From Opitutales bacterium (lineage in GTDB: Bacteria > Verrucomicrobiota > Verrucomicrobiia > Opitutales > Oceanipulchritudinaceae), in assembly GCA_020831585.1 (NCBI GenBank), contig JAFIGE010000042.1, forward strand, positions 1-37,077: a stretch of 37,077 nt of DNA. The letters run 5' to 3'. The notes beneath the pieces are model-generated. The model worked only from the letters and a program-made list of their open reading frames with translations. It was not told the origin of the DNA and did no database searches. Positions 1 through 37,077 of the stretch are shown here, piece after piece. The translations under genes were made by a program, and so were the position numbers. Within the stretch, counting starts at the first letter, position 1. The number at the start of each line of letters is the position of its first letter.

Positions 1-535
1 TATACGCCGCCACCATCCTTTGCGCCGCCGTATCCGCCTCCACGATCACACTGCGAAACCGCTCCGCCCAGAAAGTCCCCACCGTATCGTGCTTCCGATT
101 ATACCACAAAGTGAAGCGCGTTTTCACCTCCCGCATAAAGACCGACACATCCCCCATCCGCGCCTTCAAGCGTCGGCGGATGCCCTCGGCGGAGTCCCTG
201 TTATTCGCCAAAATCGTCTCCAGATCATCCGCATCCAGTCCCAGCGAAGCACACCGCGTCCCCCCATAGAGCGCCCGAAAGCGCCCCACCAGACCCGCGT
301 CGTCCAGATTCATCGTCTCCTTCGGATCGAGCCGTACGAAGATATGAAAGTGATTGGCCATAAAGCAATAAGTCAGCACCTCCATCCCCGCAAACACCGC
401 CTGCGAGCGCATAATGTGGCGCATCGCCTGCATCGCCTCCTCATCCATCAACCGTCTTTTCTGCACCACCCTCGAAATAAGGTGGTGGCACGCCAGTCTC
501 GGATACCGTAGCCGCCTGCAAAACCTCCTGCTCAT
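1..535 (-). CDS. RAYT (REP-associated tyrosine transposase), 3' end cut by window edge
   Basis: A single-strand transposase of the Y1_Tnp/TnpA_REP family, predicted to cut and rejoin REP-like hairpins. About 178 codons are visible from ATG at 535, with no stop before the window edge. Seen: an N-terminal HHLISRVVQ segment, the HUH metal-binding motif in CFMANHFHIFV, and the family block WYNRKHDTVGTFWAERF. The expected C-terminal helix after 'AAQRMVAAY' lies outside the window. The gene reads outward and is a close paralogue of the RAYT that starts at 36936 on the other strand; their first about 45 codons and their leaders are nearly the same. Catalytic Tyr is not identified with certainty. Confidence 0.85.
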   Translation of the reverse strand, partial: MSRRFCRRLRYPRLACHHLISRVVQKRRLMDEEAMQAMRHIMRSQAVFAGMEVLTYCFMANHFHIFVRLDPKETMNLDDAGLVGRFRALYGGTRCASLGLDADDLETILANNRDSAEGIRRRLKARMGDVSVFMREVKTRFTLWYNRKHDTVGTFWAERFRSVIVEADTAAQRMVAAY

Positions 536-600
536 GGGGCCACTCAAACACCTGCCCAGCTTCTGTCAATGCTGTAATATTCAGAACATTAAAAAAAGTT
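536..600 (-). repeat. Conserved RAYT leader, copy 1 (palindrome at 576-590)
   Basis: Read on the minus strand, this leader matches the leader of the right-hand RAYT (36871-36935) almost base for base: a T-run, an imperfect palindrome (AATATTCAGAACATT on plus), then a shared block with TTGACAGAAGC and GGGCAGG, then the start codon. Conservation of noncoding DNA suggests either recent duplication of the whole cassette or a functional control or recognition site. The rest of the gap to 750 shows nothing recognisable. Confidence 0.7.
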
Positions 601-750
601 TCCCAGTGCCAAATCGGTTGTGGGTTCTGTTTCTACTCAAGGGGCCGCAGCGCCTGACAAACTTCGTGATTACACCCCAAACCGATCAGAGCCTCAGACG
701 CCGCTTGCCTTTCGCCGCAAGACCGCCTTTCCTCCCTCGGATTTATCGCC

Positions 751-1284
751 ATGATGAGAAACCGTCTCTTTTCCTTCGCGGCCGTCCTTCTCGGCCTCGC
801 TTTTTTCTCCGGTTGTGCAACTCGCCACGAGCCCTTGCGAACCGTCGACTTTGTCGACATCGAGCGTTTCATGGGCCGATGGTATGTGATTGCGCACACC
901 CCGACCGCCTTTGACCGCAACGCCTACAACGCCGTGGAGGAATACCGTCTACGGGACGACGGGCGCATTGCCACAACGTTTTCCTTCAATGCCGGTGGCT
1001 TCGAAGGGCGCGAACGAGTATTCAATCCGGTCGCCACCGTGCGTGATCCCCGAACCAACGCCCGTTGGGATATGCAGTTTCTTTGGCCATTCCAAGCCGA
1101 CTTCAACGTCATCTACCTTGACGGGATGTACCAGACCACGGTTATCGGGCACCCGAACCGCCGTTTTGCCTGGATTATGCGCCGCGAGCCATTCATCGAA
1201 CCCACGGAATATGCCGATCTCATCCTTATGCTGCAAACGCGCGGTTTCGATGTTTCTCTGATGCGGCTGGTCCCCCACGGTTGA
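751..1284 (+). CDS. Lipocalin family lipoprotein (Blc-like)
   Basis: A 177-residue bacterial lipocalin, expected to sit on the outer membrane and bind a lipid or other hydrophobic ligand. Residues 1-21 form a lipoprotein signal with lipobox FFSGC, the lipidated Cys being residue 22. The lipocalin signature GRWYVIA follows at 42-48, preceded by VDIERFM, as in Blc where GTWYEIAR occupies this place. The second conserved region ends in AWIMRREP near residue 145. Length fits the Blc group. A second ATG at 754 is possible. It lies 84 bases upstream of malQ on the same strand, with no clear functional link. Confidence 0.85.
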   Translation: MMRNRLFSFAAVLLGLAFFSGCATRHEPLRTVDFVDIERFMGRWYVIAHTPTAFDRNAYNAVEEYRLRDDGRIATTFSFNAGGFEGRERVFNPVATVRDPRTNARWDMQFLWPFQADFNVIYLDGMYQTTVIGHPNRRFAWIMRREPFIEPTEYADLILMLQTRGFDVSLMRLVPHG

Positions 1285-1368
1285 GGCGTCCTTTTCGGCG
1301 CGCTCCGCAACGTCCGGCCCCTGAGCGCACCCCCTTTTCGTTCTTTTGCGCAAACAGCTTCCATCAAT

Positions 1369-2892
1369 ATGACAACGCCTTTAATGCCTTGGCTAAACGA
1401 GCGCGCCAGCGGTGCCCTCCTCCACCCATTGTCCCTGCACGGCACACCTGGGTGTGGAGTCTTGGGACCCGCTGTGAGGGACTTTCTTGAATTCCTGCGC
1501 GAAGCGGAAATGACGTATTGGCAAGTGCTTCCACTGGGGCCCACGGGATACGGCGACAGCCCCTACCAGTGTTTTTCGGCCTTCGCCGGCAATCCATACC
1601 TGATCGATACAGACCCGCTTGTGGAAAACGGGCTCCTTCGCGGAGACGAGCTGCGGCCGCTGCAAGGCCTGAGCCACGGAAAGGTCGACTACGGCGCGCT
1701 CTACCGCATCAAGTGGCCCCTTCTGCGCCTCGCTTGGCGTCGTTTCAAGGCAAGTGGCCGCGCCTACCTGCCGAATTACGGACGCTTCGCCGACTTTTGC
1801 GAGGAGCGCAAGGAATGGCTCGAACCCTACGCCGCCTTCATGGCAGCAAAGGATCACTTCGGGGGCCGGTTCTGGGGCGAATGGCCGGCGGAGGCGCGGT
1901 CCTATGAGGCCTTCCGCAAGAGCTCCCTCTTCGACAAACTGGAAGATGCCCGCCTGGCCCACGCCTTCATCCAATATCTCTTTTTCGGCCAATGGAACCT
2001 CGTGCGCAAAATGGCCAACGAGCTGGGCATCCAAATCATTGGCGATGCACCGATCTTTGTCTCCTTGGATAGTGCCGATGTATGGGCGCGGCCAGACCTA
2101 TTCCTTCTCAACGATAAGGGCGCGCCGGAACTTGTCGCGGGTGTGCCGCCGGACTATTTTTCCCTCGAAGGACAGCTTTGGGGCAATCCACTCTATGATT
2201 GGGACGCCGCCGAGAAGGAAGGCTACCGCTGGTGGATCGAGCGCCTCCGCGCGAACTTCGAGTTTTACGATGTCGTGCGCCTCGATCACTTCCGCGGTTT
2301 CTACGACTACTGGGCCATCCCCGCCGGCGCAACCTCCGCGAAAGCCGGAGCGTGGCGCATGGGGCCGGGTCTGAAGCTTTTCGAGGCCGTGAAAGCGGCG
2401 CTGCCCGACGCCCGCCTCATCGCCGAGGATCTCGGTGAGATCGGCCCGGAGGTACGCGCCTTCCGCGATGAAACCGGCCTGCCCGGCATGGTCATTCTGC
2501 AGTTTGCCTTCGATGGCAAAGGCGGCGACAACCTCTACCTGCCGCACAACCATCTGCGCAACGCCGTCGTCTACCCCGGCACCCACGACAATAACACCAC
2601 CATCGGTTGGTATGAGGCGGCCTCTTCCGATGTCACGGATCACGTGCGCCGCTACTACCGTATCAGCGGGGAAGATATCGCCTGGGATTTCATTCGCTCC
2701 GCGTATCGGAGCGTGGCCAACCTCGCCATCATCCCAATGCAAGACTTGATGAGCCTGGATGGACAATCCCGCATGAATACCCCCGGTTCCGCCCTTGGCA
2801 ATTGGTCTTGGCGAATGAGCCGGGAAAACTTTCACTGGCAACGCGGTGCCACGCCTTATCTCCGCGAACTCGCCTGGCTTTACGACCGTTGA
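1369..2892 (+). CDS. malQ: 4-alpha-glucanotransferase (amylomaltase, GH77)
   Basis: Transfers alpha-1,4-glucan segments between maltooligosaccharides in the cytoplasm, for glycogen or maltodextrin turnover. At 507 residues it has the usual length of the short bacterial form. GH77 landmarks are all visible: N-terminal [14 protein letters not shown], the loop [16 protein letters not shown], the nucleophile Asp306 in VRLDHFRGF, the acid/base Glu353 in LIAEDLG, and the transition-state stabilising region YPGTHDNNT with Asp407. The start is ATG at 1369; no strong ribosome binding site is seen. guaB follows 47 bases downstream on the same strand, so the two could be cotranscribed. Confidence 0.95.
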
Positions 2893-2939
2893 TCCAAATC
2901 CAGCCGTCCGAAAGCCCCAACGAAAACCCAATTCTCCGC

Positions 2940-4523
2940 ATGCCGCACGAATCCGACCACGAACTCGACGAGCCCTTCTACCAAGCGGCAAAAGAGTTTT
3001 TCGAAGCTAACCGGCGTATCGGCCTGACTTTCGACGACGTCACCCTCGCCACCCAATACAGCGCCGTCCTCCCCCGCGAAACCAACGTGGAAACCGAACT
3101 GTCGCCCCATCTGAGACTGAATATCCCCATGATTTCGGCGGACATGGACACCGTAACGGAATCCGCCATGGCCGCTGCCATGGCCCGCAACGGGGGCCTC
3201 GGGCTCATCCACTACAACATGAGCGAGCGCGACCAACTCAAAGAGGTCGCCCGCGTCAAGAACGACGTGCACGGTCTCATTCAGGAGCCCATCACCGTCG
3301 GACCCGATCTCTACATCGGCGATGTGCTCGCCATGATCGCGGAGCGCAACTTCAAGTTCACCACCTTCCCCGTGGTCGATGAGAAGAACCGCTTCCTTGG
3401 TCTCCTGCGCGGGCGCATCGTGCGCGAGCGCTATCGCTCCAAGCGCGTGGGCGATGCCATGATCCCGCGCGAGGAGGTCTTCTCCGTACTCGACAGCGAT
3501 ATTTCCGGCGATCCCATCGGGGCGGCTGACAGGTTTTTTAATGAGCACATGGGCATCCATAAACTCATCGTGCTCGACGCCGAGGGGCATCTGCGCGGCC
3601 TCTTCACCCTCTCCGACATCGAGCGCATCGGCGAGGAAGCGCTCGCCGCCGTGAAACCCGCGCGCGACAGCCTCTTTCGCCTCGTTTGCGGGGCGGCCAT
3701 CTCCGCCCACCGGACGGCGTCCGGTTCACTCGACCGCGACCACATCCTCGCCCACGCCCACGCCCTGGTGAGCGAAGGTGTCGACGCGCTCGCCGTCTCC
3801 ACCGCGCACGGTTTCTCCGCCGGGGTGGGCGACGTGGTGCGCCTCCTCCGGGATGAGTTTCCCGAACTCACGCTCATCGCCGGCAATGTCACGAGCGCGG
3901 CAGGGGTCGAGTTTCTCGCCGATTGCGGAGCCAACGCCATCAAGATCGGACAAGGGCCGGGCTCGATTTGCACCACACGGGTGGTCACCGGCGTCGGGAT
4001 TCCCCAGCTCACCGCCCTCTACGTCTGCGCGCAAGCCGCCCGCCGCAAGGGCGTTCGCATCCTTGCCGACGGCGGCATCACAAAGAGCGGCGACATCGTC
4101 AAAGCCCTCACCCTGGCCGATGGCGTGATCTGCGGTGGACTGTTTGCCGGCTGCCGCGAGGCTCCCGGCAGCATCATTGAGATCAACGGCAAGCTCTATA
4201 AGCAGTATCGCGGGATGGGTAGCCTCGCAGCTATGAAAGAGGGCAGCGCCGCCCGCTACGGCCATGAGCGCACGGGTTCTTCGAGCGCCAAGGTGGCCGC
4301 CGAAGGCATCGAGGCGCTGAAGGAAGTTTCCGGCTCCCTCGACGATACGCTCCGCCAACTCGTCGGTGGGGTTCAAAGCGGCTTGGGCTACCTCGGCGCG
4401 CGCGATCTCACCCATCTCCGTGAACGCGCCCGCTTCATTCGTGTCAGCCCTGCCGGCATGCGTGAGAGTGCTCCGCACGACGTCGTCGAAGTGAAAACCA
4501 CCGCCAGCGAAGACGAAAACTGA
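2940..4523 (+). CDS. guaB: IMP dehydrogenase family protein, divergent
   Basis: Predicted to oxidise IMP to XMP with NAD in guanine nucleotide synthesis. The chosen ATG at 2940 gives 527 residues and avoids overlap with malQ; the frame is open further upstream. Domain order is the standard one: barrel start [14 protein letters not shown], two CBS domains around residues 115-235, catalytic Cys344 in GPGSICTTR, phosphate loop [10 protein letters not shown], the flap residues Arg439-Tyr440 in GSAARYGH, and a normal C-terminus ([20 protein letters not shown]). Unusual: the Asp expected before the AHG triplet, which contacts the NAD ribose, is Ser287 (VSTAHG); the loop usually reading EGRVPYKG is EALKEVSG; and [12 protein letters not shown] replaces GSLLAGTEESPG. 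The flap argues for IMPDH over GMP reductase, but substrate is inferred. Confidence 0.82.
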
Positions 4524-4550
4524 GCGGCAGAAATAAAAGGGGCAAAAGCC

Positions 4551-4566
4551 GGGCGCAGAGTCGCCC
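4551..4566. terminator. Weak hairpin between convergent genes
   Basis: GGGCG and CGCCC are separated by a six-base loop, between the convergent stops of guaB and the DUF3127 gene. It is placed where a bidirectional terminator would be expected, but the stem is only five pairs and no real T-run follows on either strand. Confidence 0.25.
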
Positions 4567-4572
4567 GTCTAC

Positions 4573-4923
4573 CTAAAAAGGAATTTCCTCATCGCCGGAC
4601 GAACCATAGTCCGTCGTATCTTCGGGAAACGCATCATCCGGCGCAGCCGGCCCGCTGGCACCACCCGCCTCTAGCTTCCAAGCCGTGAGGTTCACGAAAT
4701 ACTTGCCATTGTATTCGCGCCCATTGAGGTCGAAATGAACGGTCACCCGTTCCCCCTCTTTCACATTGTCCAAAAGCGCCCCCTTCTCCTTCAGGCACTC
4801 GAGTTTAATATCTTGGGGAAACTTGTCGTCCGTGGTCACCACAAACTCGCGCTTGGAAAAACCACTCGGGAAAGTCTGGGTGTCGGAGATAAGCTTGATC
4901 GTTCCGTTCAGCTGATAGGCCAT
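4573..4923 (-). CDS. DUF3127 OB-fold-like protein with SSB-type acidic tail
   Basis: A 116-residue protein of the DUF3127 family, whose role is unknown. Residues 1-88 carry the family core (QLNGTIKLISDTQTFPSGF, KREFVVTTDDKFPQDIKLEC, VHFDLNGREYNGKYFVNLTAW), with the look of a small single-strand-DNA-binding OB fold. A Gly/Ala/Pro/Asp-rich linker leads to the last residues GDEEIPF, closely resembling the DDDIPF tip with which bacterial SSB recruits replication and repair proteins. Members known from Bacteroidota end in a similar acidic DLPF-type tail. DNA binding and partner recruitment are inferred from this tail, not shown. Divergent from the gene at 5182 across a 258-base gap. Confidence 0.8.
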   Translation of the reverse strand: MAYQLNGTIKLISDTQTFPSGFSKREFVVTTDDKFPQDIKLECLKEKGALLDNVKEGERVTVHFDLNGREYNGKYFVNLTAWKLEAGGASGPAAPDDAFPEDTTDYGSSGDEEIPF

Positions 4924-5045
4924 AGTCCGGAAGACAAAGCATTCCCCGCCTTCTGTCCAGAAACAACCCGCCGTCTACACAAACTCCCTGCCCCAATCAC
5001 ATAATACTCAAAATCCGCTGCCCACTCCCCAACCCAGATCAAACG

Positions 5046-5078
5046 CCCCCCCTTCTCAACATACCCCCCCCTTCTCAA
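5046..5078. repeat. Short direct repeat, C-run plus TTCTCAA
   Basis: Two copies of a C7-8 run followed by TTCTCAA, at 5046-5059 and 5064-5078, in the gap between the divergent DUF3127 and DUF432-like genes. Function unknown; C-runs are prone to slippage. Confidence 0.5.
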
Positions 5079-5105
5079 GCTGCAGAAAAAACCAGTCAAT
5101 TTTTT

Positions 5106-5116
5106 TGTTCTGAACA
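5106..5116. promoter_or_regulatory. Palindrome TGTTC-T-GAACA, candidate operator
   Basis: A perfect 5-1-5 palindrome in the divergent gap 4924-5181. It lies after a T-run, as the same core does in the right-hand RAYT leader (36883-36893). It could be a binding site for a dimeric regulator. It is not the wider-spaced TGTTC-N4-GAACA type that I recall for verrucomicrobial LexA. No convincing -35/-10 pair was found beside it. Confidence 0.4.
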
Positions 5117-5181
5117 TGTATACCTTTTGATTTGGCGAAGCTGCACGATTTTCGTTTGCCCGGAATGCCGGGCCATGAAAG

Positions 5182-6003
5182 ATGTCGCTGTATCGAAACA
5201 TGACGACCCCGCCGACACCCGACACCCTATGGGAGACCGTTCCGCTCTCTGGTTCAGAACCGATTCACTACCAGTTCGGTCCACTTTCCGTCTGGATTCG
5301 GAAGATCGAAAATGACTTCATTCTCTATTTGAAGAGGACCCCAACCGAGGAAATCCGCTGCTCTGTCGGCACGGGCGAAATTCCCGCCGATCTCAAAGCG
5401 ACCGATCGCTTTGCCTACGATGGCGAATTCGAGGCCATTCATGCGGTGCCCATGCTTCCCGAACGCTCCATCGTCGTTCGCCCGGAAAACCCCCTAAAGA
5501 TTCTCAGCGGCCAGAAGACTCTCTTTTTCGTGAGTATTCCGCTGAGCATCCGGTTCGAACTGCTTCAGGGCACCCAACGCACCACCCTGGTTGACCTCCC
5601 CACGCAGATACTCTCCAACACCCTGTTTGGGGATACCATGACCGGAGAGCTGAGTTTTGCCCTCAAAACTTCGGCCAAACACCGTCTCGAAACCGTCACA
5701 AAACGTCGCTGGCGGGCAATCTGCGCTGTGACAGTGGTAAACAAAAGCGACCGCAACCTGGATTTGCAGAGACTGTGCGTGCAATCCCGGCACCTGGGTT
5801 GCTTCCAGGGAAAAGACTTCCTTTGGACCCACCCGATCGTGGTGACCCATCGCTCGGAGAAAGACGAAATTCTCGTGACTTTCGGAGACGCCCCCCCTGC
5901 CTTCGAGACCATTGGTGAGCAACTTTCTGAGGCACGGGAACCTGTAAAAAAGAGCCTCCTTCGCCGCGGTCTGAGTTCACTGCGGCTTCCGGGATTTGCC
6001 TGA
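5182..6003 (+). CDS. DUF432-like protein next to mechanosensitive channel
   Basis: A 273-residue protein without signal peptide or membrane helix, so probably cytoplasmic. It resembles DUF432 members (archaeal and bacterial, function unknown), most clearly in the central block RPENPLKILSGQKTLFFV followed by SIPLSIRFE, and in the later stretch RLCVQSRHLGCFQG. The C-terminus is basic and leucine-rich (KKSLLRRGLSSLRLPGFA). The start at 5182 has only a weak upstream purine stretch; ATG 5203 is an alternative. The gene ends 42 bases before the MscS channel on the same strand. I recall DUF432 genes beside mscS in other genomes, which would suggest a role tied to the channel, but that is from memory and the family call is moderate. 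Confidence 0.55.
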   Translation: MSLYRNMTTPPTPDTLWETVPLSGSEPIHYQFGPLSVWIRKIENDFILYLKRTPTEEIRCSVGTGEIPADLKATDRFAYDGEFEAIHAVPMLPERSIVVRPENPLKILSGQKTLFFVSIPLSIRFELLQGTQRTTLVDLPTQILSNTLFGDTMTGELSFALKTSAKHRLETVTKRRWRAICAVTVVNKSDRNLDLQRLCVQSRHLGCFQGKDFLWTHPIVVTHRSEKDEILVTFGDAPPAFETIGEQLSEAREPVKKSLLRRGLSSLRLPGFA

Positions 6004-6045
6004 CCGCGTGCAGAACGGGGAAATCTCATCATCGATCTTCAAAAC

Positions 6046-6951
6046 ATGGAAATCACTAGTTTGGCTTGGTTATCAACCGACCGGTTGGAGACGCTGATTC
6101 GCGTTTCCATCCTGCTCTTCGTTGTCCTGCCCCTCGTTTGGATGGCGGGTAAAGCAGCGGGTCGCTTCGTGGAAAGACGATCCACCCCGCATCATGCCCT
6201 CATGGCGCGCAAGGTGATCATTTACGTGGGCTTTGTGCTCGTTTTCGTGATGGCCCTGACCGATCTGGGGTTTAAACTTACGCCGCTTCTCAGCGCGGCC
6301 GGAATCGTCGGGATTGCGATCGGTTTTGCCGCGCAAACCACGCTCTCCAACTTCATCAGCGGCATTTTCCTGATCACAGAAAAACCCTTTGCCATCGGCG
6401 ATGTGATCACGGTTGGAGACAACACCGGCATGGTCCTTTCCATTGATTTGATGTCCGTCAAGATTCGCTTATTCGACAACCGTTTCGTGCGCGTTCCGAC
6501 ATCTCTGCTCATTTCACGCGAGTTCATCAACAACACCCGTTTTCCCGTTCGCCGACTCGATATCAACATTTCGGTGGCCTACAAGGAGAGCGTGGAGAAG
6601 GTCCGCAAGGTGCTTGGTGAAGTGGCCGACAAAAACCCGTTCTGCCTCGATGAACCCGCACCGCTTATCATTTTTCTCAAATACGGAGACTCCGGGCTGG
6701 AGTTTCTCCTGGGTGCCTGGTGTGCGCGCACCGACTTTCTCGCCTTGCGCAACTCCATCATGCAGGAAGTGAAGGAACGATTCGATGAGGAAGGGATCGA
6801 AATCCCGTTTCCCCATCGGTCCCTCTACACGGGAGCGGCGACGGAGCCCTTCCCCATACGGCTTGTCAACGATGTGGGGCTCGCTGCCGCAGTCAAAGAA
6901 GCGAAAGAAAACGATTCTCAAAAGGTGGATGGATCTTCCCATGCCATCTGA
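6046..6951 (+). CDS. mscS: MscS-type small-conductance mechanosensitive channel
   Basis: An inner-membrane channel that opens under membrane tension and releases solutes on hypo-osmotic shock. The 301-residue protein has three hydrophobic helices (about 17-38, 55-75, 84-115). The third, pore-lining one is rich in Gly/Ala (AAGIVGIAIGFAAQTTLSNF) as in E. coli MscS. It is followed by the beta domain (FAIGDVITVGDNTGMV, RVPTSLLISREFINN) and the alpha/beta C-terminal domain. Length is close to E. coli MscS (286). The last bases overlap the start of the downstream MeaB gene, and a DUF432-like gene precedes it, so the three may form one transcript. Confidence 0.93.
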   Translation: MEITSLAWLSTDRLETLIRVSILLFVVLPLVWMAGKAAGRFVERRSTPHHALMARKVIIYVGFVLVFVMALTDLGFKLTPLLSAAGIVGIAIGFAAQTTLSNFISGIFLITEKPFAIGDVITVGDNTGMVLSIDLMSVKIRLFDNRFVRVPTSLLISREFINNTRFPVRRLDINISVAYKESVEKVRKVLGEVADKNPFCLDEPAPLIIFLKYGDSGLEFLLGAWCARTDFLALRNSIMQEVKERFDEEGIEIPFPHRSLYTGAATEPFPIRLVNDVGLAAAVKEAKENDSQKVDGSSHAI

Positions 6952-8038
6952 AAAAGAGTCTGCCGCCCCTCCTTCGGCGCTGCGCGTGGTTCCCGGTGTA
7001 GACGGTGGACATGATGGAATGGATACAAACCTCAAACGCCCCTCACGGCCGCCGCCACGGTTCACCGAGCCCTCTGCGGAGGAATTGATCGACGGCATCC
7101 GCCATCGCAATCGAACTCTCCTCGCCCGCGCCATTACTTTGGTCGAGTCGAATGCCCCGAAACACCAGGAGGTCGCCCGCCAGGTCCTCGAAGCCCTCAC
7201 ACCGGAGGCCGGAAACAGCGTGCGATTGGGAATAACCGGGGTGCCCGGGGCGGGTAAGAGTACCCTCATCGAGTCGCTGGGATTTTGGTTGTGTGAACAG
7301 GGACGGGATGTCGCCGTGTTGGCCGTTGATCCATCGAGCACGCTGCACCGGGGAAGTATTTTGGGTGATAAAACCCGTATGGAGCAGCTCGCGCGGCATC
7401 CCCGCGCCTTCATTCGCCCATCCCCCAGCGGCGGTACCTTGGGCGGAGTAGCCCGCAAGACACGGGAGACGGTTGTCCTGTGTGAAGCATTCGGGTTTGA
7501 AACGGTCATCCTCGAAACAGTGGGCGTGGGGCAAAGCGAAGGCCTCGTTCGCACCATGGTGGATTGCTTTCTCCTCGTTCTCATTGCCGGTGCCGGCGAT
7601 GAGTTGCAGGGCATCAAAAAGGGCGTCATGGAGCTGGCCGACCACATCCTCGTCAACAAAGCCGACGGAGGAAACGAGCGCGCAGCCCTCTTGGCCAAAG
7701 CCGAGCTGAACCGCGTTCTTTCCTTCTTGTCCGGGCCGACCCCCGGGTGGTCCACCCGTGCCGCGACGATTTCCGCCCTCACCCGCGCCGGACTCCCTGA
7801 GCTCTGGGCCCGAATCGAGGATTTTCTCGAAAAGACCCGTTCATCCGGTGCTTTCGCGACGCGTCGCCAGCGGCAAGCCGTGGAGTGGTTTGAATCCCTC
7901 CTTGATGAAGGATTGCGTGCCCGATTTTTCGCGGACCCCCGGGTCTCCCGCCAACTCCCCCTTTTTCGCGAACGCATCCATTCCGGACAAATGCCCCCCA
8001 CGCAAGCGGCCGAAAGCCTCCTCCGATTGTGGGGATAG
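6941..8038 (+). CDS. meaB: MeaB/ArgK-type P-loop GTPase (methylmalonyl-CoA mutase chaperone family)
   Basis: G3E-family GTPase; characterised members load and protect the B12 cofactor of methylmalonyl-CoA mutase or related acyl-CoA mutases. With the ATG at 6941 it has 365 residues. Motifs: Walker A GVPGAGKST at 100-108, LAVDPSS, the base-II region ETVGVGQSE, and the guanine-specificity motif NKAD at 239-242. The frame is open upstream into mscS; 6941 is preferred because AAAGGTGG at 6921-6928 is a plausible ribosome binding site, with ATG 6929 as alternative. It overlaps mscS by 11 bases. No mutase gene is in the window, so the client enzyme is unknown. The roughly 45-residue N-terminal extension is Pro-rich. 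Confidence 0.9.
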   Translation: MPSEKESAAPPSALRVVPGVDGGHDGMDTNLKRPSRPPPRFTEPSAEELIDGIRHRNRTLLARAITLVESNAPKHQEVARQVLEALTPEAGNSVRLGITGVPGAGKSTLIESLGFWLCEQGRDVAVLAVDPSSTLHRGSILGDKTRMEQLARHPRAFIRPSPSGGTLGGVARKTRETVVLCEAFGFETVILETVGVGQSEGLVRTMVDCFLLVLIAGAGDELQGIKKGVMELADHILVNKADGGNERAALLAKAELNRVLSFLSGPTPGWSTRAATISALTRAGLPELWARIEDFLEKTRSSGAFATRRQRQAVEWFESLLDEGLRARFFADPRVSRQLPLFRERIHSGQMPPTQAAESLLRLWG

Positions 8039-8143
8039 TCAAATCAAGCACAGGGACGCCACAGACGCTTGCTTCCGAGGCCGGGCACCGGACAAAGCGG
8101 CAACGCCCTTTAAAAGGGCTAGGGCAAAAGGAAAAGACGTGGT

Positions 8144-8948
8144 TCAAACAGACCGGGCGTAGAGCCGCAAATCTTTACCGGAAATTTCTGACGAAGGAAC
8201 AAGTCTGTAGTGCTTCTCTTCCACGATCTTGATGATATCTTCTTCAACCGTCAGTTCAAAGACGGCGATGAGGTCATCGGCCATGAACTGAGTCGAGACA
8301 CTCCGGCAAATTAAGGATTCCAATTTCTCGCGGCAGCAACGGATGGTCCTGCTGCGTCTGAACAATCGAAAGCTGGTCCCTACCCCCCTTCGCCTGAACT
8401 GGAATAACATATTGGCATCCGTTCCGATCAACGCCTACATAAATCTCATCAATCTCCACTTGTCCGATATCCTTCACGGAAGTTCGGTGGTGATTCTGCA
8501 GCGAATAGGTCGCCATTCCCAAAAAAATATCGAGAATGCGATTGCACCGAATCTTCGCCAGCAAAGCCTGCTCATCGGATAAGGCGTAAGCCGAGACGAT
8601 TTCCGGGGTGGCATCCGGGATCTTGATGGCAATCAAGTTTGGGTTGGGGATGATCCGATTGACGATTACCAAACGAAAAGCATACCGCGAACGACCGGTC
8701 CCCGCAATGATCCACTCCTGCCCGGGAGGTTGCGTTCGAATAATCGATTCCGGTAACGCTAAACGGTAACGAATCGCATAGATGACGTCGCCCAAATTTT
8801 TCGGCAAAGCGATTCCCAACTTACGGGCGGAAGCCTCCAAATCCGCTCGCTCAAAGGCCAAATCAGTTAGACCGGCCTGAAACTTGGAGAAGAAGATATC
8901 TTCAATCAGGAGCAGGTATCGGTTCGTCAAAGGAGGCGGCTTCTTCAT
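8144..8948 (-). pseudogene. Type II restriction endonuclease, frameshifted
   Basis: Read from ATG at 8948 (MKKPPPLTNRYLLLIED), the frame runs through a PD-(D/E)xK-like core (VEIDEIYVGVD then VIPVQAKGG), continues to IVQTQQDHP and then turns into an unrelated tail ending at 8274. The natural continuation (LICRSVSTQFMADDLIAVFE, EKHYRLVPSSEISG) is found in another frame ending at 8144. The shift lies near 8325-8345; one extra base around CTGCCGCG would explain it. The methyltransferase gene ends 11 bases upstream on the same strand, the usual arrangement of a type II system. Either the endonuclease is dead, or there is a sequence error. Recognition sequence unknown. Confidence 0.75.
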
Positions 8949-8959
8949 GGAGTTTCTTA

Positions 8960-10282
8960 TCAGGCAAGGAGTCGGAGCCGTTCGGCCTCCGTCTCCGCTT
9001 GGGAGCGTTTCGTCGCTCCGCTCTTGCGGTCTCGTTTTCCGGGCGGCGCGGGCACGTTCCAATACTCGGCGGCCCGGCGCATATCGTAGGTGAGCATGAT
9101 TGACGGGCCTGGTTCGATCACTCGGCTGGGTCGCCCGAGCGTTGCACCCATCGCCGCGATCACGGAACTGGCGACCACGCGCGCAAGAGGCGGGGGAACG
9201 GCGTTTCCAATCTGGCGGGCCCCATGCCACTTCGTGCCGTGGAACCGGAACCAATCGGGAAAACCATGTAGCCGCGCCATTTCCCGAACCGTCACACACC
9301 GGTTATATTTGTAGCGGATCGGACGCGGACTCGTGAAGGCACCCCGGCTGGCATCGGTCCCGGCACGCAGCGTGTTCGAAACTCCGCCGGGCTCCAGCTT
9401 GAAGAATCGCGAAATGGGCTCGACCGTTCCGGGCAAAGTTGCCGCGAAGCGCATACGAGATATTGGGGTGTGATCCGTGCGCATACTCGAAGTCAGGCGA
9501 GTGCGGTCCCACTTCCGCCTGTATCCAAAATACCATGACGCGGGTTCGTCGCACCGCATCAGATTGGCATAGGGAGAGGAGCCCGACCAATCGCCGACAG
9601 CGACCTCGTCACGCGTCAACAGTTCGGCAAAGGACTCGGCATCGGGAAGGTCCCCCAGAGCATCTCGACAAGAGGGCCCGCAGGGCAGAAGCAGTTCTGC
9701 CACCCCGCCCGCCGGAAGCGTACCGGGATCCGGGTAGCACGGAAGCGGAAGTCCCTTTTTTGCCCCCAGCAAGAATAGCCGCTCCCGGCTTTGTGGCACA
9801 CCGAAGGCGGCGGCGTTCAAAACCCTCCAATCTTTTACAACATCGTAGCCATTGAGGGCGAAAGCTGCGATAAGCTCGTCGAGGAATTTGCGGTGCTTCC
9901 CCACCGTAAGGCCCTTTACATTCTCGAAAACAAAATAATCTGCCCGGAGTTCGCTGACGATCCTCACGAAGTCGTTGACGAGCGCATTTCTTGGATCGTC
10001 GAGAACGCGCTTTCCGATCATGGAGAATCCCTGACAGGGTGCACCTCCGAAGACGACCGCCACCCGCCGGTCACCGATTGTCGATGCGGAACGGATTTCC
10101 GCGCCGGATAGAGCACGCACGGACTTGGGCAAAACCGCACATTCCGGAAAGTTGTAGTGATGCACACAGGCGTGAATAGGATCGATCTCGACGGCGGCCA
10201 GCACGTCGAAACCCGCCTGCTCGAAACCCAGACTCATTCCGCCGACCCCAGCAAAGAGATCGACTCCTATCGGTCTTTCCAT
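8960..10282 (-). CDS. C5-cytosine DNA methyltransferase of type II R-M system
   Basis: Methylates cytosine C5 in a recognition site that cannot be told from sequence here. All landmark motifs of the family are in order in the 440 residues: motif I DLFAGVGGMSLGF (8-20), motif IV GGAPCQGFS with nucleophile Cys83, motif VI FENV with Glu120, motif VIII QSRERLFLLGAK, a target-recognition region of about 150 residues, motif IX-like TVREMARLHGFPDWF, and motif X RQIGNAVPP. A charged tail (RDRKSGATKRSQ) follows. The partner endonuclease lies immediately downstream and is frameshifted, so this enzyme may act alone as an orphan methylase. Confidence 0.92.
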   Translation of the reverse strand: MERPIGVDLFAGVGGMSLGFEQAGFDVLAAVEIDPIHACVHHYNFPECAVLPKSVRALSGAEIRSASTIGDRRVAVVFGGAPCQGFSMIGKRVLDDPRNALVNDFVRIVSELRADYFVFENVKGLTVGKHRKFLDELIAAFALNGYDVVKDWRVLNAAAFGVPQSRERLFLLGAKKGLPLPCYPDPGTLPAGGVAELLLPCGPSCRDALGDLPDAESFAELLTRDEVAVGDWSGSSPYANLMRCDEPASWYFGYRRKWDRTRLTSSMRTDHTPISRMRFAATLPGTVEPISRFFKLEPGGVSNTLRAGTDASRGAFTSPRPIRYKYNRCVTVREMARLHGFPDWFRFHGTKWHGARQIGNAVPPPLARVVASSVIAAMGATLGRPSRVIEPGPSIMLTYDMRRAAEYWNVPAPPGKRDRKSGATKRSQAETEAERLRLLA

Positions 10283-10385
10283 TTTCAGTGAACGATTGAT
10301 CAGTGGGATAGCCGGTGCAAATAGAAAATCTGGGAAAAGCGCCCAGGCGATTCCGGGGCGCGGGGTGAGCTAAGAGAGGAACGTC

Positions 10386-11003
10386 TTAGCCAGGTTCGCT
10401 GCGGGGGAAGTGCTCTGCGTAATCCTCCATGGCGGCGCGGACGATGCGCCGGGCAGCTCGAACGCCGTAGGTGGCGTCAATTTTCACGGGGGCCTGGTTG
10501 GTGGAATCGAGCTTGTAGGTGGAAAAATAGTGCCGGATGCGCTCGACCATGCCTTTGGGGATGTCCTCGAGGCGACGCGCGCCGCCCCAGATGGCATCGT
10601 TTTCCAGCACGGCGATGATTTTGTCGTCAGCGGCCCCGTCGTCGATCATGCAAAAGCCCCCGAGAACGCGGGCGGAAACGAGGATTTCGGCCCGGCTGAT
10701 GGGGAGTTCGGAGATGAGACAGAGGTCGAGGGGATCGCCATCGCCCTCCTTCGCACCCTTTGCCAGAGCAGCCACCCGCGATGCGGCATAGGTGCGGGGA
10801 ATAAACCCATACGAGCACGGCGGGAGGGACGAACCCCGCTGAGGGCGGTCGATACGGAGGTAGCCGGTCTGCTTGTCGACCTCATATTTCATGGAATCGA
10901 AGGGGGTGATTTCGAGGTAGGCGTTCACGACCTCGGGAGCATCCGCACCCGCTTCCAAACCGTGCCACGGATGGGGCCGCCAGCGATAGAAATTTGAGGG
11001 CAT
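10386..11003 (-). CDS. ppa: Inorganic pyrophosphatase, family I
   Basis: Hydrolyses pyrophosphate to two phosphates in the cytoplasm, pulling biosynthetic reactions forward. Active-site segments of the soluble family I enzyme are visible: [25 protein letters not shown], the metal-binding [12 protein letters not shown], and [13 protein letters not shown]. At 205 residues it is slightly longer than the E. coli enzyme (176) because of an N-terminal stretch with [15 protein letters not shown]. It is divergent from the nuclease gene at 11088 with an 84-base gap. A long open frame on the opposite strand of this gene is a coding shadow. Confidence 0.93.
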
Positions 11004-11087
11004 GGAGCTAGGGGTAGATCGCCGCCGCCGCGCTGTCGAAAGGTTTTTCCATTGATCTGCCCATCGCGGCCTTCAGCCTCTGCCGTT

Positions 11088-12083
11088 ATGAGCAAACGCC
11101 GCCGTCCGGCCCGCAATAGTAAGCGCCTTCCTTCGCTTCGGCGCTTCCGCTTCGGGCTCTTTTTCCTTACAATCGCCTTGGTTGCCGGGGGCGGGGGCCT
11201 GGGTTATCTCTGGTATGGCCAACAAGACCGCCCCACGCAGGAACGGGTGGAGCACGCCACCCTCACCGCGCTCGATCTCTTGCGAGAAAATCGCCACGTG
11301 CCCGTGGAAGTGCGCTTGGTGCTCGATTTTGTGGCTGATCGCATTCCGCTGCATGTTGGCCTCACGATTGATGCGTCGGCCTTTGAGGGAGACCGCACAC
11401 ACGTTTTCGGGGGTGTGCCCGAGAGCGAGCGGCCCCTCCGCCTGATTGCCAACCGGGGTTTTATTGTCGGCTACGATGAAGACCGCAGCAACCCCGCCTG
11501 GGTTGCCTACCGCGCCTTCCACACCGATGCCCGCGAGGCCCCGCCCCGCCCCGAGCGCTTCGAGCCGGACCCGCGCACCCGCGCCCGCATTCACCCCGAC
11601 CTCTACACCAACAGCGGCTTTGACCGCGGTCACATGGCCCCGAATTACGCCATCGCGCTGCTCCATGGCGAGGCGGCCCAGGCGGAGACCTTTTTGATGT
11701 CCAACATCATTCCGCAATCCCCGGCCCTCAACCGCCAGGTTTGGCGCGATCTCGAACAGCGGATCATCCGCCGCTACACCCGCCGCTTTGAGGAGGTTTG
11801 GGTCATCACCGGCCCGATTTACCCAACCGTCGGCAAGCAGCGCTTGCACGGGCGGGTGGCCGTGCCGGAGGCCTGTTTCAAAATCATTCTCGATGAACAC
11901 GACTCTGGCCTCCGCGCCCTCGCTTTCATCATTCCGCAAGATGTCACGGGCCGCGAAGACCCCGCCCAATTCCTCACCAGCATCCGGGCGATCGAGGAGC
12001 GCACGGGCCTTAACTTTCTCGCCGCCTTGGACGGGGCTCTCCAGGATGCCCTCGAAACCCATGCCAACCGGCGGGTTTGGTGA
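11088..12083 (+). CDS. DNA/RNA non-specific endonuclease, membrane-anchored or exported
   Basis: A beta-beta-alpha-metal nuclease of the NucA/EndoG family that cleaves DNA and RNA. The diagnostic DRGHMAPN is at 179-186 with general base His182, followed by NIIPQSPALNRQVWRDLE containing the conserved metal-binding Asn. A basic N-terminus (KRRRPARNSKRL) precedes one hydrophobic helix at about 19-43 (FGLFFLTIALVAGGGGLGYL), so the nuclease is predicted outside the cytoplasm, tethered or secreted, where it could digest external nucleic acid. The ATG at 11088 is chosen over a TTG at 11052. No immunity protein is needed for this topology and none is seen. Confidence 0.9.
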   Translation: MSKRRRPARNSKRLPSLRRFRFGLFFLTIALVAGGGGLGYLWYGQQDRPTQERVEHATLTALDLLRENRHVPVEVRLVLDFVADRIPLHVGLTIDASAFEGDRTHVFGGVPESERPLRLIANRGFIVGYDEDRSNPAWVAYRAFHTDAREAPPRPERFEPDPRTRARIHPDLYTNSGFDRGHMAPNYAIALLHGEAAQAETFLMSNIIPQSPALNRQVWRDLEQRIIRRYTRRFEEVWVITGPIYPTVGKQRLHGRVAVPEACFKIILDEHDSGLRALAFIIPQDVTGREDPAQFLTSIRAIEERTGLNFLAALDGALQDALETHANRRVW

Positions 12084-12217
12084 GCATCCTGTTTCAGAAG
12101 GGGGATCTCCTGGATGGGCACGGATAAGCGAAGAACCCATCAAGGCCATCCATTCAACCGGTAGTCAAAAAATAAACCTGCATCCCGCATTTGCCGTCGT
12201 CAGATGAGGAGCGGTGG

Positions 12218-12428
12218 CGCGCGGGCGGACCTTCGCGCGCTTGCTTCGTCGCCCGGAGCGGGCGGGAGTTCGCAGGCGGCTCTCCGTCGCGGTCCGGCGA
12301 TGAATCTGCCGGACTACTTTGCCTTCGGCGGGATCCGGGCGGCCTGCGTAGTCGACCTGCCTTCAGCGGTCGACCCGAGGCGGGGACGCGCGGGCGGACG
12401 TTCGCGCGCTTGCTTCGTCGCCCGGAGC
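12218..12428. repeat. 42-bp direct repeat, two copies
   Basis: The gap 12084-12450 between the convergent nuclease and MFS genes contains a 42-base direct repeat at 12218-12259 and 12387-12428, differing at one base (ACC versus ACG before TTCGCG). Copies begin CGCGCGGGCGGA and end TCGTCGCCCGGAGC. Between them lies GC-rich DNA with a split GTCGACC repeat near 12351-12375. No coding potential is convincing; no terminator is seen. Confidence 0.75.
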
Positions 12429-12450
12429 AGCGCGAATGCCACAACCCCGG

Positions 12451-13830
12451 TTAATCGCGGTTCCGCCGCGGGCGAGAAAAAACCCAGTTGCCGAGGACAA
12501 AGTAGCCGCTGCCGACAAAGGTGGTGCGCCACGAACGCAGGGCTCCGAGAACGGTGCGGTAGTTGCCCGCCTGCGGTTCCTCGAGGGGCCGCAGGAGCCA
12601 GAGCGAGAGGCAGAGCATGGTTGGCTGGACGATGAAGATTACCCGGAAGAGCATTTCCGTGGAGAGACCGAAAAGGGCGGAGGCCTCAAAATACAGGCCC
12701 CCGAGGATGGGAGCGAAGGCCGCCGCGACGGAGGTGACCATGAGGTTCACGCTCACAGCACCCGACTTCATGTCCTTGGGCACCACCTTCAAAAGCAGGC
12801 TGAAAAGACCCAGAATCACTCCCCCGGAAACCGCCCCGCCCCACAGCCACATAAAATACAGAATCCACGCCGTCTCGCGCGTGAGGAAAGCCCATGCGTA
12901 GTTCGGCACCATCCAGAGGACGCATGATACAATGATCACCGGTTTGCACCCGTGGCGGTCCATGAGGCGGCCCCAGACGGGCAGAAAGGTGGCTGCCATG
13001 AGGTTGGCGAGCATCAGAAGAACCGCCTGCCGCCCCACCGACAAACCAAGAAACTCAGCCATGAAAATAGGCACAAAGGGCCCGCTGAAACCCAGCCAAA
13101 AGGCAAGGGCGGCCCCGAACAGAACAAACCAGCGAAAGGGGGTCACCGCGAACATCCGCCGGAGGGGAGGCAACCAGTCCCCTTTTCGCCGGGGACTCCC
13201 GCCCTGCCCCTTGCGAATCCGCGAGAGCTTCCAGACAGATCCCATCCGCATCACACCCGCCACCGCCAGGATCACTTGATAACCAATGAGCCCGCCCTCA
13301 AAGGAACTCACGATCCACCCGGCCACGAGAAGGAAGCCCACCGTACACATCCCCAGAAGGCCGTTACGCCGCCCAAAATACGTACCCCTTACCCGCCCTG
13401 GGACCCACCCCTGCACCCACACCGTCCACGAAACCGCGTTCAGTGCCTGCGTGAGGCTGATAAAGGCAAAATACGCCAGAAGGATATGGAACGTGGCCGA
13501 CGGGTTATCCACCGGCAGAAAGGGCAGCGCCAGGACCAAAGCCATCCACACCACCGTATTCAGCGCGCCACACCAGATCATGATCCGGTGCAGCGTGAAG
13601 AATCGTTCCAGCGCCGGCATGATGACCAGTTGCAGCGCATTGAACCAAGCCGGCAGGGACACGATGATCCCGTAATCGCTCTTGGAGAGGCCCAGCACAC
13701 TCGTCATGAGCGCGGCCATAAAGAGGTTGCCCGGAATGGCTAGGGTGACCCACGGCGTGGCCAGGAGCCCCTCAATCGTCAAACCGCGCAACGAGGGTTC
13801 CAGGTCGCGGTCCCGGTCGGCTGTCTTCAT
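12451..13830 (-). CDS. MFS transporter, substrate unknown
   Basis: A 459-residue inner-membrane protein with about 12 hydrophobic helices, typical of the major facilitator superfamily. A loop between the two halves contains a basic segment (RIRKGQGGSPRRKGDW). The loop DRHGCKPVI in the second half matches the MFS loop between helices 8 and 9, and GRRNGLLGM lies in the first half. Substrate cannot be told; MFS_1 members include drug, sugar and peptide permeases. It stands alone, convergent with the nuclease gene. The start at 13830 (MKTADRDRDLEPS) is ATG. The 351-base gap to 14181 upstream holds nothing I can support. Confidence 0.8.
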   Translation of the reverse strand: MKTADRDRDLEPSLRGLTIEGLLATPWVTLAIPGNLFMAALMTSVLGLSKSDYGIIVSLPAWFNALQLVIMPALERFFTLHRIMIWCGALNTVVWMALVLALPFLPVDNPSATFHILLAYFAFISLTQALNAVSWTVWVQGWVPGRVRGTYFGRRNGLLGMCTVGFLLVAGWIVSSFEGGLIGYQVILAVAGVMRMGSVWKLSRIRKGQGGSPRRKGDWLPPLRRMFAVTPFRWFVLFGAALAFWLGFSGPFVPIFMAEFLGLSVGRQAVLLMLANLMAATFLPVWGRLMDRHGCKPVIIVSCVLWMVPNYAWAFLTRETAWILYFMWLWGGAVSGGVILGLFSLLLKVVPKDMKSGAVSVNLMVTSVAAAFAPILGGLYFEASALFGLSTEMLFRVIFIVQPTMLCLSLWLLRPLEEPQAGNYRTVLGALRSWRTTFVGSGYFVLGNWVFSRPRRNRD

Positions 13831-14181
13831 CGGACGGCGACGGCAATGAGGGGAAGAGATCCCCCGAAAGGTTCATCAACTGAGAGTTTTCGGAAACCAA
13901 GCATAATTGGAAAAGAGAGCGTGGTAAAGAAAGGAGACCGAATGCCTCCAAACACACTCTTTACCTGGTCAGCAAAGCAAATGTGGCAAGGACTGCTTGT
14001 GCGGGCGTGATTACCGGATTACCGACGGAGACGAGCGGGTCGAATGACACCGAAGTCGAACGTATCCTCCGTGGCAGGGTGGCCATTTTGGCGCACGGCT
14101 CCGGGAAGCCGCAAACACAACGCCCTCACCCCGGGATGGGATCGCGCTAGGCGGAGCAACGAAATTCTTTCGCCAGCCGAC

Positions 14182-15198
14182 CTAGGAAAAATTGAAAATG
14201 AGCTGAAGAATGCGCACCCCGCCGCGACCCAGAGTGGCTTGCTCGCCTTGTAAAGTGACAATCTGCCGACACGCGTAAGCGCCCAGTTCTTCCGGGTCGA
14301 CGGCAGCGATCGTGATCGATCCTGGCACCGTGGCTTCCCCGAAATCCTCGGCCCGTAGAGGAATTAAACGCAGCGGCAAGCCCCATCCCGTCAGAACAAC
14401 CTCCCACCCGGCCAAACCCTCGGCAGGCACGCTGCCTTGCAAAAGAAAGGGGTAGCGCATAAGCAGGTCCGGTATCGAATCTGTCGATACACGCAAGACC
14501 ACCCCGGCGGGTAGACCGGAAAAATACTCGCCGACTCCGGAAACACGCCCGTCCCGCGCCTGTGTAAGAAAGTCCAGGGGATCGAGTCCGACCAGGTTCA
14601 TGCCGTTCCAAAGGCCATGATGGTTCGCGGAGCCAAAGCCCTGCCGGTCAAACCATTCTTGAAAGGAATCGCTCAAGCGCAGACCGATTTCAAAGTGCAG
14701 GTGCGCCCGCTCGCGCGGAATGGTATACCCGCCCGCGCTCCGACCCATGATGCCCAAGGTATCCCCCGCGACAACGACGGCCCCTTCGGTAAGAGAATCG
14801 TCGATACGCGCCAAGTGGGAGTAAAGGGAGTAGACAGCCGGTTGCATCTGCGGATGCTCCAACACAACATAACGCCCGTAGCCGCTGTTTCCGGGCGAAG
14901 CGTTGATGTAGGCCACGCGCCCATCGGCGAAGGCAAAGACCGGGTCGGTGGCCTCGCCCCGGCGGCGTGGCAGGACCGGCGCAATATCGATGCCCTCATG
15001 GAAACGCCGACCTCCGTTACGCACGCACCCAAAGAGGCCGCTCTCCGGAATGCCGGAGGCCGTGGCCTGCACCCAATCCGTAAACGGCCGCCCCTCGGCA
15101 AAGGCCGTCGAAGGCGTCGGCCAAACAAAAGCCGCTCCGTCGATTCGCGCTCCTCCGAGCAGAAAAATGAGGCAAAAGAGGAGAAAGACGCTTTTCAT
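14182..15198 (-). CDS. M23 family metallopeptidase (LytM-like), exported
   Basis: A zinc peptidase of the lysostaphin/LytM type, predicted to cut peptidoglycan cross-bridges or act as a cell-wall regulator. Start ATG 15198 gives 338 residues; a GTG at 15207 is also in frame. Residues 1-22 form a signal peptide (MKSVFLLFCLIFLLGGARI). Zinc and catalytic motifs: HEGIDI (HxxxD), YSLYSHL, and AHLHFEIG (HxH). All expected ligands are present, so activity is plausible. A C-terminal extension of about 150 residues without a known domain follows the peptidase core. Last gene of the run beginning at 18494, 33 bases after the lipoprotein gene. Confidence 0.88.
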   Translation of the reverse strand: MKSVFLLFCLIFLLGGARIDGAAFVWPTPSTAFAEGRPFTDWVQATASGIPESGLFGCVRNGGRRFHEGIDIAPVLPRRRGEATDPVFAFADGRVAYINASPGNSGYGRYVVLEHPQMQPAVYSLYSHLARIDDSLTEGAVVVAGDTLGIMGRSAGGYTIPRERAHLHFEIGLRLSDSFQEWFDRQGFGSANHHGLWNGMNLVGLDPLDFLTQARDGRVSGVGEYFSGLPAGVVLRVSTDSIPDLLMRYPFLLQGSVPAEGLAGWEVVLTGWGLPLRLIPLRAEDFGEATVPGSITIAAVDPEELGAYACRQIVTLQGEQATLGRGGVRILQLIFNFS

Positions 15199-15231
15199 GA
15201 GAGCCACAATAGGGGCACCCGCCGGGAAAAA

Positions 15232-15789
15232 TCAATGCCCCCCTCCGGCGCGCACGAAGCGATCCTTCTTTTGAGCCGCCTGAAGAATGCCATTCATCTC
15301 TTCCGCAAGGTCGTGTAGTTGCGTATCCTCAACCTCGACAAACATGAAGAGCAGCCCGCTATCAATCACCCCTTCAAAGCGCCGTGCCCCCAAAGGCAAA
15401 CCGTTGTGCACAAGGACAAGACGCCTCCCCTGCCGGTCCCCCGAAAGGCGGTAAAGGGAGCGCTGCGCCGCCGGTTGAAACCGGAACATAAGGCACATAC
15501 CCAAATCCACCCGAACCACACTCACGTCAGCAATATCCGCTTCGACAAAGACCGGCAAATCGTTGATGCGGATCTGTGATCCACTCACCGGCAACGCCAA
15601 AAAAGCCGTCGTCGCCGTGCGCTCTTGCATGGAATCAGCCTCCATGTGGAAACGAAGCGTCCCGCCCGCCTGGGAAGGGCTTTGGCAACCAAGGATACCC
15701 ACAATCAGGGCACCACCGAGACAGAGAAGACCCGTCCTAAAAATGGGCGAGCATCTCAAGAAGTTCCTGAATCTCCAAAAGGTATTCAT
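15232..15789 (-). CDS. Putative lipoprotein with weak SecD periplasmic-domain resemblance
   Basis: A 185-residue predicted lipoprotein: ATG 15789, hydrophobic helix at about 19-34, lipobox GILGC with Cys35. The body includes VDLGMCLMFRFQPAAQRSLY, GRRLVLVHNGLPLG and EDTQLHDLAEEMN, whose order resembles the P1 head region of SecD (phenylalanine-containing strand, then GRRLAIVLDG, then a final helix). I cannot confirm that by search. The frame is open 258 bases further upstream inside the prepilin peptidase gene; the ATG at 15789 is chosen for the signal, giving a 53-base overlap with that gene. Function unknown; its location suggests expression with the pilus or cell-wall genes. Confidence 0.6.
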   Translation of the reverse strand: MNTFWRFRNFLRCSPIFRTGLLCLGGALIVGILGCQSPSQAGGTLRFHMEADSMQERTATTAFLALPVSGSQIRINDLPVFVEADIADVSVVRVDLGMCLMFRFQPAAQRSLYRLSGDRQGRRLVLVHNGLPLGARRFEGVIDSGLLFMFVEVEDTQLHDLAEEMNGILQAAQKKDRFVRAGGGH

Positions 15790-16684
15790 CAAAAATTGGT
15801 TGAAAAATGAGCAAGTAAAGAACGCTGCCCGCCGCAAGAGCCGGACCGAAGGGAATCTGCCACCCCTCCCCTTCTTCCTCGTCTCCTGAGCTCTGCGAAG
15901 TCCCGCCATCGCCTTCCGGCGGGCGCACCGGCTGACCCCGCATAACCCGACCAAGCGCATAGACCCCCACAAACGCCGTCCCCACCACCGCTCCGCCGAA
16001 AAGCGAAAAAACGGCACCCTGCCACCCGCAAAACGCCCCAATTGCACCCATTAGCTTCACGTCGCCAAAGCCCATGGCCTCCTTGCGCAAAACAATTTCC
16101 GCAATCAGGGCGATCCACAAAATCAGGCCGGAGCCGATAAAGGCTCCCTGGAGTGAAAGAAAGCCGCTCTGCAAGGCCCCAACCATAAAGAAACCACTCC
16201 CACCAGCCCCATGCATCGAGGGCACCGCGAGGGAAAGCCCCACCCCAATAAGAAACCCGCCGATGCTGAATCGATCAGGGATCTCCATCGTATCCCAATC
16301 GATAAAGGCAGCCGCGACCAGACCACTGACATACATACAGTAGACAACGGCCAGGAGGGGCTCAAAACGCATCCAAAGGAGCACAAACAAGATGCCCGTC
16401 AGCGCCTCCACCACCGGATAGCGCACCGAAACAGCTTGCCCGCAGCAACGCGCCCGCGCCCGCAGCGCCATCCAACTGAGAATAGGGATGTTGTCATACC
16501 AGGCAATCGGTACGCCGCACGCGCAATGGGACCGCGGCTTCACAACCGATCGCCCCGCTGGTATCCGAAAAATCACGACATTCAAAAAACTCCCCACACA
16601 TGCGCCGAAAACAAAAACGAAGCTCAGCCAAATAAGCGGAAACTCCAAACGGATGAACGTAAACGTATCGAGGAACTCACTCAT
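15737..16684 (-). CDS. pilD: Prepilin peptidase / N-methyltransferase (A24)
   Basis: Inner-membrane aspartic peptidase that removes the leader of type IV prepilins and type II secretion pseudopilins and methylates the new N-terminus. Seen in the 315 residues: N-terminal GSFLNVVIFRIP, the cytoplasmic Cys cluster (HCACG and RARCCGQ) and RYPVVEALTG of the methyltransferase domain, first catalytic Asp in DWDTMEIPD, second in GFGDVKLMG, and about eight membrane helices. The Cys spacing (CxC, CC) is tighter than the usual two CxxC pairs. A hydrophilic loop rich in Gly/Glu/Ser (about 255-275) sits before the last helix. Its ATG overlaps the aroE stop (ATGA). Confidence 0.92.
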   Translation of the reverse strand: MSEFLDTFTFIRLEFPLIWLSFVFVFGACVGSFLNVVIFRIPAGRSVVKPRSHCACGVPIAWYDNIPILSWMALRARARCCGQAVSVRYPVVEALTGILFVLLWMRFEPLLAVVYCMYVSGLVAAAFIDWDTMEIPDRFSIGGFLIGVGLSLAVPSMHGAGGSGFFMVGALQSGFLSLQGAFIGSGLILWIALIAEIVLRKEAMGFGDVKLMGAIGAFCGWQGAVFSLFGGAVVGTAFVGVYALGRVMRGQPVRPPEGDGGTSQSSGDEEEGEGWQIPFGPALAAGSVLYLLIFQPIFDEYLLEIQELLEMLAHF

Positions 16685-17598
16685 TTCGCCCGCTCTGCCA
16701 AAGATTTGCGTACGGCTCCCGCCATAATGTCGGCTGGCACCTCACGGCCCGTCCACAAGGAGAGACTGCGCGCTCCCTGCCAGACGAGCATGGAAAGGCC
16801 GTCGGCATAGGGCACACCGGCTGCACGCGCCGCACGCGCTAAAGCATTCTCCACTCCGTAGGTCGTATCGTAAACCCCACTACCACCGGGCAGATGCGCG
16901 ACTTCGAAAGGCGGCGGATCATCCGACCGCAGACCCAAAGCCGTGGCATTGATCAACCAAACGGGTTCGCTCAGGTGCGGCGGTGAATCGAGAGGAAAGG
17001 TGCGCACGCGATCCATCGCCTGCGGAAATGCCGCGCCGAGAGCCTGAAGAAACGAATGCAAGCGGTCCGCACTCCGGTTCCCCACCCACACGGCAGGAGA
17101 TCCGTCCATTAGACACTGCACAGCGATCGCGCGGGCCGCTCCACCCGCCCCAAGAAGGATCACCGGGCGGCTCCCGAGTTCGGCCCCGAGCGTCTCCCGC
17201 ACCGCTTGCGCAATCCCGTAGCCATCCGTGTTCGTCCCCCGATAGCGACCATCTTCCAGGAGGAGGGTATTGACCGCTCCCATCCGTGCCGCCACCGGAT
17301 CCACCTCATTGAGAAAACGGATAACCTCCACCTTATGCGGAATGGTCAGGTTGATGCCGCGCACCCCCTTATCCGCAAAAACCGGAAGCGCATGGCACAA
17401 ATCATCCGCCTGCAGTTCGCAACGGAAGTAGCGCCAATCGCTAAGCTCAGGGGCCTCAACGGCCATCGCCCGAAGCGCCGCATTGTGCATCGGCGGGCTC
17501 AGCGAATGCTTAATCGGGAAGCCCACCACAGTCAGCGCGGTTCCCGCAAAAGACCAGTTCGGGAGGTCGGCCAAACTAAGAGGGGTATCTGTTTCCAT
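16681..17598 (-). CDS. aroE: Shikimate 5-dehydrogenase
   Basis: Reduces 3-dehydroshikimate to shikimate with NADPH in aromatic amino acid synthesis. The 305-residue form starts at ATG 17598; a GTG at 17619 overlaps the stop of the upstream gene (GTGA) and could instead be used by translational coupling. Landmarks: substrate binding GFPIKHSLSPPMHNAA, NLTIPHK with catalytic Lys, NTDGYG with catalytic Asp, the nucleotide loop LLGAGGAARA, NATALGL, and the C-terminal GLSMLVWQGARSLSLWTG. Located inside an operon with a SirB1-like gene upstream and pilD downstream, an odd combination for a metabolic gene. Confidence 0.93.
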   Translation of the reverse strand: METDTPLSLADLPNWSFAGTALTVVGFPIKHSLSPPMHNAALRAMAVEAPELSDWRYFRCELQADDLCHALPVFADKGVRGINLTIPHKVEVIRFLNEVDPVAARMGAVNTLLLEDGRYRGTNTDGYGIAQAVRETLGAELGSRPVILLGAGGAARAIAVQCLMDGSPAVWVGNRSADRLHSFLQALGAAFPQAMDRVRTFPLDSPPHLSEPVWLINATALGLRSDDPPPFEVAHLPGGSGVYDTTYGVENALARAARAAGVPYADGLSMLVWQGARSLSLWTGREVPADIMAGAVRKSLAERAK

Positions 17599-17615
17599 GC
17601 AAAGGCCGGAAGCGG

Positions 17616-18494
17616 TCACGGTCGCGCGTGCCGACGATGCGCATTCTCAAACTCGCGCACAAATCCGGCAAATACTTTGGCCATCCGCGGGTTATTTTTC
17701 TGAGCAAAATGGTGCGCGAGGTTTCGACAGCTTCGGCAGAGCACCTCACCGACCGGGGACGGACCCACAAAATTCTGCGGGTGGGGAACATGGCTCTCCG
17801 CAAGAAGATCATGAACCTCGTCCAAGGTGCGAAAACGACCCCGTTCAAACGCGTCGATATAGAACGGCTGCGACTCGTGGAAACAGCCGACCATGAAACG
17901 GTGAGGAAGGCTGATCGGCTCAAGCTCCAGGCCGCAACGTTGAGCCACGAGGATATACAAAACCGAGAGGCTGATGGGCAGGCCCTTGCGGCGCCGCAGA
18001 ACAGGCCCCAGGAACGAGTTCAGGGGATCTTCATAATCCTCTACATTCCCGCGGAAGCCGTATTCGTGAAAGATCACCCGATTGAGAACCTTGCACTGTG
18101 AAAAAGGCGTCCCCGGCTTCGACATCAGATCCTCGCAACGACCCCCGATCACATCCAGCTGGCGTTGAATCGCCGCCGTATCCAAATCAGGCTTGATGAC
18201 CCGGTTGAGCAAAAGCATGCCCGTCTCGAGTTCATAGCGCAAAGAACGGATGAAGGCGATAAACTCCGCCGCCGGATCCGGCCCGGCGATGGTCTCCAAA
18301 AGCCGACGGGCCACTTCCCGGGAAGGCGGATCACCCTCCCGCAGAACCTTCTTGAGCAAGCTGACCCCCACGTCACCGAGGCGGCGAAGTTCATCCGCAA
18401 GGTGCTTCTGCACAACCGGCGATTCGTCGTCGAGCAAGGCCACCAACGCGCTTTCACGCTCTTCACTAAGGATGCGGTCTCCCACATTCCCCAA
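17616..18494 (-). CDS. SirB1-like transglutaminase-fold protein
   Basis: A 292-residue protein with the Transglut_core2/SirB1 domain: LNRVIFHEYGFRGNVEDYED, SFLGPVLRRRKGLPISLSVL, YILVAQRCGLELEPISLP. Proteins of this group are widely conserved but of unknown function; a papain-like fold is inferred, and a complete Cys-His-Asp triad is not clear. The first 90 residues look helical and contain DDESPVVQKHLADELRRL, a HEAT-like element. The C-terminal part (LAHHFAQKNNPRMAKVFAGF) is TPR-like. The start is uncertain: TTG at 18494, immediately after an in-frame stop, or GTG 18485. First gene of the operon through 14182. Confidence 0.75.
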   Translation of the reverse strand: MGNVGDRILSEERESALVALLDDESPVVQKHLADELRRLGDVGVSLLKKVLREGDPPSREVARRLLETIAGPDPAAEFIAFIRSLRYELETGMLLLNRVIKPDLDTAAIQRQLDVIGGRCEDLMSKPGTPFSQCKVLNRVIFHEYGFRGNVEDYEDPLNSFLGPVLRRRKGLPISLSVLYILVAQRCGLELEPISLPHRFMVGCFHESQPFYIDAFERGRFRTLDEVHDLLAESHVPHPQNFVGPSPVGEVLCRSCRNLAHHFAQKNNPRMAKVFAGFVREFENAHRRHARP

Positions 18495-18654
18495 TCAAAA
18501 GCATTTTCGGGCGGGATCAATCCCGAAACGACTTATCCCCAAAAGACGAAACATGAAAAACCAACATCCGCTTCACGTTCCCGCCCACGGAACCGGCGCG
18601 GCGCCCCTTACCGCCGCCTCTCCACATAGCCCGCCACCCCCTCACCCTGCCCTC

Positions 18655-18682
18655 CAGCCTACAGCCTACAGCCTACAGCCTA
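18655..18682. repeat. Tandem 7-mer, four copies
   Basis: CAGCCTA occurs four times in a row in the gap 18495-18861 between the SirB1-like gene start and the PEP-CTERM gene stop. Perfect short tandem repeats such as this are prone to slippage. Nothing else in the gap is firmly recognisable, apart from the open reading fragment described separately at 18666-18862. Confidence 0.8.
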
Positions 18683-18861
18683 AAAACCCCCGCCATCTCC
18701 GGGGCCTCCCTTGACCCCAGCAAAATTTCGGGCGGGAAAATTTGTGGGCGTCGATAATTTCTTTCAACTTTTGACCAAGCGCGACGGTGAAATCGACCAC
18801 GGTCCGCATCCGAGGGATGCCACCACCGGCGTTGCGCGCAGCAAGGGTGCGTTTCAAACCA

Positions 18862-19512
18862 CTAACCCACTCTTCGACGGCGGCGCAGGGCAACGAGGCC
18901 CACAATCGCCCCAAGGAACAGAGCGTAGGTCGCCGGCTCCGGCACCACGGAAAGGCCGACAAGCGTGATCTGCCCGGTCCAATCGCCGAAGGTGTTCGCA
19001 TTATACAAGTGGGCGAGGAACACCGCAGGGTCATTCGCATCGCCGTTGAAGACGATCTGCTGCGCTGCGCTCAGGTTGATGGTGGTTTGGACCGGGGTGC
19101 CAGGGACCTCGGAGTCACCTATTCCCCAATTAAGCCTGTTGGTCGCACCATAGGCATTGTTAAAGCCGCCGAGCTGCAAGAGTCCCGTCCCGCCATTGGC
19201 GGCAAGATCAACTGAGCCATGATTGGTGATGAAGACGGCGAGGTCGCTTGCCCAAGTCAAACCAGTCTCAGCGTTGAGCACAAAATCGGCTTGGATGGCG
19301 GTCAATGCCCCCGTGAGGGTTCCAGGACTTCCCACAAGTCTGGAATCGGGGGGAGAATCCGCTGTATTCGACAACAGGAGATTCTCGAAGGGGATCACAA
19401 CTGCTTGCGCCGACGTGCTCAGCGCGAGGAGACCGCAGGCCAGAAATAAGCGGAAGCCGGTGGAAGCAGAGAGTGCAGACGATAGGAAATGGGGGCAGGC
19501 AAGTGCTTTCAT
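18862..19512 (-). CDS. PEP-CTERM sorted exported protein
   Basis: A 216-residue secreted protein. A signal peptide occupies about residues 15-38 (FRLFLACGLLALSTSAQA). The C-terminus is a model PEP-CTERM anchor: VVPEPATYALFLGA, a hydrophobic helix and the basic tail ALRRRRRVG. Such proteins are processed by exosortase and linked to the exopolysaccharide matrix or the surface. The middle part (NTADSPPDSRLVGSPGTLTG, LAVFITNHGSVDLAANGGTG) has no recognised enzyme domain and looks beta-rich. No exosortase or sorting cluster is in the window. Not clearly related to the two PEP-CTERM proteins at 22945 and 30186. Confidence 0.88.
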   Translation of the reverse strand: MKALACPHFLSSALSASTGFRLFLACGLLALSTSAQAVVIPFENLLLSNTADSPPDSRLVGSPGTLTGALTAIQADFVLNAETGLTWASDLAVFITNHGSVDLAANGGTGLLQLGGFNNAYGATNRLNWGIGDSEVPGTPVQTTINLSAAQQIVFNGDANDPAVFLAHLYNANTFGDWTGQITLVGLSVVPEPATYALFLGAIVGLVALRRRRRVG

Positions 19513-19714
19513 AGATGATAAATTGTGAGCAGATAAGAATTTCTTTTCCCTTCATTAAGCAAATGTGTCAAGCGCGATCGTTTCATCACCCCGCAGCTGG
19601 TTTACTCCTAAAGGATGTCAGTTTCAGAGATGTTGAGGTCCCGTGTTCACGCGGTCCCACTGCCCGTCGCCTTCCCCCAGCCGCCTCGTCGGGACCCCCA
19701 AAAACCGGCTTCAC

Positions 19715-19903
19715 TCACGGAGCAAAGACAGTCAGGGTGCCGGGACTCCGACTCCAACCGTATATCACCTGGCTCTGCTTCAATGACAACCCGATCAGCC
19801 GCATCTTCCGCATCTTCCGGATTTCACGCGGCAACGCCATCAGGATGGCCCTCACCTCACCTTGACCCCTCACCACGTTCCCAGATTGTCTCACCTGAGA
19901 CAT
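19715..19903 (-). CDS. Possible small protein, starts inside a palindrome
   Basis: A 62-codon frame from ATG 19903 to 19715, starting MSQVRQSGNVVRGQGEVRAI. It is supported mainly by a strong ribosome binding site, AGGAGGAGG, eight bases upstream of the ATG. The start codon is the end of a TGTCTCA-CC-TGAGACA palindrome (19887-19902). The product is basic (PREIRKMRKMRL) and matches no family I know. It could be a real regulator, a leader peptide, or the remnant of a mobile element. Confidence 0.35.
   Translation of the reverse strand: MSQVRQSGNVVRGQGEVRAILMALPREIRKMRKMRLIGLSLKQSQVIYGWSRSPGTLTVFAP
19887..19902. promoter_or_regulatory. Palindrome TGTCTCA-CC-TGAGACA, site 1
   Basis: Seven-base arms around a CC centre, overlapping the start codon of the small minus-strand ORF. 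It shares its 16-base core with site 2 at 19945-19974. A dimeric repressor bound here could block translation initiation or transcription. The centre CC is not symmetric, so it is an inverted repeat with a two-base loop. Confidence 0.6.
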
Positions 19904-19921
19904 TTAAGGCACCTCCTCCTG

Positions 19922-19935
19922 GGGCGAAATCGCCC
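19922..19935. other. Small hairpin GGGCGA-AA-TCGCCC between the two palindromes
   Basis: A 14-base inverted repeat with six-pair arms lies between palindromic sites 1 and 2. It is just upstream of the ribosome binding site of the small minus-strand ORF. On that strand it would form part of the leader RNA. Role unknown. Confidence 0.4.
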
Positions 19936-19944
19936 ATCCGCCCG

Positions 19945-19974
19945 CAATAAATGTCTCACCTGAGACATTTATTG
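19945..19974. promoter_or_regulatory. Palindrome with 14-base arms around CC, site 2
   Basis: The arms CAATAAATGTCTCA and TGAGACATTTATTG are perfect complements with a CC loop, a long and near-perfect inverted repeat. The core matches site 1 located 58 bases away. It may be an operator for the small minus-strand gene and/or the sensor kinase at 20197, a REP-like hairpin, or an end of a lost mobile element. The rest of the gap 19513-20196 shows nothing else recognisable. Confidence 0.65.
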
Positions 19975-20196
19975 TGTGTGGGTGCGGGGGAACCGGAGGG
20001 GCTCCGTTGCGATCCTGCGGATCGGAAACAAGCTCGGGATCGGAGGGCATTGGGCGTTTTCGCCAGGCCGGGAACTCAGAGAAAGGTTGAAAACTGCCAG
20101 GAAATGCCTAGCTAAAGCAATTGAAGCGTGGGCTCGATTGGGAAATCGGATCGGACCGGTTTTCTACGCCCAGCCCCCCTTGGTTTACCCCTCGAA

Positions 20197-22461
20197 ATGA
20201 CTTCATCTCCCGCCCAGCAAGACCGTTCTTTTCCCCGTCGAACACCCTGGTGCCTGATTACGTTTGGATGCGACTTAAAGGTGGGTGAACAGGGTTTGGC
20301 CTTGGGGCGGCAGTTCGCTCCGGATGCGCCCTCCCGCCTTATCGAGGCTCTGCTGCCGAGTGTCGAACATGCTGGCCTCTTGCAACCCTCCAGCGTTGAA
20401 CTTCCATGGGGAACGAGCGGACCTCTGCACTTTGAGATCATCAAGCTGCCAGCGGAAGCGAATGAGCGGCTGCGCTTTTTGATGCGGGACGGGGCACCCC
20501 AAAGGGCCGCTCTCGATCAGATGGCACGGGCGCAGGCGCTTATCGAGCTGAGCTACGAGGGCTTCACCATTTTCGATGCCCAGGCGACGATTGTTTTCGA
20601 GAGCGCCTCGAACTCCCGCATCACCGGATACCCGCCGGATGAGTGCGTGGGGCGCAGTTTGTTTGAGTTTATTCATCCGGAGGACGCGGAGCGGCTGGTC
20701 CCGCGTTTCGCCCGTCTCGCGGAGCGCCCTGGGGAGATGGACAGCGACACCGTGCGCTGGCGGCATCGTGACGGGCACTGGATTTACCTGGAGGGAACGG
20801 TGGTCAACCAGCTCGGGGACCCGCACATCCGGGGAATGATCAATACCTTCCACGATATCACCGCCCGGGTGGAAATGGAGCAGGCGCTGATGGTGGCGAA
20901 AGATGCGGCGGAGGCTGTCCAAGCAAAGCAGCGGCGTTTCCTCTCCATGCTTTCGCATGAACTGCGCACTCCGCTAACATTGATCAAGCAGCCGCTCGAA
21001 GCGCTCCTCCCGACCGATGGTCACGACCCGCAGTGGGGCATCGTGGCGAGGGGGTTGCGGCGAATGGAAGCGCTGGTGGAGGAGCTGGTGGACTTCACGG
21101 TGCTCGACTCGGGGCAGGCGCGGTTGCACGTGCGGGACGTGGCGGTTGCCCGGGTTCTGGGCGAATGGGTGGCGGAAATGCGGCCCCTCGCGGAGAGCCG
21201 GGATATGCGCATCGTGTTGGTGCGGGGGGATCCCGCCCTTCGGGCGTTTCTTGATTTGGGCAAGTTCAGTAAAGTCATCTTCAACCTCATCGGCAATGCC
21301 ATCAAGTTCGCTCCGGCGGGTTCCACCGTAGGGGTGCGCTACCGGGCGGTCTGCAAGGAGGCCATCGATGCCGGGAGTCTGGAGATCGAAGTCGAGGACG
21401 CCGGGACGCCGATCCCGGAGGAGGCGAGAGCGCATATTTTCGAGCGGTTCTTCCAATTGGAGTCGGGGGACACCCGTGGATGGGAGGGCATGGGGCTGGG
21501 GCTCAGTCTCGCCGCCGAGATGGTGGCCCTCCATGGGGGCAAAATCGGGCTGCGCCCGGCTGAGCGCGGAGGCAATTGTTTTTGGGTGAGCATTCCCCTT
21601 GGGGCCGATCATATCGCTCTGGAGGAAATCGCCTTGGGTAACGAAAACGGACCCATGCCGCCGCCACCCTTGCCGGGCGGGGGCACTTCCTTCCCTTCGG
21701 AAGAGTCCCCGGGCGCGCCCGGAAGTGGCTGCCTCGCGACGCGTCTGCTCATCGTCGAGGATCACCCAGACCTCATGCGCTACCTGGCGCTTCACCTCGA
21801 GCCGATCTATTCCCTGGAGTTTGCCGCCAACGGTGTGGAGGCGCTGCCGATGATCGAGGCCGACCCGCCGGACCTGATTGTGAGCGATGTGATGATGCCC
21901 GGTATGGACGGGGTGAGCCTTTGCCGAAAGGTGCGCGAGGTGCACCCTCCCGAGGCCCTGCCGATCATCCTCCTCAGCGCGAAGGGCAGCACCGATGATC
22001 GGGTGAAAGGGCTGGAGGCCGGGGCCAACGACTATCTCGGAAAACCCTTTGTCATGGGCGAGCTGATCAACCGTCTGCAGCTCCTCGCCGCCCGGAAGCG
22101 TCCACCGGAGACGCCGGTCCATGGCACCATCGTCCGCCTCCGGCAAGTGATCCGGGAGCGCCTCGCGGAGCCAGCTTTATCTATCGAGACGGTCGCCCGG
22201 CAGGCGGGGCTCAGCATCCGCCAGTTGCAACGGCTCACGCGGGAAGAGCTGGGCCAATCTCCTGGCGGCCTGGTCAATCAGATGCGCCTGGAAAAGGCCA
22301 AGACGCTGCTGCGCGAGGCGAAAGACCTCAACGTCGCGGAGATCGCCGCCGCCGTCGGCCTCAGCCCGCACTATTTCAATCGCCTCTTTCGCAGCCTGAC
22401 CGGACTTACCCCGCTGGAATACCGCACGCGGGGCGAACGCGGGGAAAGCGACGGTTCGTAA
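20197..22461 (+). CDS. Hybrid sensor histidine kinase / response regulator with AraC-type DNA-binding domain
   Basis: A complete signalling pathway in one 754-residue polypeptide. Order: an N-terminal region 1-110 of unknown fold, a PAS domain (about 112-228, NSRITGYPPDECVGRSL, TFHDIT), HisKA with phospho-acceptor His254 in SHELRTPLTL, the ATPase domain (NLIGNAIKFAP, VEDAGTPIP, GMGLGLSLAAEM), a Pro-rich linker (PMPPPPLPGGGTS), a receiver with Asp564 in IVSDVMMPGMDG and KPF, and a C-terminal AraC HTH (IETVARQAGLSIRQLQRL, VAEIAAAVGLSPHYFNRLF). No membrane helix is seen, so sensing is probably cytoplasmic, unlike the HTCS proteins of Bacteroidota with periplasmic sensors. ATG 20197 is preferred; a GTG at 20128 is in frame. 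Targets unknown; the PEP-CTERM genes nearby are candidates. Confidence 0.9.
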   Translation: MTSSPAQQDRSFPRRTPWCLITFGCDLKVGEQGLALGRQFAPDAPSRLIEALLPSVEHAGLLQPSSVELPWGTSGPLHFEIIKLPAEANERLRFLMRDGAPQRAALDQMARAQALIELSYEGFTIFDAQATIVFESASNSRITGYPPDECVGRSLFEFIHPEDAERLVPRFARLAERPGEMDSDTVRWRHRDGHWIYLEGTVVNQLGDPHIRGMINTFHDITARVEMEQALMVAKDAAEAVQAKQRRFLSMLSHELRTPLTLIKQPLEALLPTDGHDPQWGIVARGLRRMEALVEELVDFTVLDSGQARLHVRDVAVARVLGEWVAEMRPLAESRDMRIVLVRGDPALRAFLDLGKFSKVIFNLIGNAIKFAPAGSTVGVRYRAVCKEAIDAGSLEIEVEDAGTPIPEEARAHIFERFFQLESGDTRGWEGMGLGLSLAAEMVALHGGKIGLRPAERGGNCFWVSIPLGADHIALEEIALGNENGPMPPPPLPGGGTSFPSEESPGAPGSGCLATRLLIVEDHPDLMRYLALHLEPIYSLEFAANGVEALPMIEADPPDLIVSDVMMPGMDGVSLCRKVREVHPPEALPIILLSAKGSTDDRVKGLEAGANDYLGKPFVMGELINRLQLLAARKRPPETPVHGTIVRLRQVIRERLAEPALSIETVARQAGLSIRQLQRLTREELGQSPGGLVNQMRLEKAKTLLREAKDLNVAEIAAAVGLSPHYFNRLFRSLTGLTPLEYRTRGERGESDGS

Positions 22462-22562
22462 TGGTCTCAAAATGGGACAAACATTGTTTAATGCGACCGC
22501 CCCCCTAGCTGCGCTCGCAAAAGCGCGGACCGCGAAGGCAATGGCGCTCAGCTGAGCTCTTC

Positions 22563-22590
22563 ATCCAAATCCAAATCGAAATCCAAATCG
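22563..22590. repeat. Tandem hexamer run ATCCAA/ATCGAA
   Basis: About four and a half copies of a six-base unit (ATCCAA with one ATCGAA) in the gap 22462-22944. Just upstream, at 22548-22559, GCTCAGCTGAGC is a perfect 12-base palindrome. No promoter is identified with confidence. Confidence 0.7.
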
Positions 22591-22790
22591 GCTTCGATGG
22601 GGCGCTAAAACGGAGTCATTCGATTTGGAGACCCGATATCGATGTCGATTTCGACGGACGAAGGGGGTGGCTTATCCGAGCACCGTCAGGCTCCGGCGGA
22701 AGGCCAGGACGCGCACCTTTTCGAACGTTCCGGGTCGACGACAGGACGCTCAAGAAGGTTCGCAGCTAAACCTGGAAACACCCCGCAAGC

Positions 22791-22828
22791 TTGCCGGTAT
22801 GCGACAAATCATTGCCGGTACGCGACAA
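22791..22828. repeat. 17-bp direct repeat with 21-base period
   Basis: TTGCCGGTA[T/C]GCGACAA occurs at 22791-22807 and 22812-22828, about 120 bases before the PEP-CTERM gene at 22945. The helical-phase spacing of two turns (21 bases) is typical of tandem binding sites for an activator, for example one of the AraC type. Confidence 0.6.
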
Positions 22829-22944
22829 GGGGACATCACCACCTTGTCAAAGCCAGATCCCGCCCCTAAAAGCAGGGCTAATTCTTTAATTAAGAAACGC
22901 TGCAACCCCAGGTTCGTCCAAAAAAACCAATTATTCAACCAATC

Positions 22945-23625
22945 ATGAAACCTCGTTTGCCGTCCTCCCCTCGTTCGAAACACGCAAAGGCCGCCCGCCC
23001 GCTCTTCGCCCTTTCGATTCTGGCCATCGGGCTCTGTGCCCTGACTTCACCACCGCTGCGCGGGGTCGTGCTGATCCAGGTGGACGTCTCGAATCCCGAA
23101 GCGGTCGTCTTCACGGCGACCGGCAATGCGCCCCTGGTGTTGAACGAGGCGACGCGTTTGTTCCAGGGGGTAATTCTGCAGGATTTCTTTCCGGCAGGTT
23201 CGAATCAGGGCGAAGGCTTTACAGAAGAAGTTTTTGCAACCAATTCAGCTTTGGGTCCGACCAACGACAGTGGAGATTTCATCCCTTACGACATCGCCCT
23301 GATTACTCCTGGAAGTCCGGATCTGGAGATCGCTCACGCAGGACGCTTCGGCGGCGCGTATCAAATCTTCGATCCGGCCTCTGCTGCTTTCAGTGGCAGC
23401 CTGATCCTCGACTTATCCGACTATATGCTTCCGTCTGCGGGGGCAATCGGCCCGATTTCGACGGATTCCTTTTTGGCTGAGGACTTCAGCTTCGGCGAAC
23501 CGGATATCATCGGCCAATGGCAGGTGATTCCCGAGCCGCGATTCTACGGTGCGCTCTTTGGCCTGATCAGTCTGGCGTGGGTGGTGTCTCGCCGCCGTCG
23601 GCAGAGCGGTCACATCTGCGGGTGA
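22945..23625 (+). CDS. PEP-CTERM sorted protein, paralogue A
   Basis: A 226-residue exported protein: a basic N-terminus then a signal helix at about 20-40 (LFALSILAIGLCALTSPPL), a mature part beginning VVLIQVDVSNPEAVVFTATG, and a PEP-CTERM tail (VIPEPRFYGALFGL, SLAWVVSRRRRQ). It is paralogous to the protein at 30186-30782: both start their mature part with VLI[QE][VI]D[VF]SN and end with IGQWQ[VA]IPEP...FGL.SLAWV. The giant LamG gene begins 93 bases downstream on the same strand, so cotranscription is likely. Function unknown; surface or matrix attachment is inferred. Confidence 0.85.
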   Translation: MKPRLPSSPRSKHAKAARPLFALSILAIGLCALTSPPLRGVVLIQVDVSNPEAVVFTATGNAPLVLNEATRLFQGVILQDFFPAGSNQGEGFTEEVFATNSALGPTNDSGDFIPYDIALITPGSPDLEIAHAGRFGGAYQIFDPASAAFSGSLILDLSDYMLPSAGAIGPISTDSFLAEDFSFGEPDIIGQWQVIPEPRFYGALFGLISLAWVVSRRRRQSGHICG

Positions 23626-23718
23626 TTTGATTGGGCACGGCGCACACCGTTCAGCGGTTGAATTCCGATGCCAACAGAAAGCCAGATCTCGCATCATCGA
23701 ACCTCGAACCATCGAACC

Positions 23719-26700
23719 ATGGACATCCAGAACGTCAGCCGGGAACTTCCATCTTCCCACCCATGCGGAGCCTGGCTCCGCTTTTTTTGGATCCTCGCCT
23801 TTTCAACGGGCGGATGGTTCCCGGCAGTGTCCACGGTCGAAGCCACACCGACTCCCGGCCTCGAATTTACCGACGACCTCGGGCGGGTCACACTGGACGC
23901 CGATTTCTCGTTGGCAGGACGGTCGTTCACCGTCGAAGCGTGGATTTGGCTAAAGTACCGATGGGGGGATCGTGCCGTGCTGGCGCAGACCGGTGAGGAT
24001 AACTTGCTGCATCTGCTGGTGCGAAATGACCGGTTGCACCTCGGTTTTTGGGGTGATGACCTCACCGGAAACTCTTTGCTGCCAGTCAAAGAATGGGTGC
24101 ACGTCGCCTATACCTACGATGAAGCCACCCGCTCTCAGCGCGTTTACCTGAACGGACAAAATGACGGTAGCCGCGTGGCCAATGCATCCTTTGCCGAGAA
24201 TAACCGCCCGCTCCACATCGGCGCTTTTTTCAATTTCCACTCCAATCCTTTCCAAGGCCGGATTTTGGAGTTGCGGATCTGGGACCATGCGCGAGACGGC
24301 GCAACCCTCGATGCCGGTCGCTTTAGTACCCCACCGCTCGATTCACCCGGGCTGCAGGCGCTTTTCACCTTTGAGGGGTCAGACGGCACCTTCCTCCCCG
24401 AGGCGACGGGAAATCTCGTCGGCAACACGCTCCACGGCTCAGCGAGCGCGGTGGAGCCAGTTGCGGGACCGGCCTACCTGACGGGCGTCGTTCCACTGAA
24501 GACACTCCCCACTGGCACATTGGCCGAAGCGGTCGAGGGCTACACTTTTTCGTTTGCACCAAGGGCCGACTTGACCGATCCCGATGGGACGCTCCTGCTC
24601 AACGGCAGCGGCCCGGAGCGAGTCTGGGGGACGGCGTGGCTCAATCTGTTGGGCGCGGCGGTTACTTCGGTGGTTGGTTGGAGCGGGGGCAGCCCGGAGA
24701 TCACGCTCGCTTTCAGTGGTCCGGCGCGCATTGATGCGGTGACGCTCTTCCTCGCCAACAGCGGGGGTGCCCATGGGGTCGGTTTGCCCACCTCCGTTGA
24801 GTTGATCACCCCGGGCGGAACCCTGCGGAGCGTCGCGGTGACACCCGGCGCGGATGTCGGCGGGTTGCAGGCGGTCACCGTCGACGAGCTGGATGCCCTA
24901 TCAGAAACACTGACCGTGCGGCTCGAACGGGGCACGCACGATATCGCGCTGGCCGGGATGGCGATCGACGGGGAGCGGATGTTTGTTCAAGTGATCGACT
25001 TCCCCTTGGCTTCCACCGCCTTGGTGGGGAGCACAGTCGTGCTGGCCCCAACTTCCGACTCCGGCTTACCGGTCACCCTCACCCTCGAGTCGGGTCCGGC
25101 CTTGCTCGATGGCGATGCCCTCACATTTACGGGAGAGGGCGTGGTCACGCTTGTTGCCTCGCAGGCAGGCGACTCCACCTTCGTGCCTGCGGAACCGGTG
25201 GTCCGGGTCGTTGAAGTCGCGCGGGCAGGCCAGGAAATCCTCAATTTCGCTGAAATTGGCGACCGCCAGGTAGGCGACACCGTCATTCTGGAAGCCGGAA
25301 GCGGGTCTGCGCTCCCGGTCGAGTTTACCCTCCTTGCCGGACCGGGCGTGATCGAAAATGCCAATGAGCTGCGTTTCACCGGGCCGGGGATCGTCCTGGT
25401 GATGGCCGCGCAGCCCGGCAACGATCTGTGGAGCCCCGCCCCGCCGATTCTGCAGGCCTTCGCGGTGCTTGGGGGCGAGCGTATCTTTGGACCCAGCGAA
25501 GGCCTAACGGCCGGGCTGGAGCTGGGCACTCTCCCTGGTCGCGTCTCGCTCGACGGATCCCTTTCCCTGGCAGGCCGCTCCTTCACGGTTGAGGCCTGGA
25601 TCTGGCTACATGGGGACGATGCCGATCAGCCCGTGTTGGGGCAATTTGGAGAGGCCGATGTGCTTCACTTGCTGGTCCGCCACGGACGCCTGCACCTGGG
25701 CTTCTGGAATGACGACCTGACTGGCGGAAGCGTCTTGCCGACGGGGGAGTGGATTCACGTTGCCTATACCTTCGATGCCGCCACGCTGGAGCAGCAGGTG
25801 TTTGTGAACGGCGAGATGGACGGCAGCCGGATCGCGAGTGCCCCATTCCCGGAAAACAACCTCCCTCTTCACATCGGCGGCGGCTTCAGCGAATTCGCCA
25901 ACCCCTTCAACGGCCGCATTCTGGAGGTACGGATCTGGGATCATGCGCGCCCTGGTCCCCTGCTCTTTGCCGGGCGATTTGAGACGCCGCCGCCCGGTGC
26001 CCAAGGTTTGGATGCCCTTTTCACCTTCACCGGCTCCATCGGCACGAGCATTCCCGAGGTAACCGGAAAACTGGCTTACGCCACCCTGAGTGGAGATGCG
26101 GTTGTCGTCGAACCCGTGATTGGCCCGGAATATCTCCTCGACTTTGCCTTTCCGCAGCAGCCGCTCGCCAGCGGAAGTCTCGCCCCTGCGGTGAGCGGCT
26201 ATACCCCCGCTACGGCCCCCGAAGCGGCCTTCACCGATCCCACGGGGAACTTGCTCACAAACGGTTTCGGGCCGGCCCGCGTCTGGGGCGATCCATGGCT
26301 TGGGCCGCTGAACCAGGTGTTGCCAAGTATCCTCGTCTGGGATGCCTCCGCGCCCGCACTCACTTTCCACTTCAGCGAACGCGTGCGTATCGCGGGCGTC
26401 ACACTCTATGCCGCCAACAGCGGCGGGGCCGAAGACATCGACCGGCCGGACGCCGTGGAGATTTCCACACCGGGTGGTTTCGCGCAGTCCTTTGCCCTCG
26501 CTCCGTCCACCGCGCCGCTGGGAACGTTGGAGCCCATCGAAATCGACAATCTCCACCTCTACACCGAGGCCCTCACCCTCACCTTGTCGGGCGGCAGTCC
26601 CCGCTTGGCGATCGCGGAGGTCACCTTCGACGGCGAGACGCTGGCCGAGCCGATGGTCGGCAGCGATGCCCTCCCCCTGCCCGCGATGCGCTTTCTCGGA

Positions 26701-29427
26701 ATCGAACCGGGGGATCCGCGCCCGGCGGAAGCGTTCTTCGATCTTTGGATGGGCCCCACCGAGGCGCGCTTTGGCTTTCCCCGTGCCGCCGATGACTACG
26801 GTGTGCGACCTGTTGTGAAATGGTCGACCGACTTGGAAAACTGGGAGCCCCTGCCGCATGGGCCCTCAGCGGTGCCGGGGTGGGAAATCGCCCTGCTCCA
26901 ACCGCTCCCCGAAGAAGGTCGCGCCTTCTTTCGTCTGGATTTCACCGATGGCCCCCCCACCGCTGTCGCCCCGGCCAGTATCTCCGCTATGGAGAGCGAT
27001 GGTCCGCTCGCCTTTGATCTTCGGTTTTTCCCAGGCACGATAGAGACGCCGCTCGACCCCGGCAGCCTCCAGCTCCTCGCCATCAACGATCAACCGGTCG
27101 CCAACTTCGCAGGCCCTATCACCACCCCGGATGGCATTTTGGAGATTTTTCCCAACGGCAACGTCACCTACGTCGCCAACCCGGGATTGGGAGGCGGCCA
27201 AACCGCGGAAGAGACCTTCACCTACACCGTGGTCGATCGCTTCGGTCGCAGCGTGCGCAACACCTTCACCCTCACAGTGGTGGGCGAGAATGATCCGCCC
27301 AGCGTGGCCCCCATCGCCCTCAGCCATGCCAGCGGGGTGGAACCCGCCGGCACCACCTACCGCTACTTCGAGGGCGACTTCCCCACCGAGGCCAGCCTGC
27401 TCGCCGCCACGCCGACCGCGACGGGGCGCCAGCCCACCTTCAGCCTCGCCCCGGCGGCGGACGCGACCGGCGGCTTCGGCCTCGAAATGACGGGCGAACT
27501 CTTCGTCCCCGCGCCCGGGCCCTACACCTTTTTCCTCATGGGCAACAACGCCTCCGTGCTCGACGTGGGCGGCACCCGTGTGATCGCCCACGACGCCGCC
27601 GATCGCTCGGGCACGGTCGAACTAACCGCCGGCACCCACACCGTGCGTGTGCTTTACTTCGACACCACCGAGCCCGCCGCCGAGCTGACGGTCGATTACG
27701 TCGGCCCCGGCTTCCTGCGCGAGGCCATCCCCGCCGACGCCTTCCCGCGCCTCACCGCCATTCCGCTCGATCCACTCGCCGGAGCCAGCGATCCGGATGA
27801 GGATGATGTGCTCACGATCAGCCACATCGACGGCCAGCCGATTGCGCTGAATACCCCCGTTCAGCTCGCCTCCGGCGCGTCGGTGCAGCTCAATGGCGAC
27901 GGCACGATTACCTACCTTCCCGCTCCCGGCCGCAACGTCTTCCACCAAGCGAACGATACCGACAGCTTCACCTACACCGTGACCGATTCCGGCGGCCTTT
28001 CCGCCAGTGCCACTGCCCAAATTCATTTGGCCCGACAGAACACGGCCCCAGTCGCGAATGGAATTTTCAACCTGGAAACGGACGATTTGCGGGGCAACCT
28101 TTTTCCCAATGAAGCCTTCACCGATGCCGATGGCGATGAGCTGCGCATCACCCATGTCAACGGGGTTCCGCTCATTGGCGACGGCGTCGTGTCCCTGCCC
28201 TCCACCGCCCGCGTCTCCCTTCCCCAGGCGAGGGACGTGGCCTTGAGTTACGATGGAAGGAATTCCTTCATGCGCACACTTTCGCAGGACCGCGCAAGTG
28301 ATACCTTTACGGTCACCGTCGTCGATGCCGCCGGAGCCAGTGCCGAGGCCACTGTGGTCGGGGATTGGCCGATTGGTATCAGCAATTTCCTGGGATATAC
28401 CGACAGCCGGTTTACCCCGCATTTGGGGCCACGGACCGCTCAGGTCATCAACACTTACGAATTCCCGGTGACCATGGTCACCTACATCGAGCAGCGGGAA
28501 ACGGGGGCTTTCTTTGGCCACCAACAACACGCACTCCCAAGTAAGCATGCCCTTCATCTGGACTTCGAGGTCCCGGAAGGAATCGAGCTCGGTGGCCAAC
28601 ATTTCTTCGATCTGTTCGATCTCCACATCGACACCGTTGATGGCGACCCTATCTACTACGGAGACTCCTATGCCAATTTGCAGATAGATCGGCTCTACTC
28701 CACCGCCGAAAAGTCCTTCTTCCGCCTCACCGGTGCCATCAGCCCGCATTGGCCGCTCATGCTGACGACCACTGCCGGCACGGCACCCTACAAAAGCGGC
28801 ATCCGCCTGATCGAAGCACCCTACGGCAGCAGCGCTAGTGTTTTCCGTTTGGGCTTCTTAGTTCGGGGTCCGAATGCCAACGTAAATGTCCTCGAGCCCA
28901 GCTTTGCGGCCAACATCCTCGTCACCGGGATCTGCCGGACGCCAGATACCAGCCGCTTCACAGTGACCAACAACACCAGCGAGACCGTCCCCCTCACGGT
29001 CGGATCAGGATCTGGCGGCACCGTCTTCACCTTCGCGCCCGGCGAGACGCAGACCCTCAACGTGCCCTACGAGCCCAAGGTGCTGTTTGTGGTGCGTGAG
29101 GCGGAGCTGGGACTCTTCGACAGCAGCGATGTGGCCTGTCCACTCGGCCTCAGCTTCACCGCGACACCGCTCTGCAGCGACACGTTTTTAGCCTTCGTCA
29201 AAGTCCGCAACAACAACCCCACCGAGTCCTTCACCATACGCGTCGAGTCGGTCGATTTTCCGACCATCCGCAGCGCCCCCCAAGTGATCGGCAACCAAGC
29301 CGCAGAATTCGTCCAATTAAACACGCAGGGCACCAACCTCGGGGGCACCGAAGGCCGCATCGTGGTGATCCTGGGGGATATTGAGGAAACCGTGGAAACC
29401 TTCATCTTTTCTGATAATGACTGTTAG
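23719..29427 (+). CDS. Giant exported LamG / cadherin-like / PA14 multidomain protein
   Basis: A 1902-residue predicted surface or secreted adhesin. ATG 23719 is preferred over 23668 because it puts the signal peptide nearer the start (WLRFFWILAFSTGGWFPAVS, about 20-40). Domains with approximate residues: LamG 48-256, discoidin-like 275-423, two short Ig-like units 426-587, a second LamG 598-805, a second discoidin-like 828-978, a WSTDLENW...FFRL module 995-1076, cadherin-like 1091-1191, PA14-like 1208-1331, two more cadherin-like units 1338-1548 (DPDEDD, DADGDE calcium motifs), and a unique tail 1551-1902 with four Cys, ending IFSDNDC. LamG units share SLAGRSFTVEAWIWL. There is no PEP-CTERM tail, LPXTG or T9SS sorting signal. 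Sugar or polymer binding is inferred from domain types. Confidence 0.88.
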   Translation: MDIQNVSRELPSSHPCGAWLRFFWILAFSTGGWFPAVSTVEATPTPGLEFTDDLGRVTLDADFSLAGRSFTVEAWIWLKYRWGDRAVLAQTGEDNLLHLLVRNDRLHLGFWGDDLTGNSLLPVKEWVHVAYTYDEATRSQRVYLNGQNDGSRVANASFAENNRPLHIGAFFNFHSNPFQGRILELRIWDHARDGATLDAGRFSTPPLDSPGLQALFTFEGSDGTFLPEATGNLVGNTLHGSASAVEPVAGPAYLTGVVPLKTLPTGTLAEAVEGYTFSFAPRADLTDPDGTLLLNGSGPERVWGTAWLNLLGAAVTSVVGWSGGSPEITLAFSGPARIDAVTLFLANSGGAHGVGLPTSVELITPGGTLRSVAVTPGADVGGLQAVTVDELDALSETLTVRLERGTHDIALAGMAIDGERMFVQVIDFPLASTALVGSTVVLAPTSDSGLPVTLTLESGPALLDGDALTFTGEGVVTLVASQAGDSTFVPAEPVVRVVEVARAGQEILNFAEIGDRQVGDTVILEAGSGSALPVEFTLLAGPGVIENANELRFTGPGIVLVMAAQPGNDLWSPAPPILQAFAVLGGERIFGPSEGLTAGLELGTLPGRVSLDGSLSLAGRSFTVEAWIWLHGDDADQPVLGQFGEADVLHLLVRHGRLHLGFWNDDLTGGSVLPTGEWIHVAYTFDAATLEQQVFVNGEMDGSRIASAPFPENNLPLHIGGGFSEFANPFNGRILEVRIWDHARPGPLLFAGRFETPPPGAQGLDALFTFTGSIGTSIPEVTGKLAYATLSGDAVVVEPVIGPEYLLDFAFPQQPLASGSLAPAVSGYTPATAPEAAFTDPTGNLLTNGFGPARVWGDPWLGPLNQVLPSILVWDASAPALTFHFSERVRIAGVTLYAANSGGAEDIDRPDAVEISTPGGFAQSFALAPSTAPLGTLEPIEIDNLHLYTEALTLTLSGGSPRLAIAEVTFDGETLAEPMVGSDALPLPAMRFLGIEPGDPRPAEAFFDLWMGPTEARFGFPRAADDYGVRPVVKWSTDLENWEPLPHGPSAVPGWEIALLQPLPEEGRAFFRLDFTDGPPTAVAPASISAMESDGPLAFDLRFFPGTIETPLDPGSLQLLAINDQPVANFAGPITTPDGILEIFPNGNVTYVANPGLGGGQTAEETFTYTVVDRFGRSVRNTFTLTVVGENDPPSVAPIALSHASGVEPAGTTYRYFEGDFPTEASLLAATPTATGRQPTFSLAPAADATGGFGLEMTGELFVPAPGPYTFFLMGNNASVLDVGGTRVIAHDAADRSGTVELTAGTHTVRVLYFDTTEPAAELTVDYVGPGFLREAIPADAFPRLTAIPLDPLAGASDPDEDDVLTISHIDGQPIALNTPVQLASGASVQLNGDGTITYLPAPGRNVFHQANDTDSFTYTVTDSGGLSASATAQIHLARQNTAPVANGIFNLETDDLRGNLFPNEAFTDADGDELRITHVNGVPLIGDGVVSLPSTARVSLPQARDVALSYDGRNSFMRTLSQDRASDTFTVTVVDAAGASAEATVVGDWPIGISNFLGYTDSRFTPHLGPRTAQVINTYEFPVTMVTYIEQRETGAFFGHQQHALPSKHALHLDFEVPEGIELGGQHFFDLFDLHIDTVDGDPIYYGDSYANLQIDRLYSTAEKSFFRLTGAISPHWPLMLTTTAGTAPYKSGIRLIEAPYGSSASVFRLGFLVRGPNANVNVLEPSFAANILVTGICRTPDTSRFTVTNNTSETVPLTVGSGSGGTVFTFAPGETQTLNVPYEPKVLFVVREAELGLFDSSDVACPLGLSFTATPLCSDTFLAFVKVRNNNPTESFTIRVESVDFPTIRSAPQVIGNQAAEFVQLNTQGTNLGGTEGRIVVILGDIEETVETFIFSDNDC

Positions 29428-29482
29428 GATTTTGCCGGTCAGCGCATCTGCAAAGTGCATAACAACAAGCGTTCAATAAGGG

Positions 29483-29503
29483 GTGGCGGCATTCTGCCGC
29501 CAC
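29483..29503. repeat. REP-like hairpin, GTGGCGGCA-TTC-TGCCGCCAC
   Basis: A perfect nine-pair stem with a three-base loop, 56 bases after the giant gene stop and 41 bases before the RAYT remnant element. No T-run follows, so an ordinary terminator is unlikely, though it might still stabilise the mRNA end. Its position next to a RAYT remnant fits a REP hairpin, the substrate of such transposases. Confidence 0.65.
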
Positions 29504-29523
29504 GCGCAAAAGCGGGGATTCAG

Positions 29524-29967
29524 GCAGCAGAATGCAGCCCCTCCTTGGGCTTGAATCGCTTGATTGGAAATGGATAGATCTGCCGAATGCGTTTTTTCAG
29601 CGATCTGGCGAAGACGGTCACGACACGGAATCATCTCCCGCATTGGCAGCAGGAGGAGGCAACCTACATCGTGACCTGGCGCTTGAAAGACTCGATCCCG
29701 CAGGCGCTAATGGAGGCGTGGAGGCGAGATCGGGAGGAATGGATGCGGCGGGAAAAAACACCCCAAGAGCCACACCCGCAGCGACCAACGAGAACGGCGT
29801 GGCAAACGGCCCGGTGATCTTTAATGTCCCCGCCCAATGGACGCTCCACCTCAGCGAGACGTCCATGTAGAAAGTCGGATAAAAACCGATCACGCATGAC
29901 GTCGTCGTCACGGTGCACGAGCCACTGACCACGGTTGAAGTCCCAAGGAGGGGCTGCATTCAGCTGC
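29524..29967. mobile_element. Decayed RAYT element bounded by inverted repeats
   Basis: The ends 29524-29552 and 29938-29967 are inverted copies of one another, sharing GAATGCAGCCCCTCCTTGGG exactly (29530-29549 and the complement at 29942-29961) and differing at a few positions outside it. Between them lies a broken RAYT N-terminus (29587-29817) and DNA without coding potential. Together it looks like a non-autonomous or decayed RAYT unit of about 450 bases. It belongs to a different RAYT subgroup from those at the window ends. Confidence 0.65.
29587..29817 (+). pseudogene. RAYT transposase remnant (N-terminal part only)
   Basis: A 76-codon frame with MRFFSDLAKTVTTRNHLPHW followed by QQEEATYIVTWRLKDSIPQA and WRRDREEWMRREK. 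This matches, from memory, the N-terminal pattern of a RAYT subfamily (TR..LPHW..EGATY.VTFRL.D..P..VL..W). It stops after TAWQTAR, before any HUH motif, and other frames beyond do not recover the rest. Non-functional. Confidence 0.65.
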
Positions 29968-30018
29968 CCACCTTGCAAGGAGAGCCCACCTTGCAAGGAG
30001 ACCCACCCTGCAAGGATG
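29967..30018. repeat. Tandem 17-18-base repeat, three copies
   Basis: CCCACC[T/C]TGCAAGGAGA-like units at 29967-29984, 29985-30001 and 30002-30018. The unit contains the palindrome CCTTGCAAGG in the first two copies. It follows directly after the right inverted repeat of the RAYT remnant. The rest of the gap up to 30185 shows nothing recognisable. Confidence 0.75.
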
Positions 30019-30185
30019 GATGGCGTTTTCCAAATGAACGCAAGGCCATCATCCAGTGGAATTCCACAACCCAAAAAGCACGTGAAAAGTCCGGCTACCC
30101 GTGAAAGAGTTCATTGCCTCCCCCACCCGTCTTTACGGAATGCCCCCATTGGGTCGCCACCGCCCCCTGTCCCCTTTCGCTTGGA

Positions 30186-30782
30186 TCAACCCCGCGTGCG
30201 GCGGCGAATAACCCATGCGAGACTCCCCAGCCCGAAGAGCAGCCCGAAGTGTCCCGGCTCCGGGATCGCCTGCCATTGCCCGATCACCTGCCCGAACTCG
30301 CCACCAAAACCGTTGCCCAAAACGATGTCTCCGGTTCCGGAATTAAAACTTAAAGGGGAAAGGTCGACAATCGCCGATCCCACAAAGGCAATGGAATCCG
30401 TCGAAAAAATCTGGTTCGGCGCAGTGAACTCCGGGTCAAAAGTGAAAAAGAATGAGAAGAAGTTGAGCCCGTCGATCCCGGCAGTCGCAAGCTCAGTATA
30501 AGTTTCACCCCAATTCTCCGTATGATTGAGCGAAGGGGCGATGTCGGAACCGAAGATGCGCGCAAAGAACTCGGGGGAGGCTGAAGACACCAGCCCAAGG
30601 AGTGTGATACCTTGATCAAAACCAACGGAACTGTCCGACACCGAGGCGAATCCATCCGTGGTGGTAAACGACACCGCATTCAGGTTTGAGAAATCAATTT
30701 CGATTAAAACCAGAGCGGATGCCTGCTGCCAAGTGCTTGCGGCGAGTGTGACGGTAAACAGAAAGGCGGAACGAAATTTCAT
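30186..30782 (-). CDS. PEP-CTERM sorted protein, paralogue B
   Basis: A 198-residue exported protein: signal MKFRSAFLFTVTLAASTWQQ then ASA, a mature part starting LVLIEIDFSNLNAVSFTTTD, and a PEP-CTERM tail (AIPEPGHFGLLFGLGSLAWV followed by IRRRTRG). It is a paralogue of the protein at 22945-23625, on the opposite strand and on the other side of the giant LamG gene. The pair shares the start of the mature region and the whole anchor, and diverges in the middle (an acidic, Ser/Thr/Phe-rich region here). Function unknown. Confidence 0.85.
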   Translation of the reverse strand: MKFRSAFLFTVTLAASTWQQASALVLIEIDFSNLNAVSFTTTDGFASVSDSSVGFDQGITLLGLVSSASPEFFARIFGSDIAPSLNHTENWGETYTELATAGIDGLNFFSFFFTFDPEFTAPNQIFSTDSIAFVGSAIVDLSPLSFNSGTGDIVLGNGFGGEFGQVIGQWQAIPEPGHFGLLFGLGSLAWVIRRRTRG

Positions 30783-30941
30783 AGTGGTAGATCAAGTTTA
30801 TGAGAGAGAAAGATTCAGGGCCGGAGACGGTCGGCTCCAGCCCCAAGACTTTGCAATCCGTGCAAATCATTGATCCCACGTCCCAAGACAAAGTTTTTTC
30901 GGACGTGTTCATTTTCAGGACTTTCTTTTTTGAGACACCCT

Positions 30942-31214
30942 TCAAATAGAATACTCGAACTGGGCATCCAACTTTCCCTCGCTTTCTCTCAGAAGAAGGA
31001 CGACGGTGCGGCTGTAGCGCTGCTCCACGCGCCGACCCCTGTAGTCATACTTCATCGCCATCTCGAAACCAAACCCGAAGACGTTCGTCAAGCGGTTCTG
31101 CCTCGCTCGACCGGTCAGCGGACCGAGATGGATCTCGTCGGGAATCGGGGATTTTGTGAAACATGAAACGGGGATGTCTTGTTCTTCACTCCCAGGAATC
31201 TGCTGTGAATGTTC
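30942..31214 (-). pseudogene. Possible gene remnant without a start codon
   Basis: A stop-to-stop frame of 90 codons whose last 65 look protein-like: DEIHLGPLTGRARQNRLTNV, then FGFGFEMAMKYDYRGRRVEQ, RYSRTVVLLLRES and the end KLDAQFEYSI. No upstream ATG gives a normal-size gene (the first ATG is 39 codons from the end). It could be the C-terminal fragment of a lost gene. I do not recognise the family. The gap 30783-31383 otherwise contains only the tandem repeat at 31274-31297. Confidence 0.35.
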
Positions 31215-31273
31215 TCAAACCATAGGCCATCGGGCCGGAAACCGGGGCTTGGGACAAGTATATTTTTGGATGT

Positions 31274-31297
31274 CCTGAATTGCATCCTGAATTGCAG
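31274..31297. repeat. Tandem 12-mer, two copies
   Basis: CCTGAATTGCAT followed directly by CCTGAATTGCAG, in the gap downstream of hisA. No function suggested. Confidence 0.7.
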
Positions 31298-31383
31298 GAA
31301 TGAATGGCCTCGACCCTCGACAAAATGCGCAAATGTCGGGTAGGGAAACGCCGCGCGCGCCAGGGCAGAGGGACCCGACCGGC

Positions 31384-32112
31384 TCAACCTCGCGTGCCCA
31401 GGTGCCGGGCAAGGTTCACCGTGCCCTCGTAAAGAGCGCGCCCGATGATGACCCCGTCGAGATTCGCGAAATTTTTGCTCATGCGACCGAACTCGACGAT
31501 ATCTTCGTCGCGGGTCACCCCACCGGAGGCGATGACGCGGCAGCTCACCGATTCGAGGAGGGTGCGTTGGGCGGCAAAATTGGGGCCCTGCATCATGCCA
31601 TCGCGGCTGATGTCGGTGTAAATCAGGGTGCGGACGCCGATGTCCTCCATTTGCCGGGCAAAGCCGAGTGCGTCGACCTCACTCACTTCCACCCAACCTT
31701 TCACGGCCACTTTGCCATCGCGGGCATCGATTCCCACGGCGACCCGTTCGGCCCCGAACTCCTTGATAAGCGTTTCCACAAACGAGGGCTCCTCAAGCGC
31801 TCGTGTGCCGATCACCACCCGGCTGACCCCGGCTTCGAGGATATGCCGCACGGCCCCGATTTCGCGCATACCCCCGCCGAATTGCACCTGCAAGCCCTCT
31901 TCGAGAACCCGTCGCAAGGCCTCTCGGTTGCGGGACTCGCCGGAGAACGCCCCGTCGAGATCGACGACGTGTATCCACTGTGCGCCAGCGGATTTCCAGG
32001 CGGCGGCGGGGATGCCGGCATCACCGAAGTAGACCTTTGCCCTATCGGCACGGCCTTGTTCGAGGCGGACCACCTGTCCGTCTTTGAGATCGATAGCGGG
32101 ATAAAGGATCAT
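31384..32112 (-). CDS. hisA: Phosphoribosylformimino-5-aminoimidazole carboxamide ribotide isomerase (HisA)
   Basis: Catalyses the Amadori rearrangement of ProFAR to PRFAR, the fourth step of histidine synthesis. The 242-residue (beta/alpha)8 barrel shows catalytic Asp8 in YPAIDLKDG and Asp129 in GIDARDG, with VVDLDGAF, FGGGMR, TDISRDGMMQGPN and ASGGV at the expected phosphate-binding positions. A good ribosome binding site (CGGAGG) lies about six bases before the ATG at 32112. No other his gene is adjacent. It is divergent from the M42 peptidase gene at 32187, with 74 bases between starts. Confidence 0.95.
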   Translation of the reverse strand: MILYPAIDLKDGQVVRLEQGRADRAKVYFGDAGIPAAAWKSAGAQWIHVVDLDGAFSGESRNREALRRVLEEGLQVQFGGGMREIGAVRHILEAGVSRVVIGTRALEEPSFVETLIKEFGAERVAVGIDARDGKVAVKGWVEVSEVDALGFARQMEDIGVRTLIYTDISRDGMMQGPNFAAQRTLLESVSCRVIASGGVTRDEDIVEFGRMSKNFANLDGVIIGRALYEGTVNLARHLGTRG

Positions 32113-32186
32113 AGCAGGCCTCCGTGCTTTGACATTTGGGCGCGAGGGGTCTTCATCTGGATAAACACGAAAATCATTCCCCCTTT

Positions 32187-33260
32187 ATGGCAACACCTGA
32201 ATATAACGCACCCGCATTCCTTGTCGACTTGCTCAATGCACGCTCGCCTTCCGGCTACGAGGGCGAGGCGCAAAGCGTCGTCGACCGGCACCTTGAACCG
32301 GCGGCCGATGAATATGGCAAAGATCCCCTGGGCAACCGCATCGCCACGCTGAATCCCGGCGGTGATCCCACACTCCTGCTCACCGGACACATGGACGAAC
32401 TGGGGCTCATGATCAATTACGTGGACGAGAAGGGTTTTCTCTTCTTCGAGACGGTGGGCGGCATCGATCTGCAAACCATCTCCGGACGGCGCGTTTCCAT
32501 TCTCACCAAGGACGGCGTGGTGCGCGGCATCACGGGGCGGCGCGCAATCCATCTCCTAAATGCCGAAGAGCGCAAAAAAATCCCGGAGATCCATAACCTC
32601 TGGATCGATATCGGGGCCAAGTCCAAGGAAGAGGCGCTGAAACGGGTGCGCATCGGTGACGTGGGTGTGTATGACCACACGTTCGAACTTTTTCACGGCT
32701 CGCTCGGGGTGGCCCGGGCCTTTGACAACAAATCAGGCTGCTACGCAGTGTGCGAGGCCTTGCGCCGGCTCTCGGCGGAACGCGCCGGCCTGGCCGCGAA
32801 GGTCGTCTCCGTGGCCACAGCTCAGGAGGAGATCGGCTGCCGCGGTGCGCGCACCATCGCCAATCGCGTGCCGGCGGATTTCGCTATCGCCGTGGACGTG
32901 GGACATGCCACCGATCACCCGGAATGCGACAACCGCCGATTCGGTGAGTTCAAGCTTGGAGGGGGGCCGATTATTACCCGCGGAGCCAATGTCACGCCGC
33001 CCTTCTTCGACCGCATCGTCCGCGTGGCCGAAGAGATGAAGATCCCTTATCAGATCGAAGCGAGTCCGCGCCCCACGGCCACAGACGGGCGGGAGTTGCA
33101 AATGGGCGTCGGCGGCGTCGCCACGGCGGTCATTTCCATTCCGCTGCGCTACATGCACACACCAAGCGAGATGGTGGACCTCGAAGATGTGGAGAACACC
33201 GTGCGCTTGCTCGTCGGCGTGGCCCGGAGCCTCCGCTCGGGTGACCGCGGTGATTGGTGA
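32187..33260 (+). CDS. M42 family aminopeptidase / cellulase-M type
   Basis: A cytosolic dinuclear metal aminopeptidase that trims peptides after proteasome-like proteases; some members were first named endoglucanase M. The 357-residue protein starts at ATG 32187; the frame is open 51 bases further upstream. All metal and catalytic positions are visible: His68 and Asp70 in GHMDELG, Asp180 in AFDNKSG, Glu214-Glu215 in AQEEIG, Asp237 in VDVGHATD, and His324 in RYMHTPSE. Substrate preference (PepA, FrvX or YsdC type) cannot be told. Convergent with the ruvA end of the dap operon. Confidence 0.92.
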   Translation: MATPEYNAPAFLVDLLNARSPSGYEGEAQSVVDRHLEPAADEYGKDPLGNRIATLNPGGDPTLLLTGHMDELGLMINYVDEKGFLFFETVGGIDLQTISGRRVSILTKDGVVRGITGRRAIHLLNAEERKKIPEIHNLWIDIGAKSKEEALKRVRIGDVGVYDHTFELFHGSLGVARAFDNKSGCYAVCEALRRLSAERAGLAAKVVSVATAQEEIGCRGARTIANRVPADFAIAVDVGHATDHPECDNRRFGEFKLGGGPIITRGANVTPPFFDRIVRVAEEMKIPYQIEASPRPTATDGRELQMGVGGVATAVISIPLRYMHTPSEMVDLEDVENTVRLLVGVARSLRSGDRGDW

Positions 33261-33361
33261 GGAGCTGCGGCCCGCCCGCGCCGCGCAGGAGAGGCACGGC
33301 GAATTTTCACGCGTCCCGAACGACTCCGCAGCGGACGGATGGGGCTTGCAAAGATCCGCCC

Positions 33362-33976
33362 TTAACGCAGGGCGGCGCGAATAATTTCTTCGGTGGAAGC
33401 GGCCTCGGGCACCTTCTCCATTGCCCGGCGCACGGCGCGGTCGGCCGCATCGGCCTTAAAGCCAAGGGTGACCAAGGCGGCCATGGCATCACCGGCGCGC
33501 GAAAGGGGCAGCGCGGCACCCCCGCCGGGGAGGACCGGGCCGCCGGTGGAGCCCGCCGTCGCCGGGGTGGCTGCACCGACCACGTCTTTTAGCTCAAGGC
33601 ACAGCCGTTCAGCGGTCTTCTTGCCGATGCCATGACACTTGGCTAGAGTCGCCACATCCCCCGCCCGCAACGCTCCCTTGAGGCTCTCGAGGGAGAGCCC
33701 GCTCAAAATGCTGATGGCTGTCTTGGGACCAATGCCACTGACTTTTTCCGTGAGGATACGGAAAAAGTCGCGCTCATCCCGCCCGCTGAAGCCGTAGAGG
33801 GCCTGCGAATCCTCTCGGTAAACAGCATGGGTGTGGAGGCGCACGGTCTGGCCGGTCTGCGGCAATTTCTCCGCCGTCGTCACCGGAATCGAAACGGCAT
33901 AGCCAATGCCATTCACCAGGATGACCGCTTCAAGAGGAGTGGCCTCGACCAAAATTCCCTCAATGAGCGCGATCAT
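33362..33976 (-). CDS. ruvA: Holliday junction branch migration protein RuvA
   Basis: Binds four-way junctions and loads the RuvB motor. The 204-residue protein has the N-terminal OB fold (MIALIEGILVEATPLEAVIL, AVYREDSQALYGF), the helix-hairpin-helix pair (VSGIGPKTAISILSGL, KCHGIGKKTAERLCLEL), an Ala/Gly/Pro-rich linker, and a C-terminal domain of RuvB-binding type (DAMAALVTLGFKADAADRAV). Length is normal. The ATG at 33976 overlaps the dapB stop (ATGA), so translation is probably coupled. ruvC and ruvB are not beside it. Confidence 0.95.
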   Translation of the reverse strand: MIALIEGILVEATPLEAVILVNGIGYAVSIPVTTAEKLPQTGQTVRLHTHAVYREDSQALYGFSGRDERDFFRILTEKVSGIGPKTAISILSGLSLESLKGALRAGDVATLAKCHGIGKKTAERLCLELKDVVGAATPATAGSTGGPVLPGGGAALPLSRAGDAMAALVTLGFKADAADRAVRRAMEKVPEAASTEEIIRAALR

Positions 33977-34722
33977 GCGGAAGGAAGATTTTGCAGGCCG
34001 AGAAAATCGCGCATGCTGTAAATGCCCGGGCTTTGGTGCACGAGCCAGGGAATCGAACGGAGCGCCCCGGCGGCAAAGATGCTGCGCTCGCCAGCCCGGT
34101 GAGTGAGTTCAATGCGGTCGTGCGGGCCAATGAAATAGACTGTGTGTTCCCCGATGATCTCGCCCCCGCGGATCGATTGCAGCCCGACTTCGCAGCTGGG
34201 ACGGGGGCCGATCTGCCCGCTGCGCTCGCGGCGCGCACTCTGCGCTGGCCAATTGCGCGCGCGGAGGACAGCTTCGGCGAGATTCTCCGCCGTGCCGCTG
34301 GGAGCATCTTGCTTGTGCCGGTGATGCAACTCGAGAATCTCCGGTTGGTAATCCTCCCCGAGGATGCGCGCGGTCTGCTCCGTGAGCCAGAAAAGGAGAT
34401 TCACCCCCACCGAATAATTGCCCGACCAGAGGATCGGGATGTATTTGGCGGCGGCCTCAATCTCGGCGCGCTGCGCGGCGTCGTGACCAGTCGTTCCGAT
34501 GAGCAGGGGCACCTTTTTGCGAGCAGCGGCTGTGGCGAGCGGGGCCGTCGCGGCGGCCACACTGAAGTCAATGATCGCGGCGCAACGCCCAAGGTGGGGC
34601 TCCGCGTCCTCACCCGCGTCAATCGCGGCGGCGACCTCGATGCCATGATCTGGAGCGAGGCGGATGAGGGCCTGCCCCATGCGCCCGCGCGATCCATTGA
34701 TGAGGGTGGGAATGGCGGCCAT
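33973..34722 (-). CDS. dapB: 4-hydroxy-tetrahydrodipicolinate reductase (DapB)
   Basis: Reduces the product of DapA with NAD(P)H in the lysine and diaminopimelate pathway that feeds peptidoglycan. The 249-residue protein shows the Rossmann start LINGSRGRMGQ, nucleotide contacts IIDFS and IGTTGHD, the catalytic His133-His134 pair and Lys137 in LHHRHKQDAPSGTA, and a C-terminal SMRDFLGL. At 249 residues it is near the usual 265-275. It lies three bases after dapA and overlaps ruvA by four bases, the core of a tight operon. Confidence 0.95.
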   Translation of the reverse strand: MAAIPTLINGSRGRMGQALIRLAPDHGIEVAAAIDAGEDAEPHLGRCAAIIDFSVAAATAPLATAAARKKVPLLIGTTGHDAAQRAEIEAAAKYIPILWSGNYSVGVNLLFWLTEQTARILGEDYQPEILELHHRHKQDAPSGTAENLAEAVLRARNWPAQSARRERSGQIGPRPSCEVGLQSIRGGEIIGEHTVYFIGPHDRIELTHRAGERSIFAAGALRSIPWLVHQSPGIYSMRDFLGLQNLPSA

Positions 34723-34725
34723 GGG

Positions 34726-35619
34726 TCAGGCGATTTCGAGGCGACCGAGAACTTCGGCAATACGGAGGCGGGTGCCTTCGGAGGCGGAAACAAGGGGCAA
34801 GCGCACCTCGGCAGAGGCGAGAAGCCCCTTTTGCGCCATGGCCTCCTTGATGGTGACGGGGTTCCCTTCAAGAAAGACCAAGTCCGTGAGCAAATCAAAA
34901 TACTTGCGCTGAAGCGCTTCGGCCTCCGCAAAACAGCCCTCCAGCGCGGCATGGGTGAGGCTCACGATGGCGCGGGGAGCCAGGTTGCTCGCGACGCTCA
35001 CTATGCCCCGTGCGCCGCTCGCGATGAAGGGCACGGTGAGGCCGTCATCCCCGCAGAGGATGGTGAGATCCTCTCCACAAGCCGCGCGCAGCTCGTTGAC
35101 CCGCGAAACGGTGCCACCCGCTTCCTTGATTGTGCGCACATTCGGGCAGGCTTCCAGAAGGCGTTGCACGGTGGGCACAGCGATCTCCACGCCGCACCGG
35201 CCGGGAATCGAGTAGAGCACGATGGGCTTGTCCGTCGACTCGGCAATTGCCCGGAAGTGCTGAAAAAGCCCCTCCTGTGTGGGCTTGTTGTAATAGGGCG
35301 CGACCTGCAAAAAGGCATCGGCTCCGGCAGCATCTGCCGCTTTGGTGAGTTCGAGGGCCTCCCGCGTGGAGTTGGCTCCGGTCCCCGCAATCACGGGCAC
35401 CCGCCCATTCGATGCGCGAACCACCGCCGCAATCACCGCAATGTGCTCCTCGTTGTCGAGCGTCGGGGACTCCCCCGTCGTGCCCACGGGCACCAGCCCG
35501 GCCACGCCCGCCGAGATCTGCCGCTCCACCAACTCCGCCAGCTTCTCATAATCGACCGCCCCTCGCGCGAAGGGGGTGATGAGGGCGGTAAAGACTCCGT
35601 TAATTCGATTTTGATCCAT
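34726..35619 (-). CDS. dapA: 4-hydroxy-tetrahydrodipicolinate synthase (DapA)
   Basis: Condenses pyruvate with aspartate semialdehyde, the entry step to lysine and diaminopimelate. The 297-residue TIM barrel shows VGTTGESPTL (Thr47/Thr48), YYNKPTQEG, Tyr136 and Arg141 in VLYSIPGRCG, and Schiff-base Lys165 in TIKEAGG. These residues fit DapA rather than other members of the same aldolase family. The upstream sequence before ATG 35619 is pyrimidine-rich and has no Shine-Dalgarno motif, so translation may begin from a short leader. First gene of the dapA-dapB-ruvA operon. Confidence 0.95.
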   Translation of the reverse strand: MDQNRINGVFTALITPFARGAVDYEKLAELVERQISAGVAGLVPVGTTGESPTLDNEEHIAVIAAVVRASNGRVPVIAGTGANSTREALELTKAADAAGADAFLQVAPYYNKPTQEGLFQHFRAIAESTDKPIVLYSIPGRCGVEIAVPTVQRLLEACPNVRTIKEAGGTVSRVNELRAACGEDLTILCGDDGLTVPFIASGARGIVSVASNLAPRAIVSLTHAALEGCFAEAEALQRKYFDLLTDLVFLEGNPVTIKEAMAQKGLLASAEVRLPLVSASEGTRLRIAEVLGRLEIA

Positions 35620-35731
35620 AATGAAGGAGGGAAAGGTCCCCGAATAAAGATTGCCAACCTACCGCAGCCGGACACCTTTTCAACGGCGAAGTTTAACAGA
35701 TCGTTTTCCAGTCCCTCCCGAACCCCCATCC

Positions 35732-36835
35732 ATGAACGAAGATATCGAAATCTTTAACAACCTCCTCCTCCTCGCGGTGGAAAATGGTGCCAGCGACGTT
35801 CACGTGAAGACGAACAAGCCTGCCTACCTGCGTTTGCATGGCCACCTCGAGCCCATCGACATGGATGCGATCACGACCTCGCAAATCCTCCGCTTCGTCG
35901 AGAGTGCCTGCCCGGGGCAATTCCTCGACCGATGGCAGGAGGAGAATCAAATCGACTTCAGCTTCCAGGTGGAGGAGGTCGGGCGGTTCCGTGTAAACGC
36001 CTTTCACCAAAGGGGCACACCCTCCGTGGTATTCCGCCATGTAAAGGACCGTCCGCCCACTTTTGAAGAGCTCAACCACGATCCCGAAGTCTTCAAAAAA
36101 CTCACTCTGTTCAACGATGGCATCCTTCTCATCTGCGGAGCCACAGGTTCCGGGAAGAGCAGTACGCTTGCCGCCATGATGAACTACCTCAACCACACGG
36201 TGGATCGCCACGTCGTTACCCTCGAAGACCCCATCGAATTCAACTTTTCCGACATCAAGTGCATCTTCAACCAGCGGGAGGTGGGCATCGATGTGCCCGA
36301 TTTTTCCTCCGGTATGCGCTCCGTCCTGCGCCAAGACCCCGATATCATCCTGATCGGCGAAATGCGGGACAAAGAAACCTTCAACACCGCCCTCTCCGCA
36401 GCGGAGACCGGCCACTACGTCTTCAGCACACTCCACTCATCCAACGCCCAACAGGCCGTGCAGCGTATCTTCGAGTTTTATCCGCCGGACGAACACATCG
36501 GCTTACGACGGCAGGTGGCCAGTTCGCTCCGCGCCATCGTCACCCAAAAGCTGGTCCCCGCGTTGGAAGGCATCGGACGGGTACCGGTGGTCGAGACCTT
36601 TGTCCTCGAAGGTCTCGGACGCAACGCCATCACCGCGGGGAGTTTTGAGAAAATTCCCGCCATCATTGAGGCGGGAAGGGAGTTTGGATCAAAGTCCTTC
36701 AACTTCGATCTCTACCGTCTCATCCGCGAGGGTGTGATTACGAAGCAAGTCGGGCTTGCCTGCTCCCCCAATCCCCAAGCTCTGGAGATGAACCTCAAAG
36801 GAATCTTTCTCTCCTCGGGCGGGATCGTCAACTGA
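35732..36835 (+). CDS. pilT: PilT-type twitching ATPase
   Basis: Hexameric retraction ATPase of type IV pili. The 367-residue protein (ATG 35732; the frame extends upstream to 35651) has the N-terminal ASDVHVKTNKPAYLRLHG, Walker A GATGSGKSS at 136-144, the Asp box TLEDPIEF, Walker B ILIGEMRD with Glu210, and the His box FSTLHSSNA. A PilU assignment is possible because it lacks an obvious AIRNLIRE motif near the C-terminus, reading LYRLIREGVITKQVG instead. It fits with the prepilin peptidase gene at 15737-16684; no pilin or assembly ATPase is in the window. Its promoter side is shared with the divergent dapA. Confidence 0.9.
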   Translation: MNEDIEIFNNLLLLAVENGASDVHVKTNKPAYLRLHGHLEPIDMDAITTSQILRFVESACPGQFLDRWQEENQIDFSFQVEEVGRFRVNAFHQRGTPSVVFRHVKDRPPTFEELNHDPEVFKKLTLFNDGILLICGATGSGKSSTLAAMMNYLNHTVDRHVVTLEDPIEFNFSDIKCIFNQREVGIDVPDFSSGMRSVLRQDPDIILIGEMRDKETFNTALSAAETGHYVFSTLHSSNAQQAVQRIFEFYPPDEHIGLRRQVASSLRAIVTQKLVPALEGIGRVPVVETFVLEGLGRNAITAGSFEKIPAIIEAGREFGSKSFNFDLYRLIREGVITKQVGLACSPNPQALEMNLKGIFLSSGGIVN

Positions 36836-36870
36836 CGCAAACTCTCCCCTCGCGCCTCGATCCCCCAAAA

Positions 36871-36935
36871 AACTTTTTTTAATGTTCTGAACATTACAAC
36901 ATTGACAGAAGCCGGGCAGGTTTTTGACTGACCTC
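36871..36935 (+). repeat. Conserved RAYT leader, copy 2 (palindrome at 36881-36895)
   Basis: Matches the leader at 536-600 in inverse orientation: T-run, the palindrome AATGTTC-T-GAACATT (seven-base arms), TTGACAGAAGC, GGGCAGG, start codon. TTGACA resembles a -35 hexamer, but no -10 lies at the proper distance before the ATG at 36936. The core TGTTCTGAACA also occurs at 5106-5116. Confidence 0.7.
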
Positions 36936-37077
36936 ATGAGTATTAAATATTGTCGGCGGTTGCGCTATCCGCGATTAGCTTGCCACCACCTTATTTCGAG
37001 GGTGGTGCAGAAGCGGAAGCTTATGGATGAGGAGGCGATGGAGGCGATGCGGCATATCATGCGCTCGCAGGCGGCGT
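36936..37077 (+). CDS. RAYT transposase, 5' part only (cut by window edge)
   Basis: The first 47 codons of a RAYT: MSIKYCRRLRYPRLACHHLI, SRVVQKRKLMDEEAMEAMRH, IMRSQAA. It is nearly identical to the start of the minus-strand RAYT at 1-535 (RRLRYPRLACHHLISRVVQK is shared), with differences mainly in the first residues. The catalytic motifs lie beyond the edge. It reads outward, so the window lies between two outward-facing paralogues. Confidence 0.8.
   Translation, partial: MSIKYCRRLRYPRLACHHLISRVVQKRKLMDEEAMEAMRHIMRSQAA

Follow-up and report, generated by a model that had tools for sequence, protein, structure and literature searches.

What kind of element left a broken RAYT gene lying between two inverted repeats in the genome of an Opitutales bacterium? 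The site is found in a stretch of 37,077 nucleotides (hereafter the window; contig C201) of an assembly that comprises 5.28 Mb in 262 contigs and is 98.5% complete. It is flanked by a LamG/cadherin-like gene of 1919 codons, which ends at 29427, and by a convergent gene (30186-30782) with a weak PEP-CTERM match. An earlier note on this DNA had described a broken RAYT gene between inverted copies of 29 bases with a 20-base identical core, and had proposed a mobile unit that carried its transposase. A RAYT fragment indeed lies between the arms and the 20-nt identical core is present on the sequence, while the arms (29523-29549 and 29942-29968) measured 27 nt each, with 26 of 27 positions (96%) complementary and a spacing of 392 nt. 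Two features were absent from that note: the gene lacks its 3′ part, and a further REP lies outside the left arm and makes up a REP doublet with it (Table 1). The direct repeats that follow the right arm may resemble tail-to-tail REP ends, judging by eye only.

Table 1 Features of the remnant site (window positions 29476-30018).
Feature	Position	Strand	Remarks
Degenerate REP	29476..29501	-	5 mismatches to consensus, perfect 7-bp stem; outer member of left doublet
REP, left arm	29523..29548	+	exact consensus
Leader, REP to RAYT start	29549..29586	+	38 nt; aligned with C76 leader, 40 of 42 positions agree
RAYT 5′ fragment	29587..29749	+	roughly codons 1-54, starting in frame at ATG
Filler replacing RAYT 3′ part	29750..29942		about 193 nt, no match; by eye unlike RAYT in alignment
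REP, right arm	29943..29968	-	1 mismatch to consensus
Three direct repeats, 17-18 nt	29966..30018		core CACCTTGCAAGGAG, palindromic core CTTGCAAG; directly after right REP

Both arms belong to a dispersed repeat family. They match a 26-nt REP consensus with no mismatch (left) and one mismatch (right), and 17 copies of this REP were found in the genome when up to three mismatches were allowed, against none for a reversed-pattern control. This census ruled out a chance inverted repeat. Eleven of the 17 copies are located on contig C76 (26.3-33.1 kb), in a stretch of 7 kb that also contains an intact RAYT gene, and contigs C79, C126 and C201 carry two each. The REP palindrome GGCTGCATTCTGCTGCC has one stem mismatch, while GGCGGCATTCTGCCGCC, that of the degenerate copy in the window, is perfect. 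Taken singly, REPs of the common type fold little better than shuffled sequences (z about -1), the degenerate REP folds better than shuffles (z -3.8), and the C76 doublet folds strongly (z -10.7). The doublet of the window forms one hairpin (-20.8 kcal/mol, z -3.68), so that two inverted REPs in a single hairpin, as in a REPIN, are present in a partly decayed form.

The tag before the hairpin is GGAG in C76 and in the window arms, and not GTAG or GTGG. Certain REP families are described as having degenerate tags in the available part of PMC3733652, and we therefore consider GGAG a variant rather than a reason for exclusion from RAYT-associated REPs. The same source reports GTAG repeats in Opitutus terrae, with one family mostly GTGG. 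No GGAG-initial word appears in the REP literature covered here (PMC6006769, PMC8266576, PMC2817692, PMC3733652 and other REP papers); the wider literature may contain one.

The intact RAYT gene (C76:29855-30484) encodes a protein of 209 aa with a Y1_Tnp domain (PF01797, scoring 35.3 bits where the cut-off is 23), and its translation contains the HUH motif NHVH and the catalytic-tyrosine motif YIRRNP. Its score against the NCBIfam equivalog REP_Tyr_transpos (NF047646) is 74.5 bits, below the cut-off of 80 (E = 7.7e-21). The gene lies between REP doublets, the inner REPs of which are inverted, at 29779 (+) and 30487 (-). An intact copy with the same ends, which the earlier note had suggested looking for, is thus present in the genome. 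The premise of that note, that RAYT genes are not usually described with terminal inverted repeats, is contradicted both by these REPs and by the REP-flanked genes described in Nunvar 2010 (PMC2817692, as far as the paper was available). Five RAYT matches were found in the genome, namely one full and one truncated copy of the C76 type and three genes that are 37-42% identical to it. Multiple near-identical full-length copies, as in IS200/IS605 elements, are not present in the genome. The three other RAYT-like genes are located at C154:25972-26523, C77:9728-10258 and C219:390-923; those of C154 and C77 have their own flanking inverted palindromes, with the tag GTAG at C154, and two of the three lie inside open frames, one of 1316 codons and the other of 1552.

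Y1_Tnp proteins of about 330-340 aa also form a very large family in this genome, with 154 matches to one member (150 candidates scored). PF01797 matched 134 times in total in this genome. Among the 17 family genomes searched, three of a sister genus gave 49, 48 and 58 matches and the remaining 13 gave zero to six. Class 2 proteins are described as low-copy, with more than five per genome at most for subclass 2.3 (PMC6006769, in the sections available). The left end of the window (2-499, minus strand) is a member of this family. Since many copies are found at contig ends, the assembly seems to break at them. Twenty copies picked from one subfamily (L250-L269) are 77-89% mutually identical (median 84%), and apart from the gene and a short piece upstream of it they have no ends in common. 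Each is preceded by a palindrome like AATGTTCTGAACATT (by eye, exactly ATGTTCTGAACATT in 10 of the 20), mostly followed by a TTGACA-like box, and the copy at the left end of the window has such a palindrome as well (about 500-560, minus strand); members of the other subfamily have different short palindromes. It may be asked whether the palindrome and the box are a self-regulated promoter that is copied with the gene.

How the remnant relates to the C76 gene was assessed by comparing both with the close RAYT homologues of two other Opitutales assemblies, G055 and G056. The similarity between the window and C76 (29475-29749) runs from the edge of the left doublet into the RAYT gene, where it breaks off. 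The leader is far more similar to that of C76 (Table 1) than to those of G055 (23/42) and G056 (21/42), and the coding fragment is identical to C76 at 148, to G055 at 145 and to G056 at 147 of 165 nt. Because the leader is nearest to C76 and the coding part resembles all three to much the same degree, we read the window copy as the product of a duplication within this lineage that was not very recent. The copy may instead have arrived separately, since its coding part matches C76 scarcely better than it matches G055 or G056. At residues 7, 44, 47 and 53 the remnant shares the state of G055 and G056 and C76 differs (translations compared by eye), so that the copying may have gone in either direction between the window and C76. 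Limited to about codons 1-54, the window copy has neither the HUH nor the tyrosine motif and no Pfam match; it is what remains of a RAYT gene and not a functional member. It should be inert, and if it still has an effect, this would be due to the REP hairpins.

The filler that follows the fragment had no match elsewhere in the genome or in the loci compared. A known gene was considered for it and rejected, as its six-frame pieces matched only themselves in those loci. A diverged RAYT continuing through the filler was rejected as well: tblastn matches extended to residues 97 and 113, but the alignment there was unconvincing. In the intact unit, GATGAGG and the stop codon immediately precede the right REP, and both are absent from the window. 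On its inner side, the right REP of the window agrees by eye with the left-end leader at eight of ten bases, which gives a weak hint that this REP derives from another left end. With the right-end flank absent and the inner bases rather like the left leader, the two arms may not both be ends of one unit, and we do not claim them as such.

Other pieces of the unit are found beside REPs. A 44-nt piece of the RAYT 3′ end (91% identity) stands next to REPs on C76, and leader-like tails follow one REP on C79 and one on C76. On account of these pieces, RAYT gene ends appear to travel with REPs in this genome; rayt 3′ ends beside REPs elsewhere have been reported by Nunvar et al. (PMC2817692, available part). 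The window remnant is the largest such gene piece found. A stretch of 107 nt on C79 (90649-90755; L010) consists of two REPs with tags inward, 55 nt apart, and a RAYT-leader-like stretch, and is possibly a miniature of the RAYT unit.

Taken together, the site is probably a decayed and truncated second copy of a RAYT/REP unit (“REPtron”) that shares a common origin with the intact unit of C76. This reading is built on the identity of the fragment, the REP membership of the arms, the truncation, and the intact paralogue with the same inverted ends. The copy would have retained the 5′ REP doublet, the leader and the gene start and lost the 3′ part, and other DNA (the filler) would now separate the gene start from the second, inverted REP. 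We infer a copying step, its direction and a part of the enzyme in it along the following lines. RAYT, a Y1-type HUH single-strand nuclease, would cut at REP hairpins preceded by the GGAG tag. Normally it would spread REPs and REP doublets, and adjacent gene sequence may occasionally be carried with a REP to a new place. Cleavage of single-stranded REPs by RAYTs, with the tetranucleotide involved in recognition and possibly guiding the enzyme to the cleavage site, is described in the accessible portion of PMC8266576.

Another explanation, which corresponds to the mobile unit of the earlier note, is that a whole REP-RAYT-REP unit was inserted and its middle later replaced, in which case the arms would be true ends and the site a MITE-like derivative. 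The arms are inverted with one difference in 27, the inner REPs of the intact C76 unit have the same orientation, and the 107-nt unit of C79 combines two tags-inward REPs with a leader-like stretch, all of which would fit. However, the flank of the intact unit's right end is absent beside the right arm, and immediately left of the gene G055 and G056 have a minus-strand REP and no intact plus-strand one, so that inverted inner arms are inconstant among close homologues. We consider such an insertion unlikely. The fragment could also have been delivered by ordinary recombination between REPs in separate regions of the chromosome and be flanked by two independent REP insertions, given that REPs are short dispersed repeats and that the right arm is tied to the RAYT unit by its REP alone. 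Yet from the edge of the doublet onwards the left REP, the leader and the coding start follow one another without a break and in the same order as on C76, and this scenario is doubtful to us. The four residues at which the remnant resembles G055 and G056 would be expected if the window were the older home of RAYT, decayed in place, and C76 a daughter copy. The REPs, however, cluster at C76 (11/17) and not at the window (2/17), which makes an older home here quite improbable. The truncated second copy is the preferred explanation of the site.

We then consider how the REP and the RAYT gene are associated in other genomes. Of the 55 genomes searched as relatives, none but the own genome contains the REP (up to three mismatches); none of the other 54 belongs to the same genus. 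An exact search of a named genome collection, for which the pattern was loosened slightly, gave 95 stretches in 12 Verrucomicrobiota assemblies; a leader-like tail was present on seven of 149 distinct REP copies from these stretches, all seven in G056. All 12 REP-bearing assemblies have a RAYT homologue (E ≤ 0.001), compared with any RAYT match in 21 of the 55 relatives, own genome counted. The best RAYT is at least 56% identical in five of the 12 (91, 90, 74, 65 and 56%) and 38-47% identical in the other seven. Of 387 genomes of the phylum, 33 have a RAYT match at E ≤ 1e-50, none above 50% identity besides the query itself. The neighbouring REPs vary together with the RAYT: those beside the 74%, 65% and 56% homologues are GGCGGAAGGATTCCGCC, GGCGGCAAAATGCCGCC and GGCGAACGCTGGTTCGCC, respectively, and by eye GGAG precedes each hairpin. 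In the Akkermansiaceae assembly FRAM18_bin328 (L073 and other CAJJBR loci), this REP (25 nt) is present on many contigs and the best RAYT is 39% identical, with different flanking palindromes; a close transposase may have been lost, left unassembled or replaced there. This assembly speaks against a strict link of REP and RAYT. The earlier note had held that repeats found apart from RAYT would count against its reading. By that measure the case is mixed: assemblies with this REP in which no close RAYT was found do exist, FRAM18 being one, while the REPs of the present genome cluster round their RAYT.

The C76 RAYT is 91% identical to that of G055 and 90% to that of G056 (568 and 569 of 630 nt; synonymous distances 0.41 and 0.35). 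RpoB, compared for the pairs of the present genome with G055 and of G055 with G056 only, is 77.5% identical in the former (830/1071; DNA 69.3%) and 97.6% in the latter, and third-position identity between the present genome and G055 is 41.3% in RpoB versus 79.5% in RAYT. The M42 peptidase of the window shows 60% identity to its counterparts in G055 and G056 and 79% to those of G002, G009 and G013, the best RAYTs of which are only 46-47% identical. Among the matches listed, long DNA similarity of C76 to the G055 and G056 contigs covers the unit only (753 and 705 columns), and the remaining matches are REPs or the 3′-end piece beside REPs. On the left side of C76, no open frame of at least 90 aa is shared with the G055 or G056 contigs. 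Directly to the right of RAYT lies a DUF4143/AAA_14 gene in C76 (30557-31786) and in G055 (L208:7873-9108), 30% identical. Synteny through this gene was rejected, as the nearest such genes of G055 and G056 are only 35% identical despite an RpoB identity of 97.6%; for this reason the neighbours are probably unrelated members of a common family, side by side by coincidence, although a shared context is possible.

The RAYT identity of 90-91%, against 60% for the M42 peptidase and 77.5% for RpoB, and the confinement of long similarity to the unit suggest horizontal movement of the REP-RAYT unit between genomes. A similar case is presented for Thauera by Nunvar et al. (PMC2817692, in part), with an acquired rayt and REPs accumulated nearby. 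The main alternative is misassembly or misbinning, C76 being foreign to this genome. Both the number of contigs and the fact that similarity to G055 and G056 is much higher for RAYT than for other genes could be explained in this way, but the G+C content of C76 (61-64%) is near that of the window (60%) and unlike that of the G055 contig (52%), and C76:15651-16550 is a member of this genome's large Y1 family. We thus regard a foreign origin of the contig as highly improbable. The mobile unit proposed in the earlier note is partly borne out, in that the family shows signs of movement as a REP-bounded unit, whereas the right arm at this site lacks the right-end sequence of the intact unit. No empty site was found: the M42 neighbour is present in seven of seven genomes searched, but none of the six contig stretches compared keeps both neighbours of the site.

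RAYT genes with inverted REP flanks (REPtrons) are known (PMC2817692, PMC3733652 and PMC8266576, each available in part). The C76 unit resembles them in its Y1 HUH protein of about 209 aa, in the tagged palindromic and inverted REPs around an intact gene, in the presence of REP doublets, and in the accumulation of REPs close to the gene, which has also been described for three marine gammaproteobacteria and Thauera; gene ends beside REPs elsewhere also recall the published rayt 3′ ends. It differs in the truncation of the window copy, in a GGAG tag in place of GTAG or GTGG, in the small number of REP copies (17), and in the presence of a second, unlinked copy, whereas these papers, in the parts available, emphasise that the gene is single-copy and that there is no evidence for its mobility. 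By motifs read by eye and not by a tree, the C76 RAYT is close to TnpA-Y1 subclass 2.7 (PMC6006769, available part): its 209 aa compare with a median of 213, the NHVH and WQ motifs are present, and by our own count D and R occupy the positions of E. coli E100 and H101. Its tyrosine motif is, however, YIRRNP as against YI[LR][NQ]NP, and the REPs of that subclass carry GT[AG]G and not GGAG. The C76 and window doublets are like REPINs and BIMEs (PMC6006769 and PMC8049555, as available) in having two inverted REPs with a short spacer in one long hairpin, and unlike them in that REPs here are just 17 and mostly local and the left doublet of the window is partly decayed. A Y1 transposase gene between inverted repeats is also seen in TIRtrons/TIRYTs (PMC3733652, in part), but their repeats are long TIRs unrelated to REPs, whereas the arms here are dispersed REPs.

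The REP-flanked arrangement is therefore already known for this gene family, and the window copy is an ordinary remnant. Mildly new are the second, unlinked RAYT copy and the 90-91% identical RAYTs at unrelated places in distant bacteria. RAYTs are usually regarded as domesticated transposases that are themselves immobile and copy nothing beyond their small REPs. In this Verrucomicrobiota clade, the RAYT gene may move as a GGAG-REP-bounded unit within and between genomes, a proposal that we hold as tentative, quite possible rather than probable. If true, it would contradict PMC8266576, which in its available part finds no evidence of tnpA-REP mobility, and PMC8049555, which in its available part describes RAYTs as vertically inherited and single-copy. 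The clade would then allow testing of whether RAYTs can move themselves and whether GGAG guides cleavage as GTAG does.
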